Part shown: positions 1 through 64,000 of the stretch, one piece after another
How positions within the stretch are numbered: position 1 is the first letter of the stretch
Layout of the letters: each line of letters opens with the position of its first letter
From: Streptomyces sp. SN-593
GTDB taxonomy: Bacteria > Actinomycetota > Actinomycetes > Streptomycetales > Streptomycetaceae
Length of the DNA: 64,000 bases
Direction of reading: 5' to 3'
Assembly: GCF_016756395.1 (NCBI RefSeq)
Contig: NZ_AP018365.1
Span: 6,514,001 to 6,578,000, forward strand
The notes under the pieces: model-generated
Database searches by the model: none
Seen by the model: only the letters and a program-made list of their open reading frames with translations
Told to the model about the DNA's origin: nothing
Translations under genes and position numbers: made by a program

Positions 1-440
1 CGCGCAACGCACTGCCCGCGCGTGCCGAGGAGGTCGGCTCGCGCATGCTGCGCCGGCTGCGCGCGCTGGCCGGACACCACGCCTGCGTCGGCGACGTGCG
101 CGGTCGCGGTCTGATGATCGGTGTCGAACTCGTGGACACCACGGCCGACCCCGACGACCGGGGAACGCTGCCCGCCGCCCCGCGCCTCGCCGCGCGCGTC
201 CAGCAGGAGGCCCTGCGCCGCGGCCTGATCCTCGAACTGGGCGGCCGACACTCCAGCGTCGTACGGCTGCTGCCACCGCTGACGATCACCGACGAGCAGG
301 CCGAAGCCGTGCTGGAACGGCTCGCCGACGCCGTCGCCGCCGCCGAGGCGCCCGGAGCCGGCGGCACCGGCGGGGCCGGCCGCCGCGGCGCGGGAGCCGG
401 GGTTCCGCGGCCCAACGCCCCGCATACGGGCACCTCATGA
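1..440 (+). CDS. Class III aminotransferase, C-terminal part (5' end outside window)
   Basis: The frame is open from base 3, so only about the last 145 residues are present. The motif GRGLMIGVEL and the following small domain (a run of arginine and alanine, then PLTITDEQAEAVLERL) are typical of the C-terminus of PLP-dependent class III aminotransferases such as diaminobutyrate-2-oxoglutarate transaminases. The catalytic lysine lies upstream of the window and cannot be checked. It precedes two IucA/IucC genes, so it may supply the diamine precursor of a siderophore, as RhbA does in the rhizobactin pathway. The last 25 residues are a Gly/Ala/Arg-rich tail. Substrate is inferred from context only. 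Confidence 0.8.
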   Translation, partial: RNALPARAEEVGSRMLRRLRALAGHHACVGDVRGRGLMIGVELVDTTADPDDRGTLPAAPRLAARVQQEALRRGLILELGGRHSSVVRLLPPLTITDEQAEAVLERLADAVAAAEAPGAGGTGGAGRRGAGAGVPRPNAPHTGTS

Positions 441-453
441 GGGCCGGTCACAG

Positions 454-459
454 TATGAT
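454..459 (+). promoter_or_regulatory. Possible -10 box in the aminotransferase/siderophore synthetase gap
   Basis: TATGAT sits in an AT-richer patch just after the aminotransferase stop. It is followed by a perfect small hairpin (CGCCGC-TCT-GCGGCG, 470-484). I found no convincing -35. The rest of the 278-bp gap is C-rich, with a 13-bp direct repeat at 672-684 and 688-700. Confidence 0.3.
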
Positions 460-718
460 CACATCAATCCGCCGCTCTGCGGCGCCGTGCCCACCGCCCT
501 GCCCGATCGCACCGGACCACTTCACGACCCGACAACTCCGGCAAGGCGCGTCCGCAGGGTGCCCCCCCTGTGCCACGCCACCGCGCGCCGCGCCGTGGCG
601 CCGCTCCGGCGCCCGGCACAGCCGTACCGGGGTGCACCGCCCCACCGGGGCGTGTCGCCGCTGCCGTACACCACCGCCGTACCGCCGCACCGCCGTACCG
701 ACAAGTGAGGCCCCTGGC

Positions 719-2542
719 ATGACCGCACCCGTGGACCCCGCCGGCACCGACCGCCACGACAGCGCCGCATCCGTGCCCCCGCAGCGGGCACGCACCCACT
801 GGGGCGCGACCGGGCCCGACCCACTGGCGCGCGACGAGCCCTACGCCGTGGCCGACGCGGCCGGCACCGAGGCGCTGCTGCGCTGCTGGACCCGCGAGAA
901 GGGCCTGGCGCAGCCGGCCGACGGGCTGCTGCGGGTGCCGCTGCCGGCGGCCGGCGCCACGGTCGGCGCGGTCGTCCACCACTGGTCGTCCACCGGGCAC
1001 CACCGCTTCGGACCCGCCCGGCTCTCCACCGCCGACCACCGGCCGCTGTCCGCGGTCGAACTGGCCGCGCTGCTGTCCCGGGAGAGCGGCGCCGACCCGG
1101 AGGAGGGCGCCGACCTGGTCGCCAGGGTGGCGGACTCGGTACGGCGGACCGCCGTCTTCGTGACCGAACGCCGCGAGGACCCCGGGGCTAGCGACCCCGA
1201 ACTGCCCTTCCTCGACTCCGAGCAGGCCCTGATCCTGGGCCACCCGCTCCACCCCACGCCCAAGAGCCGCGACGGCCTGGGAGACGCGGAGGCGGCCGCC
1301 TACTCTCCCGAGTTGCGCGGCGCCTTCCCGCTGCACTGGTTCGCCGTCGACCGGTCGCTGCTCGCCACCGAGTCGGCGTGGACCGAACGCGGCCGCCCGG
1401 TCCCCGCGCCCGACCTGCTCACCGTGCTGGCCGGGCCCGACCTCGCGCTGCCGGCGGGGACCGCGCCGCTGCCGCTGCACCCGTGGCAGGCCCGCGAGGT
1501 GCGGCACCGGCCCGCCGTGCGCGCGCTGTTCGACGCGGGGCTGCTGCACGACCTCGGCCCCCTGGGGGACGTGTGGCACCCCACATCGTCGGTGCGCACC
1601 GTCTACCGGCCGGGCGCACAGGTCATGCTGAAGCTGTCGCTGGCCCTGCGGATCACCAACTCCCGACGGGAGAACCTCCGCAAGGAGTTGCAGCGCGGTA
1701 CCGAGGTGCACCGGCTGCTGCGCAGCGGCCTGGCCACCCGCTGGTCCGAGGCACACCCCCGGTTCGACATCGTCCGCGACCCGGCCTGGCTCGGCGTGGA
1801 CGACCGGGACGGCCACCCGGTGACCGGACTGGACGTCGCCCTGCGGCACAGCCCGTTCGACCCCGGCGCCCAGGCGCACTGCGTGGCCGGGCTGACCTCG
1901 CCGCGCCCCTGGCCGGGTCTGCCCGCACCGGCACTGGCCTCCCGGCTCGCGGTGCTGGTCGGCCGCCTGTCCGAGCGCAGCGGCCGACCGGGGACCGCGG
2001 TGGCCACCGAGTGGTTCCTGCGCTACCTCGACGAGGTGGTCCGGCCGGTTCTGTGGCTGGACGGCGAGGCGGGCATCGCCCTGGAGGCGCACCAGCAGAA
2101 CACGCTCGTGCTGCTGGACGCCGACGGCTGGCCGAGCGGCGGACACTACCGCGACAACCAGGGCTACTACTTCCGCGAGTCGCACCGCGACGCGCTGGAG
2201 CGACAACTGCCCGGCATCGGCGCCCACAGCGACACGTTCGTCGCCGACGAGGTGGCCGACGAGCGCTTCGCCTACTACCTCGGCATCAACAACGTCCTCG
2301 GTCTGATCGGCGCATTCGGCGCCCAGCGGCTCGCCGACGAGGAGGTGCTGCTCGCCGCGTTCCGGCGCTTCCTCACCGGGGCGGCGAACGGCCCCAGCAG
2401 CCTGCCCGAACACCTGCTGCACAGCACGCACCTTCGCTGCAAGGCGAACCTGCTGACCCGGCTGCACGGAATGGACGAACTCGTCGGGCCTGTCGACACC
2501 CAGTCCGTGTACGTCACCCTGCCCAACCCGCTGGCCCGCTGA
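719..2542 (+). CDS. NRPS-independent siderophore synthetase (IucA/IucC family), first copy
   Basis: 607 residues. The reading frame is open further upstream, but the ATG at 719 has a purine-rich site (GTGAGG) in front and the preceding 90 codons are low-complexity. Family motifs seen are GHPLHPTPKSRDG (about residue 174, ATP-binding loop), LPLHPWQ (about 251), KLSLALRITNSRREN (about 304), EAHQQN (about 457) and RDNQGYYF (about 478). These enzymes activate a carboxylic acid such as citrate as an acyl-adenylate and condense it with an amine or hydroxylamine. A second member follows two genes later, with an acyltransferase between, so the pair probably carries out two sequential condensations in the cytoplasm. 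The acid and amine substrates cannot be read from the sequence. Confidence 0.93.
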   Translation: MTAPVDPAGTDRHDSAASVPPQRARTHWGATGPDPLARDEPYAVADAAGTEALLRCWTREKGLAQPADGLLRVPLPAAGATVGAVVHHWSSTGHHRFGPARLSTADHRPLSAVELAALLSRESGADPEEGADLVARVADSVRRTAVFVTERREDPGASDPELPFLDSEQALILGHPLHPTPKSRDGLGDAEAAAYSPELRGAFPLHWFAVDRSLLATESAWTERGRPVPAPDLLTVLAGPDLALPAGTAPLPLHPWQAREVRHRPAVRALFDAGLLHDLGPLGDVWHPTSSVRTVYRPGAQVMLKLSLALRITNSRRENLRKELQRGTEVHRLLRSGLATRWSEAHPRFDIVRDPAWLGVDDRDGHPVTGLDVALRHSPFDPGAQAHCVAGLTSPRPWPGLPAPALASRLAVLVGRLSERSGRPGTAVATEWFLRYLDEVVRPVLWLDGEAGIALEAHQQNTLVLLDADGWPSGGHYRDNQGYYFRESHRDALERQLPGIGAHSDTFVADEVADERFAYYLGINNVLGLIGAFGAQRLADEEVLLAAFRRFLTGAANGPSSLPEHLLHSTHLRCKANLLTRLHGMDELVGPVDTQSVYVTLPNPLAR

Positions 2543-2613
2543 CCGGCGCCCCCGCACCCCCGCCGACCGGCCCCCACGCCCCGCCCGCGCGGCCGGGACA
2601 GGAAGGAGTTCCG

Positions 2614-3348
2614 TTGCCGAACGCCGACTCCAGCACCGAGGACACCCTCGACCTGAAACTCCCCCCGGAAGTCCTCGCGCTGTTCGCGGAAGGAGCGGAA
2701 AGGACGGGGGGGACGGAAGGAGCGGTCATGGCGGAGCCGGCGGGCACGGCGGCGGGACCGGCGGGCGGCGGCGCGGGTGGGCTGCTCGACGGCATCGCGA
2801 CCTGGCGGGCCGCCGACACGGCGGCCGGTCCCTTCCGGCTCGTCCCGGTCGACCTCGACCGGGACCTCGCCCTGGTCACCCGGTGGATGAACGATCCGGC
2901 AGTCGCGGAGTTCTGGGAGCTGGCCGGCGAGCAGCAGGTCACCGAGGACCACCTGCGGGCCCAACTCGACGCCGACGGCCGCAGCGTGCCCTGCCTGGGC
3001 GTGCTCGGCGGCACCCCGATGAGCTACTGGGAGGTCTACCGCGCCGACCTCGACCCGATCGCGCGCCACTACCCGGCCCGGCCGCACGACACCGGCGTCC
3101 ACCTGCTCATCGGCGGCGTCGCCGACCGTGCCCGCGGACTGGGCGGCACACTGCTGCGCGCGGTCGCCGACCTGGTGCTCGACCACCGGCCCTCCTGCGG
3201 CCGGGTGATCGCGGAACCGGACCTGCGCAACACCCCGTCCGTGGCCGCCTTCCTGGCCGCCGGATTCCGGCTGTCCGCCGAGATCGACCTGCCGGACAAG
3301 CGCGCCGCCCTGATGGTCCGCGACCGCGCCCTGCGCCACAGCCTCTGA
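2614..3348 (+). CDS. Siderophore acyltransferase, AlcB/RhbD-like GNAT
   Basis: 244 residues from a TTG start at 2614, chosen because GGAAGGAG ends 5 nt upstream. The first 60 residues are a Gly/Ala-rich, poorly conserved extension. The rest is the GNAT-type siderophore acetyltransferase domain: FRLVPVDLDRDLALVTRWMN at its start, SYWEVYRADLDPIARHY in the middle, and a CoA-binding turn around DRARGLGGTLLRAVADLVLD. RhbD/IucB relatives acetylate an N-hydroxylated diamine before condensation. No hydroxylase gene is present in this part of the cluster, so whether the substrate is hydroxylated is open. Confidence 0.88.
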   Translation: MPNADSSTEDTLDLKLPPEVLALFAEGAERTGGTEGAVMAEPAGTAAGPAGGGAGGLLDGIATWRAADTAAGPFRLVPVDLDRDLALVTRWMNDPAVAEFWELAGEQQVTEDHLRAQLDADGRSVPCLGVLGGTPMSYWEVYRADLDPIARHYPARPHDTGVHLLIGGVADRARGLGGTLLRAVADLVLDHRPSCGRVIAEPDLRNTPSVAAFLAAGFRLSAEIDLPDKRAALMVRDRALRHSL

Positions 3349-3477
3349 CACCGCGGCCGACCGCGCACCCCGTGGCCGGCCCACCCCGCCGGTGCGCCTG
3401 ACCGCGCCGGTCGTGCAGACCGGTGGCGGCCGCCGCACCAGCAGCCCTCCCGTCCCTCCCGTCCGCAGGAGCACACC

Positions 3478-5241
3478 GTGACGATCCCCTCCTCGACCGA
3501 GTCCGGCGCCGCCTGGGAGCGCGCGGCCCGGCGGCTTCTCGCCAAGATGCTCGCCGAGTTCGCCTACGAAGACGTGATCGCACCACAGCCCGACCCCGCG
3601 TCGGGCCCCGAGGGCTACCGGATCGAGCTCTCACCCGACGTGACCTACCGCTTCCGTGCCCGCCGCGGCTCGTACGGGAGCTGGTACGTGGACGCGGCCA
3701 GCATCACCCCGACCGGTGACCCGCTGCACTTCCTGGCACACGGCCACGACACCGTGCTCGGACTCACCGGGGACACCACCGGCCACCTGATCAGGGAACT
3801 GCTCGCCACGCTGTGCGCCGACGTGCGGCTGGACGCCACCGCGCTGCCGGCCGCCGCGCTCGCCGACCTCGGCTACGCGGAGCTCGAAGGGCACCAGACC
3901 GGGCACCCGTGGCTCGTGGCCAACAAGGGCCGTATCGGGTTCTCGGACGCCGACGCGGCGCTCTGGGCCCCCGAGGCCCGCAGACGCCACCGGCTGCCCT
4001 GGATCGCGGTCCACCGCGACCTCGCCGAATACCGGGGAACCGGCACCCTCGACACCTCCGACCAGCTCTACGCCGAGGAACTCGCCCCCGACGTCCTCGA
4101 CTCCTTCCGCCGCACCATCGCCGATCGCGGCCGCCTCCCCGCGGACTACCTCCTGCTGCCCGTCCACCCCTGGCAGTGGGAACAGGTCGTCGCCCCGCTG
4201 TTCGCACCCGCGATCGCCGACGGCACCATCATCCGCCTCACCACCGACAACGACCTGCGGCTGCCGCAGCAGTCGATCCGCACCTTCCTCAACACCAGCC
4301 GCCCGCAACGGCGGACGGTCAAACTGCCGCTGTCGGTCCTCAACACGCTGGTCTGGCGCGGGCTGCCCACCGAGCGCACGCTCGCCGCCCCCGCCGTCAC
4401 CGCCTGGGTGCACACCCTGCGCGACCACGACCGCTTCCTGCGCGACGAGACCCGGGTGATCCTGCTCGGCGAGGTGGCGTCCGTCACCGTCGCCCACCCC
4501 CAGTACGACGCGATGCCCTCGGTGCCCTACCAGTACCGCGAACTGCTCGGCTGCATCTGGCGCGAGCCGCTGACGGGGTACCTCGCGCCGGGGGAGCGCG
4601 CCCGCACTCTCGCCGCCCTGCTGCACACCGACCCGGACGGCCGCGCCTTCACCGCCGAACTGGTCGCCCGCTCCGGGCTCGCCCCCAGGGTGTGGCTGCG
4701 CCACCTGTTCGCCGCACTCCTGCCGCCCTTGCTGCATTTCCTCTACCGGTACGGCACGGTCTTCTCACCGCACGGCGAGAACGCCATCGTCGTCTACGAC
4801 GAGCACGACGTTCCGGTGCGGCTGGCGGTCAAGGACTTCGTCGACGACGTGAACGTCTCCGCGCAGCCGTTGCCGGAACACGCCACCATGCCGGCGGACG
4901 TCCGCGCGGTGCTGCTCACCGAGTCGCCGGAATTCCTCACCCAGTTCATCCACTCGGGCCTGTTCATCGGCGTGTTCCGCTATCTCGCACCGCTGTGCGA
5001 GCAGCAACTCGGCGTACCCGAGAACGACTTCTGGACGCTGGTGCGCGAGGAGATCGTCCGCCACCAGGACCGTTTCCCGGAACTCAAGGAGAGGTTCTCG
5101 CTGTTCGACCTGTTCGTGCCGCGGATCGCCCGGCTGTGCCTGAACCGCAACCGGCTGCACCTCGACGGATACCGCGACCGGGCCGACCGTCCGCACGCCG
5201 CCGTGCACGGGACCGTGGCCAACCCGCTCTGCGGCCCCTGA
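3478..5241 (+). CDS. NRPS-independent siderophore synthetase (IucA/IucC family), second copy
   Basis: 587 residues from a GTG start preceded by CAGGAG. Motifs include EGHQTGHPWLVANKGRIGF (about residue 138, the ATP-loop counterpart of GHPxHPxxKxR), LLPVHPWQW (about 226), QQSIRTF, KLPLSVLNT, SPHGENAIVVYD (about 431) and KDFVDDVNVS (about 452, FhuF-like C-terminal region). Sequence and motif details differ clearly from the first copy, so the two are paralogues of different subtypes rather than a recent duplication. The order aminotransferase, synthetase, acyltransferase, synthetase resembles rhbA-C-D-F of the rhizobactin 1021 locus minus the decarboxylase and hydroxylase genes, which may lie upstream or elsewhere. 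Confidence 0.93.
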   Translation: MTIPSSTESGAAWERAARRLLAKMLAEFAYEDVIAPQPDPASGPEGYRIELSPDVTYRFRARRGSYGSWYVDAASITPTGDPLHFLAHGHDTVLGLTGDTTGHLIRELLATLCADVRLDATALPAAALADLGYAELEGHQTGHPWLVANKGRIGFSDADAALWAPEARRRHRLPWIAVHRDLAEYRGTGTLDTSDQLYAEELAPDVLDSFRRTIADRGRLPADYLLLPVHPWQWEQVVAPLFAPAIADGTIIRLTTDNDLRLPQQSIRTFLNTSRPQRRTVKLPLSVLNTLVWRGLPTERTLAAPAVTAWVHTLRDHDRFLRDETRVILLGEVASVTVAHPQYDAMPSVPYQYRELLGCIWREPLTGYLAPGERARTLAALLHTDPDGRAFTAELVARSGLAPRVWLRHLFAALLPPLLHFLYRYGTVFSPHGENAIVVYDEHDVPVRLAVKDFVDDVNVSAQPLPEHATMPADVRAVLLTESPEFLTQFIHSGLFIGVFRYLAPLCEQQLGVPENDFWTLVREEIVRHQDRFPELKERFSLFDLFVPRIARLCLNRNRLHLDGYRDRADRPHAAVHGTVANPLCGP

Positions 5242-5301
5242 CCGCGCCGCCACGATCCGCCCGGGGGCGGCCGAGCCGGTGGACCGGCCCGACGGCGGAG
5301 C

Positions 5302-5392
5302 GGGACGGGGGAACAGACCGGGGGTGGGGCAGGACGGGGGAACCGACCGGGGGGTGGGGGCGGGACGGGCGAACCGACCGGGGGCGCTGCCC
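5302..5392 (+). repeat. Degenerate about 30-bp tandem repeat, three copies
   Basis: Three consecutive units share the pattern GGGACGGGSGAACMGACCGG followed by a G-run. The GAC of each unit starts at 5304, 5333 and 5364 (spacings 29 and 31 bp). The + strand is extremely G-rich with several GGGG runs. Confidence 0.75.
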
Positions 5393-5548
5393 GGGGTGCG
5401 GCACCGCCGGCGCCCGGCCCGGGCAACCTGTCCGCCAGGGCCGCTACGTGCCCTTCGCGCTGACACCGGCCGCCCCGGCCGCGGCGCCGCTCCCGGCTGG
5501 GCCCGGCCGGAGCGGTCGGAGGCGGACCGCGTTGTCGGTGCGGCGCCG

Positions 5549-5554
5549 TAGGCT
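5549..5554 (+). promoter_or_regulatory. -10-like TAGGCT before the DinG-like gene
   Basis: TAGGCT lies 9 nt before the ATG at 5564, and no Shine-Dalgarno sequence is visible. Confidence 0.5.
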
Positions 5555-5563
5555 GGCCCTCCT

Positions 5564-7639
5564 ATGACTGCCACCACCCCACCCGCTCTCACCGACCTGC
5601 TGCACGCCGCCGTCACCGCCGTCGGCGGGGTGGAGCGGGAAGGCCAGGTCGCCATGGCACAGGCCGTGCAGGCCGCCGTGGAAGACCAGTCCCATCTGCT
5701 TGTCCAGGCCGGCACCGGCACCGGAAAGTCGCTCGGCTACCTGGTGCCCGCCCTGGCGCACGGCGAGCCCGTGGTGGTGGCCACCGCCACCCTCGCCCTC
5801 CAGCGGCAGTTGGTGGAGCGGGACCTGCCCAGGACCGTCCAGGCGCTGAAGCCGCTGCTGCGCCGCGAGCCGCAGTACGCGATGCTCAAGGGCCGGTCGA
5901 ACTACCTGTGCCTGCACCGCCTGCACGAAGGGGTGCCGCAGGACGACGAGGACGGCCTCTTCGACCCCTTCGAGGCCGCCGCGCCCACGAGCAAGCTCGG
6001 CAAGGACCTGCTCCGGCTGCGCGACTGGGCCGACGAGACCGAGACGGGGGACCGGGACGGGCTCAGTCCGGGCGTCTCCGACCGCGCCTGGAGCCAGGTC
6101 TCGGTCACCTCGCGCGAGTGCCTGGGTGCCACCAAGTGCGCCTACGGCGCCGAGTGCTTCGCCGAGGCGGCCCGCGAGCGCGCCAAGCTCGCCGACGTCG
6201 TGGTCACCAACCATGCGCTGCTGGCGATCGACGCGATCGAGGGCGCCCCGGTGCTCCCCGGCCACGAGGTGCTGATCGTCGACGAGGCCCACGAACTGGT
6301 CTCCCGCGTCACCGGCGTCGCCACCGGCGAGCTGAGCCCCATCGGCGTGAACCGCGCCGTCAAGCGGGCCGCCAAGCTCGTCAACGAGAAGGCCGCGGAC
6401 GCCCTGATGAGCGCGGGGGAGGGCTTCGAGCGGGTGATGGAGCTGGCCCTGCCCGGGCGGCTTGAGGAGATCCCCGAGGATCTCGGGTACACGCTCGCCG
6501 CGCTCCGCGACGCCTGCCGTCTGGTGATCACCGCACTCGGCGAGACCCGCGACCGGTCGGTGCAGGACGAGGACGTGGTCCGCAAGCAGGCCCTCGCCTC
6601 GGTCGAGCACGTCCACGAGGTCGCCGAGCGCCTGGTACAGGGATCGGACTTCGATGTCGTCTGGTGCGATCGGCACGACCGCTTCGGCGCGTCGCTGCGG
6701 GTGGCGCCGCTGAACGTGTCGGGCCTGCTGCGCGAGAAGCTGTTCACCGACCGTTCCGTGGTGCTCACCTCCGCGACCCTCAAGCTGGGCGGCGACTTCA
6801 ACGGTGTGGCCGCCTCACTCGGCCTGTCCCCTGAGGGCGCGGCGGCCGCGGAGGGCGAGGAGGAGCCGCCACCGTGGAAGGGCATCGACGTCGGGTCGCC
6901 CTTCGACTACCGCAGGCAGGGCATCCTCTACGTCGCCCGCCACCTCTCACAGCCGGGCCGCGACGCGGGCCGTGCCGACATGCTCGACGAACTGGCCGAG
7001 CTGATCGAGGCGGCCGGCGGCCGGACCCTCGGGCTGTTCTCCTCGATGCGCGGCGCCCAGGCGGCCGCGGAGGCGATGCGCGGAAGGCTGGAGCACCCGG
7101 TGCTGCTCCAGGGCGAGGAGACGCTGGGCGAGCTGATCCGTACCTTCGCTGAGGACGCCCGGACCTGCCTGTTCGGCACGCTCTCGCTGTGGCAGGGCGT
7201 GGACGTGCCCGGCGTGAACTGCCAGTTGGTCGTGATGGACCGCATCCCCTTCCCCCGGCCGGACGACCCGCTGATGAGCGCGCGGCAGAAGGCGGTGGAG
7301 GAGCGCGGCGGGAACGGCTTCATGGCCGTCGCCGCCACGCACGCGGCGCTGCTGATGGCCCAGGGCGCCGGGCGGTTGGTCCGGGCCTCCGGCGACCGGG
7401 GCGTGGTGGCCGTGCTCGACCCGCGGCTGGCCACCGCGCGGTACGGCGGCTTCCTGCGCTCGTCGATGCCCGAGTTCTGGTACACCAACGACCGCAACCA
7501 GGTGCGGAAGTCGCTCGCGGCGATCGACGCGGCGGCCGGGCGCCCGGCGTCCGCCGGCTCCGGGAGCAGCGGATCGGCCGGGGGTGGTGAGCCGGCCGCG
7601 AACCCTGATCAGCCGGCCGAGTCCGTCGAGGCTCCGTAG
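5564..7639 (+). CDS. ATP-dependent DNA helicase, DinG/XPD (Rad3) family
   Basis: 691 residues. Walker A is AGTGTGKSLGYLVPA near residue 50, Walker B/DEAH is VDEAHEL near 240, LTSATLKLGG marks motif III, and QGAGRLVRA (motif VI region) is near the C-terminus. Four cysteines spaced as in the XPD/DinG iron-sulfur domain are visible: one in NYLCLHRL and three in ECLGATKCAYGAECF. DinG-type enzymes are 5'-3' superfamily 2 helicases that unwind R-loops, D-loops and forks. The last 40 residues are a Gly/Ser/Ala-rich tail. It converges on lexA across a strong hairpin. Confidence 0.93.
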   Translation: MTATTPPALTDLLHAAVTAVGGVEREGQVAMAQAVQAAVEDQSHLLVQAGTGTGKSLGYLVPALAHGEPVVVATATLALQRQLVERDLPRTVQALKPLLRREPQYAMLKGRSNYLCLHRLHEGVPQDDEDGLFDPFEAAAPTSKLGKDLLRLRDWADETETGDRDGLSPGVSDRAWSQVSVTSRECLGATKCAYGAECFAEAARERAKLADVVVTNHALLAIDAIEGAPVLPGHEVLIVDEAHELVSRVTGVATGELSPIGVNRAVKRAAKLVNEKAADALMSAGEGFERVMELALPGRLEEIPEDLGYTLAALRDACRLVITALGETRDRSVQDEDVVRKQALASVEHVHEVAERLVQGSDFDVVWCDRHDRFGASLRVAPLNVSGLLREKLFTDRSVVLTSATLKLGGDFNGVAASLGLSPEGAAAAEGEEEPPPWKGIDVGSPFDYRRQGILYVARHLSQPGRDAGRADMLDELAELIEAAGGRTLGLFSSMRGAQAAAEAMRGRLEHPVLLQGEETLGELIRTFAEDARTCLFGTLSLWQGVDVPGVNCQLVVMDRIPFPRPDDPLMSARQKAVEERGGNGFMAVAATHAALLMAQGAGRLVRASGDRGVVAVLDPRLATARYGGFLRSSMPEFWYTNDRNQVRKSLAAIDAAAGRPASAGSGSSGSAGGGEPAANPDQPAESVEAP

Positions 7640-7714
7640 GGCCCTCGCGGCCGTGGGCGGCCTCCAGAAGGCCCTGTGGCCGGGCGGGGCGAGCCCAGGA
7701 CCCGCAACACGGCG

Positions 7715-7753
7715 AAGGCCCGGCAGACCGCCTTGTGCGGTCCTCCGGGCCTT
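7715..7753. terminator. Bidirectional hairpin between helicase gene and lexA
   Basis: AAGGCCCGG pairs with CCGGGCCTT, then a 3/3 internal loop, then ACCGC pairs with GCGGT around a 5-nt loop. It lies between the two convergent stop codons. There is no long T-tract. Confidence 0.75.
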
Positions 7754-7801
7754 GCCGGCCGGTCGGCGCGCGGCACGGCCGAGCGCTCCCCGGGACAGTG
7801 G

Positions 7802-8578
7802 TCAGATGCGGCGCAGCACCGCCACGACCTTGCCGAGGATCGTGGCCTCGTCGCCGGGGATGGGCTGGTAGGCGGCGTTGTGCGGGAGCAGCCATACGTG
7901 GCCGTTGTCCCGCTTGAAGCGCTTGACGGTCGCCTCGCCGTCCAGCATCGCCGCCACGATGTCGCCGTTCTCGGCGACCGGCTGGCGTCGCACGGTGACC
8001 CAGTCGCCGTCGCAGATCGCAGCCTCGATCATCGAGTCACCGACCACCTTGAGCACGAACAGCTCGCCGTCCCCGACGAGTTGGCGCGGAAGCGGGAAGA
8101 CGTCCTCGACCGACTCCTCGGCGAGGATCGGGCCGCCGGCCGCGATCCGGCCGACCAGCGGGACGTAGGACGCGGACGGCTTGCCGGTGGTGTCGGTGGG
8201 CTGCGGGTGACCGGCGTCGGACGCGCGGACCTCGTAGGCGCGCGGGCGGTGCGGGTCGCGGCGCAGGAAGCCCTTGCGCTCCAGCGCCATGAGCTGGTGG
8301 GCGACCGACGAGGTGCTGGACAGGCCGACGGCCTGGCCGATCTCGCGCATGGACGGCGGATATCCGCGCCGCTGCACCGAGTCCCTGATCACCTCGATGA
8401 CACGGCGCTGACGCTCGGTCAGCCCCGAGCTGTCGGCGCGAATTCCCGGGGGCCGTCCGGGGAGTGCGCGCGCCGGCTTCGGGGTGCTGTCCTCGTGCGC
8501 GACGTCCAACGGGGCGATTCCGTCCGGGGAGCGGTCATGGGCGGGCAATGTGCCGGTGGCGCTCTCTGCGGTGGTCAC
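7802..8578 (-). CDS. lexA: SOS repressor LexA
   Basis: 258 residues from the GTG at 8578. A GTG at 8605 is also in frame, but GAAAGGGG directly precedes the inner start, which gives an N-terminus like other Streptomyces LexA proteins. An N-terminal winged helix ([14 protein letters not shown] and [19 protein letters not shown]) binds the SOS box. The C-terminal S24 peptidase-like domain shows the Ala-Gly cleavage site in GRIAAGGP, the catalytic serine in GDSMIEAAI and the lysine in ATVKRF. RecA-stimulated self-cleavage would derepress SOS genes. Its own promoter carries a LexA box over the -35, so it should be autoregulated. Confidence 0.97.
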
Positions 8579-8652
8579 GGCGGCCCCTTTCGAGTTGTTC
8601 TCCACCGCATGGACTGCGGTCGGCCCGTCTCCGCGTGCGGGCAGTTAGTACA

Positions 8653-8682
8653 ACGGTAGTGGGTTTCGAAAGGTTGCGCCAA
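8653..8682 (-). promoter_or_regulatory. lexA promoter
   Basis: On the minus strand, TTGGCG (8682-8677) is followed after 18 nt by TACCGT (8658-8653). This predicts a leader of roughly 65-70 nt before the GTG at 8578. The -35 overlaps the proximal LexA box. Confidence 0.65.
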
Positions 8683-8693
8683 ACACACGTTCG
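8680..8693 (-). promoter_or_regulatory. LexA (SOS) box, proximal
   Basis: CGAACGTGTGTTTG on the minus strand matches the actinobacterial/Gram-positive SOS consensus CGAACnnnnGTTYG with one change in the second half, and overlaps the lexA -35. Confidence 0.8.
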
Positions 8694-8744
8694 AGTGAAT
8701 TAGCGAAAATCCGCTGACGTGATCAAGGTACCGGGTGTATTGAT

Positions 8745-8758
8745 CGAATGGAAGTTCG
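8745..8758 (+). promoter_or_regulatory. Second LexA-box-like site
   Basis: CGAATGGAAGTTCG matches CGAACnnnnGTTCG with one mismatch and sits 52 bp upstream of the proximal box on the lexA side of the divergent lexA/nrdR region. Confidence 0.5.
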
Positions 8759-8972
8759 AATCAAAGAGTGCCCCGGCGTGCCGGTCCGGAGCGCCACGCG
8801 GTCGCGGGCGGCCCCGTTTGGGAGTGGGCCGCCTGCTGCGCCCGCCCAGTGTCGCACCGGCTCCTGAAGTGCGTTCCGCGGGCCCGTTCCCGTACGCTCC
8901 GGCGTGCCGCGAACGCCCTCCGTTGCGGTCGGGCCGCCGCGACACGCGGATCGGACCCCCTGATGCACCGGC

Positions 8973-8988
8973 ACCAGATCTAGTGGTT
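8973..8988 (+). promoter_or_regulatory. NrdR box 1
   Basis: ACCAGATCTAGTGGTT is a 16-bp imperfect palindrome upstream of nrdR. Its start is 31 bp from the start of the second copy, the spacing of about three helical turns known for paired NrdR boxes. Confidence 0.75.
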
Positions 8989-9003
8989 GGATAGGGACCG
9001 GCC

Positions 9004-9019
9004 ACCACAAGTTGTGGTT
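9004..9019 (+). promoter_or_regulatory. NrdR box 2
   Basis: ACCACAAGTTGTGGTT is a near-perfect 16-bp palindrome that shares both ends (ACCA and GTGGTT) with box 1. Confidence 0.75.
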
Positions 9020-9059
9020 TCCAAGCGGGTCCTGTGGCTCCACCGCCATCGTGATCGCC

Positions 9060-9065
9060 TATGCT
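9060..9065 (+). promoter_or_regulatory. Possible nrdR -10 box
   Basis: TATGCT lies downstream of both NrdR boxes and 87 nt before the nrdR start. No matching -35 was recognised. Confidence 0.3.
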
Positions 9066-9152
9066 TGGGGCCGCTTCCGAGGTTCCGGCAAGGCGCCGCG
9101 GAGGCATGTTCGTCGTGCGCTCACCGCGAGTGGGGAAGGGAGTGGGAAGGCC

Positions 9153-9662
9153 GTGCACTGCCCCTTCTGCAGACACTCCGACAGCCGTGTCGTCGACAGC
9201 CGGACCACCGACGACGGTGCCGCGATCCGACGCCGGCGCCAGTGTCCCGACTGCGGGAGGCGCTTCACCACCGTCGAGTCGGCCTCGCTGATGGTGATCA
9301 AGCGCAGCGGCGTCACGGAGCCCTTCAGCCGCACCAAGGTGATCGCCGGAGTGCGCAAGGCGTGCCAGGGCCGCCCGGTCACCGAGGACGCCCTCGCGCT
9401 CCTCGGGCAGCGGGTCGAGGAGGCGGTCCGGGCCACCGGCAGCGCCGAGCTGTCCACCCACGACGTGGGCCTGGCCATACTCGGCCCGCTCCAGGAACTC
9501 GACCTCGTGGCCTACCTGCGCTTCGCGAGCGTCTACCGGGCCTTCGACTCGCTCGACGACTTCGAGCGGGCCATCACGGAGCTGCGCGAGCAGCTCCCAC
9601 CCATGACTCCCGGCGGGCTTGACGAGGACCTCGGGGTCCCCGCGCCCGCGGGCACCGACTGA
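9153..9662 (+). CDS. nrdR: Transcriptional repressor NrdR
   Basis: 169 residues from GTG 9153, which has GGGAAGG 2 nt upstream. The upstream frame is open but lacks conservation. The N-terminus is the four-cysteine zinc ribbon [16 protein letters not shown] and [15 protein letters not shown]. An ATP-cone domain follows ([20 protein letters not shown] onward), which senses ATP/dATP and sets oligomeric state and DNA binding. The protein represses ribonucleotide reductase genes, here its own operon with nrdJ through the two boxes upstream. Confidence 0.97.
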
Positions 9663-9778
9663 CCGACGTCGGGACGCGGATTTGCCGAGGCGCCGGAGCG
9701 CGCCGAGGCGGCAGACAACACACAGTGCTGCGGGAAGAACCGGGCACATCAGGGCGTTTGCCCATATTGGGAGGCGGA

Positions 9779-12670
9779 ATGACAGAGACGACGAGCGGCC
9801 CGGCACGCGGTTCACGCACCAAGGGGTCGAAGGCGAGCAAGGGTCTGCGGATCGAGCGCATCCACACCACCCCCGGCGTGCACCCGTACGACGAGGTGGT
9901 CTGGGAGCGCCGTGACGTCGTCATGACGAACTGGCGCGACGGATCGATCAACTTCGAGCAGCGCGGTGTCGAGTTCCCCGACTTCTGGTCGGTGAACGCG
10001 GTGAACATCGTCACCAGCAAGTACTTCCGCGGCGCGGTCGACAGTCCCAAGCGCGAGAAGAGCCTCAAGCAGCTCATCGACCGGGTCGTGCTCACCTACC
10101 GCAAGGCGGGCGAGAAGCACGGCTACTTCTCCGGGCCGGCGGACGCCGAGATCTTCGAGCACGAACTGACGTACGCCCTGCTGCACCAGGTGTTCAGCTT
10201 CAACTCGCCGGTGTGGTTCAACGTGGGCACCGCCCAGCCGCAGCAGGTCTCCGCCTGCTTCATCCTGTCGGTCGACGACTCGATGGACTCGATCCTGGAC
10301 TGGTACAAGGAAGAGGGGATGATCTTCAAGGGCGGCTCCGGCGCCGGCCTGAACCTCTCCCGCATCCGCTCCTCCAAGGAACTGCTCTCCTCCGGCGGCA
10401 ACGCCTCGGGGCCGGTCTCCTTCATGCGTGGCGCCGACGCGTCCGCGGGCACCATCAAGTCCGGCGGGGCCACCCGCCGCGCCGCCAAGATGGTGGTCCT
10501 GGACGTCGACCACCCGGACGTCGAGGCGTTCATCGAGACCAAGGTCAAGGAAGAGCAGAAGATCCGCGCGCTGCGCGACGCGGGCTTCGACATGGATCTC
10601 GGCGGGGACGACATCACCTCCGTCCAGTACCAGAACGCGAACAACTCCGTCCGGGTCAACGACGAGTTCATGAAGGCCGTCGAGGGCGGCGGGCAGTTCG
10701 GCCTGCGCGCCCGGATGACCGGCGAGGTCATCGAGCAGGTCGACGCCAAGTCGCTGTTCCGGAAGATGGCCGAGGCAGCCTGGGCCTGCGCCGACCCCGG
10801 CATCCAGTACGACGACACCATCAACCAGTGGCACACGTCGCCGGAGAGCGGCCGCATCACCGCCTCCAACCCGTGCAGCGAGTACATGCACCTGGACAAC
10901 TCCAGCTGCAACCTCGCCTCGCTCAACCTGCTGAAGTTCCTGCGCCACGACGACGAAGGACACCAGACCTTCGACGCGGAGCGCTTCGCCAAGGTCGTCG
11001 AGCTGGTCATCACCGCGATGGACATCTCGATCTGCTTCGCCGACTTCCCCACCGAGAAGATCGGCGAGACCACCCGCGCCTTCCGCCAGTTGGGCATCGG
11101 TTACGCGAACCTGGGCGCGCTGCTGATGGCCACCGGCCACGCGTACGACTCGGACGGCGGCCGCGCCCTGGCGGGCGCGATCACCTCCCTGATGACCGGC
11201 ACCTCCTACAAGCGGTCCGCCGAACTGGCCGCGGTGGTGGGCCCGTACGAGGGATACGCCCGCAACGCCGACGCCCACAACCGCGTCATGAGGCAGCACT
11301 CCGACGCCAACTCCGCCGCAGTGCGGGTGGACGACCTCGACACCCCGGTGTGGGCCGCGGCGACCGAGGCGTGGCAGGACGTCGTCCGGCTCGGCGAGAA
11401 GAACGGTTTCCGCAACGCGCAGGCGTCGGTGCTCGCGCCCACCGGCACCATCGGCCTGATGATGGACTGCGACACCACGGGCGTGGAGCCCGACCTCGCG
11501 CTGGTCAAGTTCAAGAAGCTGGTCGGCGGCGGCTCGATGCAGATCGTGAACAACACGGTCCCCGTCGCGCTCAAGCGCCTGGGCTACCAGGAGGAGCAGA
11601 TCGAGGCGATCGTCGCCCACATCGCCGAGCACGGCAACGTGATCGACGCCCCCGGCCTCAAGACCGAGCACTACGAGGTCTTCGACTGCGCCATGGGCGA
11701 GCGCGCGATCTCGGCCATGGGCCACGTCCGGATGATGGCCGCGGCGCAGCCCTTCCTGTCGGGCGCGATCTCCAAGACGGTCAACCTGCCGGAGTCGGCG
11801 ACCGTCGAGGAGGTCGAGGAGGTCTACTACGAGGGCTGGAAGCTCGGCCTGAAGGCCCTCGCGATCTACCGCGACAACTGCAAGGTCGGGCAGCCGCTGT
11901 CGGCGAAGAAGAAGCCGGACACCGCGGTCGAGGCCACCACCGAGGAAGCGGTTCCCGCGCAGGTCGAGAAGGTCGTCGAGTACCGCCCGGTCCGCAAGCG
12001 CCTGCCCAAGGGCCGCCCGGGGATCACCACGTCCTTCACCGTCGGCGGCGCCGAGGGCTACATGACGGCCAACTCCTACCCGGACGACGGCCTCGGCGAG
12101 GTCTTCCTGAAGATGTCCAAGCAGGGCTCGACCCTCGCGGGCATGATGGACGCCTTCTCCATCGCCGTCTCCGTCGGCATGCAGTACGGCGTCCCGCTGG
12201 AGACCTACGTCTCGAAGTTCACGAACATGCGCTTCGAGCCGGCCGGCCTCACCGACGACCCGGACGTGCGGATGGCGCAGTCCATCGTGGACTACATCTT
12301 CCGCCGCCTGGCGCTGGACTTCCTGCCCTTCGAGACCCGCTCGGCGCTCGGCATCCACTCCGCCGAGGAGCGTCAGCGGCACCTCGACACCGGGTCCTAC
12401 GAGGCCGGGGAGGACGAGGTCGACGTCGAGGGCCTGGCGCAGTCCGCGCCGCGCCACGTGGAGGCCCCCAAGCCCCTGTCGGCGGCCAAGCCGGCAGCAG
12501 CGGCGGCGGCACCCGCGCCCAAGGAGGCACACAACTCCACGGAGCTGCTGGAGATCCAGCTCGGCCTGAACGCCGACGCGCCGCTGTGCTTCTCCTGCGG
12601 CACGAAGATGCGCCGCGCCGGTAGCTGCTACCTGTGCGAGGGCTGCGGCTCGACGAGCGGCTGCAGCTGA
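9779..12670 (+). CDS. nrdJ: Vitamin B12-dependent (class II) ribonucleotide reductase
   Basis: 963 residues from ATG 9779 with GGGAGG upstream; earlier in-frame starts lack a ribosome site. It reduces ribonucleotides to deoxyribonucleotides using adenosylcobalamin. The core shows SACFILSVDDSMDSI (active-site cysteine), GSGAGLNLSRIRS, NPCSEYMHLDNSSCNLASLN (NxCxE radical-site motif), and ASVLAPTGTIGLMMDCDTTG. After a linker rich in Ala/Pro comes a C-terminal cysteine cluster, CFSCGTKMRRAGSCYLCEGC, a zinc-ribbon-like tail that probably relays reducing equivalents. It is the second gene of the nrdRJ operon, 116 bp after nrdR. Confidence 0.97.
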   Translation: MTETTSGPARGSRTKGSKASKGLRIERIHTTPGVHPYDEVVWERRDVVMTNWRDGSINFEQRGVEFPDFWSVNAVNIVTSKYFRGAVDSPKREKSLKQLIDRVVLTYRKAGEKHGYFSGPADAEIFEHELTYALLHQVFSFNSPVWFNVGTAQPQQVSACFILSVDDSMDSILDWYKEEGMIFKGGSGAGLNLSRIRSSKELLSSGGNASGPVSFMRGADASAGTIKSGGATRRAAKMVVLDVDHPDVEAFIETKVKEEQKIRALRDAGFDMDLGGDDITSVQYQNANNSVRVNDEFMKAVEGGGQFGLRARMTGEVIEQVDAKSLFRKMAEAAWACADPGIQYDDTINQWHTSPESGRITASNPCSEYMHLDNSSCNLASLNLLKFLRHDDEGHQTFDAERFAKVVELVITAMDISICFADFPTEKIGETTRAFRQLGIGYANLGALLMATGHAYDSDGGRALAGAITSLMTGTSYKRSAELAAVVGPYEGYARNADAHNRVMRQHSDANSAAVRVDDLDTPVWAAATEAWQDVVRLGEKNGFRNAQASVLAPTGTIGLMMDCDTTGVEPDLALVKFKKLVGGGSMQIVNNTVPVALKRLGYQEEQIEAIVAHIAEHGNVIDAPGLKTEHYEVFDCAMGERAISAMGHVRMMAAAQPFLSGAISKTVNLPESATVEEVEEVYYEGWKLGLKALAIYRDNCKVGQPLSAKKKPDTAVEATTEEAVPAQVEKVVEYRPVRKRLPKGRPGITTSFTVGGAEGYMTANSYPDDGLGEVFLKMSKQGSTLAGMMDAFSIAVSVGMQYGVPLETYVSKFTNMRFEPAGLTDDPDVRMAQSIVDYIFRRLALDFLPFETRSALGIHSAEERQRHLDTGSYEAGEDEVDVEGLAQSAPRHVEAPKPLSAAKPAAAAAAPAPKEAHNSTELLEIQLGLNADAPLCFSCGTKMRRAGSCYLCEGCGSTSGCS

Positions 12671-12738
12671 CGCCGGGCGGGACCGGGTCCCTGCTGCGCC
12701 CGCGCGCAGGGGCGCATGATCCGTCCTGACAGCACACC

Positions 12739-12771
12739 GAGGGGGCGCCGACGACCGGTCGGCGCCCCCTC
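12739..12771 (+). terminator. nrdRJ terminator hairpin
   Basis: A perfect 14-bp stem, GAGGGGGCGCCGAC with GTCGGCGCCCCCTC, around a 5-nt loop, 69 bp after the nrdJ stop. No T-tract. Confidence 0.8.
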
Positions 12772-12957
12772 GTCGCGTGGCTCTCCTCGTCACTCGCCCC
12801 GAGGCACCCGGCGACCGGGGTGGCGTCAGCGCCGCCGGACGCCGAGGACACGTCCCGCGGCGGGGCGGGGGAATAGCTCCGGGACCGCGGCGATTGAAGC
12901 CGGAGGGGGTCGAGTCGGTGCACGCGGGGCGCCGCAAACGCGCGAAGGGAAGAGGCC

Positions 12958-13728
12958 ATGGCGGGTGTCGGGATCCGGTACGTCGGAGGGCCCACGGCGC
13001 TGCTGGAGATCGGCGGGCTCCGTCTGCTCACCGACGCGACGTTCGACGGACCGGGGAGGTACCCGGTCGGTGCCCGGGCGCTGGTGAAGACCGCCGGGCC
13101 AGCCGTCGCGCCGGAGTCGCTCGGACCGGTCGACGCGGTGCTGCTGTCCCACGACCAGCACGCGGACAACCTCGACCACGCCGGGCGGGCCCTGCTGACC
13201 GGGGTTCCCGTGGTGCTGAGCACGCGCTCCGCCCAGGACCGGGTGGCCGGACCGGTGCGCGCCCTGCCGAACTGGGAGCACATCGACCTGCCGCGGCCGG
13301 ACGGCGGCGTGCTGAGGGTCACCGGCGTGCCGGCGCAGCACGGCCCGGAAGGCAGTGAGGGGCTGGTCGGCGAGGTCACCGGCTTCGTGCTGTCCGGCAG
13401 TGGGGTGCCGACGGTGTACGTCAGCGGGGACAACGCGTCCCTGGACGTGGTGCGCGCCGTGGCCGAGAGGTTCGGCCCCTTCGACGTCGCCCTGCTCTTC
13501 GCCGGAGCCGCCCGCACCGAGCTGGTGCCGGACAGCACACTCACCCTGACCAGCGCCCAGGCGGCCGAGGCGGCCGCGATCCTGGGCGCCCGGCAGGTCG
13601 TTCCCCTGCACTTCGAGCAGTGGGAGCACTTCACGCAGGACGGCGACAGCGTGGAGGCGGAGTTCCGGGCCGCCGGTCTGGCGGACCGCCTGCACCGGCT
13701 GGAGCCGGGAGCCTCCGTTCGGCTGTGA
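12958..13728 (+). CDS. MBL-fold metallo-hydrolase, UlaG-like
   Basis: 256 residues; ATG 12958 follows GGAAGAGG. The fold is suggested by GIRYVGGPTALLEIGGLRLLTD at the N-terminus, LLSHDQHADNLDHAG near residue 62, and the later aspartate and histidine positions in YVSGDNAS and VVPLHFEQWEHF. The metal motif reads HDQHADN rather than the classical HxHxDH, so one ligand spacing is altered. UlaG-type proteins are lactonases or phosphodiesterases; the substrate here is unknown. It stands alone between the nrdRJ terminator and the next leaderless-type gene. Confidence 0.85.
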   Translation: MAGVGIRYVGGPTALLEIGGLRLLTDATFDGPGRYPVGARALVKTAGPAVAPESLGPVDAVLLSHDQHADNLDHAGRALLTGVPVVLSTRSAQDRVAGPVRALPNWEHIDLPRPDGGVLRVTGVPAQHGPEGSEGLVGEVTGFVLSGSGVPTVYVSGDNASLDVVRAVAERFGPFDVALLFAGAARTELVPDSTLTLTSAQAAEAAAILGARQVVPLHFEQWEHFTQDGDSVEAEFRAAGLADRLHRLEPGASVRL

Positions 13729-13787
13729 AGCGCCGCGATCGGCCCGTCGGACCGGCGGAACACGCCGGGTGAGGCGCCCGACGCCAC

Positions 13788-13793
13788 TACGAT
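13788..13793 (+). promoter_or_regulatory. -10-like TACGAT before the YdbC-like gene
   Basis: TACGAT is followed after 6 nt by the GTG at 13800. Confidence 0.55.
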
Positions 13794-13799
13794 GGCGCG

Positions 13800-14405
13800 G
13801 TGTTGGTGAAGTGGATGCGCTGCGGGGTCGTGGATCGGCCGGGATTCGACCGGGGGCAACGCCGGTGGGCGGCGCTGCGGCAGCAGCCCGGGTTCCTCGG
13901 TCAGGGCGGGGGCTGGAGCCGTGCCCAGCCGGGGGTGGCGCACATATTCGGCTTCTGGGACGGCCGCGGCGCGTATGACGCCTTCATGGCCGGTCCGCAC
14001 GACGGCGTCGCCGCCACGCAGCAGGGCACGTACGAGATGCTCGCCGTGCGCCTGTTCGAGCACCGGCTGGACGTGAAGGTCGGGTTCGAGCCGTTCTTCG
14101 CCGACACCGACCTGCTCAGGGTCGCGCTGTGCAAGGTGCGGCCGGAGCGTGTCGAGCACTTCACGCAGATGCAGGAACGGGTGTGGAACCCCGCCATGGC
14201 CGGATCACCCGGGATGCTGCGCGGGGCCTTCGGCCGGGGGGAGGCGGACGACTTCCTGGTGCTGTCGATGTGGGATTCGGCCACCGAGCACGGCAAGTAC
14301 CGGGAAGGGGCCGTGGAGCGCCTGTCCGAGCGCGCCGGGCTGGACGCCGACGTGCTCTCCGTGGCCGGCGACGTGGTGGACGTGGTCCAGGAGTGGACGG
14401 TGTGA
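13800..14405 (+). CDS. YdbC-like DUF4937 protein (dimeric alpha-beta barrel fold)
   Basis: 201 residues, GTG start. It closely resembles Bacillus YdbC in architecture: MLVKWMRCGV at the start, GFLGQGGGW near residue 33, HIFGFWDGRGAYDAFM near 48, and a second half that repeats the pattern (VALCKVRPERVEHFTQMQE and DDFLVLSMWDS). This is two ferredoxin-like repeats, as in antibiotic-biosynthesis-monooxygenase folds. Function is unknown in the family. Confidence 0.8.
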   Translation: MLVKWMRCGVVDRPGFDRGQRRWAALRQQPGFLGQGGGWSRAQPGVAHIFGFWDGRGAYDAFMAGPHDGVAATQQGTYEMLAVRLFEHRLDVKVGFEPFFADTDLLRVALCKVRPERVEHFTQMQERVWNPAMAGSPGMLRGAFGRGEADDFLVLSMWDSATEHGKYREGAVERLSERAGLDADVLSVAGDVVDVVQEWTV

Positions 14406-14514
14406 GCAGAGAGGGCACGAGCGGGAACGCCGCCCCCGGCCGGACCGGCCACGGTGCCCGGACCCGCCCCCGGCCCGCCGCGGGGGCCGGAAGGCGGCAC
14501 GGCGCCGGGCGCAA

Positions 14515-14520
14515 TAGGCT
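14515..14520 (+). promoter_or_regulatory. -10-like TAGGCT before the histidine phosphatase gene
   Basis: TAGGCT, then 7 nt, then ATG 14528. Confidence 0.55.
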
Positions 14521-14527
14521 GGCCGGT

Positions 14528-15190
14528 ATGGGACGCCCGCACCGCATCGTGCTCATCCGGCACGGAGAGTCCCAGGGCAACGAGGACGACACCATCTACG
14601 AGCGGGTGCCGGACCACGCCCTGGAGTTGACCGCCAACGGCCGCCGTCAGGCCGCCCGCGCGGGGGGCCGCCTGCGCGAGGTCTTCGGCGGGGAGCGGGT
14701 CCAGGCGTTCGTCTCCCCCTACCGCCGCACCTGGCACACCTACGAGGAACTCGGCCTGGACCCGGCGCTGGCCCAGGCCCGCGAGGAGCCCCGGCTGCGC
14801 GAGCAGGACTGGGGGAACTGGCAGGACCAGGAGGACATCCAGCGCCAGCGCAAGGCACGCGACGCGTACGGCCACTTCTTCTACCGCTTCGCGATGGGGG
14901 AGAGCGGCGCCGACGTCCACGACCGGGTGGGGGCGTTCCTCGAGACCCTCTACCGCGCCTTCGACAAGCCGGACTTCCCGCCGAACGTGCTGCTGGTCAC
15001 GCACGGGCTGACGATGCGGCTGTTCTGCATGCGCTGGTTCCACTGGACGGTCGAGGAGTTCGAGACGCTGTCCAACCCGTCCAACGCCGAGACCCGGATG
15101 CTTCTGCTGCAACCCTCCGGCCGCTACATCCTGGACCGGCCGTTCGAGCGCTGGGGCACCCCGTGCCCGCCCGGCGGCGGCTTGCAGTGA
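14528..15190 (+). CDS. Histidine phosphatase family protein (phosphoglycerate mutase-like)
   Basis: 220 residues. The open frame runs further upstream, but ATG 14528 begins exactly at the family N-terminus (RIVLIRHGESQGN, with the RHG phosphohistidine motif at about residue 11). Other active-site positions are the arginine in SPYRRTWHT and the second histidine in LLVTHGLTMRLF near residue 160. Proteins of this branch are broad-specificity phosphatases rather than glycolytic mutases. It is a single gene followed by a small hairpin. Confidence 0.9.
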   Translation: MGRPHRIVLIRHGESQGNEDDTIYERVPDHALELTANGRRQAARAGGRLREVFGGERVQAFVSPYRRTWHTYEELGLDPALAQAREEPRLREQDWGNWQDQEDIQRQRKARDAYGHFFYRFAMGESGADVHDRVGAFLETLYRAFDKPDFPPNVLLVTHGLTMRLFCMRWFHWTVEEFETLSNPSNAETRMLLLQPSGRYILDRPFERWGTPCPPGGGLQ

Positions 15191-15194
15191 CCTC

Positions 15195-15212
15195 GGGGGC
15201 GGCTCGGCCCCC
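15195..15212 (+). terminator. Small G/C hairpin after histidine phosphatase gene
   Basis: GGGGGC pairs with GCCCCC around a 6-nt loop, 4 nt after the stop codon. Confidence 0.45.
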
Positions 15213-15315
15213 ATTCCGGGCGCCCCACCCCCCCCCGCATCCCGCAGGTGACGGGTGCGCGGTCCGGTGGTGAGCCGACCCGTAGAACTCCCTGGGCGCC
15301 GATCGGGCGGATCAG

Positions 15316-15321
15316 TACGAT
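15316..15321 (+). promoter_or_regulatory. -10-like TACGAT before the 8-codon leader
   Basis: TACGAT lies 7 nt before ATG 15329, not at leaderless spacing from the main ATG at 15352. Confidence 0.5.
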
Positions 15322-15328
15322 GCGTCGG

Positions 15329-15355
15329 ATGACTTCCGAGGTTCCGACACCATGA
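15329..15355 (+). CDS. Possible 8-residue leader peptide upstream of ADP-ribosylglycohydrolase
   Basis: ATG 15329 opens a frame reading MTSEVPTP and stopping at TGA 15353-15355. That stop overlaps the main gene's ATG (15352-15354) as ATGA, the arrangement of translationally coupled genes. The spacing from TACGAT suggests that a leaderless mRNA would begin at this ATG. The first 11 bases (ATGACTTCCGA) are identical to the first 11 bases of the main gene, so a short duplication is an alternative origin. The family is unknown and the idea rests on arrangement only. Confidence 0.4.
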   Translation: MTSEVPTP

Positions 15356-16443
15356 CTTCCGATCCTGATTCCGCGCCGGGCCTGCCGGCCGGTCCGGTCC
15401 TGCCCTCCTCCCACGCCGTTCCCCGCTCCGGCGCCGTTCCCCGACCTCCTGGCGGCCACCGCTCCGCCGCCGGGCCCGATCCTGAGCCCGACCGTCGGCC
15501 CGGGGCTGGCCTCGACCGCGCCTCCGACCGGGTCCCAGCCTTTGACCAGGACGCCGACGCCGATCGGCTGTCGCGCGCCAGGGCCAGCCTGCGCGGCCTC
15601 GCCGTCGGCGACGCGCTCGGCTCGCAGTTCTTCGTCCCGGCCCACTACCCCGCACTCCAGAGCGGCGAACTTCCGCCCGGCCCGTGGGCGTGGACGGACG
15701 ACACGGAGATGGCCTGCTCGGTTCTGGCGGTGCTCGCGGCCCACGGCCGGATCGACCAGGACGCGCTCGCGTGGTCCTTCGCGGAGCACCACGACTTCGA
15801 CCGGGGCTACGGCCCCGCCGTCAACCGGATGCTGCGGCTGATCCGGCAGGAGGGCGGCGACTGGCGCGAACTGGCCGCCGGACTGTTCAACGGACAGGGC
15901 TCCTGGGGCAACGGGGCCGCGATGCGGATCGCCCCCCTGGGCGCCTGGTACGCCGGAGACCCCGAGCGGGCCGCCCACCAGGCCGAGATCTCCGCCCACA
16001 CCACCCACCGGCACCAGGAGGCCGTCGCCGGGGCGAGGGCGGTCGCCGCCGCCACCGCACTGGTCGCCGGCCCCGCGGGCCCCGGGACCCCGGACGCGCT
16101 CCTGGGCGCGGTGCTCGACCTCGTGCCCCGCAGCGCGGTGCACGCGGGCATCCGCCGCGCCCGCGACATGCTGGACTACGACGACGTGGCGACCGTCGCG
16201 GCGGTACTCGGCTGCGGCCGCCACACCAGTGCCCAGGACACGGTGCCCTTCGCCCTGTGGGCCGCCGTACGCCACCTCGACGACTACGAGCAGGCGTTCT
16301 GGACCACCGCGCGCGCCGGCGGCGACGTGGACACCAACTGCGCCATCGTCGGCGGCGTCGTGGCCGCCCGCCCCGGTGGGGAGCCTCCCACCGCCTGGAC
16401 GCGACGTACCGAACCGCTGCCGCAGTGGGCCGGTGTGTCCTGA
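15352..16443 (+). CDS. ADP-ribosylglycohydrolase family protein (DraG-like)
   Basis: 363 residues. After about 60 disordered Pro/Ala/Gly-rich residues the catalytic domain starts at RARASLRGLAVGDALGSQF. Metal-binding motifs are WTDDTEMA (residues near 113), HDFDRGYGP, GSWGNGAAMRIAPLG and the C-terminal ARAGGDVDTNCAIVGG. These bind two magnesium ions in enzymes that remove ADP-ribose from proteins or small molecules. The ATG overlaps the stop of a possible 8-codon leader. There is no obvious ADP-ribosyltransferase partner nearby. Confidence 0.9.
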   Translation: MTSDPDSAPGLPAGPVLPSSHAVPRSGAVPRPPGGHRSAAGPDPEPDRRPGAGLDRASDRVPAFDQDADADRLSRARASLRGLAVGDALGSQFFVPAHYPALQSGELPPGPWAWTDDTEMACSVLAVLAAHGRIDQDALAWSFAEHHDFDRGYGPAVNRMLRLIRQEGGDWRELAAGLFNGQGSWGNGAAMRIAPLGAWYAGDPERAAHQAEISAHTTHRHQEAVAGARAVAAATALVAGPAGPGTPDALLGAVLDLVPRSAVHAGIRRARDMLDYDDVATVAAVLGCGRHTSAQDTVPFALWAAVRHLDDYEQAFWTTARAGGDVDTNCAIVGGVVAARPGGEPPTAWTRRTEPLPQWAGVS

Positions 16444-16513
16444 TCGCGACCGCGCTCCGCCTCCTCGCGCGGCCACCCGATCACCCCTCTATGGGCGGGC
16501 CGTTGCCGGGAGG

Positions 16514-16519
16514 TAGGCT
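16514..16519 (+). promoter_or_regulatory. -10-like TAGGCT before rnhB
   Basis: TAGGCT, 9 nt before ATG 16529. Confidence 0.5.
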
Positions 16520-16528
16520 GACAGCGTC

Positions 16529-17215
16529 ATGCCGTACGTACCACCCACCCACACCGTCGAGCGTTCGATGCGCGCCACCCTCGGCGTCCGTACCGTCGCT
16601 GGTGTGGACGAGGTGGGGCGCGGCGCGTGGGCCGGACCGGTCACCGTGTGCGCGGCAGTCACCGGGCTGCGCCGGCCGCCCGAGGGGCTGACCGACTCCA
16701 AGCTCATCACCCCCAAGCGCCGGACGAAGCTGGCCGCTCTCCTCGCCGACTGGGTGACGTCCTACGCGCTCGGCCACGCGTCGCCCGAGGAGATCGACGC
16801 ACTCGGCATGACCGCGGCGCTGCGGCTCGCGGCGGGACGCGCCCTGGAGGCGCTGCCCGAGCGGCCGGACGCGGTCATCCTGGACGGCAAGCACAACTAC
16901 CTCGGCGGCCCGTGGAAGGTGCGGACCGTCATCAAGGGCGACCAGTCATGCGTCGCGGTGGCCGCCGCGTCGGTGATCGCCAAGGTGCGGCGTGACAGCG
17001 CGATGGCCGAACTCGGAGCGGAGCACGTTCCGTTCGCGTTCGCGGACAACGCGGGCTATCCGTCACCCGTGCACCGCGCGGCACTCGAGGAACTGGGCCC
17101 GACCGCCCACCACCGGCTGTCCTGGTCCTACCTGGACACCATGCCGCGGTGGCAGCACCTCAAGAAGGTGCGGGACGACGCCGACACAGGGGAACAACTC
17201 GGTTTCGATTTCTGA
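16529..17215 (+). CDS. rnhB: Ribonuclease HII
   Basis: 228 residues. The signature [18 protein letters not shown] near residue 25 carries the Asp-Glu pair, and [11 protein letters not shown] near residue 115 carries the next catalytic aspartate. The enzyme cuts the RNA strand of RNA-DNA hybrids and single misincorporated ribonucleotides. The C-terminus [19 protein letters not shown] is typical of the actinobacterial form. Confidence 0.95.
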
Positions 17216-17269
17216 TTCGGGCGCCACCCCCCGCTGCGCATTCACAGCGCGTTTGATAGACATCAACTC

Positions 17270-17926
17270 ATGCCTCTCACCCCCGAGGAGCCTCAGATTC
17301 ACGAGAGCGTCCCGGGTCCCCGCACTGCTCCGGCCGCCGGCCGGAATGCGTCGACCCCCCGTCCAGTCCCCGGCCCGCCGCGACCCGCGGCACCGCGCCC
17401 CACTCCGTCCAGGGAGTCCGCGGCCGCGGGTGTCGGTCCCGGCCGCCCCGGCCCCCACCGACCCGCCGGCAAGCCCGGACCGGTGACGCCGACCGCGCCG
17501 CCGGCCACCCTGCCCGCGCAGCGCTCGGCCAAGGGCGCGTCCGCCCAGATCCAGCTCATCCCCGCTCCGGAGGACGGCGCGGTCGACGCCGCCGACGAAA
17601 CGGTTGACCTGCTGCTGGACACCGGCCGTGCCCCGGGAGAGATCCTGGTGCTGACCGCGGGCGAGCACCATCCGTGGGCCGCCCACGAACTGTCCTTCGG
17701 CGAGGCGTCCTACTGGGCCCAGTACGACGCCGCGGACGACGTGTTCTACGCCGACATCCGTGCCGGTCGTGCCACCGGCCGCCCTGTCGTGGTCGTCGCG
17801 CTCAACGGCGGCGACGACGAGGACATGTCGCGGGCGCTGGCGGACGCGCTGTCCCGTGCCGGTGTGCTGCTGATCGTCTGCGGCGACACGGCCCGGATCA
17901 ACGGGTTGCTCGGCGCGAGCGCCTGA
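17270..17926 (+). CDS. Conserved actinobacterial protein with disordered N-terminus, unknown function
   Basis: 218 residues. Residues 1 to about 95 are Pro/Ala/Gly/Arg-rich and probably unstructured. Residues 95-218 form one compact alpha-beta domain (ADETVDLLLDTGRAPGEILV, then RPVVVVALNGGDDEDM, then VLLIVCGDTARINGLLG). The later part resembles the C-terminal RecA-like segment of UvrD-type helicase tails, but no ATPase motif is present, so that likeness is only a guess. It lies 54 bp after rnhB. Confidence 0.65.
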   Translation: MPLTPEEPQIHESVPGPRTAPAAGRNASTPRPVPGPPRPAAPRPTPSRESAAAGVGPGRPGPHRPAGKPGPVTPTAPPATLPAQRSAKGASAQIQLIPAPEDGAVDAADETVDLLLDTGRAPGEILVLTAGEHHPWAAHELSFGEASYWAQYDAADDVFYADIRAGRATGRPVVVVALNGGDDEDMSRALADALSRAGVLLIVCGDTARINGLLGASA

Positions 17927-18003
17927 CCTGCCACCCGACCGGGCCGCGGGCGCGAGCTCCCGGCGTCCCGCCGGCCTGGTCCCCGCCGTGGCGCCGCGGT
18001 GCC

Positions 18004-18027
18004 GCGGGCGCGGTCGACCGCGCCCGC
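18004..18027. terminator. Palindrome between convergent orphan genes
   Basis: A perfect 24-bp palindrome, GCGGGCGCGGTC with GACCGCGCCCGC, between two converging stop codons. Confidence 0.6.
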
Positions 18028-18054
18028 CTGCCCGGTGCCGGGTCGACGCGTGGC

Positions 18055-18651
18055 TCAGCGCGCGGCTGCCTGGCGCCCGGCCAGCGGTGAGCCGCTCGGC
18101 AGCGGGGCGCGCGCCGGCGGGTCGGTACGTCGGCCGGTCACGGAACCGGCGTTGGGCGTGCGGCCGGCGCGGCTCTCGCCGATGACGTTCCAGCCGTCGT
18201 CGGTGAGGGTGACGTACGACCCGCAGCGCAGTCCGTGCAGTGTGCAGGCGTCGCGCAGTCCCCACATCCAGGCGCCGTCCTCCGCGGTCCAGTCCGGCCC
18301 GCCGTCCCGGCACACCATGAGCACCGCGACCCGTACCGGGTGGCGCAGCCGCAGGTCGTGCGGGATGACCCGGCGCAGGTGGGAGAGCAGGGAGTTGCGG
18401 CGTTCCCAGCCGTCGAGCACCCCGTCGCGACCGGTGAACGAGGCGCTGGCCCTGATCCGGCCGTCGGGGTCGTAGACCGCGACCACGGCGGTCGACGGCG
18501 TGGGCAGGTGTCTGGCGTGCAGGTCCTTGATGACATCGCGCGGGCTCGCCAGCATCGGCACTCCGCTGCCGGCCCACTCGGCCGGCTCCACGCTGCGCGA
18601 CACCCGGGGAGAACCGGCGGTCGAGGTCTCAGGAACGAACCCGATGGTCAC
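18055..18651 (-). CDS. Orphan protein, possibly a degenerate RadC/JAB domain
   Basis: 198 residues from GTG 18651, which has GGGAGG upstream; longer frames upstream are shadows. Residues 40-165 read as one alpha-beta domain. The segment CRDGGPDWTAEDGAWMWGL and the following helix and strand align by eye with the HNHPSG-x8-D region of RadC/JAB proteins, but the metal-binding histidines are replaced. If that is right, it is a non-catalytic relative; otherwise the family is unknown. It is transcribed divergently from the RecQ-like gene across a 420-bp gap with an inverted repeat. Confidence 0.65.
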   Translation of the reverse strand: MTIGFVPETSTAGSPRVSRSVEPAEWAGSGVPMLASPRDVIKDLHARHLPTPSTAVVAVYDPDGRIRASASFTGRDGVLDGWERRNSLLSHLRRVIPHDLRLRHPVRVAVLMVCRDGGPDWTAEDGAWMWGLRDACTLHGLRCGSYVTLTDDGWNVIGESRAGRTPNAGSVTGRRTDPPARAPLPSGSPLAGRQAAAR

Positions 18652-19071
18652 GGTCCTCCCTTCGCGGATGCACCCGTGGACCGGGCGCGGGCGCACGCCG
18701 GTCGAGGGGCTCGGAGAGCCGATGGGGGATCCACCGCCAATTCTTCCTCTCGTACTGCCCTGCGGCAACGGGCAATTGGCGGCAACGACCGGTATGGCAG
18801 CGTCCGCCGGATAGATCCCACCCGGCCGGTCGGCCGCTCGCGCACCGCCGGGACCAGCGGGAACGCGGCGGCCGTCGGGACCCGGCGGCCGGGCCGGACC
18901 CCGGTCGCGCACCGGTGCTTCCCGCCGCGCCCCCCTTGCGCCGCCTGCTTTCGCCTTCCGCCGTCGCCCTTCGCCGTCGCCTTTCGCCGCCGACGGTCCG
19001 GCCGCGGTGGACCCGCCGCGGCGGGGTGAGCGGATTGGGCCGATGACGGTGGGGTGCGGTTGCATGGGGGC
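18652..19071. other. Divergent intergenic region, orphan/RecQ-like
   Basis: 420 bp. It holds the long-spaced inverted repeat at 18734-18782 and a pyrimidine-rich tract of TTCGCCGTCGCC-like repeats around 18950-18990. No coding sequence was seen. Confidence 0.55.
18734..18782. repeat. Long-spaced inverted repeat
   Basis: CCGCCAATT (18734-18742) and AATTGGCGG (18774-18782) are perfect 9-bp arms separated by 31 nt, a layout compatible with two operator half-sites for a divergently acting regulator. Confidence 0.5.
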
Positions 19072-21231
19072 ATGAGCAACCAGGAGCTGCGTGCGGAAGC
19101 CGATCTGATCCTTGCCGAGCTGGTGGGAGGCGCGGAGGGCTCCGCACGGCTCCGGGAGGACCAGTGGCAGGCGGTGGCCGCCCTCGTGGAGGAGCGCCGG
19201 CGCGCGCTCGTGGTGCAGCGCACCGGTTGGGGCAAGTCCGCGGTGTACTTCGTCGCCACAGCCCTGCTGCGGCGGCGCGGCGCCGGTCCCACGGTGATCA
19301 TCTCCCCGCTGCTCGCCCTCATGCGCAACCAGGTCGAGTCCGCCGCCCGCGCCGGCATCCGGGCACGGACGATCAACTCCGCCAACCCGGAGGAGTGGGA
19401 GACGATCTACGGGGAGGTGGAGCGGGGCGAGACGGACGTCCTGCTGGTCAGTCCCGAGCGGCTGAACTCGGTCGACTTCCGCGACCAGGTGCTGCCCGAG
19501 CTCGCGGCGACGACCGGCCTGCTGGTGGTCGACGAGGCGCACTGCATCTCCGACTGGGGCCATGACTTCCGCCCCGACTACCGGCGGCTGCGCGCGATGC
19601 TGGCCGAACTGCCCGCCGGGGTGCCGGTCCTGGCCACGACCGCGACCGCCAACGCGCGTGTGACCGCGGACGTGGCGGAGCAACTGGGCACCGGGGCCGG
19701 CGAGGCACTGGTGCTCAGGGGCACGCTCGAACGCGAGAGCCTGCGGTTGGGCGTGGTGCGGCTGCCCGACGCCGCCCACCGGCTCGCCTGGCTCGCGGAG
19801 CACCTGGACGAGCTGCCGGGCTCCGGGATCGTCTACACCCTCACCGTCGCCGCGGCCGAGGAGGCCACCGCGTTCCTGCGCCAGCGCGGCTTCGAGGTCG
19901 CGTCGTACACCGGGAAGACCGAGAACGCGGACCGCCTCCAGGCTGAGGTCGACCTGCAGGAGAACCGGGTCAAGGCCCTGGTCGCCACGTCGGCGCTCGG
20001 CATGGGGTACGACAAGCCGGACCTGGGCTTCGTGGTCCACCTGGGCTCGCCCTCCTCGCCGATCGCCTACTACCAGCAGGTCGGCCGTGCCGGACGCGGC
20101 GTGGCGCACGCCGACGTGCTGCTGCTGCCGGGCCGGGAGGACGAGGCGATCTGGCGCTACTTCGCCGACACCGCCTTCCCGGCGGAGGCGCAGGTCCGCC
20201 AGACGCTCGCCACCCTCGCCGAGGCGGGCCGGCCGCTGTCGGTGCCGGCCCTGGAGGCGGCGGTGGACCTCAGGCGCGGCCGCCTGGAGACGATGCTCAA
20301 GGTCCTGGACGTCGACGGCGCGGTCAAGCGGGTCAAGGGCGGCTGGACGGCCACCGGGGCCGAGTGGGTGTACGACGCCGAGCGCTACGCGTGGGTCGCC
20401 CGGCAGCGCGCGGCCGAGCAGCAGGCCATGCGCGACTACGTGGGCACCGACCGCTGCCGCATGGAGTTCCTGCGCCGGCAGTTGGACGACGAGGGCGCGG
20501 TGCCCTGCGGCCGCTGTGACAACTGCGCCGGCGCCTGGATCGACTCCTCCGTCTCGCAGGGCGCCCTGACGGGCGCCGAGAAGGAACTGGACCGCCCCGG
20601 GGTGGAGATCGAGCCGCGCCGGATGTGGCCCACCGGGATGGCCGCACTCGGCGTCGACCTCAAGGGCCGCATCCCGGCCCAGGAGCAGTGCTCGGCCGGG
20701 CGGGCGCTGGGGAGGCTGTCGGACATCGGCTGGGGCAACCGGCTACGGCCGCTGCTGGCCGAGGACGCGCCCGACGGCCCCGTGCCCGACGAGGTCCTGC
20801 GCGCCGCCGTGGCGGTCCTGGCCGACTGGGCGCGCGCGGACGGCGGATGGGCGACGGGCGCGCCGGACGCTCCCGGTCGGCCGGTCGGAGTCGTCGCCGT
20901 ACCGTCCCTGACCCGCCCGCAGCTGGTCGGCTCGCTCGCCCAGGGGATCGCGTCCGTCGGCCGCATGCCCTTCCTGGGCAGCCTGGCCTACACCGGGGTG
21001 GACGGGGCGCACGCGGCGCGCCGCAGCAACTCCGCCCAGCGACTCAAGGCCCTGTCCGGCGCGTTCACCGTCACCGGCGAACTGGCGGGCGCGCTGGCCG
21101 CCTCGCCCGGACCGGTCCTGCTCGTGGACGACTCCACCGACTCCGGGTGGACCCTGGCGGTGGCCGCGCGGCTGCTGCGCCAGTCGGGGAGCGGGCCGGT
21201 CCTGCCCCTGGTCCTCGCCGCCGCGGGCTGA
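19072..21231 (+). CDS. RecQ-like DNA helicase with C-terminal phosphoribosyltransferase-like domain
   Basis: 719 residues from ATG 19072 (a GTG 6 codons earlier is less likely). Walker A is RTGWGKSAVYF (about 51-58), the DExH box is VVDEAHCISDWGHDFRPDYR (about 152), and motif VI is QQVGRAGRG. RecQ zinc cysteines follow in CRMEF and PCGRCDNC (about 463-484). After residue 520 it departs from classical RecQ: no HRDC domain is seen, but a region ending in PVLLVDDSTDSGWTLAVAAR (about 682) resembles a PRPP-binding loop of type I phosphoribosyltransferases. The tail may bind nucleotides. Followed by DUF4192 on the same strand. Confidence 0.9.
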   Translation: MSNQELRAEADLILAELVGGAEGSARLREDQWQAVAALVEERRRALVVQRTGWGKSAVYFVATALLRRRGAGPTVIISPLLALMRNQVESAARAGIRARTINSANPEEWETIYGEVERGETDVLLVSPERLNSVDFRDQVLPELAATTGLLVVDEAHCISDWGHDFRPDYRRLRAMLAELPAGVPVLATTATANARVTADVAEQLGTGAGEALVLRGTLERESLRLGVVRLPDAAHRLAWLAEHLDELPGSGIVYTLTVAAAEEATAFLRQRGFEVASYTGKTENADRLQAEVDLQENRVKALVATSALGMGYDKPDLGFVVHLGSPSSPIAYYQQVGRAGRGVAHADVLLLPGREDEAIWRYFADTAFPAEAQVRQTLATLAEAGRPLSVPALEAAVDLRRGRLETMLKVLDVDGAVKRVKGGWTATGAEWVYDAERYAWVARQRAAEQQAMRDYVGTDRCRMEFLRRQLDDEGAVPCGRCDNCAGAWIDSSVSQGALTGAEKELDRPGVEIEPRRMWPTGMAALGVDLKGRIPAQEQCSAGRALGRLSDIGWGNRLRPLLAEDAPDGPVPDEVLRAAVAVLADWARADGGWATGAPDAPGRPVGVVAVPSLTRPQLVGSLAQGIASVGRMPFLGSLAYTGVDGAHAARRSNSAQRLKALSGAFTVTGELAGALAASPGPVLLVDDSTDSGWTLAVAARLLRQSGSGPVLPLVLAAAG

Positions 21232-21319
21232 GCCCGGCAACGCCCGGGGCGGGGCGGTCGTCCACAGCCGAACGGGTGGTCCTCCGCGGGAGGCCCCGGC
21301 GATGCGTCATCGTCGAGCC

Positions 21320-22564
21320 ATGACACAGAGCGACGAAATTCAGTACGGAAAGTCAGCGGACCGCCCGGCGGAGGTCAAGGTCACCCTGCGCGGTCCGGAG
21401 GACCTCGCGGACGCCTTGCCCTACCTGCTCGGCTTCCAGCCGACGGACAGCCTGGTCCTCGTGGCGCTGCACGGGGAGCACGGCCGCTTCGGCGGGAGGC
21501 TGCGGGTGGCGCTGCCCGAGAACCCGGAGGACTGGTCGATCGGCGCCGACCAGTTGGCGGAGTGCCTGGTGCGGAACAGCACCCGTCGCAGCGGCCACCC
21601 CGACGCGGTCGTCGTCTTCCTCTGCCAGGACCCCGCCGATGGCGAGCGGCCGTCGGACGTGATGGAGCGCCTGCGCCCGCTCGCCCAGCGTCTGCGGGTC
21701 GCGTGCGGAGACCTGGACGTGCCGGTGGTCGAGGCGCTGTGCGTGTCGGCCGGGCGCTGGTGGTCCTACTGCCTGCCGGAGTGCGAGCCAGCACCGGCCG
21801 AGGGCACCGCTCTGCCGCCGCCGGGCAGCAGCGCCGTGGCCGCCACCGCCGCGTACGCCGGGATGCCGGTCCCCGGCCTGCTGCGGGACATCGAGACGCG
21901 GTTGAGGCCGGCCGCGCGCGACGACCACCAGCAGGAGATCGCCCTCGACATCGCCTGCGCCGAGCTCCTGCCGCGGATGCTGGCCGACCACCGGGCCGAG
22001 GAGACCCGCCGCCGCACGCTCCGGCTGGCCCGCGCCGCCCTGGAGAGGTTCCGGGCCGCGCCGCGGCTCGACGACGCGACGCGGGCCGACGAGCAGGACG
22101 ACGGGCTGCTCGGGGACGACGAGGCAGCCGCCCTGATCCTCGGCATCCAGGACAAGGCCACCCGTGACCGCGCCGCGGAGTGGGCGGAGCCGGGGCAGGC
22201 CGACGCGGCGGTGCGGCTGTGGCGCGCGCTGGCCCGGCGCTGCGTCGGGCCCTACCAGGAGCACGCGGTCACCCCGCTCACCCTCGCCGGGTGGGTCACG
22301 TGGTCGACGGGTGACGAGACCGAGGCGCGCGTCGCCCTGCGGATGGCCCTCGACCTGGATCCGGGCTACACCTTCGCCCGGTTGCTGCACACCTCGGTCA
22401 ACGAGGGCCTGGACCCCGAGTTGCTGCGGCGCACCCTGCGCCAGGAGCGGCGCAAACGCGTGGTGGACCGGGCGGCGTCGCACCGCCGCGGGCCGGCCGG
22501 CCCCTCGGGCCGCGGCCCCGCCCACCGCGTGCCCAAGGGCCGCCATCCCCGGACCCGGCGGTGA
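21320..22564 (+). CDS. DUF4192 family protein
   Basis: 414 residues from ATG 21320; a start 6 codons earlier (21302) is also possible. The family hallmark is the N-terminal part: VKVTLRGPEDLADALPYLLG, FQPTDSLVLVAL. A middle region (SAGRWWSYCLPEC) and an alpha-helical C-terminal half follow, and the last 60 residues are very basic (Arg/Lys/Pro), suggesting nucleic-acid contact. Function unknown; it is actinobacteria-specific as far as I know. Confidence 0.85.
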   Translation: MTQSDEIQYGKSADRPAEVKVTLRGPEDLADALPYLLGFQPTDSLVLVALHGEHGRFGGRLRVALPENPEDWSIGADQLAECLVRNSTRRSGHPDAVVVFLCQDPADGERPSDVMERLRPLAQRLRVACGDLDVPVVEALCVSAGRWWSYCLPECEPAPAEGTALPPPGSSAVAATAAYAGMPVPGLLRDIETRLRPAARDDHQQEIALDIACAELLPRMLADHRAEETRRRTLRLARAALERFRAAPRLDDATRADEQDDGLLGDDEAAALILGIQDKATRDRAAEWAEPGQADAAVRLWRALARRCVGPYQEHAVTPLTLAGWVTWSTGDETEARVALRMALDLDPGYTFARLLHTSVNEGLDPELLRRTLRQERRKRVVDRAASHRRGPAGPSGRGPAHRVPKGRHPRTRR

Positions 22565-22644
22565 ACGGCGGGACGCCCGGCGCGGCGCGTCACGGGCGGG
22601 AAAGCAGCCGCGCGGGGGGCTGGGGAGGCCAATTGCCGCCACCT

Positions 22645-22689
22645 GATCGTCAAGAGAGTCGATCCGGCTGTTTATCGTCAGGGAGACGA
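22645..22689 (+). promoter_or_regulatory. Two related inverted-repeat sites upstream of Nudix regulator
   Basis: GATCG-N10-CGATC at 22645-22664 and TCGTC-AGGGA-GACGA at 22675-22689 share the core ATCGTCA, 28 bp apart. They sit just before the -10-like box of the gene, where a repressor operator would be expected. Confidence 0.45.
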
Positions 22690-22690
22690 C

Positions 22691-22696
22691 TAGGAT
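22691..22696 (+). promoter_or_regulatory. -10-like TAGGAT before the Nudix gene
   Basis: TAGGAT, then 6 nt, then ATG 22703. Confidence 0.6.
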
Positions 22697-22702
22697 CGCG
22701 TC

Positions 22703-23437
22703 ATGTCGCCCTACGACCCGTCGGCCTTCCCGCCCTTCGCTGTCACCGTCGACCTGGTGGTGCTCACGGTTCGGCATCACGCGCTGTGCGCTCTCTCGGT
22801 GCGCAGGGGCGAGTCCCCGTTCCAGGGTCGATGGGCGCTGCCCGGTGGTTTCGTCCGCGACGACGAGGACCTCTCGCAGGCGGCGGCCCGCGAGTTGGCC
22901 GAGGAGACGGGCCTGAGGGCGCAGAACGGGGCCCATCTGGAACAGCTCGCCACCTACGGCGATCCGCAGCGCGACCCGCGGATGAGGGTGGTCAGCGTCG
23001 CGCACCTCGTGCTCGCCCCGGACCTGCCGGCGCCTCGTGCCGGCGGCGACGCGCGCAGCGCCCGCTGGGCGTCGGTGGACACGCTGTTGACGGAGAGTGG
23101 CCAGGACCACGCGGGCGACGCGGCGCCGCTCGCGTTCGACCACGGGCGCATCCTCGCCGACGGGGTGGAGCGGGCCCGGTCGAAGATCGAGTACTCCTCG
23201 CTGGCCACGGCGTTCTGCCCGCCCGAGTTCACCGTCGGCGAGTTGCGCCGGGTCTACGAGGCGGTGTGGGGTGTGGCGCTCGATCCGCGCAACTTCCACC
23301 GGAAGGTGACCGGGACAGTCGGCTTCCTGGTGCCGACCGGTGGCACGACGACCCGTCAGGGCGGCCGCCCGGCACAGCTGTTCAGGGCCGGGGGTGCGGC
23401 ACTGCTGAATCCGCCGATGCTCCGACCGGAGGTGTAG
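22703..23437 (+). CDS. Nudix/winged-helix protein, NrtR-like
   Basis: 244 residues. The N-terminal Nudix domain has an intact signature, [24 protein letters not shown] condensed as Gx5Ex7REx2EEx2G (about residues 48-70). The C-terminal part ([24 protein letters not shown], then a basic strand ending in [10 protein letters not shown]) is the winged helix of NrtR-type regulators, which bind ADP-ribose through the Nudix domain and control NAD metabolism genes. Whether this one still hydrolyses a substrate is unclear since the signature is complete. No NAD gene is adjacent; autoregulation through the upstream repeats is plausible. Confidence 0.85.
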
Positions 23438-23476
23438 TTTCAGGGTTTTTGTCCGTTTTTCTGGCCGTTTCGGCGT

Positions 23477-23482
23477 TATGGT
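23477..23482 (+). promoter_or_regulatory. -10-like TATGGT before the ABC gene
   Basis: TATGGT, then 6 nt, then GTG 23489. It lies at the end of a T-rich tract (23438-23475) unusual for the window. Confidence 0.5.
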
Positions 23483-23488
23483 GCTGGG

Positions 23489-25276
23489 GTGATCCAGGCC
23501 ATCGGACTGACCAGCTTGTCCCGCCGCAACACCCCGCCCGCCGTCGCCGACCTTTCCTTCGAGGTGCGCGAGGGCGAGGTGACCGGCATGCTCGGACCCG
23601 GCGGTTCGGGCAAGTCCACCGCGCTCCGGCTGCTGCTCGGGATGCAACCCGGCCGTGGCGTCACCCTCGTCGACGGCCGGCCCCTGCACGAACTGGCCCG
23701 CCCCACGGACGAGATCGGCGCAGTGCTCGGCGACGTCCCCGGGCACCCCCGCAGAAGCGCCCGCGGACACCTGCGCATGCTCTGCTCCGCCTACGGACTG
23801 CCGCTCTCGCGTGCCGACGAGGTCCTGGAGCTCGTCGGGTTGGACGCGGTGGCCGAGGAGCGGCTCGCCACGCACTCGCTGGCCATGGACCGCCGCCTGG
23901 GCGTCGCCGTGGCACTGCTCTCCCACCCGCGTGCGCTGATCCTGGACGACCCGGTCCACGAACTGCTGCCGCGCGAGGCCGCCTGGGTGCACGAACTGGC
24001 GCGCCGGCATGCCGCAGAGGGCGGGGCCGTGCTGCTCGCGGGCCGGGACGCCGGCGCGCTGGCCCGGACGTCCGACCGTGTCCTTGTCCTTGACGGCGGG
24101 CACCTGGTCGCCGACGAGGTCGCGGCACGGTTCGCCCGCAGCCGCCTGCGCCCCTGTGTGGCGGTGCGGTCGCCTTACGCCCAGCGGCTGGCGGAACTGC
24201 TCGGCGACGAAGGCGTCGAGGTGGTCAGCGCGAGCGGCAGCCGTATCGCCGTGTACGGCACGACGTCCGCGGCGGTGGGGGAGACCGCCTACCGCAACGG
24301 CATCCTGCTGCACGAACTGGCCGACACCTCGGCGGACCGGCTCGACCGGCGCGACCGGTGGAGGGACGACGCCGCCGAGCAGGGACAGGCCGCGGTGCCC
24401 CGCCAGCGGAGCGAGGTCCGGCGCCCACGGCGGGTCGGGCGCCGCCCCGGCCCGGTCCGCCCGGTCCGCTACGAGGTCCGCCGCGCGTTCGGCGTACGCA
24501 CGCCCTGGCCCACCGTGTTCGCCGCACTGGCGTGCTCGGTGCTCGCCACCGTGCTGCTCGCCCGTACCGGCGTGGCGCACACCTCGGCGCTGCGCGCGCT
24601 GTCGGGCTGGGCTCCCGAACTGCCGCTGCCCGCCTCGGCGATCGGCGCCGGGCTGCTCGGCGCGCTGAGCTACGGCCAGGAGTTCCGCTACCCGGCCCTC
24701 GCCGCCGGCCACGGTCCCGAGCCGCGCAGCCTCCGGCTGCTCGTCGCCAAGCTCGTGGTCGGCGCGGTGGCCGCGGTGGCGTTGACCGCCGTGGCCACCG
24801 CGGTCGACGTCGGGGTGCTCGGGCTGCTCGTCGCCCGCGGCCGCGTACCCGACCCGTCGGCCCACCCCGTGGCCCTGGCGGGGAGCGCCGCGCTCGCCGT
24901 CGGGTGCTGCTGGGCCGGGGTGCTGGCCGCCGCGGTCTTCCGCACCACCGCGCTCGGCCTGTCCGCGGTGCTCGCGGTGCCGCTGCTGGCCGTACCGGCC
25001 GTCCGGGCGCTGCTCGGTGGGCCGCAGTTGAAGGAACTCGGCGACGCGGGTGAGGCGCTGTGGTCGGTGGTGTGCGGGGTGTCGCAGGGCGGGGGCGGAG
25101 GAGTGGGCAGGGCGCTGCGGATCGCCGGTCAACCCCTCTTCCTCGGTTTGGCGTTGCTGCTGGCCGTGCTCGTCGTGGCTTTCGCGGCAAGCGCGTTGCG
25201 GGGGCGGCGGCAAGAGCGGCGGTCAACTGGCGTGTCCGCCGGAGGAAGTGCGCCCCTGCCCGGCGACGAGGGGTGA
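23489..25276 (+). CDS. ABC transporter protein: ATP-binding domain fused to membrane domain
   Basis: 595 residues. Residues 1-220 are an ABC ATPase with intact Walker A (GPGGSGKST, about 36-44). The signature region reads HSLAMDRRLGVAVALL instead of an LSGGQ/SLGMR type, and Walker B is ALILDDP, with aspartate where the catalytic glutamate usually is. An Arg-rich linker (about 295-330) leads to a membrane part with about six hydrophobic segments (for example VFAALACSVLATVLLA and LVVGAVAAVALTAVATAVDV). It sits immediately upstream of whiH. Substrate is unknown; ATPase activity may be slow. Confidence 0.85.
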   Translation: MIQAIGLTSLSRRNTPPAVADLSFEVREGEVTGMLGPGGSGKSTALRLLLGMQPGRGVTLVDGRPLHELARPTDEIGAVLGDVPGHPRRSARGHLRMLCSAYGLPLSRADEVLELVGLDAVAEERLATHSLAMDRRLGVAVALLSHPRALILDDPVHELLPREAAWVHELARRHAAEGGAVLLAGRDAGALARTSDRVLVLDGGHLVADEVAARFARSRLRPCVAVRSPYAQRLAELLGDEGVEVVSASGSRIAVYGTTSAAVGETAYRNGILLHELADTSADRLDRRDRWRDDAAEQGQAAVPRQRSEVRRPRRVGRRPGPVRPVRYEVRRAFGVRTPWPTVFAALACSVLATVLLARTGVAHTSALRALSGWAPELPLPASAIGAGLLGALSYGQEFRYPALAAGHGPEPRSLRLLVAKLVVGAVAAVALTAVATAVDVGVLGLLVARGRVPDPSAHPVALAGSAALAVGCCWAGVLAAAVFRTTALGLSAVLAVPLLAVPAVRALLGGPQLKELGDAGEALWSVVCGVSQGGGGGVGRALRIAGQPLFLGLALLLAVLVVAFAASALRGRRQERRSTGVSAGGSAPLPGDEG

Positions 25277-25303
25277 TTCCTCCAGGAAAAACGTCAATTA
25301 TCA

Positions 25304-25320
25304 GGTGATGAGTGCTCACC
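25304..25320 (+). promoter_or_regulatory. Inverted repeat upstream of the whiH promoter
   Basis: GGTGA-N7-TCACC, 27 bp upstream of the -35. This could be a GntR-type autoregulatory site or a BldD-like box; the sequence alone does not decide. Confidence 0.5.
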
Positions 25321-25346
25321 CTTTCGTGTGCTTTTCAGCAAAGCCC

Positions 25347-25374
25347 TCAAGGCCGGGTTCGGCATCGCCGACAA
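25347..25374 (+). promoter_or_regulatory. Sigma-WhiG-type promoter of whiH
   Basis: TCAA, 16 nt, GCCGACAA: close to the flagellar/WhiG consensus TAAA-N15/16-GCCGATAA. The -10 ends 7 nt before the GTG start of whiH, which predicts a leaderless or nearly leaderless transcript. whiH dependence on sigma WhiG is established in S. coelicolor. Confidence 0.75.
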
Positions 25375-25381
25375 AGGATGC

Positions 25382-26290
25382 GTGAGTACCCTTGCGCATT
25401 CCATGATGACCGCGGCCCGTTCAGCCGACTCCGGTGTCGCCGGTTCGGGCGAGCTCGATCGCTATCCGTACCCCGAAGCCCCCGGTGGCGACCGCCCCGG
25501 GCTCAACGCCTGGGAAGGGGTCGAGCCGGACATGGGCCGGGTCGGCCGCCGCGCCGGAGGCAGCCGTGGCCGTGGTCTGCACGGCCAACTCGTTCAGCAG
25601 CTCGGTCAGATGATCGTCTCGGGCGACCTGGGCGCCGATCGCCCGCTGGTCCCCGAGGAGATCGGCCAGCGCTTCGAGGTCTCCCGCACGGTGGTGCGCG
25701 AGTCGCTGCGCGTGCTCGAGGCCAAGGGACTGGTCAGTGCCCGGCCGAACGTCGGCACCCGGGTCCGCCCGGTCAGCGACTGGAACCTGCTGGACCCCGA
25801 CATCATCGAGTGGCGCGCGTTCGGCCCGCACCGGGACGACCAGCGCCGCGAGTTGCTCGAACTGCGGTCGACGATCGAACCGGTCGCCGCCCGGCTCGCG
25901 GCCGGACACGGGCGGGAGGACGTCCAGCAGCGGCTCGCCGACATGGCGGAGATCATGGCCCATGCGAGCGCACAGGGCGACTCCCTCACCTTCTCCCGGG
26001 CCGACGCCGAGTTCCACACCCTCGTGCTCCAGGTCGCGGGCAACCGGATGCTGGAGCACCTGTCCGGCATCGTCTCGGCCGCCCTGCACGTGTCGGGCGG
26101 TCTGGCCACCGGCTGCGAGCGTCCGGGTGACACCTCCGTCGGGTTGCACCAGCGGATCGTCGAGGCGCTGGCGGAGGGTGACGGCGGGACCGCCGAGGCG
26201 GCCATGCGCGAACTGCTGGCCGCCCCGCCCGAGCCGGCACCGGCGCCCGCCGCCGACCACGTGGTCCCCGCGCCCCGCGAGAAGAACTGA
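25382..26290 (+). CDS. whiH: Sporulation regulator WhiH (GntR family, FCD type)
   Basis: 302 residues from GTG 25382. An earlier in-frame GTG (25328) lies upstream of the predicted promoter and is unlikely to be used. The disordered N-terminus (1-65) is followed by the GntR winged helix (GLHGQLVQQLGQMIVSG, FEVSRTVVRESLRVLEAKGL, about 68-130) and an FCD ligand domain (ELRSTIEPVAARLAA, FHTLVLQVAGNRMLEHL, HQRIVEALAEGD) with histidines that could hold a metal. In Streptomyces this gene is needed for septation of aerial hyphae. Its place directly upstream of hrdB and its N-terminus support the assignment. Confidence 0.95.
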   Translation: MSTLAHSMMTAARSADSGVAGSGELDRYPYPEAPGGDRPGLNAWEGVEPDMGRVGRRAGGSRGRGLHGQLVQQLGQMIVSGDLGADRPLVPEEIGQRFEVSRTVVRESLRVLEAKGLVSARPNVGTRVRPVSDWNLLDPDIIEWRAFGPHRDDQRRELLELRSTIEPVAARLAAGHGREDVQQRLADMAEIMAHASAQGDSLTFSRADAEFHTLVLQVAGNRMLEHLSGIVSAALHVSGGLATGCERPGDTSVGLHQRIVEALAEGDGGTAEAAMRELLAAPPEPAPAPAADHVVPAPREKN

Positions 26291-26301
26291 CCGCATCTGG
26301 T

Positions 26302-26334
26302 GCCGCCGCGGGCCCGGTCCGGGAGGTCGGCGGC
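26302..26334 (+). terminator. Weak nested hairpin after whiH
   Basis: GCCGCCG pairs with CGGCGGC, enclosing CCCGG-T-CCGGG; it starts 11 nt after the whiH stop. Confidence 0.4.
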
Positions 26335-26474
26335 GGCTCCACGTGTGCGAGATGTCCGACTCTGGTATGTATATGCGTGTTATGGGGTGTGACTCGGGCC
26401 ACGTAAGCTTGGCGTAACGCTTGGCGAGGCAGTGCGATGACTTAAGAGGTGGCCGCCGCACACGCAATGTTCAA

Positions 26475-26486
26475 CCGAATATTCGG
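26475..26486. promoter_or_regulatory. 12-bp palindrome in hrdB upstream region
   Basis: CCGAATATTCGG, 68 nt before the hrdB start. It lies downstream of the AT-richer patch (26355-26405) that most likely holds the hrdB promoters, which I could not assign. Confidence 0.4.
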
Positions 26487-26554
26487 CAGCAGGACTGACG
26501 CCGAGTCGCTGTGCGGTACCACTCAGTCGTTCCCATCGTTCCGAGAGGTTGTTC

Positions 26555-28126
<1,572 letters not shown>

Positions 28127-28136
28127 GACGCCATCC

Positions 28137-28174
28137 GGCCGTGGGACCCGTCGTACTCGGCGGGCCCCACGGCC
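28137..28174 (+). terminator. hrdB terminator hairpin
   Basis: GGCCGTGGG pairs with CCCACGGCC, then a 2-nt internal loop and CCG/CGG, with a 10-nt loop, 10 nt after the stop. Confidence 0.75.
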
Positions 28175-28252
28175 GACCGCTCTGCGGATGCGGCCTCCCG
28201 ACCCCTCGATCACTCTGGGTGTGCAGAGTGTTCCACAGGGTCAGGAGGCCGT

Positions 28253-29089
28253 ATGCGTTTCAGTGTCCGTACCGTCATCGCGGCGATAGTCGCGCTGCTG
28301 CCGGCTCTGGTGGTGCCTCTGGCGCTGCCGGCGACCCCGGCGGCGGCCCACGAGGTCGTCGTGGGCGGTGTCCCGACCACGACCCAGCAGGAGCCCTGGG
28401 TGGTGGCGCTGTCCAGCCGCTCGCGCTTCGGCAGCGACCGCTCCGGCCAGTTCTGCGGCGGTGTCGCCGTCGGCTCCCGCACCGTGGTCACCGCCGCGCA
28501 CTGCTTCGGGCGGGAGGCCCTGGGGGTGTCGGACTGGCGGCAACTGCCGGATCTGCGCGTCATCGCGGACCGGACCGACCTGTCCGATGCGACGGGGGAG
28601 GAGCTGCGGCCGTCCGACGTGTGGGTGAACCCGGACTTCGACCAGACCACCAACGCCAACGACGTCGCGGTGATCACGTTGGCCGAGCCGCTGCCGAACG
28701 GCGCCGCCATCCCGATGGCGGATTCGTCCGACACGGATTCCTACCGCCCCGGCGCCCGGGCCGAGGTCTATGGCTGGGGCGACACCACCGGAAACAGTGA
28801 CTACGCGAGCACGCTGCGTGCGGCGGATATCACGGTCCTGGCCGATTCGGCATGCCAGCAGGCGTACCCCGGCGGCAGCGTCGGCACCTACCAGCCCGCG
28901 TCGATGATGTGCGCGGGGGAGGAGCAGGGCGGGCGGGACGCCTGCCAGGGCGACAGCGGCGGTCCGCTGGTGGTCGCCGGCCGGCTGGTGGGTCTGGTGT
29001 CCTGGGGCAACGGCTGCGCGCTGGCGGACTACCCCGGGGTCTACACGCGGGTCTCCGCGATGGAGGCGCTGATCGCCCGGCACATGTGA
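28253..29089 (+). CDS. Secreted trypsin-like serine protease (S1 family)
   Basis: 278 residues, ATG with AGGAGG upstream. A Sec signal peptide (basic MRFSVR, then a hydrophobic core, then ATPAAA) ends near residue 32, followed by VVVGGVPT, which resembles the activation end of chymotrypsin-fold proteases. The catalytic triad is visible: His83 in TAAHCF, Asp137 in NDVAVI and Ser235 in GDSGGP. The Asp six residues before the serine predicts trypsin-like cleavage after Arg or Lys. Cysteine pairs match the usual disulfides. Exported; extracellular role inferred. Confidence 0.95.
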
Positions 29090-29230
29090 CCTGGTCGCGC
29101 GGACGGCGCGCGACGGACACGCGAAGGCGCTGCGCCGACACGGGCGCAGCGCGGGGGCGCCCACAGGTCGGGTACCTGCGGGCGGGCGGTCCGGTGAATG
29201 TGCGGAAGGGGGGCCGGGCGGACCGGTGAG

Positions 29231-29280
29231 CGAAAAATCCCGCGGGCGGACACCCCCTGAAGGGGTCCGTCCGCCCGCGG
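29231..29280 (-). terminator. Intrinsic terminator of the DUF7455 gene (serves both strands)
   Basis: CCGCGGGCGGAC pairs with GTCCGCCCGCGG, then a 2-nt bulge and ACCCC/GGGGT around a 5-nt loop. On the minus strand it is followed by ATTTTTC (complement of GAAAAAT at 29232-29238), one of the few true T-tracts here. Confidence 0.85.
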
Positions 29281-29307
29281 CTCCGAACTCGTCGCTGGTG
29301 CGAGGGC

Positions 29308-29538
29308 TCAGCGCTCGTCGTCTCCCGTCGACGCCGGGGTCTCGGTCAGCCGACCGGTCTCGTCCTGTATCTCGGCTGCGATCTTCTTCAGTTCGGGCTC
29401 GAACTTGCGGCCGTGGTGCGCGCAGAAGAGCAGCTCTCCGCCGCTGATGAGTACGACGCGCAGGTAGGCCTGAGCGCCGCAACGGTCGCAGCGGTCGCCC
29501 GCTGTCAGCGGACTCGCGGGGGTCAGAACAGTAGTCAC
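29308..29538 (-). CDS. DUF7455 family small zinc-ribbon protein
   Basis: 76 residues, GTG start. CDRCGAQAYLRVV near residue 17 and FCAHHGRKF near 38 form a likely zinc site (Cys-x2-Cys and Cys-x-His-His). The last 25 residues are acidic. The family is a short conserved actinobacterial protein of unknown role. It ends at a strong terminator shared with the protease gene. Confidence 0.85.
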   Translation of the reverse strand: MTTVLTPASPLTAGDRCDRCGAQAYLRVVLISGGELLFCAHHGRKFEPELKKIAAEIQDETGRLTETPASTGDDER

Positions 29539-29944
29539 GTCGCCTCTTCTCTAGCTCGACGAGCTGTCGTACCAGGGTCAACATCCAACCAGGCCGAAAA
29601 CGTTCCCGCTGACGGCATTTTCTCGGAACCGTCCTCGGTGTGACCGGGTGTTACCGATTGGCGGCGAATAGGAGTCATTTGCGTCTGATGTCGGGTGTGG
29701 AGCTCTTGTCCGGGTCGCCCCCCCGGCTGGCAACCGGGTTGTTGGAGAGGACGTGCCCGGAGCCTAAATGGTTCATGCCTCTTTGGGAACGTGACATGTG
29801 TATCACTCGTGCGGGTTATCGAACGCACGATCGATGACGACTACGATGGATCATCCGGATAACGGGTCGCGGCAGTGTCCGCCTGCCCCGCATCGGTACC
29901 CTCTCACCGACACGGCTGAATATCTTGACCGAGGAGCTGCCCGC
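29539..29944. other. Divergent region between DUF7455 gene and parE
   Basis: 406 bp of relatively AT-rich sequence. Seen: AGCTCG-A-CGAGCT palindrome (29553-29565) in the leader of the minus-strand gene, TTGACC on the minus strand (29582-29577) without a well-spaced -10, an inverted repeat GTGA-N8-TCAC (29791-29806), and TACCCT (29897-29902), a possible parE -10. Confidence 0.5.
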
Positions 29945-32065
<2,121 letters not shown>

Positions 32066-32088
32066 CCGCAGGCTGTCTCCACCTGGCG

Positions 32089-32123
32089 AAAACGCTCTCC
32101 ACCCCCGGGTGGAGAGCGTTTTT
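32089..32123 (+). terminator. parE intrinsic terminator
   Basis: AAAACGCTCTCCACCC pairs perfectly with GGGTGGAGAGCGTTTT, ending in TTTTT; it starts 24 nt after the stop. Confidence 0.95.
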
Positions 32124-32209
32124 CAACCCCTGGCTTGATCCGCTGACCAGCGGTTCTCCGTAGATTCGAGGACGTAGCCCATCGTCGAATCTTTTCGGAG
32201 GCAACTGCC

Positions 32210-32689
32210 ATGTCCGGTCTGGTCAACGCGCTGGTGATCGCCGCGGTCGTCGCGCTGGTGCTCGCCCGCCAGCTTCGGCCGCGCGTGGTGGCCGGCGGCC
32301 GGTGGTGGCTGCTCCCCGTCGTGCTGATCGCGCTGACGGTCCGGGACGGCGGCGGCCTGATCGACGGACAGCACCAGGACGCCTCGGTGGCACTGCTGTC
32401 CGCGGAACTTGCGGTCGGCGCAGCGATGGGCGTCGTCTGGGCGACGACCACGCGGATGTGGAGGGAGTCCGACGGCCGGGTGATGGCGAAGGGCACCAAA
32501 GCCACCCTCGCGGTGTGGTTGCTCGGCATAGCCGTCCGCGGAGGGCTGTACGCGGTCGCGGCCGCGGCGAGCGTGCACCAGAGTTCGTCCTCGGTGATGC
32601 TCGCGGTCGCCGTGACCCTGCTGATACGCAGCGGCGTGCTCCTCTGGCGAGCTCAGGGCCTGGCGCCGTCGTACCGTGCGGTCTCATGA
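32210..32689 (+). CDS. CcdC/DUF1453-like membrane protein
   Basis: 159 residues; ATG 32210 follows GGAGGCAACTGCC. Four to five hydrophobic segments are visible (VNALVIAAVVALVLA, WLLPVVLIALTV, LAVGAAMGVVW, LAVWLLGIAVRGGLY, VMLAVAVTLLIRSGVLLW), with ARQLRPR after the first and RDGG after the second. Its stop overlaps the ATG of the histidine kinase gene, so it is the first gene of a three-gene operon with the two-component pair and may be its sensor accessory or target. Confidence 0.75.
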   Translation: MSGLVNALVIAAVVALVLARQLRPRVVAGGRWWLLPVVLIALTVRDGGGLIDGQHQDASVALLSAELAVGAAMGVVWATTTRMWRESDGRVMAKGTKATLAVWLLGIAVRGGLYAVAAAASVHQSSSSVMLAVAVTLLIRSGVLLWRAQGLAPSYRAVS

Positions 32690-33840
32690 ACACCTGGACC
32701 TCATGGCCCTCACGGGAGGCCCTGTCCCGCGAGATGAGGCCGCGGGCCAGGCGCCGGGTCGGGCGGGGCATCCGGCTGGCGCTCACGGGCGCGGCGCTGT
32801 GGGGCATCATCGCCAAGGGAGAGCTGCGCCCGTGGGCGTCAGCGGGCGCGTGCCTCGGAGTGCTGGTGTTGTACGGGGTGCTGTGGTGCTACTTCCGGAC
32901 CACTTTGCGGCACCGGTTGGGGCCGGCGCTCGGCATGGTCGCGCTGCTGGTCGCGGGGGGCGCCCTCGCGGTCGGAGCGGATGCCCCGTTCGCCGCGGTG
33001 ATGCTGTGGTGCGGGTGCGCGGTACTCGCGCTGGAGCGGCTGCCGATGACGGTGGGCCTGCCGGTGGCGGTGGTCGCGCTGACCTTGTTCGTGCTGTTCG
33101 CCAGGTCCGACAGCTGGCTGGTGACGTTGCTGACCGCACTCGGGGTCTGCCTCGCGGGATACACCGTGCGGCTGGACGCGGAGGCGCGAGGGAACACCCA
33201 TCGGCTGCTGGCGCAGGAGCGGGCCGCGCGGAAGGCCGAGGCGGAGACGGCCGCGCTCGCCGAGCGGGCCAGGATCGCCCGGGAGATCCACGACGTGCTG
33301 GCGCACAGCCTGTCCGCGCAGACCGTCCACCTGGAAGCGGCCCGGCTGCTGGTCGAGCGGGGCGCGGAGCGGGAGTTGGTGCTGGAGCGGGTGGTGGCGG
33401 CCCGGCGGATGGCCCGGGAGGGTCTGGCCGAGACACGGCAGGCACTGTCCGCGCTGCGCGGCGACATGACGGCGGTGGAGGACTTCCTGCGGGAGTTGGT
33501 GGCGTCGCAGGGGGCGCGGCTGGAGGTCGACGGGGAGCCCCGGCGGCTGCCGGCCGAGGCGGGACTCGCGGTGCGCCGGGTCGCACAGGAGGCGATGACG
33601 AACGTCCGGAAGCACGCCCCCGGGGCGGACGTCGTGCTTCGCCTGGAGTACCGGCCCGATGAGGTCGAGTTGGAGTTCCGCGACTTCGGGGGCAGATCGC
33701 CTGTGGACAACTCTCTGGGGGTGTCCGGATCGGGCTACGGTCTTCGAGGGATGAGAGAGCGCGCCGAACTGCTGGGAGGCGCGTTGGACGCCGGACCGGC
33801 AGAGGAGGGCTTCGTGGTGCGCTTGCGGGTGCCCGCATGA
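32686..33840 (+). CDS. Sensor histidine kinase (NarL-associated, HisKA_3 type)
   Basis: 384 residues from the ATG that overlaps the previous stop (ATGA). Five or six membrane segments cover residues 25-160 with almost no extracellular loop. The dimerisation helix has the phospho-acceptor His202 in REIHDVLAHSL, and the ATP domain ends with FRDFGGRSP and GYGLRGMRERAELLGG. It should phosphorylate the response regulator encoded next. The signal is unknown; an intramembrane stimulus is plausible. Confidence 0.93.
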   Translation: MNTWTSWPSREALSREMRPRARRRVGRGIRLALTGAALWGIIAKGELRPWASAGACLGVLVLYGVLWCYFRTTLRHRLGPALGMVALLVAGGALAVGADAPFAAVMLWCGCAVLALERLPMTVGLPVAVVALTLFVLFARSDSWLVTLLTALGVCLAGYTVRLDAEARGNTHRLLAQERAARKAEAETAALAERARIAREIHDVLAHSLSAQTVHLEAARLLVERGAERELVLERVVAARRMAREGLAETRQALSALRGDMTAVEDFLRELVASQGARLEVDGEPRRLPAEAGLAVRRVAQEAMTNVRKHAPGADVVLRLEYRPDEVELEFRDFGGRSPVDNSLGVSGSGYGLRGMRERAELLGGALDAGPAEEGFVVRLRVPA

Positions 33841-34493
33841 CAAGGGTGGTGGTCGCGGACGACCAGACGGTCGTGCGCGAAGGGATCGTGATGCTGTTGG
33901 GGCTGCTGCCGGGGATCGAGGTGGTGGGAGCGGCCGGTGACGGCGAGGAGGCGGTGCGGCTGGTGGCGGAGCAGCATCCGGAGGTGGTGCTGATGGACCT
34001 GCGGATGCCCCGGTGCGACGGGGTCGAGGCGACCCGGCGGATCCGGGCCGGGTATCCGGGCACACCGGTGGTGGTGCTGACCACGTTCGCGGACGACGAC
34101 TCGTTGTTCCCGGCGCTGCGGGCCGGTGCGCGGGGCTATCTGACGAAGGACGCGGGCGGGGAGGAGATCGCGCGGGCCATCGCCGATGTGACGGCAGGAC
34201 GGGCGGGATTGTCGTCGTCGGTGCAGGGCCGGGTGCTGGATGTGCTCGCGCGAGGTGAGCCGCGGGTGGCACCGTTGAGACGTGAGGGAGAGGAGTTGCC
34301 CGACGGGCTGACGATACGGGAGGCGGAGGTGTTGGTACTGGTGGCCGAGGGCCTGTCCAACGCGGAGATCACCGAGCGGTTGCACGTCAGCAGGGCCACC
34401 GTGAAGACGCACATCAACAACCTGTTTGCCAAGACCGGGGCACGCGATCGGGCTCAGGCCGTGGGATACGCCTACCGGCACGGGATCACCTGA
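33837..34493 (+). CDS. Response regulator, NarL/LuxR family
   Basis: 218 residues, ATG overlapping the kinase stop. Receiver domain with acidic pair VVADDQ, phospho-Asp54 in VVLMDLRMP, Thr in VVLTTFADD and Lys in GYLTKDAGG. LuxR-type helix-turn-helix at the C-terminus: LTIREAEVLVLVAEGLSNAE, then RLHVSRATVKTHINNLFAKT. Targets unknown; the membrane protein and the DUF485/symporter pair flanking it are candidates. Confidence 0.95.
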   Translation: MTRVVVADDQTVVREGIVMLLGLLPGIEVVGAAGDGEEAVRLVAEQHPEVVLMDLRMPRCDGVEATRRIRAGYPGTPVVVLTTFADDDSLFPALRAGARGYLTKDAGGEEIARAIADVTAGRAGLSSSVQGRVLDVLARGEPRVAPLRREGEELPDGLTIREAEVLVLVAEGLSNAEITERLHVSRATVKTHINNLFAKTGARDRAQAVGYAYRHGIT

Positions 34494-34587
34494 TGGTGTG
34501 AAGGTTTCGGCATGTTGGGCCTGGATCTTCCCGCTCTGCCCATGATTGGCCGCACGACCGACCGGTCGGCTGATCGAGGAGAGTTCG

Positions 34588-35097
34588 GTGGACGAGCACG
34601 GCGGGGGAGACCCGGGGACGCTGGGGGTGGACAGCCCGTGGCGACAGGCCGCGGTGGCACGGCAGTGGGCGCCGGAGCCGGATACCGCAACGGGTTCGGG
34701 CGAGGTCAGAGAGCAGGTGGCGGAACCGGCGGCGCCACCGCGGGCGCGCCGTGGGGATGAAGCGGCCGCCCGAGCGGCGGTCTACGTGGAGGTCCAGCAC
34801 AGCGCGGCGTTCGCTCAGGTGCGGGACAGCTACCGGGGGTTCGCGTTCCCGGCGGTGGCGGCGTTCGTCACCTGGTACCTGGTCTACGTGGTGGCGGCGA
34901 CCACCGCGCCGGGCCTGATGGCCCGACGGGTGGCGGGCGAGCTGAACGTGGCGATGGTCGCGGGCCTGGCGCAGTTCGCGACGACCTTCCTCCTGACGTG
35001 GGCGTATGCGCGGCACGCGCGGCTGCGGCGGGACCGGGCGGCGCTTGACCTTCGGTGGACGCTGGCCACCAGGACCGGGCAGGAGCGGGTGCGGTGA
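34588..35097 (+). CDS. DUF485 membrane protein, symporter partner
   Basis: 169 residues from GTG 34588, chosen for GAGGAGAG just upstream; an upstream ATG (34546) lacks one. After about 75 disordered acidic residues come HSAAFAQVRDSYRGFAFP and two hydrophobic segments (AVAAFVTWYLVYVVAAT and VAMVAGLAQFATTFLLTW). This is the YjcH/DUF485 layout, found with acetate-type symporters. Its stop overlaps the next start as GTGA. Confidence 0.88.
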   Translation: MDEHGGGDPGTLGVDSPWRQAAVARQWAPEPDTATGSGEVREQVAEPAAPPRARRGDEAAARAAVYVEVQHSAAFAQVRDSYRGFAFPAVAAFVTWYLVYVVAATTAPGLMARRVAGELNVAMVAGLAQFATTFLLTWAYARHARLRRDRAALDLRWTLATRTGQERVR

Positions 35098-36782
35098 CAG
35101 GGCAGTTGACGGGTCGGCTGGCGGGGCAGCGGACGGACGTGGCGTACCTGGCGGACACGACGGGAGATCACCAGGGACTGGCGATCGTCCTGTTCACGGT
35201 GTTCGTGTCGGTGACGCTGGCGATCACGGCGTGGGCGGGGCGGCGGCGCAGTTCGTCGGTCGAGTTCTTCGCCGGCGGGCGGCTGTTCACCCCGGTGGAG
35301 AACGGCTTCGCGATCGCCGGGGACTACATGTCGGCGGCGTCGTTCCTCGGGATCTCCGGGCTGATCGCGCTGTTCGGGTACGACGGGCTGCTGTACTCGG
35401 TCGGGTTCTTCGTGGCGTGGCTGGTCGTGCTGATGCTCGTCGCCGAACTGGTGCGGAACGTCGGGCGGTACACGCTGGCCGACGTGTTGTCCGCCCGGTT
35501 GCGGCACCGCCCGGTGCGGATCGCGGCGGGGACGGCGTCGGTGACGGTGTCGATCCTCTACCTGGTGGCGCAGATGGTCGGTGCGGGCAGCCTGGTCGGT
35601 CTGCTGCTCGGCGGCACCGGCACGGCCAGGACCTGGACGGTGATCGGGGTCGGCGCGCTGATGGTGACCTACGTGTCGTTCGGCGGGATGCGGGCGACCA
35701 CCTGGATCCAGATCGTCAAGACCGTGCTGCTGATGGGGGGCACGGTGGCGCTCACGGTGATGGTGCTGGTGAAGTTCCACGGCAACGTGAACGGGCTGCT
35801 GCGCTCTGCGGTGACCGGGAGCGGGCAGGGCGACGCGTTCCTGGCGCCGGGGCTGAAATACGGGGTCAGCGGGACATCGAGGCTGGACTTCATCAGTCTG
35901 GGCCTGGCCCTGGTGCTGGGCACGGCCGGGCTGCCGCACATCCTCTCGCGCTTCTACACGGTGCCGACGGCGCGTTCGGCGCGGCGCTCGGTGGTGTGGG
36001 CGATCGGGCTGATCGGTGCGTTCTACCTGATGACGATCGTGCTGGGCTTCGGTGCCGCGGCGATGGTCGGTTCGGACACGGTGCGGACGTCCAACGAGGC
36101 GGGCAACACCGCGGTGCCGCTGCTCGCGGAGGCGCTGGGCGGCGGATCGGGCACGACCGGCGGCGCGGTGCTGTTCGCGGTGGTGGGGTCGGTGGCGTTC
36201 GCGACGATCCTGGCGGTGGTGGCGGGCATCACCCTCGCGTCGTCGGCGTCGGTGGCGCACGACCTGTACGCGACGGTGCGGCGGGTGCCGCGCCACGCGG
36301 CCAGGGGCGACGCCGGCAACCCCGGCGGCCACATGGAGGAGGACGAGGTGCGGGTGGCGCGGTTCTCCGCGGTCGGGATCGGCGCGGTGGCGATCGCGTT
36401 GAGCCTGCTGGCGCAGGACCAGAACATCGCGTTCCTGGTGGGGCTGGCGTTCGCGGTGGCGGCGTCGGCGAACCTGCCCTCGTTGCTCTACTCGCTGTTC
36501 TGGCACCGCTTCACCACCAAGGGTGCCGTGTGGTCGATCTACGGCGGGCTCGTCCCCGCGCTGACCCTGGTGGTGCTCTCACCGGTGACGTCCGGGCGGG
36601 CCGACTCGCTCTTCCCGGGGGTGGACTTCCACCTCTTCCCGCTGGAGAACCCGGGGCTGGTCTCGATCCCGCTCGGCTTCTTCGCCGGCTGGTTGGGCAC
36701 GGTGCTCACCAAGGAGCCGGCGGACGAGGCCGCGTTCGCGGAGACCGAGGTGCGGTCGCTGACGGGAGCCGGCGCCGTGTAG
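35094..36782 (+). CDS. Solute:sodium symporter, ActP/MctC-like monocarboxylate permease
   Basis: 562 residues from the GTG that overlaps the DUF485 stop. About 13 hydrophobic segments are present. Family motifs include EFFAGGRLFTPVENGFAIAG DYM-type region near residue 55, TASVTVSILYLVAQMVGAG and LGTAGLPHILSRFYTVPTA near 285. ActP and MctC import acetate, pyruvate or propionate with sodium or protons. The yjcH-actP gene pair arrangement is preserved. Substrate is inferred from family only. Confidence 0.9.
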   Translation: MTGQLTGRLAGQRTDVAYLADTTGDHQGLAIVLFTVFVSVTLAITAWAGRRRSSSVEFFAGGRLFTPVENGFAIAGDYMSAASFLGISGLIALFGYDGLLYSVGFFVAWLVVLMLVAELVRNVGRYTLADVLSARLRHRPVRIAAGTASVTVSILYLVAQMVGAGSLVGLLLGGTGTARTWTVIGVGALMVTYVSFGGMRATTWIQIVKTVLLMGGTVALTVMVLVKFHGNVNGLLRSAVTGSGQGDAFLAPGLKYGVSGTSRLDFISLGLALVLGTAGLPHILSRFYTVPTARSARRSVVWAIGLIGAFYLMTIVLGFGAAAMVGSDTVRTSNEAGNTAVPLLAEALGGGSGTTGGAVLFAVVGSVAFATILAVVAGITLASSASVAHDLYATVRRVPRHAARGDAGNPGGHMEEDEVRVARFSAVGIGAVAIALSLLAQDQNIAFLVGLAFAVAASANLPSLLYSLFWHRFTTKGAVWSIYGGLVPALTLVVLSPVTSGRADSLFPGVDFHLFPLENPGLVSIPLGFFAGWLGTVLTKEPADEAAFAETEVRSLTGAGAV

Positions 36783-36834
36783 CGGGCCGGATCGCCCCCG
36801 TACTGTCTACCGGGGCCGGGGGTGCGGCTCCACC

Positions 36835-36862
36835 CGGGCGACGGGCCGGCGCCAGTCGCCCG
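36835..36862. terminator. Hairpin between convergent symporter and sucrase-like genes
   Basis: CGGGCGAC pairs with GTCGCCCG around a 12-nt loop. Confidence 0.55.
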
Positions 36863-36908
36863 ACCCGAGCCCGCCCTACCCGAGCCGCCCGGTGTCAACG
36901 GCCCGACC

Positions 36909-37901
36909 TCAACGGCCGGGCGGCGTACGGGTGGACGCTGGACCGGGGGCGATCTGCTCGACGGCCTCCACGTCCATCCGCGCGGGCGTGCCGAGCGCGG
37001 CGCCACAGCTCTCAGGCCGCGGGGGAGTGGCGGCGCGCTGGGCGACCAGCACCCGCCAGGCCCGGCCGTCGGTGTGCTCGACGCGCACGGACCAGGCGGT
37101 CCGTGCGTCGTCGTTCCCGGGCCCCGGCGCGGGCTGCTCAGGCTGCACGGGGTCGGCGGCGCGCACCGCCAGCACCGCCGCGCGGTCCTCGTCGACGAGC
37201 GTCCGGACCGCCAACTCGGCGGCCTGCCCCGGGCGGGACCAGGTGGAGCGGCCGCGGCAGCCGTCCAGGGCGACCCGGCCGGCGCGCGCGGCGGTCAGCG
37301 CGTCCTTGGCCGAGGCGGCGTCCAGACGGCCGTAGGAGTAGCCGTGCGGCAGCACCAGCATGGTCGGGGCGAAGCGGTGGCCGCCGAGATGGGTGGTCTC
37401 CCAGACGTCGAAGCCCTCGTCGGCGGCGAGTTCGGCGGCGAGCGGACGACCGTGCAGGGCGCAGCAGCGGTCGCGGGTGCCGTTGGTGCAGACGAGGGCG
37501 ACCGGTCGGGCGCCGGGGCCGTCGGCGGGGGCGCCGAAGCCGGCGGACCGGCCGCCGCCGAGAGCCGGGAAGTCCAGGTCGGCCAGGTCGGAGGCGTCGG
37601 CCAGGTCGGCGGTGCAGACCCAGGGCCGGTCGGGCGCGGTGTGGGCGGCGATGACGCGGCGCAGGCGCGGCCGGTGGGTGTCGGCATGCCGGCCGGGGCG
37701 CCGGATGAGGCCGAGCCGGACACCGGTGCCGTCGGCGAGGCGCTCCAACGTGCGCCCCAGTACCGGGTCGAGGTGGCTGGTCCTGAGCGCCTTCGCCCCC
37801 CACGGCCCCGGCTGCTCGATCAGGAGCCAGGTCCGGGCGGTCGCCGCGGTCGCGGTCAACGGTTCGGCCAGTTCGGTCGAGGCAATGGTGCAGAGGCTCA
37901 C
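36909..37901 (-). CDS. Sucrase/ferredoxin-like family protein
   Basis: 330 residues, GTG start. The thioredoxin-like ferredoxin core shows VCTNGTRDRCCALHG (about residue 137) and ETTHLGGHRFAPTMLVLP, where cysteines and histidine could bind an iron-sulfur cluster. These proteins are called sucrase-like for historical reasons; the actual role is unknown. The last 20 residues are Pro/Thr-rich. Confidence 0.85.
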   Translation of the reverse strand: MSLCTIASTELAEPLTATAATARTWLLIEQPGPWGAKALRTSHLDPVLGRTLERLADGTGVRLGLIRRPGRHADTHRPRLRRVIAAHTAPDRPWVCTADLADASDLADLDFPALGGGRSAGFGAPADGPGARPVALVCTNGTRDRCCALHGRPLAAELAADEGFDVWETTHLGGHRFAPTMLVLPHGYSYGRLDAASAKDALTAARAGRVALDGCRGRSTWSRPGQAAELAVRTLVDEDRAAVLAVRAADPVQPEQPAPGPGNDDARTAWSVRVEHTDGRAWRVLVAQRAATPPRPESCGAALGTPARMDVEAVEQIAPGPASTRTPPGR

Positions 37902-37908
37902 GCCGCCG

Positions 37909-37914
37909 AGCCTA
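37909..37914 (-). promoter_or_regulatory. -10-like TAGGCT before sucrase-like gene
   Basis: On the minus strand TAGGCT is followed after 7 nt by the GTG at 37901. Confidence 0.6.
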
Positions 37915-37952
37915 GACCGTACCTCCGCGCGTGCCCGTACCGGCGCCCGTCG

Positions 37953-38027
37953 CCGTACGCCGGTCCTCGGACCGGTGCCGTATGCCGGTCCTCGGACCGG
38001 TGCCGTACGTCCGTCCTCGGACCTGTA
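37953..38027. repeat. Three tandem 25-bp hairpin-forming repeats
   Basis: Units at 37953-37977, 37978-38002 and 38003-38027. The first two contain CCGGTCC-TC-GGACCGG, a perfect 7-bp stem with 2-nt centre; the third is diverged. They lie between the parC stop and the sucrase-like start, so they could serve as a repeated terminator or mRNA-stabilising element. Confidence 0.8.
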
Positions 38028-38159
38028 TCGCGGGCCCGCCGCCCGGCCCGGGCCCGTCGCCGTACCGGCCGCCCAGCCAGCCGCGTGTTCCGCCCTGCTG
38101 GGCCCGCACCCACCCGTGCCCGGGCCGTGGCGGGCCCGGGCACGGGTACGGGGGTGCGG

Positions 38160-40607
38160 CTACGCCGGGCCCGCGATCACCGCGACCGGCTTGGCCAGCG
38201 GGACACCGGAGCCGTCGCGGCGCGGGTCCTTCGGCGGGAGTTCGGCGGGCGCGCCCGCCGAGGTGGCCGCGCGGGCCGGTGCGGGACCCGCCCAGGCCAG
38301 CAGCAGGCCGTTCTCCCCGCGCAGGAACCGCTGGCAGCGCACCCCGCCGGTGGCCCGCCCCTTCCGCGGGTACTGGTCGAACGGTGTCAGCTTCGCGGTG
38401 CCCTCGCCCGGGCCGTCGAGCGTGCCCTCGGAACGGGCCACGGTGAAGACCACCGCCTCCACGGCCGGGTCCACCGCGGTGAAGGAGATCACCCGGGCGC
38501 CGTCGGCGAGCTTGATGCCCGCCATACCGCCGGCCGGGCGGCCCTGCGGACGGACCTGGGCGGCCGGGTAGCGCAGGAGTTGGGCGTCGTCGGTGATGAA
38601 GACCAGGTCCTCCTCACCGGTGCGCAGCTCCACCGCGCCCACGATCGCGTCGCCCTCCTTGAGGGTGATGACCTCCAGGTCGTCCTTGTTGGACGGGTAG
38701 TCCGGCACGACCCGCTTGACCACGCCCTGCGCGGTGCCGAGCGCCAGCCCGGGCGAGGACTCGTCGAGCGTGGTCAGGCACAGCGCCCGCTCCCCGTCGT
38801 CGAGCGCCAGGAACTCCGACAGCGGGGCGCCGCCGGCGAGCGAGGGCGGGCCCGCGGTGTCCGGCAGCATCGGCAGGTCGATGACGGTCAGCCGCAGCAG
38901 CCGGCCGGTCGAGGTCACCACGCCGACGTCGGAGCGGGCGCTGGTCGCCACCGCGGACACGACCACGTCGTGCTTGGCCCGCTTGCCCGAGGTGTCGGAG
39001 GGCGGCTCGCCCACCGGGGTGCGCGCCACCAGCCCGGTCGAGGAGAGCAGCACCCGGCACGGGTCGTCGGCGACCTCCAGGGGCACCGCGGTGGCCGGGG
39101 CGCCCGCCGACTCCAGCAGCGCGGTACGCCGCTCGGTGCCGTACTTCTTCGCGACGGCGGCGAGTTCGGAGGACACCAGCTTGCGCAGTTCCGCGTCCGA
39201 CTCCAGGATGCGGGTCAGCTCGGCGATCTCCTCGTTGAGCCGGTCGCGCTCGGCCTCCAGCTCGATCCGGTCGAAGCGGGTCAGCCGGCGCAGCGGGGTG
39301 TCGAGGATGTACTGCGTCTGGATGTCCGACAGGCCGAACCGGTCCATCAGGCGTTCCTTGGCCTGCGCCGCGTTCTCGCTGGACCGGATGATGGAGATGA
39401 CCTCGTCGATGTCGACGAGCGCCACGAGCAGGCCGTCCACCAGGTGCAGCCGGTCACGGCGCTTGGTGCGCCGGAACTCGCAGCGCCGCCTGACCACCGT
39501 GAAGCGGTGGTCGACGTAGACCTCCAGCAGCTCCTTGAGGCCGAGGGTGAGCGGCTGGCCGTCCACCAGGGCCACGTTGTTGATGCCGAAGGAGTCCTCC
39601 ATCGGCGTCAGCTTGTAGAGCTGTTCGAGCACGGCCTCGGGGTTGAAGCCGTTCTTGATCTCGATGACCAGCCGAAGGCCGTGCTCGCGGTCGGTGAGGT
39701 CCTTGACGTCGGCGATGCCCTGGAGCTTCTTGGCACCGACCATGTCCTTGATCTTGGCGATGACCTTCTCGGGCCCGACGGTGAAGGGCAGTTCGGTGAC
39801 GACCAGGCCCTTGCGGCGCGGGGTGACGTCCTCCACCGAGACGGTGGCGCGGATCTTGAAGGTGCCGCGGCCGGTCTCGTACGCGTCGCGGACACCGGAC
39901 AGTCCGATGATCCGGCCGCCGGTGGGCAGGTCGGGCCCCGGGACGTGGCGCATCAGCGCGTCGAGGTCCGCGTTCGGGTACCGGATCAGGTGCCGGGCGG
40001 CCGCGACGACCTCGCCCAGGTTGTGCGGCGGCATGTTCGTCGCCATCCCGACCGCGATCCCGGACGAGCCGTTGACCAGCAGGTTCGGGTAGGCGGCCGG
40101 CAGGACCTCGGGCTCCTGCTCCTGGCCGTCGTAGTTGGGCGCGAAGTCGACGGTGTCCTCGTCGATCGACTCGACCATGAGCTGCGCCGGGCCCGACATG
40201 CGGGCCTCGGTGTAGCGCATCGCGGCCGGCAGGTCGTCGAGCGAGCCGAAGTTCCCGTGCCCGTCGACCAGCGGCAGCCGCTGCGAGAAGGGCTGCGCCA
40301 TCCGGACCATCGCGTCGTAGATCGACGCGTCGCCGTGCGGGTGCAGCTTGCCCATCACCTCGCCGACCACGCGGGCGCACTTGACGAAGCCCCGCTCGGG
40401 GCGCAGGCCCATCTCGTTCATCTGGTAGACGATGCGGCGGTGCACCGGCTTCATGCCGTCACGGGCGTCGGGCAGCGCGCGGGCGTAGATCACCGAGTAG
40501 GCGTACTCAAGGTAGGAGCCCTTCATCTCGTCCACGACGTCGATGTCGAGGATGCGCTCCTCGAAGTCGTCGTCCGGAGGCGGGCTCTTCGTCGTGCGGC
40601 GGGCCAT
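38160..40607 (-). CDS. parC: DNA topoisomerase IV subunit A / second GyrA-type subunit
   Basis: 815 residues from ATG 40607, with AAAGGAG about 10 nt upstream. Catalytic Tyr132 is in AMRYTEARM. The quinolone-region sequence is [19 protein letters not shown], with Ala94 at the position of E. coli GyrA Ser83. The [14 protein letters not shown] motif and the long coiled coil follow, then a C-terminal beta-pinwheel domain (for example [20 protein letters not shown]) with weaker repeats. Together with ParE it forms the decatenating topoisomerase. Confidence 0.95.
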
Positions 40608-40644
40608 CTCGGCGGCGCTCCTTTGCCTTGCGTGGTGCCTTCGG

Positions 40645-40665
40645 GTGCGTGGTGCGTGGTGCGTG
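40645..40665 (+). repeat. Three tandem GTGCGTG units
   Basis: Perfect 7-bp repeats at 40645, 40652 and 40659 in the parC leader region, within a wider GT-rich tract. Confidence 0.7.
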
Positions 40666-40881
40666 TACGGGGTGGTGCGTTGCGTGTCGTGCTGCGGGTA
40701 CGTCCTGTTGCCGGGCCGCGTGCCGCGCGGTGCGGGTCGCGCGCTGCTGCCGCGCACGGACGGCGGGCCCGCGCCGCGGTGCGGCGCGGTCCATTGTGGA
40801 CCGCGGCACCGACAACGCGGACCGCGACCCGGCACGAGCGCGTTCCGGGCGGGAACTTCGCGCGGCGCGGGCACGCTTGCC

Positions 40882-40899
40882 TAGAGTGGCAGCACTCTA
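40882..40899 (+). promoter_or_regulatory. Operator-like palindrome over the M16 operon -10
   Basis: TAGAGTG-GCAG-CACTCTA is a perfect inverted repeat with 7-bp arms. TAGAGT within it is a good -10 box, so a bound regulator would block the promoter of the two peptidase genes. It resembles but does not match the CIRCE or HAIR heat-shock operators. Confidence 0.6.
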
Positions 40900-40937
40900 C
40901 GCAGTCACGCAGCAGCGACCGGAAGGACAGCTTGCCC

Positions 40938-42290
40938 ATGGGTCACACGGCCACGCCGGAGGCACACTCCAGCGGCCTGACAGCCACCGAGCACCGCCTG
41001 GCGAACGGCCTGCGAGTGGTGCTCTCCGAGGACCACCTCACCCCGGTCGCCGCGGTATGCCTCTGGTACGACGTCGGTTCGCGCCACGAGGTCAAGGGCC
41101 GTACCGGTCTCGCCCACCTCTTCGAGCACCTGATGTTCCAGGGCTCGGCCAGCGTCAAGGGGAACGGGCACTTCGAGCTCGTCCAGGGCGCGGGCGGTTC
41201 GCTCAACGGCACCACCAGCTTCGAGCGCACCAACTACTTCGAGACCATGCCGGCCCACCAGCTCGAACTGGCCCTGTGGCTGGAGGCCGACCGCATGGGC
41301 AGCCTGCTGACCGCGCTGGACCAGGAGAGCCTGGACAACCAGCGGGACGTGGTGAAGAACGAGCGCCGCCAGCGTTACGACAACGTGCCCTACGGCACCG
41401 CGTTCGAACGCCTCAGCGCGCTCGCCTTCCCGGACGGCCACCCCTACCACCACACCCCGATCGGCTCGATGGCCGACCTCGACGCGGCCTCGCTGGAGGA
41501 CGCCCGCGCCTTCTTCCGCACGTACTACGCGCCCGGAAACGCGGTGCTGTCCGTGGTCGGCGACATCGACCCGGCGCAGACCCTCAAGTGGATCGAGAAG
41601 TACTTCGGCACCATCCCGGCCCACGACGGCAAGCCGGAGCCGCGCGACGGCTCGCTGCCCGACGTGGTCGGCGAGGGCGTGCGCGAGGTGATCGAGGAGG
41701 ACGTCCCCTCCCGTGCCCTGATGGCCGTCTACCGGCTGCCGCACGACGGCACCCGTGAGAGTGACGCTGCCGACCTGGCGTTGACGGTCCTGGGCGGCGG
41801 CGAGTCCTCCCGGCTGCACAACCGGCTGGTGCGGCGCGACCGTTCCGCCGTGACCGCCGGGTTCGGCCTGCTGCGGCTGGCCGGGGCGCCCTCGCTCGGC
41901 TGGCTGGACGTCAAGGCGTCCAGCGGCGTGGAACTGCCCGCCATCGAGGCGGCCGTGGACGAGGAGCTGGCCCGCCTCGCCGAGCACGGCCCCACGCCCG
42001 AGGAGATGGAGCGCGCGCAGGCGCAACTGGAGCGCGAGTGGCTGGACCGGCTCGCCACGGTGGCCGGCCGCGCCGACGAACTGTGCCGGTACGCGGTGCT
42101 GTTCGGCGACCCGCAGCTCGCCCTCACCGCGGTGCAGCGGGTGCTGGACGTGACGGCCGAGGAGGTCAGGACGGTCGCCGCGGCGCGGCTGCGCCCCGAC
42201 AACCGGGCCGTCCTCGTCTACGAGCCCACCGGGGGCGCCGGCGCACAGCAGGACGACCAGGACGAGCAGGGAGAGGGTGCCGAGGCATGA
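40938..42290 (+). CDS. M16 family zinc metallopeptidase, catalytic subunit
   Basis: 450 residues from ATG 40938 with GGAAGGA upstream; the very long open frame upstream is a GC artefact. The inverted zinc motif HLFEH is at residues 60-64 (GLAHLFEHLMFQGS) and the distal glutamate lies in the ESLDNQRDVVKNERRQ helix. The second half is the inactive repeat of the same fold. Its last 15 residues are acidic and Gln-rich. It overlaps the next gene as ATGA. Such pairs behave as heterodimers, like mitochondrial processing peptidase. Confidence 0.93.
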   Translation: MGHTATPEAHSSGLTATEHRLANGLRVVLSEDHLTPVAAVCLWYDVGSRHEVKGRTGLAHLFEHLMFQGSASVKGNGHFELVQGAGGSLNGTTSFERTNYFETMPAHQLELALWLEADRMGSLLTALDQESLDNQRDVVKNERRQRYDNVPYGTAFERLSALAFPDGHPYHHTPIGSMADLDAASLEDARAFFRTYYAPGNAVLSVVGDIDPAQTLKWIEKYFGTIPAHDGKPEPRDGSLPDVVGEGVREVIEEDVPSRALMAVYRLPHDGTRESDAADLALTVLGGGESSRLHNRLVRRDRSAVTAGFGLLRLAGAPSLGWLDVKASSGVELPAIEAAVDEELARLAEHGPTPEEMERAQAQLEREWLDRLATVAGRADELCRYAVLFGDPQLALTAVQRVLDVTAEEVRTVAAARLRPDNRAVLVYEPTGGAGAQQDDQDEQGEGAEA

Positions 42291-43672
42291 GCGCCACCGC
42301 CGACACCATGACGTTCCACCCGCAGCCGCAGGCCGGCGAGCCGAAGCCGTGGGCGTTCCCCGCGCCCCAGCGCGGCACCCTGGCCAACGGCCTGACCCTG
42401 CTCACCAGCCACCGCCCCGGCCAGCAGGTGGTCGCGGTCGAGGTGCTGCTCGCCGCTCCGCTGGCCGCCGAGCCCGAGGGCCTCGACGGTGTGGGCACCA
42501 TCATGGCCAGGGCGCTGTCGGAGGGTACCGACCAGCACTCCGCCGAGGAGTTCGCCGCCGAGTTGGAGCGCTGCGGCGCGACGCTCGACGCGCACGCGGA
42601 CCACCCGGGGGTGCGGGTCTCCCTCGAGGTGCCCGCGTCCCGGCTGGACAAGGCGCTCGACCTGCTCGCCGAGGCGCTGCGGTCCCCGGCCTTCCCGGAC
42701 GACGAGATCAAGCGGCTGGTCGCCAACCGGCTCGACGAGATCCCGCACGAGCTGGCGAACCCCGGCCGCCGGGCCGCGATGGCGCTGTCGAAGGAACTGT
42801 TCCCGGCCGAGGCGCGCCACTCGCGGCCCCGCCAGGGCACCGAGGAGACGGTGCGGCGGATCGACGCGGACGCCGTGCGCGCCTTCTACACCGCGCACGT
42901 CCGGCCCGCCACGGCCACCGCCGTGGTGGTCGGCGACCTGACCGGGATCGAGCTGCCCGTGCTGCTGGAGAGCACGCTGGGCCGCTGGACGGGCACCAAG
43001 GCCGAGCCCGCGGCCCGCCCGGCGATCGTGGCCGACGACACCGCGCGCGTGGTGATCGTGGACCGGCCCGGCTCGGTGCAGACCCAGTTGCTGATCGGCC
43101 GGACCGGCCCGGACCGGCAGGACCCGGTGTGGGCGGCGCAGGTGCTGGGCACCTACTGCCTCGGCGGCACCCTCACCTCCCGGCTGGACCGGGTGCTGCG
43201 CGAGGAGAAGGGCTACACCTACGGGGTGCGCGCCTTCGGCCAGGTGCTGCTCTCCTCCGCCGACGGCACCGGCGCCGCGCTGCTGGCCGTCAGCGGCTCG
43301 GTCGCCACCGAGGTGACCGGCCCGGCCCTGGCCGACGCCTGGCGGGTGATCCGCGAACTGGGCGAGGGCGGGCTGACCGACACCGAGCGCGACGTCGCGG
43401 TGCAGAACCTCGTCGGGGTGGCCCCGCTGCGCTACGAGACCGCCGCCGCGGTGGCGAGCACCTTCGCCGACCAGGTCGAGCAGGAGCTGCCCGACGACTT
43501 CCAGGCCGCGCTGTACGCCCGGCTCACCGAGACCGGCACGGTGGAGGCGACGGCCGCGGTCGTCAGCGCCTTCCCGCTGGACCGCCTCGTGGTGATCCTG
43601 GTCGGCGACGCGGCCGCGATCGCGGACCCGGTGCGGGAACTGGGGATCGGCCCGGTGTCCGTCGTCTCCTGA
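42287..43672 (+). CDS. M16 family protein lacking the zinc motif, partner subunit
   Basis: 461 residues. It starts on the ATG overlapping the previous stop. The fold is recognisable (TLANGLTLLTSHRPGQQVVA, then VSLEVPASRLDKALDLLAE, then LREEKGYTYGVRAFG with the R/Y substrate-binding pair). At the HxxEH position it reads GTIMARALSEGT, so it cannot bind zinc. It probably supplies substrate-binding residues to the catalytic subunit encoded just before. Confidence 0.93.
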   Translation: MSATADTMTFHPQPQAGEPKPWAFPAPQRGTLANGLTLLTSHRPGQQVVAVEVLLAAPLAAEPEGLDGVGTIMARALSEGTDQHSAEEFAAELERCGATLDAHADHPGVRVSLEVPASRLDKALDLLAEALRSPAFPDDEIKRLVANRLDEIPHELANPGRRAAMALSKELFPAEARHSRPRQGTEETVRRIDADAVRAFYTAHVRPATATAVVVGDLTGIELPVLLESTLGRWTGTKAEPAARPAIVADDTARVVIVDRPGSVQTQLLIGRTGPDRQDPVWAAQVLGTYCLGGTLTSRLDRVLREEKGYTYGVRAFGQVLLSSADGTGAALLAVSGSVATEVTGPALADAWRVIRELGEGGLTDTERDVAVQNLVGVAPLRYETAAAVASTFADQVEQELPDDFQAALYARLTETGTVEATAAVVSAFPLDRLVVILVGDAAAIADPVRELGIGPVSVVS

Positions 43673-43704
43673 CCCCGGCCGCGGAACCCCCGCGACCCCC
43701 CCCA

Positions 43705-43743
43705 CCGGAACCCCGGCCCGCCAGCGCGGCGCCGGGGTTCCGG
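43705..43743 (+). terminator. M16 operon terminator
   Basis: CCGGAACCCCGGC pairs perfectly over 13 bp with GCCGGGGTTCCGG around a 13-nt loop that can itself pair. Confidence 0.85.
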
Positions 43744-43975
43744 CCGTCCCGCCCCCTCCCGCCGCCCCCCTCGGCCGTCCCGCCGCCTCGGCCCGGCCGC
43801 CCCCGCCCTCCGGTACCCCCACGCCCGTCCCCGCCCTGCCCTCTCCCCGCCGCCCCGCCCGGGGCGCGCGCCCCCACGCCGGACACCGGCCACGATTCGC
43901 GCCCCCCTGTCCGAAAACCATCCGGAACGACCCGGAAATTCAGGGGCTGCATTTCCGTACGGTCTCGTGCTGCAA

Positions 43976-43981
43976 TAGAGT
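43976..43981 (+). promoter_or_regulatory. -10-like TAGAGT before the GntR gene
   Basis: TAGAGT ends 9 nt before ATG 43991, with a possible -35 TTTCCG 18 nt upstream. Confidence 0.5.
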
Positions 43982-43990
43982 CGCGTCAGA

Positions 43991-44710
43991 ATGCATACGG
44001 GGAGAGAGCGGAGTTCTTGCGATGCGGAAACGGATGTGAACGGCGCGGGGGGCACCGATCGGCGTATCTCCGCCCAGGTGGTGTGTACGGCGATCCGCGA
44101 CGACATCGTGGGCGGCTTCTTCCCGCCCGGCAGCCGGCTGACCGAGGAGCTGCTCGCGCAGCGGTACGGGGTGTCGCGGGTGCCGGTGCGCGAGGCGCTG
44201 CGCACCCTGGAGTCCGAGGGCTTCGTCCGCACCCGCCGGCACGCCGGCGCCTCGGTGGCCGAGCCCACCGAGCAGGAGGCCGCGGACCTGTTGGAGCTGC
44301 GCGGCCTGTTGGAGCCGCTGGGCGCCGCCCGGGCCGCGCAGCGTCGGGGCGAGTCCCACCTCAAGGTGCTGCGCGGCCTGGTCCGGCTGGGTCAGGAGCG
44401 CGCGGTGCAGGGGCAGTTGTCGGACCTGCCGGCGCTCGGCGGCTGGTTCCACGAGACGCTGGCGCAGGCGTCCGGCAGCCCCACGCTGGCCGCCCTGCTC
44501 ACCCAGCTCCGGTACAAGATCGCCTGGGTGTACGCCGGGGACAGCACCGACCGGGCCGCGCTCGCGTGGGAGGAGCACGCGGCGATCGTGGACGCGGTGG
44601 CTCGCGGCGACGCCGAACGCGCCCGCCGGCTGGCCGCGCTGCATGTGGAGCACGCCTCCTCGGTGAGGACCCTGAAACGCGCCGTACACGCGGGACGCCG
44701 CCGCGCTTAA
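43991..44710 (+). CDS. GntR family transcriptional regulator, FCD type
   Basis: 239 residues from ATG 43991; GTG 44036 is an alternative start. Winged helix at about 25-95 (VCTAIRDDIVGGFFPPGSRL, YGVSRVPVREALRTLESEGF), then an all-helical FCD domain (LLELRGLLEPLGAARAAQ, WFHETLAQASG, WEEHAAIVDAVARGDAERAR). FCD members sense small carboxylates. Target genes unknown; no adjacent transport or catabolic operon. Confidence 0.92.
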   Translation: MHTGRERSSCDAETDVNGAGGTDRRISAQVVCTAIRDDIVGGFFPPGSRLTEELLAQRYGVSRVPVREALRTLESEGFVRTRRHAGASVAEPTEQEAADLLELRGLLEPLGAARAAQRRGESHLKVLRGLVRLGQERAVQGQLSDLPALGGWFHETLAQASGSPTLAALLTQLRYKIAWVYAGDSTDRAALAWEEHAAIVDAVARGDAERARRLAALHVEHASSVRTLKRAVHAGRRRA

Positions 44711-44890
44711 CAATCGCACCGTATACAAGAACGTGAATTGTCGTCCCGGATATCGCGGGAAATGCCGACCGGCCGGGCCGAGGGCATGTCCGGCTCCGGT
44801 GAATTCCGCTGTGCGGGTGTTTTACGCGGCGACCGGTCATCCGGAGCGGCGGCCGGTATTCGCTGCGGCGGGCATTGCGGTCCGCCGGCC

Positions 44891-45172
44891 TCAGACCGTC
44901 TCGGGCAACTCGTCCAGGCCCTCGGCGACCAGCTTCGCCAGCCGGTCCAGCGCCACCTCGGCCCCGTCCGCCTCCGAGGCGAGCACGACCTCCTCGCCGC
45001 CCTGCGCGCCGAGACCGAGCACGGCGAGCATCGACCCGGCGTTGACCGGGGCGCCCCCGGCCCGGGCGATGGTCACCGGCACCCCGGCGGCCATGGCCGC
45101 GCGGACGAAGATGGATGCGGGGCGGGCGTGCAGCCCCTCCGCCCAGCCGACGTTGACGTGCCGCTCAGCCAT
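44891..45172 (-). CDS. ptsH: Phosphocarrier protein HPr
   Basis: 93 residues, the usual length for streptomycete HPr. His15 in GLHARPAS accepts phosphate from enzyme I and passes it to sugar-specific IIA domains. Ser47 lies in NAGSMLAVLGLGA, where low-GC Gram-positives have the regulatory serine. A DasR-like site lies 43-58 nt upstream of the start, which fits the known control of pts genes by the N-acetylglucosamine regulator DasR. Confidence 0.96.
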   Translation of the reverse strand: MAERHVNVGWAEGLHARPASIFVRAAMAAGVPVTIARAGGAPVNAGSMLAVLGLGAQGGEEVVLASEADGAEVALDRLAKLVAEGLDELPETV

Positions 45173-45214
45173 GGTGAAGTCCTTCGGGTCGGTGCCATCC
45201 GCACAGGCGGTTCC

Positions 45215-45230
45215 AGTGATCGAGACCAGT
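45215..45230 (-). promoter_or_regulatory. DasR responsive element (dre) candidate upstream of ptsH
   Basis: On the minus strand ACTGGTCTCGATCACT matches the dre core ACTGGTCTAGACCACT at 14 of 16 positions. It lies between ptsH and the divergent acetyltransferase gene. Confidence 0.75.
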
Positions 45231-45343
45231 CGAGCACGCCTCCGGCGCGGCTTCGACGCACCGGCCCGCGCTCGAAGCGGCCTCCCCCAGACTGCCCCCT
45301 GCGCGTCGGCGGCGCGAGCAGACACCCCACGCGCTCCGGCGCA

Positions 45344-45349
45344 TACGCT
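45344..45349 (+). promoter_or_regulatory. -10-like TACGCT before the acetyltransferase gene
   Basis: TACGCT, then 6 nt, then ATG 45356. Confidence 0.6.
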
Positions 45350-45355
45350 GGGGAC

Positions 45356-48322
45356 ATGAGCGAGCAGCCGTACCCCGTCCACTGGGAGGCCGACGTCGTG
45401 CTGCGCGACGGCGGCATCGCCCGGATCCGGCCGATCGGCCCGGAGGACGCCGGACGGCTGGTGGACTTCTACGAGCAGGTCTCCGACGAGTCGAAGTACT
45501 ACCGGTTCTTCGCGCCCTACCCGCGCCTGTCCGACCGGGACGTGCACCGCTTCACCCACCACGACTACGACGACCGGGTCGGCCTCGCGGCCACCGTCGG
45601 GGGCGAGTTCATCGCCACCGTCCGCTACGACCGCACCGACGAGTACGGGCGGGCGGTGTCGGGGCCGGCGGGCACCCGCGCCGAGGTCGCCTTCCTCGTC
45701 CAGGACGCGCACCAGGGCCGCGGCGTCGCCTCCGCGCTGCTCGAACACATCGCGGCCGTCGCCCGCGAGCGCGGCATCCTGCACTTCACCGCCGAAGTCC
45801 TGCCCGCCAACCGCAAGATGGTCAAGGTCTTCACCGACGCCGGCTACACCCAGCAGCGCAGCTTCACCGACGGCGTCGTCCACCTCGACCTCGACCTCGA
45901 ACCCACCGACGAGTCCGTGCGTGTGATGCGCGCCCGCGAACACCGCGCCGAGGCGCGCTCCGTCCAGCGGCTGCTGCGCCCGGAGTCCGTCGCGGTGGTC
46001 GGCACCGGCCGCCGGCCCGGCGGCCTCGGCCGCACGCTGCTGCGCAACATCGCCGCCGGCGGCTTCACCGGCCGCCTCTACGCGGTCAACCACGCCTTCC
46101 CCGCCGGCGGCACCGACCTCGGCGGCGTGCCCGGCCACCGCTCGGTCCGGGAGATCGCGGAAAGCGGCGCGAGCGTCGATCTCGCGGTGGTGGCGGTGCC
46201 CGCCGAACGGGTGCCCGAGGCCGTCGCCGACTGCGGCGCCGCCGGGGTGCGCGGCCTCGTCGTGGTCAGTGCCGGCTACTCCGAGGCCGGCCCCGAGGGC
46301 CGGGCCCGCCAGCGCGAACTGGTCCGGCAGGCCCGCTCCCACGGCATGCGGGTGATCGGCCCGAACGCGTTCGGGGTCCTCAACACCGCGCCCGACGCCC
46401 GGCTGAACGCGTCGCTGTCCCCCGACATGCCGCGCCGCGGCCGGCTCGGCCTGTTCACCCAGTCCGGCTCCATCGGCATCGCCCTGCTCTCCGGGCTGCA
46501 CCGCCGGGGCCTGGGCCCGTCCACCTTCGTGTCGGCGGGCAACCGGGCGGACGTCTCCGGCAACGACCTGCTCCAGTTCTGGCAGGACGACCCGGACACC
46601 GGCGCGGTGCTGATGTACCTGGAGTCCTTCGGCAACCCCCGCAAGTTCACCCGGCTCGCCCGCCGCACGGCGGCCGAGAAGCCCGTCGTGGTGGTGAAGG
46701 GCGCCCTGCACTCCGGCGCGGTGCCCCCCGGCCACGAGGTGCCCGTCACCCGCATCCCCGACTCCACGGTGTCCGCGCTCTTCCGGCAGGCCGGGGTGAT
46801 GCGGGTCGACACCGTCACGGAACTGCTCGACGCCGGGTTGTTCCTCGCCCTCCAGCCGCTGCCCGCCGGCAACCGCGTCGCCATCCTCGGCAACTCCGAG
46901 TCCCTGGGCCTGCTCACCTACGACTCGGCGCTCACCGCGGGGCTGCGCCCCGCCGCGCCGGTCGACCTCACCACCACCGCCGGCCCGGACGACTTCGCGG
47001 CCGCCCTCACCACCGCGCTGGCCGACCCCGGCAGCGACGCGGTGGTGGTCACGGCCATCCCCAGGGTCGGCACCGACCTGCTCACCGCCGACCCGAGCGA
47101 CCCGGGCGACGCGGCCGCCCCCGCCGTCCCGTCCGACCCCGAGGCCGGCGACGACCCCGCCCTCGCCGCCGCCCTGCGGGCCGCCGCCGCCGGCGCGGAC
47201 AAGCCCGTGGTGGTGGTCCACCTCGCCCTCGACGCCATGGCCGACCGGCTCGGCGCGCCCGTACCGGAACCCGGGGAGGACAGGGCACCGACGCGCGGAC
47301 CCGGGGAGGCCGGGCCGCCACCGCCCGGGCCGGGCACGTCCGGGCCGGGCACGTCCGGGCCGCCGCCCGTGCCCGACGGGTCCGCGGCGCCCGTGCCCGA
47401 TGCGGCCGGCACACCCGCCGCCCGTGTCCCCGCCGCCCGCGCCGCCGAGGCCCGTATCCCCGCCTACCGCGCGCCGGACCGCGCGGTCGGCTCGCTCGCC
47501 GAGGCCACCGCCTACGCCGCGTGGCGCGCGAGCGTCGCGGAACCCGGCCGGGTCCCGGACCTGGACGGGATCGACGAGGCCGGCGCGACCGAGGACGTGC
47601 GCCGGCTGCTGCCGCCGGGAACACCGCCCGGCGAGGGCGTCACCCTCACCGAGGCCGACACCGCGGCCCTGCTCGGCCGCTACGGCGTCCAGGTCCGCCT
47701 GGCCCGGCCCGCGCCCGACCCGGACGCCGCCGCCCGGGCCGCCGCCGCGCTCGGCTACCCGGTGGCGCTGAAGACCACCGCGCCCCACCTGCGCCACCGC
47801 GCCGACCTCGGCGGCGTGCGGCTCGACCTCGCCGACGAGGACGACCTGCGGCGGGCCTACGGCGAGCTGACCGCGCGGCTCGGCGGGCCCGCCGAACTGC
47901 GCCCGGTGGTCCAGGCGATGGCCCCGCGCGGGGTGGACACGGTGGTGCGGGCCGGGGTGGACCCGGCGGCGGGCGCGGTGCTCTCCTTCGGGCTGGCCGG
48001 CGCGCCCTCCGAACTCCTCGGCGACATAGCGCACCGGCTCGTCCCGGCCACGGACCGCGACGCCGCGGAGCTGGTGCGCTCCCTCAAGTCCGCGCCGATG
48101 CTCTTCGGCTGGCGCGGCGCCGAGCCGGTCGACACCGCCGCGCTGGAGGAACTGCTGCTGCGGGTGTCGATGCTCGCCGACGACCTTCCGGAGGTGGTCG
48201 CCGTCGACCTGGAGCCCGTGGTGGTCGCGCCGCGCGGTCTGAGCGTGCTCGGCGCGCGGGTCCGGCTGGCCACCCCGCCGGCCCGCACCGACCTGGGCCC
48301 GCGCGCGCTGACGACGTACTGA
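45356..48322 (+). CDS. Pat-type protein: GNAT acetyltransferase fused to NDP-forming acyl-CoA synthetase-like domains
   Basis: 988 residues from ATG 45356. Residues 1-185 are a GNAT domain with acetyl-CoA loop [16 protein letters not shown] (about 112-130). Residues 205-630 are CoA-binding and ligase-like domains ([35 protein letters not shown]). A Pro/Gly/Ala linker with PGTSG repeats (about 640-735) leads to an ATP-grasp domain (763-988). The SHTGA catalytic-histidine motif of true ADP-forming synthetases is absent ([20 protein letters not shown] instead), so this part is probably a regulatory sensor. Salmonella Pat has the domains in the opposite order. Likely acetylates lysines of metabolic enzymes. 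Confidence 0.9.
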
Positions 48323-48339
48323 AGGCCCTGGAGCGCGCA

Positions 48340-48345
48340 TAGGAT
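48340..48345 (+). promoter_or_regulatory. -10-like TAGGAT before the DUF5998 gene
   Basis: TAGGAT, then 7 nt, then ATG 48353. The ATG at 48344 overlaps the hexamer and is therefore less likely to be the start. Confidence 0.6.
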
Positions 48346-48352
48346 GGACCTC

Positions 48353-48955
48353 ATGGCGAAGACCGGTACGACGACGCAGGGACTGCGCACGGCCATCGAG
48401 CGCAGCGGCTACTACCCGGCCCTGGTGGCCGAGGCCGTCGAGGCGGCCGTGGGCCGCGAGCCGGTCACGTCGTACCTGGTCCACCAGGAGACCACCTTCG
48501 ACGCCAACGAGGTGCGGCGGCACGTGACGGTGCTGGTGCTCACCGGCAGCCGGTTCATCGTCAGCCACACCGACGAGCAGGCGGCCGACGACACCTCGCC
48601 GAGCCCGTACGCGACCACGTCGACCGAATCGGTGAAGATCGGCCGGATCTCCTCGGTGGTGGTCAGCCGGGTGGTGGCCAACCCCGAGTCCTACACGCCG
48701 GGCACCGCCGGCACTCCGGGCACCCTGCCGCGCGAGGTCGTGCTCACCATCGGATGGGGCGCCGTCTCCCGGATCGACCTGGAACCGGCCGCCTGCGGGG
48801 ACCCCAACTGCGAGGCCGACCACGGGTACACCGGCTCCTCGACCGTCGACGACCTCTCGCTGCGGGTCAGCGAGGCCGGCGACGGCCCCGACACCGTCCG
48901 GCAGGCCCTCGCCTTCGCGCAGGCCCTCTCCGAGGCGACAGCGGCCACGGACTGA
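48353..48955 (+). CDS. DUF5998 family protein
   Basis: 200 residues. Mixed alpha-beta sequence with LRTAIERSGYYPALVAEAVE at the N-terminus, VLVLTGSRFIVSHTDEQ in the middle and a CGDPNCEADHGY segment with two cysteines and a histidine near residue 145 that might bind metal. Function is unknown. Its stop overlaps the next start as TGATG, so it is coupled to the phosphodiesterase-like gene. Confidence 0.82.
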   Translation: MAKTGTTTQGLRTAIERSGYYPALVAEAVEAAVGREPVTSYLVHQETTFDANEVRRHVTVLVLTGSRFIVSHTDEQAADDTSPSPYATTSTESVKIGRISSVVVSRVVANPESYTPGTAGTPGTLPREVVLTIGWGAVSRIDLEPAACGDPNCEADHGYTGSSTVDDLSLRVSEAGDGPDTVRQALAFAQALSEATAATD

Positions 48956-50148
48956 TGGGCGGACCGCTTCCCGACGCCTACGACCCCGAGCCGCTCGACC
49001 TGCGCACCGCACCGGTCCCCGCCTACGGCACCGGTGCGCTGTGCGACGTGATCCCGGCCGCGGTCGCCGGGTTCGACGTCCCCGGCATGCCCCGCACCGG
49101 CCTGGTCCTCGAACCGGCCGACCGGGTCTGCGTGTTCCTGGTGGACGGGCTCGGCTGGGAGCTGATCCTGCGCCATCCCGAGGAGGCGCCCTTCCTCACG
49201 TCGCTGCTGGGCACCTCCACCGGCGGCAGCGGACGCCCGCTCACCGCCGGCTTCCCGTCCACCACCGCGACCTCGCTCGCCTCCGTGGGCACCGGCCTGG
49301 CGCCGGGCGCGCACGGCCTGGCCGGGTACACGACGCTCAACCCCGGCACCGGCGAGCTGATGAACCAGTTGCGCTGGCAGCCGTGGACCGCGCCGCACAC
49401 CTGGCAGCCGCACCCGACGGTCTTCCGGCTCGCCGACGCCGCCGGGATCGCCACCTGCCAGGTCTCCTCACCGACCTTCGCCCAGACCCCGCTGACCAAG
49501 GTCGCGCTGTCCGGCGGCGCCTTCCACGGGCGGCTGTCCGGCGAGGACCGGATGGACCTGGCCGCCGACCGGCTCGCGGCCGCCGACCGCGCGCTGGTCT
49601 ACACGTACTACAGCGAGCTGGACGCCATGGGCCACCGGCACGGCGTCGACTCCGACGCATGGCGCGGGCAGTTGGCGATGGTCGACCGGCTGGCGCAGCG
49701 CCTCGCCGAGCAACTGCCGCCGCGCAGCGCCCTGTACGTCACCGCGGACCACGGCATGATCGACGTCCCGTTCGACGAGGAGTCGAGGATCGACTTCGAC
49801 GAGGACTGGGAACTGCGCGCGGGGGTCGCGGTGCTGGGCGGCGAGGGCCGGGCCCGGCACGTGTACGCGGTGCCCGGAGCCGCGGCCGACGTGCTCGCGG
49901 TGTGGCGCGAGGTGCTCGGCGACAGGATGTGGGTGGCCGGCCGCGCGGAGGCGGTGGCCGCCGGCTGGTTCGGGCCGGACTGCGAGCCACGGGTGCTGGG
50001 GCGGATCGGCGACGTGGTGGCCGCGGCCCGGGACGACGTGGCGATCGTGGCGGGCCGCACCGAGCCGGGGGAGTCGAGGATGGTCGGGCTGCACGGCTCC
50101 ATGACCCCCGTCGAGCAACTGGTCCCGCTGCTCGAAGTACGCTCCTGA
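48955..50148 (+). CDS. Alkaline phosphatase superfamily protein, nucleotide pyrophosphatase-like
   Basis: 397 residues, ATG overlapping the previous stop. Metal ligands and nucleophile of the family are visible: FLVDGLGWE (first Asp, about residue 62), TAGFPSTTATSLASVGTG (nucleophilic Thr), TYYSELDAMGHRHG (Asp and His, about residue 220) and YVTADHGMIDVP (Asp-His). Such enzymes hydrolyse phosphodiester or pyrophosphate bonds. No signal peptide, so cytoplasmic. Confidence 0.92.
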   Translation: MGGPLPDAYDPEPLDLRTAPVPAYGTGALCDVIPAAVAGFDVPGMPRTGLVLEPADRVCVFLVDGLGWELILRHPEEAPFLTSLLGTSTGGSGRPLTAGFPSTTATSLASVGTGLAPGAHGLAGYTTLNPGTGELMNQLRWQPWTAPHTWQPHPTVFRLADAAGIATCQVSSPTFAQTPLTKVALSGGAFHGRLSGEDRMDLAADRLAAADRALVYTYYSELDAMGHRHGVDSDAWRGQLAMVDRLAQRLAEQLPPRSALYVTADHGMIDVPFDEESRIDFDEDWELRAGVAVLGGEGRARHVYAVPGAAADVLAVWREVLGDRMWVAGRAEAVAAGWFGPDCEPRVLGRIGDVVAAARDDVAIVAGRTEPGESRMVGLHGSMTPVEQLVPLLEVRS

Positions 50149-50275
50149 GGCTGCCCGCCGTCCGCTGCCCGTCCGCGTGCCCGTCGCTCTCCCCTCGTCC
50201 TCCCACCTGCCGCCCGCGCTCCGTCCGGCCGCCCTCCGTCCACCGCCGCCCCTCCGAAAGGCCGTCGTCCTTCCC

Positions 50276-50926
50276 ATGTCCGAGCTGGTCTTCTTCTCCG
50301 GAACGATGGACTGCGGCAAGAGCACCCTCGCGTTGCAGATCATCCACAACCGCACCGCCCGCGGCCTCCAGGCGGTGATCTTCACCCGGGACGACCGCGC
50401 CGGGCAGGGCAAGCTCTCCTCCCGGCTCGGCCTGGTCACCGACGCCGTCGAGGTGGCCGACGACATGGACCTGTACGGCCACCTGATCGGGGTGATCAGC
50501 CGCGGCGGCCGGGTGGACTACGTCGTGGTCGACGAGGCACAGTTCCTCGCCCCGGTGCAGATCGACCAGCTCGCCCGGGTGGTGGACGAACTCGACCTGG
50601 ACGTCTACGCGTTCGGTATCACCACCGACTTCCGCACCCGGCTCTTCCCGGGCTCGCAGCGGCTGATGGAGCTGGCCGACCGGATCGAGGCGCTCCAGGT
50701 CGAGGCCCTGTGCTGGTGCGGTGCCCGCGCCACCCACAACGCCCGCACCATAGGCGGCGTCATGGTCGTCGAGGGCGCCCAGGTGGTGATCGGCGACGTG
50801 GACCGCGCCGCGGAGGTCGGCTACGAGGTACTGTGCCGCCGCCACCACCGGCGCCGCATGACGAGCGCGTCCGCCGCCGTGGGCTCCCTCTCGCCGGACG
50901 TGCTGCCGGTCAACAACCACGGTTGA
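50276..50926 (+). CDS. tdk: Thymidine kinase
   Basis: 216 residues from ATG 50276, with GAAAGG upstream. Type II thymidine kinase: P-loop GTMDCGKST at about residue 9, DEAQF in VVVDEAQFLAP near 84, AFGITTDFRT near 105, and a zinc site with LCWCGARA and CRRHH near the C-terminus. It salvages thymidine by phosphorylating it to dTMP. The preceding 127 bp is pyrimidine-rich and shows no other gene. Confidence 0.96.
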   Translation: MSELVFFSGTMDCGKSTLALQIIHNRTARGLQAVIFTRDDRAGQGKLSSRLGLVTDAVEVADDMDLYGHLIGVISRGGRVDYVVVDEAQFLAPVQIDQLARVVDELDLDVYAFGITTDFRTRLFPGSQRLMELADRIEALQVEALCWCGARATHNARTIGGVMVVEGAQVVIGDVDRAAEVGYEVLCRRHHRRRMTSASAAVGSLSPDVLPVNNHG

Positions 50927-51031
50927 CCCGCCGGTCGGCCTTACCGGGCCCGGCGGCCCTCCCGCCCCGGTGCCGCTGCTGCCCGCGATCGCGTGGGGGT
51001 GGGGTGCGCCCGCGCCGCGCGGACCACGACC

Positions 51032-51037
51032 CACAAT
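51032..51037 (+). promoter_or_regulatory. -10-like CACAAT before the sulfurtransferase gene
   Basis: CACAAT lies 6 nt before ATG 51044; weaker than the TAnnnT cases. Confidence 0.4.
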
Positions 51038-51043
51038 GGGGGC

Positions 51044-51871
51044 ATGGAACCCATCATCACCGCGGCCGAACTGGCCGCGGCGCCCGCCTCCACCGCCGTG
51101 CTCGACGTCCGCTACGCGATGGGCGGGCCGTCCGGGCACGGCGAGTACGCGGCGGGCCACATCCCCGGCGCCCGCTACGTGGACCTGGACACCGCGCTCG
51201 CCGGGGCGCCCGGCCCGCGCGGACGCCACCCGCTGCCCGACACCGGGGTGTTCGGCGCCGCGATGCGCGCGGCCGGGGTCGGCGCGCAGACCGACGTGGT
51301 GCTCTACGACGACTGGAACGGCTGGGGTCCGGCCCGCGCGTGGTGGCTGCTGCGCTGGGCGGGACACGAGCGGGTCCGGGTGCTGGACGGCGGCCTGGCG
51401 GCGTGGAAGGCCGCGGGGCTGCCGCTGAGCACCGCGGAACCCGCGCCGGGGGACGGGGACTTCGTGCCGCGGCCCGGTGCCCTGCCGGTGCTCGACGCGG
51501 CCGGTGCGGCCGCACTCGCCCGCCGCGGGCTGCTGCTGGACGCACGGGCGGGAGAGCGGTACCGCGGCGAGACCGAGCCGATCGACCCGGTCGCCGGCCA
51601 CATCCCGGGCGCGGTGAGCGCCCCCACGACGGAGAACGTCACCTCGGACGGGCTCTTCCGCGCCCCCGCCGAACTCGCCGCGCGGTTCGGCGCCCTGGGC
51701 GCGACGCCCGGCGCCGAGGTGGGCGTCTACTGCGGCTCCGGCGTGTCCGCGACGCACGAGATCCTCGCGCTCGCCGTCGCGGGCGTCCCGGCGGCGCTGT
51801 ACGTCGGCTCCTGGAGCGAGTGGGGCGCCGACCCCTCCCGTCCGGTGGCCACGGGCGCGCAGCCGGGCTGA
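51044..51871 (+). CDS. Sulfurtransferase with two rhodanese domains
   Basis: 275 residues. The N-terminal rhodanese repeat has VVLYDDWNGWGPARAWW with aspartate at the active-site position, so it is structural. The C-terminal repeat has the active loop YCGSGVSA with Cys230, the form found in 3-mercaptopyruvate and thiosulfate sulfurtransferases. GAVSAPTTENVTSDGLF precedes it. Transfers sulfane sulfur to an acceptor thiol or cyanide; physiological partner unknown. Confidence 0.94.
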   Translation: MEPIITAAELAAAPASTAVLDVRYAMGGPSGHGEYAAGHIPGARYVDLDTALAGAPGPRGRHPLPDTGVFGAAMRAAGVGAQTDVVLYDDWNGWGPARAWWLLRWAGHERVRVLDGGLAAWKAAGLPLSTAEPAPGDGDFVPRPGALPVLDAAGAAALARRGLLLDARAGERYRGETEPIDPVAGHIPGAVSAPTTENVTSDGLFRAPAELAARFGALGATPGAEVGVYCGSGVSATHEILALAVAGVPAALYVGSWSEWGADPSRPVATGAQPG

Positions 51872-51890
51872 CCCCCCGCAGGGCGCACGC

Positions 51891-51924
51891 GTAAGGGGCA
51901 ACCACCAAGGTGGCTGCCCCTTAC
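51891..51924. terminator. Hairpin between sulfurtransferase gene and sepH
   Basis: GTAAGGGGCA pairs with TGCCCCTTAC, then one mismatch and CCACC/GGTGG. It serves two convergent genes. Confidence 0.85.
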
Positions 51925-52029
51925 GGCCGTCGGCTCCCGGTCGGTGTCCCGATGCCCGCTGCGAAGCCGGTTCACTCCTCCCGGCGCGCAGTAATCCTGC
52001 TGCGCTGATCCTGCTGCCTGCTGCCTGCG

Positions 52030-53076
52030 CTACTCCTGCTTCTTGCGGCGGCTGCCGAAGACGATCTCGTCCCAGCTCGGCACCGTGGCCCGCCGCCCCG
52101 GGCGGACGCCGTCCGCCTCGGCCTGGCGGTCGGTGGTGCCCTTCAGACGGTCGCGGTGGCCCGCCACGGCGCGCGGCATCAGGACGTCGGCATAGGCGGA
52201 GCCCGCGCCGGCGCTGGCCGCGGGAGCGGCCTCCTCCGGCTCCTCCTCCTGTGCCTCCTCCGCCGGGGCGGAGTCCGGCGGAACCGGGGGAGCGGGCACG
52301 ACCATGTCGCCACGGAAGCTCGGTACCGCCTCGAGCAGGCTGGTGAGCGAGTCGCGCTCCTCCGACTGCTCCTCGGCGCGCGCCTCGCGGTCGGCCCGGT
52401 CGGTGCGGTCCGGTCGCTCGCCGCCGGGGCGGTCCAGCGGCCGGTCCCGGGGCAGCCGGGCGATCCGGGGCACGAACGGGAAGCTCGGCTCCTGGCCCTG
52501 GGTCTGAGCGGTCTCGCCGATCAGCGCGCGCGCCTCGTCGTCCACCGCCTGCACCAGGCGGCGCGGCGGGTCGTACGTCCAGCACGCCGAGTGCGGTTCG
52601 CCGGCGACCTGGTAGACCAGCAGGACCTCCCAGGTGCCGTCGTCGCGGCGCCAGGAGTCCCACAGCACGGTGTCCTTCTCCGCGCCCCGCAGCAGCAGGC
52701 GTTCGGCGACCGCCTCGCCCAACTGCGGCCCGGTGGTCTCGCCCTGGCGGCGGACCGGGGTCTTCCTGGCCCGCTCGGCCATGAAGGCCCGCTCGGCCAG
52801 CACCGGCCCCTCGAACCGCCGCACCCGCTCCACCGGGATGCCGCCGAGCTGGGCGACCTCCTCGGCCGAGGCGCCGGCCCGTATCCGCGCCTGGATGTCC
52901 CGGGGCCGCAGATGGCTCTCGACCTCGATCTCGATCTGGCCGAGCCGGGCCCGGTCGTTGCGCACGGCGGCGCGCAGCCGCTCGTCGATCGGGAGGGTGT
53001 ACTCCGTGCTGTCGGCAGCCTTGAGCACCAGTCGGGTGCCGTCGTTGCTGACGGCCACGACCCGCAGTTCGGGCAC
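52030..53076 (-). CDS. sepH: Cell division protein SepH (DUF3071)
   Basis: 348 residues from GTG 53076, with GGGAGG upstream. The N-terminal DUF3071 domain (PELRVVAVSNDGTRLVLKAA) contains a helix-turn-helix-like segment, LRPRDIQARIRAGASAEEVA. A long Glu/Pro/Ala/Arg linker leads to a short conserved C-terminal motif, VPSWDEIVFGSRRKKQE. SepH is known in Streptomyces to bind FtsZ and stimulate filament assembly through these two ends. The upstream region has two spaced inverted repeats. Confidence 0.95.
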   Translation of the reverse strand: MPELRVVAVSNDGTRLVLKAADSTEYTLPIDERLRAAVRNDRARLGQIEIEVESHLRPRDIQARIRAGASAEEVAQLGGIPVERVRRFEGPVLAERAFMAERARKTPVRRQGETTGPQLGEAVAERLLLRGAEKDTVLWDSWRRDDGTWEVLLVYQVAGEPHSACWTYDPPRRLVQAVDDEARALIGETAQTQGQEPSFPFVPRIARLPRDRPLDRPGGERPDRTDRADREARAEEQSEERDSLTSLLEAVPSFRGDMVVPAPPVPPDSAPAEEAQEEEPEEAAPAASAGAGSAYADVLMPRAVAGHRDRLKGTTDRQAEADGVRPGRRATVPSWDEIVFGSRRKKQE

Positions 53077-53478
53077 GGTTACCTCCCGGGTGGTGCCTGC
53101 CGACGTCACGTGCGTCGCTGCTCCCGTTGAACGAGTGTGGCCTGCCCGGGTGCAGCGTGCCACAACCTTGCGGAGTTGCCCGGCGTGTCGGGACCAGACG
53201 GTGACACGCCGTTATGGGACGGTGGTCGGTCGGCCACCCTGTGTGACCGACTGTGGCACCCCGGGACGAGCGCCCCCGACTCCCCTCCACGCGTCCTTGG
53301 CGACCGGCCGGGCACCGGAAGCCAGGATTCGTCACGGTACTCCATTCGGGCCACCAGGGGGCGGCTGCCGCGCCGTCCAATGTCGTGCGGAGGGCGGGAG
53401 TTGGGTGACCCGGCTCACACCGGAGTGCGTCATTGATCACCCAAAAGGGTTCTTACGCGGCGAAGTCGCCGTCACCCG
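53077..53478. other. Region between lactone oxidase gene and sepH
   Basis: 402 bp. It contains two inverted repeats with identical 13-nt spacers (53182-53210 and 53225-53251). An open frame of 99 codons on the + strand (53137-53436) has no ribosome site or family likeness and is probably spurious. Confidence 0.5.
53182..53251. repeat. Pair of inverted repeats upstream of sepH
   Basis: GGCGTGTC-N13-GACACGCC (53182-53210) and GTCGGTC-N13-GACCGAC (53225-53251). Arms are perfect (8 and 7 bp), and both end in GTC/GAC. Confidence 0.7.
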
Positions 53479-54837
53479 TCACGTGCGGGCACCCAGCACC
53501 CGGCGCAGGTAGTCGTTCTCGAACAGCCGCTCGGGGTCGAGCCGGTCGCGCAGCGCGGTGAACTCCTCGAAGCGCGGGTAGGCCGAGCGCAGGTACTCCG
53601 CGTCCCGGGTGTGCATCTTGCCCCAGTGCGGACGGCCGCCCGCCGCGACCATGATCCGCTCGACGGCGGTGAAGTACTCCTGGTAGCGGCTGCCCCGGTA
53701 CATGTGCACCGCGACGTAGGCGCTGTCCCGGCCGGAGGCGGTGGACAGCGCGATGTCGTCGGCCGGAGCCACCCGTACCTCCACCGGGAAGCTGATCCGC
53801 AGGTCGGACCGCTCCACCATGGACTTCAACTCCCGCAGAACCGGCACCGCGGCCTCCCGCGGCACCGCGTACTCCATCTCGACGAACCGGACCCGGCGCG
53901 GGCTGGTGAAGACCTTGTAGGGGATGTCGGTGTACGTCCGGGCCGACAGCGCGCGGCTGGAGATCCTCGCGATCCCCGGGATCGCCGCCGGGGCCACCCT
54001 GCCGAGCGCGCAGGCGGCCTGGAAGACGCCGTTGGACAGCAGTTCGTCGTCGATCCAGCCGCGCAGCGCGGGCACGGGGGCGGCCGGGCCCGCGGAGCGG
54101 TTGTTGCGCTTGGTGGTGCAGCCCTCGGTGTGCGGGAACCAGTAGAACTCGAAGTGTTCGTTGTCCGCGACGAGCCGGTCGAACTCCGCCGTCACCCGGT
54201 CGAAGCTCATCGGCTCCTCCCGGGCGGTGAGCAGGAACAGCGGCTCCACCGCGAAGGTGAGGGCGCTGACCACGCCGAGCGCGCCGAGGCCGATCCGGGC
54301 GGCGGCGAACACCTCGGGGTTCCGGTCGGCCGAGCAGTCGAGCACCGACCCGTCGGCGGTGACCAGTTCGAGCGCGGTGATCTGGGCGGCGATCGAGCCG
54401 GAGTCGCGGCCGGTGCCATGGGTACCGGTGCTGGTGGCGCCGGCCACGGTCTGCTCCATGATGTCGCCCATGTTCCGCAGCGACAGCCCGGCGGCGGCCA
54501 GCGCCGCGTTGAGCTGCCGCAGTTGCACCCCCGCCTCCACGGTGACGGTGCCGGCCTCGGGGTCGATCGACCTGATCGCGGACAGCGCCTCGGGCCGCAC
54601 CAGCAGCCCGTCGGTGGCCGCGGCTGCGGTGAAGGAGTGGCCGGAGCCGACCGCCTTCACCCGCAGTCCGTCCGCGGCTGCCTTGCGCACCACCGCGGCG
54701 AGTTCGTCGACCGACGCGGGCGCGGCGACCCGCCCGGGGCGCGCCGAGACGTTACCCGCCCAGTTACGCCACTCCCTCGCCCTCAAGGGTGCCGAGATGC
54801 CGCTGGTGGTCCTGGGTGCTGCTCCGGTCCGCCCCAT
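53479..54837 (-). CDS. FAD-linked oxidase, D-arabinono-1,4-lactone oxidase family
   Basis: 452 residues from ATG 54837, with GGGAGGAG about 10 nt upstream. FAD-binding PCMH domain with VRVKAVGSGHSFT-like segment (VKAVGSGHSFTAAAATDG), NMGDIMEQTVAGATSTGTHG and LGVVSALTFAVEP. The C-terminal ALO domain includes EFYWFPHTEGCTTKRNN and RPHWGKMHT. Members oxidise aldonolactones or alditols. The first 74 bp overlap the end of the MFS gene upstream, so the pair is co-transcribed. Confidence 0.92.
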   Translation of the reverse strand: MGRTGAAPRTTSGISAPLRAREWRNWAGNVSARPGRVAAPASVDELAAVVRKAAADGLRVKAVGSGHSFTAAAATDGLLVRPEALSAIRSIDPEAGTVTVEAGVQLRQLNAALAAAGLSLRNMGDIMEQTVAGATSTGTHGTGRDSGSIAAQITALELVTADGSVLDCSADRNPEVFAAARIGLGALGVVSALTFAVEPLFLLTAREEPMSFDRVTAEFDRLVADNEHFEFYWFPHTEGCTTKRNNRSAGPAAPVPALRGWIDDELLSNGVFQAACALGRVAPAAIPGIARISSRALSARTYTDIPYKVFTSPRRVRFVEMEYAVPREAAVPVLRELKSMVERSDLRISFPVEVRVAPADDIALSTASGRDSAYVAVHMYRGSRYQEYFTAVERIMVAAGGRPHWGKMHTRDAEYLRSAYPRFEEFTALRDRLDPERLFENDYLRRVLGART

Positions 54838-56041
54838 CGTGGTCCTGCTCCTCCCGATCCGGTGCCGGCCGCAGCCGGCGGTAGCCGAGGAACGCCGCCG
54901 CGGCCGCGAAGACCGCTGCGGCGGTGCCCACCCAGAAGGCTGCCCGGGCGCCGTGTGCGTCGATCACCCGACCGGCGAGCGCGGCGCCCGCGGCGACGCC
55001 GACCGCGAGACCCGTGCTGGTCCACGTGATGCCCTCGGTCAACCGCCCCCGGGGTACGAGCTGTTCGACCAGGCCCATCGCGTTCACCATCGTGGGGGCG
55101 ATGGTCAGGCCGGAGAAGAACAGCGCCAATGCCAGGAAAAAAAGATTCCCTATCAGTAGTGGCGGGATCATACTCACCCCCATCAGCACTATGCCCAGCC
55201 TGAACCGCCCGGCGACCGTCCCGCGCGGCCGGGTCAGCCCGAACACCACCCCGGCCACGCACGAACCGAGCGCATAGGTCGCCAGCACCACGCTCGCCAG
55301 CGCCTTGTGGCCGCGCTCGTCGGCGAACGCGACGGTGACCACCTCCACCGCCCCGAAGACCGCGCCGGTGCCGACGAACACCCCGACCAGCACCGCCAGT
55401 CCGGGCGCGGCCAGCACCGAGCCGGCCGACCGGTGCGCGTCCGGGTGCGGCACCGGCTCGGTGGACCGCAGCGCGGTCAGCGCCAGCACCCCCGCGGCCA
55501 GGAACACCGTCGCCAGCAGCGGTCCGGCCTCGGCGAACCATCCGGTGCTCAGGCCCACCGACAGGATCGGGCCGACGATGAACACGATCTCGTCGACGAC
55601 CGCCTCGACGGAGTAGGCGGTGTGCAGCTTCTCCGGGGTGCCGCGCAGGATTTCCGACCAGCGGGAGCGCACCATGGCGCCGGTGCTCGGGGTCGTCCCG
55701 GCGCCCAGCACGCACACGAAGTACGCCCAGTCCGGCGCCCCCGCCCACGTGCACACCAGCAGCCCGGCGACCGAGACGACCGTCACCGCGCAGACCGGGC
55801 GCAGCACCCGCCGCTGCCCGTACCGGTCGACCATGCGGGAGACGCGCGGGCCGGTCACGGCGCCCGACAGCGCCAGCGTGGCCGACAGCGCGCCGGCCAG
55901 GCCGTACCTCCCGGTCACCTGGGAGACCATCGTCACGATGCCGATGCCGAGCATCGACAGCGGCATCCTGCCGACCAGCCCGGCCACGCTGAACGCCATC
56001 GCGCCCGGGGTCCGGTAGATCGCTCGGTAAGGGCTGGTCAC
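54764..56041 (-). CDS. MFS transporter
   Basis: 425 residues from GTG 56041, preceded by GGGGAG. Twelve hydrophobic segments; the loop [14 protein letters not shown] between segments 2 and 3 is the MFS signature. The C-terminus is charged and Gln/His-rich. Codons in the segment from about 55195 to 55125 are unusual for this genome (two ATA, CTA, AAT, CTT, TTT and an A7 run on the + strand). The 3' end overlaps the lactone oxidase gene. Substrate unknown; drug or sugar efflux is possible. Confidence 0.9.
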
Positions 56042-56232
56042 GTGGCGCTCCCCGGCGTCGTCGCCGTCGGCACGGGCGGGACGGCAAAGGTCCCGCGTAA
56101 GGAACATGGCTGGCGCATACAGCTTACGGACGGCGGCAAGTCGTTTTGCGCACCTCGGCGCGCCGTCCCCGGTCGCGCGGCGGCGTATCCCCCCATCCGG
56201 GGACGGGCGCGGGGGACGGCGGCCCGAAGTGG

Positions 56233-56238
56233 CAGGAT
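56233..56238 (+). promoter_or_regulatory. -10-like CAGGAT before the ferrochelatase gene
   Basis: CAGGAT, then 7 nt, then ATG 56246. Confidence 0.45.
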
Positions 56239-56245
56239 CGACGGC

Positions 56246-57421
56246 ATGCCTGAAGAGCGTGACCCGCACGCCGTGCCGGACCGACCCGACCTGCCGGACC
56301 GACCGGACACCGGCCCCTACGACGCCCTGCTGCTGCTCTCCTTCGGCGGCCCGGAGGGCCCGGACGACGTGGTGCCGTTCCTGGAGAACGTCACCCGGGG
56401 GCGCGGCATCCCGCACGAACGTCTGAAGGAGGTCGGCAAGCACTACTTCCTGTTCGGCGGGGTCAGCCCCATCAACGCCCAGAACCGCGAGCTGCTGGAC
56501 GCCCTGCGCAAGGAGTTCGCCGACCACGGCGTGGACCTGCCGATCCACTGGGGCAACCGCAACTGGGCGCCCTACCTGACCGACGCGCTGCGCGAGATCG
56601 CCGACGCCGGGCACCGCCGGGTACTCGTCCTGGCCACCAGCGCCTACGCGTCGTACTCCGGCTGCCGGCAGTACCGGGAGAACCTGGCCGCCTCGCTCGC
56701 CGTCCTCGCCGAGGAGGGCCGCCCGGCGCTGCGGGTCGACAAGCTGCGGCACTACTTCAACCACCCGGGCTTCGTGGAGCCGATGGCCGCCAACACGCTG
56801 GCCGCGCTGGCCGCGCTGCCCGAGGAGGTGCGCGACGGCGCGCGCCTTGCCTTCACCACGCACTCCATCCCCACCGCCTCCGCCGACACCTCGGGTCCGG
56901 TCCCGGGCCACGGCGACGGCGGCGCGTACGTCGCCCAGCACCTGGAGACCGCCCGGCTGGTCGCCGACCGGGTCCGCGAGGCCACCGGCAGGGACCGTGA
57001 CTGGCAGCTCGTCTACCAGTCGCGCAGCGGTGCCCCGCACATCCCGTGGCTGGAGCCGGACATCTGCGACCACCTGGAGCAGCAGCACGCCGACGGCGCT
57101 CCCGCCGTGGTCATGGTGCCGATCGGGTTCGTCTCGGACCACATGGAGGTCAAGTACGACCTCGACACCGAGGCCGCCGCCAAGGCGGCGGAACTGGGTC
57201 TGCCGGTCACCCGCGCCGCCACCGTGGGCGCCGACCCGCGGTTCGCCGCCGCCGTGCGCGACCTGGTGCTGGAGCGCGCCGCCACCGAGCGGGGCGCGGC
57301 CCCGGTCCGCTGCGCGCTCGGCGCGTTGGGCCCGAGCCACGACGTGTGCCCCGCGGGCTGCTGCCCGGCCGCCGTCCGGGGGCGGCAGCAGCCGCGGCCC
57401 GCCGCCGCAGGAACCGACTGA
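56246..57421 (+). CDS. hemH: Ferrochelatase (coproporphyrin III type)
   Basis: 391 residues. N-terminal acidic/Pro-rich 20 residues, then [21 protein letters not shown]. The catalytic histidine is in AFTTHSIPT and the metal-side glutamate in the ICDHLEQQ to [14 protein letters not shown] region. Four cysteines typical of the actinobacterial iron-sulfur form are present: Cys140 in SGCRQY and Cys368, Cys372 and Cys373 in DVCPAGCCP. In actinobacteria this enzyme (also called CpfC) inserts iron into coproporphyrin III. The IMPase-like gene starts 12 bp after its stop. Confidence 0.95.
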
Positions 57422-57433
57422 GGAGACCGGAAG

Positions 57434-58372
57434 ATGAGCACACCCGCCACCGGCCCGGCGGCCGCGGACGAGCCGCCCGCCGCCACCGAGGACGCCGCCG
57501 GCCCCGCCGCCGGCGAGGACACCGCCGGCGAGGACACCGCCGGCGAGGACACGACCGGAGCGACCGGTCCGGCCGCCACCGGCGAGGACGCCGAACTGCT
57601 CGCCATCGCGCTGGAGGCCGCCCGCAGGGCCGGCGCCCTGCTGCGCGACGGCCGCCCCGCGGACCTGGGCGTCGCCGCCACCAAGTCCAGCCCGATCGAC
57701 GTCGTGACCGAGATGGACATCGCCGCCGAGAAGCTGATCACCGCCTACATCGGCCGGCTGCGCCCCGAGGACGGCTTCCTCGGCGAGGAGGGCGCGAGCC
57801 GCGCCGGAACCAGCGGCGTGCGCTGGGTGATCGACCCGCTCGACGGCACGGTGAACTACCTCTACGGCCTGCCCTCCTGGTCGGTGAGCATCGCCGCGGA
57901 ACGGGACGGCGAGACCGTCGTCGGCGTCGTGGAGGCCCCGATGCGCCGTGAGACCTACCAGGCGGTGCGCGGCGGCGGCGCCTACGTCGGGACCGTGCGG
58001 GCCCGCTGCCGCCCCGCCCCCGACTTCGAGCACGCCCTGGTCGCCACCGGCTTCAGCTACCTGCGCGAACGCCGGGTCGCGATGGCCGAGGTGGTCAAGG
58101 GCCTGCTGCCGCAGGTCCGCGACATCCGCCGGGCCGGCTCGGCGGCGATCGACCTCGCGGACGTCGGCTGCGGCCGGCTCGACGCGTACTACGAGCGCGG
58201 CCTGAACCCGTGGGACCTGGCCGCCGGCGACCTCTTCGCCCGCGAGGCCGGCGCCCTCACCGGCGGACGGCCGGGCGAGCGGCCCTCCGGGGAGCTGGCG
58301 GTGGCCGCCCCGCCCGGCCTCTTCGAGCCGCTCCAGCGCCGCCTGGACGAGCTGGGCGCCTGGCACGACTGA
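57434..58372 (+). CDS. Inositol monophosphatase family protein
   Basis: 312 residues from ATG 57434, with GAGGAGACCGG upstream. Residues 1-52 are a disordered Ala/Gly/Glu/Asp region containing three AGEDT repeats. The catalytic domain has VTEMDIAAEK, FLGEEGAS, WVIDPLDGTVNYLYGLPSW (metal-binding DPLDGT) and LNPWDLAAGDLF. It probably dephosphorylates inositol phosphate or a related sugar phosphate. It sits 12 bp after the ferrochelatase gene and is probably co-transcribed. Confidence 0.93.
   Translation: MSTPATGPAAADEPPAATEDAAGPAAGEDTAGEDTAGEDTTGATGPAATGEDAELLAIALEAARRAGALLRDGRPADLGVAATKSSPIDVVTEMDIAAEKLITAYIGRLRPEDGFLGEEGASRAGTSGVRWVIDPLDGTVNYLYGLPSWSVSIAAERDGETVVGVVEAPMRRETYQAVRGGGAYVGTVRARCRPAPDFEHALVATGFSYLRERRVAMAEVVKGLLPQVRDIRRAGSAAIDLADVGCGRLDAYYERGLNPWDLAAGDLFAREAGALTGGRPGERPSGELAVAAPPGLFEPLQRRLDELGAWHD
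57509..57553 (+). repeat. In-frame 15-bp tandem repeat, three copies
   Basis: GCCGGCGAGGACACC at 57509, 57524 and 57539 (last base of the third copy is G). Encodes AGEDT three times in the disordered N-terminus. Confidence 0.9.
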
Positions 58373-58539
58373 CCCGGCCGCTCCCGCGCTCCGCGGGCCC
58401 GCACGCGGGCGTACACGGCCTTCCGTCCGGTCGCGTGAGGCGGCGGTCACGCGCGGCAGCCGCCCGCGTGACCGCCGCGGGCGGCCCGGAGCCTGCGGGC
58501 GACCCGCGCGGGCGGACGACCCGCGGGCGGGCATGCGAA

Positions 58540-58569
58540 CGCCCCGGCACCTTCCTGGTGGCCGGGGCG
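58540..58569 (-). terminator. Terminator of the 57-codon gene
   Basis: CGCCCCGGC pairs with GCCGGGGCG, then ACC/GGT with one bulged G and a 5-nt loop. It begins 22 nt past the stop. Confidence 0.75.
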
Positions 58570-58591
58570 TGCGGCTTTGGGGGCCGGAGGT

Positions 58592-58765
58592 TCAGGCGAC
58601 CTTGGGCCGTACGTCCACTCCGTGCTCCGCGGCGAGGCGGCGCAGGTCGTCCAGCTCGCCCTGTTCGACGTCGGCGAGGAAGTCGTCCCCCGTCTCGCGG
58701 GCCCGGCGCAGATCGGACTCCGTGCTGTGTATGCGCTGGAGGATTCCATTCGTGAACGCGTCCAT
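58592..58765 (-). CDS. Small conserved helical protein, unknown function
   Basis: 57 residues from ATG 58765, preceded by GAGGGGGC. Sequence is charged and helical (ILQRIHSTESDLRRARETGD, then FLADVEQGELDDLRRLAAEH), likely a short coiled coil or helical hairpin. It ends VDVRPKVA at a clear terminator. The longer frame from 58897 includes an unlikely Arg/Pro-rich leader. No name or function recognised. Confidence 0.7.
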   Translation of the reverse strand: MDAFTNGILQRIHSTESDLRRARETGDDFLADVEQGELDDLRRLAAEHGVDVRPKVA

Positions 58766-59052
58766 TGTGCGCCCCCTCGTCGTCTCCGTTGACACGCGAG
58801 TGTCAAGCCCGCTGCCCTCGCGCGGGAAGCGCGGGGCAAGGCGTGGTGGGTGGGTGTAAAGCCGTCCTCCCCACCCCGCCCGAGGCGGAAACCTCACCGA
58901 ACGGACGGAAATTCCACGGGCTGCCGGCGTCCCGTTCCGCGGTCCTCCGCGTACCGTCCCTCGGACCGCGGGCGCTCCCCCTTACCGCCGATTTACGGGG
59001 GCCCGGTGCAGGATGGGAGTGGATTCCCACAGCTCACGGAAGGAACAGCGCC

Positions 59053-59706
59053 TTGCGCGTACTGGTCGTCGAGGACGAGCAACTGCTCGCCGATGCGGTT
59101 GCCACCGGCCTGCGCCGCGAAGCCATGGCCGTCGACGTGGTCTACGACGGCGGTGCCGCCCTGGAGCGGATCGGCGTCAACGACTACGACGTGGTGGTGC
59201 TCGACCGCGACCTGCCGGTGGTGCACGGCGACGAGGTGTGCCGCCAGGTCGTCGGCCTCGGGCTGCCGATGCGGGTGCTCATGCTCACCGCGGCGGGCGA
59301 CGTCAGCGACCGCGTCGAGGGCCTCGAACTGGGCGCCGACGACTACCTGCCCAAGCCCTTCGCCTTCACCGAGCTGACCGCCCGGGTACGCGCGCTCGGG
59401 CGGCGTACGACGGCCGCCCTGCCGCCGGTGCTGGAGCGTTCCGGCATCCGGCTGGACCCCAACCGCCGGGAGGCGTTCCGCGACGGCAGGGAGGTCCACC
59501 TCGCGCCCAAGGAATTCGCCGTCCTGGAGGTCCTGATGCGCAGCGAGGGCTCGGTGGTCTCCGCCGAGCAACTGCTGGAGAAGGCCTGGGACGAGAACAC
59601 CGACCCCTTCACCAACGTGGTGCGGGTCACCGTGATGACGCTGCGCCGCAAGCTGGGCGAGCCGCCGGTCATCGTCACGGTGCCCGGCTCCGGATACCGG
59701 ATCTGA
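59053..59706 (+). CDS. cutR: Response regulator CutR (OmpR family)
   Basis: 217 residues from TTG 59053, with GGAAGGA 8 nt upstream, which gives the same N-terminus and length as S. coelicolor CutR. Receiver: LRVLVVEDEQLLADAV, phospho-Asp51 in VVVLDRDLP, Lys in YLPKPFAF. Winged-helix DNA-binding domain: LAPKEFAVLEVLMRSEG, FTNVVRVTVMTLRRKLG, VPGSGYRI. Six bases separate it from cutS. In Streptomyces CutRS affects antibiotic production and the response to protein-folding stress outside the membrane. Confidence 0.96.
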   Translation: MRVLVVEDEQLLADAVATGLRREAMAVDVVYDGGAALERIGVNDYDVVVLDRDLPVVHGDEVCRQVVGLGLPMRVLMLTAAGDVSDRVEGLELGADDYLPKPFAFTELTARVRALGRRTTAALPPVLERSGIRLDPNRREAFRDGREVHLAPKEFAVLEVLMRSEGSVVSAEQLLEKAWDENTDPFTNVVRVTVMTLRRKLGEPPVIVTVPGSGYRI

Positions 59707-59712
59707 TCCGCC

Positions 59713-60981
59713 ATGGCCCATCCGTCCTCCCCCACCTCCGCGGGGCCGCCCCCGGACCGGCCGTCCACACCGCCGCGCCCGGCGTGGGACCCGGCGCCCC
59801 CGGAGACCCCGCCGCCCTGGCTGCGTCCCACCATCCGGATACGGCTGACCGTGCTGTACGGCGGGATGTTCCTGATCGCCGGCGTGGTGCTGCTGTGGAT
59901 CATCTACCTGCTGGCGGCGCAGGCGATCCACAAGGGCGCCGAGCTGCCGTTCGAGATCGCCGGCATCCAGATCCGCTCGGTCGAGGGCAGCTGCATCCAG
60001 GTCACCCCGCAGACCACCAACGACCAGGTGATCAACGCGATCAACGCCTGCATGCAGCACCAGCGGGACGTGGCGCTCGGCACACTGCTCAAGCGGTCGC
60101 TGCTGGCACTGATCGGGCTGGCCGTGGTCGCCTTCGCCTTCGGCTACGTGATGGCCGGCCGGGTGCTGGCGCCGCTCGGCCGGATCACCCGCACCGCCCG
60201 GAGCGTGGTCGGCTCCGACCTCAAGCGCCGGATCGAGCTGGACGGCCCGGACGACGAGCTGAAGGAGCTGGCCGACACCTTCGACGGCATGCTGGACCGG
60301 CTGGAGCGCTCCTTCACCGCCCAGCGCCGGTTCGTCGCGAACGCCTCGCACGAACTGCGCACCCCGCTGGCGATCAACCGCACCCTGCTGGAGGTGCAGC
60401 TCGCCGACCCGGACGCCTCGCCGGACCTCCAGCAGCTCGGCAAGACACTCCTTGCGACCAACGAGCGCAGCGAGCAGCTCGTGGAGGGCCTGCTGCTGCT
60501 CGCCCGCAGCGAGAACGAGATCGTGGACCGCAAGGCCGTCGACCTCGCGGAGGCGGCCTCCCGGGCCCTGGAGCAGAGCCGCGGGGAGGCGGAGGCGAAG
60601 GGCGTGGCGCTGCGCGAGTCGCTGGCCCCCGCGGTCGTGCAGGGCAACGGTGTGCTGCTGGAACGGATCGCGCTGAACCTGGTGCAGAACGCCGTGCGGT
60701 ACAACGTCCAGGAGGGCGGCTGGGTCGACGTGACCACCAGGGTCGAGCACGGCCAGGCGCTCCTGGTGGTGGCGAACACCGGTCCGGTGGTTCCCGCCTA
60801 CGAGGTGGACAACATGTTCGAGCCGTTCCGCCGGCTGCGCACCGAGCGCACCGGCAGCGACAAGGGCGTCGGGCTCGGGCTGTCCATCGCCCGGTCGGTC
60901 GCCAGAGCGCACGGCGGGGTGATCAGCGCGGAGCCGCGCGAGGGAGGCGGCCTGGTCATGCGGGTCGCGATCCCGATGTGA
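59713..60981 (+). CDS. cutS: Sensor histidine kinase CutS
   Basis: 422 residues. Pro-rich cytoplasmic start, membrane segment near 45-65 (LTVLYGGMFLIAGVVLLWII), an external loop of about 55 residues with two cysteines (GSCIQV and NACMQH), a second membrane segment near 120-145, HAMP linker (GRVLAPLGRITRTARSV), His213 in VANASHELRTPLA, and ATPase motifs NLVQNAVRYN and GVGLGLSIARSVARAHGG. The two extracytoplasmic cysteines could form a disulfide that senses redox state. Confidence 0.96.
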   Translation: MAHPSSPTSAGPPPDRPSTPPRPAWDPAPPETPPPWLRPTIRIRLTVLYGGMFLIAGVVLLWIIYLLAAQAIHKGAELPFEIAGIQIRSVEGSCIQVTPQTTNDQVINAINACMQHQRDVALGTLLKRSLLALIGLAVVAFAFGYVMAGRVLAPLGRITRTARSVVGSDLKRRIELDGPDDELKELADTFDGMLDRLERSFTAQRRFVANASHELRTPLAINRTLLEVQLADPDASPDLQQLGKTLLATNERSEQLVEGLLLLARSENEIVDRKAVDLAEAASRALEQSRGEAEAKGVALRESLAPAVVQGNGVLLERIALNLVQNAVRYNVQEGGWVDVTTRVEHGQALLVVANTGPVVPAYEVDNMFEPFRRLRTERTGSDKGVGLGLSIARSVARAHGGVISAEPREGGGLVMRVAIPM

Positions 60982-61431
60982 CGCCCGGTGGGCACCGGCC
61001 ACGGGCTGTGAAGCGCGTCACGCCCCCGCCGGGCGCGACGCGCCGGGCCGCCCGGGGAGCCTGTTCGCTTTGCGAGTAATCGGCACTTCCGGCCCGGCCG
61101 CCCGCCACCTGTGATCGATTGCACACAGGACCCTCACCGTGTGTACGCTCGGTGATCACAGATCTGGGAGAAACAGCAGTAAATTCCATGTTTCCGCAGG
61201 TCATGATCACGGGAAGTACACGGAGAGATATCCCTGGCGGATGGCTTTCGGACCGCCATGGACCATGATCGGCCACCCTCACGATCACCTCTTCGGGGGC
61301 GTCATTGGGTGTCGATTGAGTAACGGGCCTTGATGTGAGGCAAAATCTCCGCCTCGGGTCGGGCACAAGTCCGGCCTCCCGCGCGTTACGTGCGCTGGAG
61401 ACACCACAGACACCCACAGGGGGAGAGCGAA
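60982..61431. other. Long non-coding region before the DUF4193 gene
   Basis: 450 bp. A promoter candidate lies at 61119-61149 and would give a leader of about 280 nt. Downstream there are several GATC-centred motifs (TGATCAC at 61152 and 61203, and related sites near 61265 and 61280). A 64-codon open frame at 61139-61333 is not convincing. Confidence 0.5.
61119..61149 (+). promoter_or_regulatory. Promoter candidate for the DUF4193 gene
   Basis: TTGCAC, 19 nt, TACGCT. Between them the sequence ACACA-N12-TGTGT is an imperfect inverted repeat. Confidence 0.5.
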
Positions 61432-61731
61432 ATGGCTACGGATTACGACACCCCACGCAAGACCGACGATGACGTCAATGAGGACAGCATCGAGGAACTG
61501 AAGGCCCGGCGGAACGAGAAGTCGACCTCCGCGGTCGACGTCGACGAGTTCGACCAGGCGGAGTCCCTGGAACTGCCCGGCGCGGACCTCTCCAACGAGG
61601 AGCTCTCGGTCCGCGTGCTTCCCCGTCAGGCGGACGAGTTCACGTGCATGAGCTGCTTCCTGGTGCACCACCGCAGCCAGCTCGCCGCGGAGAAGAACGG
61701 GAACCCCATCTGCCGCGACTGCGCGGCCTGA
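61432..61731 (+). CDS. DUF4193 family protein
   Basis: 99 residues; ATG 61432 follows AGGGGGAG. The N-terminal 60 residues are acidic (TDDDVNEDSIEELKARRNEK). The C-terminus has a four-cysteine zinc ribbon, FTCMSCFLVHHRSQLA and PICRDCAA. Family is widespread in actinobacteria with unknown role. The next gene starts 13 bp after its stop, so they may be co-transcribed. Confidence 0.92.
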   Translation: MATDYDTPRKTDDDVNEDSIEELKARRNEKSTSAVDVDEFDQAESLELPGADLSNEELSVRVLPRQADEFTCMSCFLVHHRSQLAAEKNGNPICRDCAA

Positions 61732-61744
61732 CCGGGCAGGCGCC

Positions 61745-62539
61745 GTGACCGGCTCACCGGAGAAGAGAAGGAACGTCGAGCGGGGCCGCGCGGCCTCGCT
61801 CGCGGCCGCGACCGCCCGCGGGGTCACACGGGGCGTCGGCGGCGGAGCCCGTGCGGGCGGGCGGCTGGCCAGGGCCGGCGCGACGTCGGTCGCCGAGCGG
61901 CTCCTGGAGACCGCTCCGCGCATCCCCGTCCGGGAACTCGCCACGCTGCGCGCCCAGTTCCCCGGGCTCGGGCCCGACGAGATCGCCGACCGGCTGATCG
62001 CCGCCGCGGTGAAGGGCACCATGACGGTCGGCGCCGGTGTGGGCGCTGCCGCCATGATGCCGGTCCCGCCCGCCATGCCCACCGAGCTGGCCACCGAGAC
62101 GCTGGGCGTGGCCGCCGTCGAGTACAAGCTCATCGCCGAGCTGCACGAGGTCTACGGCCTGCGCGCGCCCGGCTCCGTCCGCGAGCGCGCCAGTGCGTAC
62201 CTCTGGTCCTGGACCCAGCAGCGCGGCATCGACGCGCTGCGGCTGTCCACCCTCAACGTGGCGCTGGGCACCAGCATGAAGCGGGAGATGCGCCAGCGGC
62301 TGCTGCGCCGCAGCCTCAGGCACATGCCCGCGCTCACCCCGTTCATGATCGGCGCCGCCGTCGGCGCGGTGATGAACCGGCGCGACACCCGCCGACTCGC
62401 CACCCGGGTCCGCAAGGACCTGCGCGCGCACCAGCTTCCGTGGCCCCAGCCCGCCGACGCCCCGTCGGCCTCCGCCGCCCGCGGCCGGGCGGCCGCCACC
62501 GGCCTGCCGCCCCAACTGCCCGGCGCCACCGACAGCTGA
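61745..62539 (+). CDS. Helical protein with small hydrophobic core, unknown function (EcsC-like?)
   Basis: 264 residues from GTG 61745. Basic Gly/Ala/Arg N-terminus, then ERLLETAPRIPVREL, a glycine/alanine-rich hydrophobic stretch GTMTVGAGVGAAAMMPVPPA followed by TELATETLGVAAVEYKLIAE LHEVYG-type helix, and a second hydrophobic stretch FMIGAAVGAVMNRRDTRRLA. The arrangement is reminiscent of EcsC-like membrane-associated proteins, but I am not sure. It follows the DUF4193 gene closely. Confidence 0.65.
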   Translation: MTGSPEKRRNVERGRAASLAAATARGVTRGVGGGARAGGRLARAGATSVAERLLETAPRIPVRELATLRAQFPGLGPDEIADRLIAAAVKGTMTVGAGVGAAAMMPVPPAMPTELATETLGVAAVEYKLIAELHEVYGLRAPGSVRERASAYLWSWTQQRGIDALRLSTLNVALGTSMKREMRQRLLRRSLRHMPALTPFMIGAAVGAVMNRRDTRRLATRVRKDLRAHQLPWPQPADAPSASAARGRAAATGLPPQLPGATDS

Positions 62540-62633
62540 GGGCTGTCCCGCCGGCGGTTCGAGCCCCGCGGACCGTTCCCGGCCCGCTCGGCGGCTCCCT
62601 GAGGTACCGGGCAGGTCCGACCGGGAGGTACAC

Positions 62634-62660
62634 GGCCCCGTGCCGGTCTCCGGCAGGGCC
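62634..62660. terminator. Hairpin between convergent genes
   Basis: GGCCC-(CG)-TGCCGG pairs with CCGGCAGGGCC around TCT; the CG is bulged. It lies between the converging stops at 62539 and 62699. Confidence 0.65.
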
Positions 62661-62698
62661 CTGTGCGGGACGCGCCGCCTGCCCCCGGGTCCTTGGGC

Positions 62699-63166
62699 CT
62701 AGGCCGCCCGCCCGGCCGTCCTGAGGGCGTTCAGCGCCTCGGCGAGCCGCTTCGGCGAGCGGGTCGACAGGTAGACGTACGGCGTGGGGTCGGCCGGATC
62801 GGTCACCTCCACCTTCACCGCCGTCGGCACGTAGGACCGCAGCAGCATGAACGCCCGCGGGTCCGCCTTGTACGACCGCCAGGCCACCGCCTCCGCCGGG
62901 CCGAGCACCAGCGCGTCGCCCAGCGCCTCCAGGGGGATGCGCGCCTTGCCCGCGACCAGCGAGCCGGCCACCACGCGGATGCGCGCGGAACCGTACGAGC
63001 TGACCGTCATCATCGCCAGCGCCCCGCCCACGACCAGGCCGCCCAGCATGGCGAGCAGGCCGAAGGGGAAGAAGGCCAGGGCCAGGAAGACGCCGATGCC
63101 GATGGCCATGAACCACCAGGAGCGGGGCACGGTGAGGCGTTCGTCGTACGGCTGCGAAGCGGGCAT
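62699..63166 (-). CDS. DUF3093 family membrane protein
   Basis: 155 residues from ATG 63166. LTVPRSWWFMAIGIGVFLAL and FGLLAMLGGLVVGGALAMM form two membrane segments; the rest is a cytoplasmic domain with SARIRVVAGSLVAGKARIPL, VAWRSYKADPRAFMLLRSYV and PYVYLSTRSPKRLAEAL, which looks PH-like. The family is actinobacterial. It is divergent from the thioesterase gene. Confidence 0.9.
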   Translation of the reverse strand: MPASQPYDERLTVPRSWWFMAIGIGVFLALAFFPFGLLAMLGGLVVGGALAMMTVSSYGSARIRVVAGSLVAGKARIPLEALGDALVLGPAEAVAWRSYKADPRAFMLLRSYVPTAVKVEVTDPADPTPYVYLSTRSPKRLAEALNALRTAGRAA

Positions 63167-63172
63167 GGCACA

Positions 63173-63178
63173 AGCCTG
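63173..63178 (-). promoter_or_regulatory. -10-like CAGGCT before the DUF3093 gene
   Basis: On the minus strand CAGGCT is followed after 6 nt by ATG 63166. Confidence 0.45.
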
Positions 63179-63378
63179 CCATGCCCGTCCGCGCCCTCGG
63201 GGCCGGGTGTGCGGGCCGCGGCGGCGCCTCCCGGGCCGCCCCCGCGCCGCAGGCGTACCGCGTCTCCGCGTCGGGCTTCCGCGCCGACCTGCGCGCCGGA
63301 CCTGCGCGGGGCGACCGGTCCCGTACGCCCGCGTGCGACCGCCCGCCGCGGACCGGGGGCGCTCACACCTTCGCGCGA

Positions 63379-63384
63379 TAAGGT
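63379..63384 (+). promoter_or_regulatory. -10-like TAAGGT before the thioesterase gene
   Basis: TAAGGT, then 7 nt, then GTG 63392. Confidence 0.6.
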
Positions 63385-63391
63385 CTGCGGC

Positions 63392-63997
63392 GTGAGTGCA
63401 GCCACGACACCCCCCCATGCGGGCCGACCGGGCCTGGTGCCGCCGCCCGGTGCCGTCGCGCCCGTCCGCCATCCCGAGGCACCCGCGCCCGGCGAACTGC
63501 TCGGCGCGCACTACGACCAGTGTTTCGGCTGCGGCGAGAGCCAGCCGTACGGGCTGCACCTGGCGGCCAGGGCCGGTGAAGACGTCAGCGTCACCGCGGA
63601 GTTCACCGTGCAGCCCGCCCACCAGGGCGCGCCCGGCCTCGCGCACGGCGGGGTGCTGGTCGCCGCGCTGGACGAGACGCTGGGCTCGCTGAGCTGGATA
63701 CTCCGGGTCATCGCGGTCACCGGACGGCTGGAGTCGGACTTCGTCCGGCCCGTCCCGGTGGGCGCCACCCTGCACCTGTCCGCGCGCTGCACCGCCGTGG
63801 ACGGCCGCAAGATCTACGGCAGCGCCGTGGGCCGGATCGGCGGGCCGGACGGCCCGGTCGCGGTCCGCGCCGACGCGCTGTTCGTCGAGGTGAAGATCGA
63901 CCACTTCACCAGCAACGGCCGACCCGACGAGATCCAGGCCGCGATGTCCGACCCCGACCAGGTCAAGGTCGCCCGCGCTTTCGAGGTGAACCCATGA
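63392..63997 (+). CDS. PaaI-type hotdog-fold thioesterase
   Basis: 201 residues from GTG 63392. CFGCGESQPYGLHL near residue 48 begins the hotdog domain; the active-site region is QGAPGLAHGGVLVAALDETLG, with the HGG turn and the aspartate or glutamate on the following helix. It hydrolyses acyl-CoA or a related thioester; the acyl group is unknown. The cysteine pair CFGC is conserved in this subfamily. The stop overlaps the next ATG. Confidence 0.9.
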   Translation: MSAATTPPHAGRPGLVPPPGAVAPVRHPEAPAPGELLGAHYDQCFGCGESQPYGLHLAARAGEDVSVTAEFTVQPAHQGAPGLAHGGVLVAALDETLGSLSWILRVIAVTGRLESDFVRPVPVGATLHLSARCTAVDGRKIYGSAVGRIGGPDGPVAVRADALFVEVKIDHFTSNGRPDEIQAAMSDPDQVKVARAFEVNP

Positions 63998-64000
63998 GCA
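63994..64000 (+). CDS. Start of the next gene (truncated by window end)
   Basis: ATGAGCA begins inside the thioesterase stop (ATGA overlap). Only two codons are visible. Gene order in Streptomyces suggests dut may be near, but this cannot be judged here. Confidence 0.35.

Follow-up and report, generated by a model that had tools for sequence, protein, structure and literature searches.

Coupled leaderless small ORFs have been described in mycobacteria. In Mycobacterium tuberculosis, those with an RTGA overlap are reported at 23 of 220 sites, compared with 32 of 1,000 random sites (Shell et al. 2015, PMC4633059). A further study of M. tuberculosis reports pervasive translation of leaderless short ORFs, most of which are described as showing no signs of selection (PMC9094748). 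Leaderless genes of Streptomyces are reported with a TAnnnT element 4-9 nt from the RNA start (PMC4895711, PMC8079986). In S. coelicolor they are defined by a 5'-UTR under 9 nt (PMC4895711). In S. lividans the distance from the -10 to the RNA start has a reported mean of 6.3 nt (range 4-9), and the most frequent -10 bases of leaderless genes are A2 (94.5%) and T6 (97.4%) (PMC8079986). Two other described systems are termination-reinitiation at ATGA gene pairs (Huber et al. 2019, PMC6728339) and the S. lividans attenuators leuL and trpL (PMC8079986).

Here we analyze the start of an ADP-ribosylglycohydrolase gene in a stretch of 64,000 nucleotides from Streptomyces sp. SN-593, which we call the window. 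The main features of the junction upstream of this gene are listed in Table 1. Like the mycobacterial small ORFs as reported, the mini-ORF of the window has a predicted 5'-end AUG, lies within 5-50 codons, overlaps the gene through RTGA and, within one clade, keeps its architecture but not its peptide (PMC4633059). Unlike them, it is limited to three genomes of one group and has an SD-like site, and it is predicted from sequence, whereas transcript starts and ribosome profiles were measured in the mycobacterial system (PMC4633059). Similarly, the ATGA overlap and a possible SD in the upstream frame are shared with the ATGA pairs, which are described as annotated gene pairs and not as eight-codon leaders (PMC6728339). 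As with leuL and trpL, a short leaderless peptide ORF would precede the gene; unlike those attenuators as described, the junction has no regulatory amino-acid run, terminator or spacer, and its stop overlaps the gene start (PMC8079986). In particular, we found no run of regulatory codons in the three peptides MTSEVPTP, MKAKVPTP and MRPEVPTR, no terminator-like site in a scan of positions 15100-15500, and, at E values up to 1, no match to Rfam in positions 14900-15700. Among the titles and abstracts listed by literature searches on the enzyme and on leaderless and mini-ORF topics, none dealt with this junction.

Table 1. Features of the junction and of the neighbouring genes, in coordinates of the window.
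Feature	Position	Strand	Evidence
Candidate -10 hexamer TACGAT (TAnnnT)	15316..15321	+	Sequence read
Mini-ORF MTSEVPTP-stop, frame ATGACTTCCGAGGTTCCGACACCATGA	15329..15355	+	Same geometry in relatives L004, L005
Longer mini-ORF form MRRMTSEVPTP-stop	15320..15355	+	In-frame ATG at the same place in L004, L005
GAGGT, SD-like site of the main ATG, 9 nt gap	15338..15342	+	Duplex energy, alignment
Invariant 14-base block TCAGTACGATGCGT	15312..15325	+	Ungapped comparison of the three junction-sharing genomes
ADP-ribosylglycohydrolase (ARH/DraG superfamily) gene, 363 aa	15352..16443	+	PF03747
Histidine phosphatase gene, scanned part	14597..15190	+	PF00300, E 5.8e-28
RNase HII gene, downstream	16529..17215	+	PF01351, E 1.4e-33

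The initial annotation had described TACGAT seven bases before an ATG that opens an eight-codon ORF, with a stop overlapping the main start as ATGA. Direct reading of the sequence confirmed every one of these positions: the seven bases are GCGTCGG, the mini-ORF starts at ATG 15329-15331, and its stop TGA (15353-15355) sits within the main-start ATGA (15352-15355). A second in-frame ATG, at 15320, overlaps the last two bases of TACGAT and extends the ORF to 11 codons. The annotation had also noted that leader and gene begin alike. Indeed, the same run of 11 bases (ATGACTTCCGA) opens at 15329 and at 15352, and the twelfth differs; this identity holds in the window, and neither of the two relatives with the junction has it. 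We therefore rejected a 23-nt duplication as the general cause of the repeat. No TTGAC-like -35 was seen at 16-18 nt from TACGAT, and a two-hexamer promoter scan of 15100-15500 found none. An imperfect palindrome, ACGATGCGT, lies within the 14-base block around TACGAT, and the block may double as -10 and operator.

We compared the junction across 35 genomes of the genus, including that of the window (G000), each with a match to the enzyme gene. The genus would correspond to Actinacidiphila of GTDB, and not to Streptomyces itself. The promoter table covered 34 genomes and left out G022, which has a divergent orthologue (60% identical) with, by eye, CATGAT 8 nt before ATGA. In 31 of the 34, we found TTGACC, exactly 17 nt, CAGAGT (CAAAGT once) and 9-10 nt before the main ATG. 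The search pattern demanded TTGACC, an (A/G)AGT-type -10 and ATGA, and allowed a spacing of 16-18, so that 17 is an outcome. Outside the genus, this promoter also precedes the gene in six neighbouring genera, represented by nine genomes (G039, G040, G041, G046, G049, G050, G058, G060 and G066). In the genus g9, taken to be Streptomyces itself, TAGAGT precedes the ATG in all 20 sampled genomes, at 8 nt in 10 and at 9 nt in 10; none of the 20 has TTGAC at -35 or an ATG mini-ORF ending in the main ATGA. Given the position of the -10, the 4-9 nt rule of S. lividans leads us to expect that the genes of these relatives should be leaderless or carry few 5' bases. The canonical 31 look near-leaderless, with a likely RNA start close to their own ATG: to judge by their sequence, they agree with the leaderless Streptomyces genes and with a 5'-UTR under 9 nt, while all that the window has near the ATG is a weak GAGGTT, at a distance of 8 nt, and the TAnnnT of its clade lies too far upstream for a leaderless main ATG (PMC4895711, PMC8079986). 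In 18 of 27 canonical relatives (L006-L032), GTGAGTTT followed after 2 or 3 nt by GCACA lies just 5' of the -35. This element upstream of TTGACC exceeds the needs of a promoter and is possibly a regulator site.

The initial annotation had counted conservation of the ATGA overlap as support for its reading, and loss of the mini-ORF in close relatives as evidence against it. The overlap says little, as it is also present in all 31 canonical genomes, where the search pattern demanded it. We attribute it to the N-terminus of the enzyme because residue 2 is mostly Thr (30 of 34 proteins). The second expectation is largely borne out, since 31 of the 34 orthologues compared carry the near-ATG promoter instead. 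Moreover, among the 31 there are 24 with an ATG mini-ORF that ends in the main TGA. Its ATG lies 20 nt before that of the enzyme in 21 cases, where it overlaps the TG of the extended -10 (ATGYCA(G/A)AGT) and precedes any likely RNA start; in the remaining three, the ATG is further up. Nine of the 31 have a spacing of 19, with the mini-ORF frame broken, and one has no ATG at that place. Among these genomes, the arrangement is seen to arise by accident from the promoter sequence, and its frame is not kept. The ATGA overlap alone is therefore no evidence of coupling.

We estimated how often such a mini-ORF is expected by chance. An ATG mini-ORF of 3-20 codons ending in the main ATGA was found in 846 of 5,000 dinucleotide shuffles of the 160-nt intergenic stretch, so that the mini-ORF alone is ordinary. 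When TAnnnT was also asked for 5-8 nt before its ATG, only 7 of 5,000 shuffles had both. Within the window, 72 open frames with high GC3 and a length of 100 codons or more begin at ATGA. Three carry such a mini-ORF and only one, at 15352, also has TAnnnT 4-9 nt upstream. From these counts, the combination is unusual for a single gene and may be expected a few times per genome of several thousand genes.

The junction is common to three of the 35 genus genomes, namely those of the window, G026 and G033. A 63-nt query of 394 family genomes returned three matches, the window's own included. In genome_contigs, from which the records closest to the window may be missing, the exact pattern matched one record, from Actinacidiphila yanglinensis, presumably the same genome as G033. 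The pattern GTACGATGCGTN2-3GATGA occurs once in each of the three genomes and in none of three canonical sister genomes. In a midpoint-rooted tree of 29 of the 34, which left out five with a predicted protein below 290 aa (four short stretches and the truncated G029), the three form one group (support 99/91) nested among canonical genomes. Their junction thus counts as one evolutionary event only.

All three genomes share the geometry TACGAT-7-ATG-23-ATGA without indels, with the second ATG placed 32 nt upstream of the main one, a mini-ORF of eight codons (11 from the upper ATG) and a stop overlap of the RTGA type, read as ATGA. From 5' to 3', after the invariant 14-base block come two bases that vary, an invariant GATGA, a stretch of six with a single invariant base, and AGGTTCCGAC, again invariant; there is little conservation upstream. 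Comparison with other genomes had been proposed in the initial annotation, and it gives a divided answer: mini-ORF, ATGA and spacing are kept in the two closest relatives, and the peptide, the codons and the 11-base repeat are not. The mini-ORF frame lacks a coding-like GC3 (0.73, 0.81 and 0.63, compared with a GC2 of 0.78, 0.79 and 0.78). By a hand count (6 invariant of 13 columns), the three columns of the ATG would be invariant by chance at about 0.07. The absence of indels within the clade is expected at about 0.77, a hand estimate from tree branch lengths (about 0.23 for the clade, about 2.75 for the rest, with at least 3 frame changes elsewhere on the tree).

In the alignment, AGGTT of the clade lies opposite AGTTT of the canonical relatives, so that the last T of the -10 is now G, and GAGGT at 15338-15342 occupies the place of their CAGAGT. 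TTGACC is gone and bases were gained, from 5 in the alignment to about 12 when ACGATG is matched by eye. The three genomes have SD-like GAGG, GAAGG or AGAGG about 10 nt before the main ATG. The predicted anti-SD duplex amounts to -6.6 (window), -5.0 (L004) and -6.5 kcal/mol (L005), compared with -2.4 kcal/mol in two canonical genus relatives. These energies support an SD but do not prove it, because one near-leaderless g9 relative reached -6.0 kcal/mol in the sequence ahead of its ATG. At 9-10 nt, the gap falls at the long end of the 5-10 nt range that is called optimal, and it exceeds the mean of 6.37 reported for S. lividans (PMC8079986).

The initial annotation had read the junction as a control device: the RNA would start exactly at 15329, ribosomes would have no entry point other than the mini-ORF's 5' AUG, and termination-reinitiation would supply the enzyme. 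Part of this reading stands, in that TACGAT-7-ATG does fit a leaderless start, with a spacing inside the range reported for S. lividans (PMC8079986). Coupled leaderless small ORFs with RTGA are also reported as enriched in M. tuberculosis (PMC4633059). Consistent with it, the geometry is kept throughout the clade, with GATGA invariant amid variable bases, and the lack of such mini-ORFs in the 20 g9 genomes indicates that they are not a universal by-product. Re-initiation is, however, not required and not the sole route, because the SD-like site 10 nt before the main ATG of all three genomes would allow direct initiation. The 24 canonical relatives with an ATGA mini-ORF also count against it, as their promoter should exclude the mini-ORF from the RNA. 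Neither codons nor peptide are conserved, and the clade was expected to lack indels anyway. Finally, we saw no conserved or unusually stable hairpin that translation could open. The predicted hairpins of the three 45-nt leaders (-4.3, -6.3 and -4.1 kcal/mol) were equalled or beaten by 170, 118 and 162 of 200 shuffles, with folding z-scores of +1.03, +0.27 and +0.91. The GG of the SD is predicted to pair, weakly, in all three, with a partner in the window that differs from that in both relatives. A hairpin that hides the SD was thus rejected as a conserved switch: it is weak, has different partners and is no better than shuffles. Overall, nothing that we found shows that the mini-ORF controls the enzyme, and we regard obligatory re-initiation as improbable.

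The RNA might instead come from further upstream, or from read-through of the histidine phosphatase gene, with the mini-ORF, from 15320 or from an upstream GTG, as an ordinary short uORF. This would agree with the absence of a terminator-like site in 15100-15500, and the mini-ORF frame is open upstream for 138, 405 and 153 nt in the three genomes. That upstream frame is, however, neither conserved nor coding-like. Moreover, the TACGAT block is invariant whereas the intergenic length varies: between the histidine phosphatase gene and the main ATG there are 161 nt in the window, compared with 428 nt in G026 (L004 1085-1512). Such an upstream origin seems quite unlikely to us. A longer coding frame, of 137 aa from an ATG in G026 or from a GTG start in the window, was rejected, as it has no conservation and no coding-like GC3.

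Alternatively, the gene could still be near-leaderless, from a weakened -10 GAGGTT (15338-15343), and TACGAT and the mini-ORF would then lie upstream of the RNA and be meaningless. The 31 canonical relatives look near-leaderless, a similar ATG mini-ORF overlaps the -10 region in 21 of them, and A2 and T6 of the -10, the two prevailing bases in leaderless S. lividans genes, are kept. On the other hand, GAGGTT does not begin with T or C, TTGACC has been lost, and the invariant block contains a full TAnnnT in TACGAT. We consider this explanation unlikely.

We favour, with roughly even confidence, a recent displacement of the promoter in this lineage, in which the enzyme would be made by direct SD initiation and the mini-ORF would be a by-product and possible helper. 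The two putative promoter types with their distribution, the gain of an SD-like site and the shared geometry are read directly from the compared genomes; we infer the direction of change, the RNA starts and all translation steps. The ancestral gene, as suggested by the 31 relatives, would have been near-leaderless, with TTGACC-17-CAGAGT ending 9-10 nt before the ATG. The clade ancestor would have lost this promoter through a change of the last T of the -10 to G, which gave GAGG, GAAGG or AGAGG, through decay of TTGACC and through a gain of roughly 5 to 12 bases. The -10 would now be TACGAT, which lies 30 nt ahead of the main ATG. The RNA would start at 15328 (6 nt from TACGAT) or at 15329 (7 nt), one base before the mini-ORF ATG or on it. 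On the resulting leader of 23-24 nt, ribosomes would initiate the enzyme directly at the SD derived from the old -10. With an RNA start at precisely 15329, translation of the mini-ORF is probable: some ribosomes would enter at the 5' AUG, translate the eight codons and perhaps re-initiate at AUGA. Such re-initiation would be accessory, and the peptide would have no function of its own. The lack of a recognisable -35 for TACGAT speaks against promoter displacement. The old promoter may also still live, since GAGGTT or AAGGTT 8 nt before the main ATG keeps A2 and T6. A fuller version of promoter displacement, which we put forward tentatively and think rather doubtful, is that a leaderless gene has been caught becoming leadered in one small clade. 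A T-to-G change would have turned the dead -10 into an SD, a new -10 would have arisen about 30 nt upstream with its start landing on an AUG, and the coupled mini-ORF, which would add ribosomes, would have arisen in the same step.

As a device to control the enzyme, the mini-ORF would matter little, because coupled leaderless mini-ORFs are known from mycobacteria. The locus instead offers one orthologous gene in one genus with an apparently near-leaderless form (31 genomes) and a form with leader, SD-like site and mini-ORF (three genomes), and the changes between the two start forms are still readable in the sequence. It is thus a natural test of how a gene passes between leaderless and SD-led starts, and of whether promoter movement yields coupled mini-ORFs as a by-product.

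The enzyme matches the PF03747 (ADP_ribosyl_GH) profile with E 1.3e-54 and 186.3 bits, compared with a gathering cut-off of 26.2. Its score against the DraG equivalog TIGR02662 is 44.7 bits, below the curated cut-off of 337.05, and its nearest solved structures are those of ARH3. From gene order, we take SCO5809 of S. coelicolor to be its probable orthologue. SCO5809 is given as an ARH3-like protein among listed DraG homologues (PMC5087735). It is also reported to act in vitro on RNA ADP-ribosylated at phosphate ends, and belongs to the same superfamily as the window enzyme (PMC11833690). Two orthologues in the compared genomes look damaged. That of L032 (G029) is cut to 137 aa by an in-frame TAG and is likely a pseudogene or a sequencing error. 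That of G010:C135:89335-90220 lies in two adjacent pieces in different frames, from a frameshift or an assembly fault, in a genome listed with 7% contamination. The proteins also differ in the number of residues ahead of the conserved GLAVGDALG core: among the 31 canonical genus relatives, 24 have 19. The window enzyme has 81 (15352-15594), rich in Pro, Asp and Ala, and other long N-terminal forms occur in G023 (61) and G032 (55).
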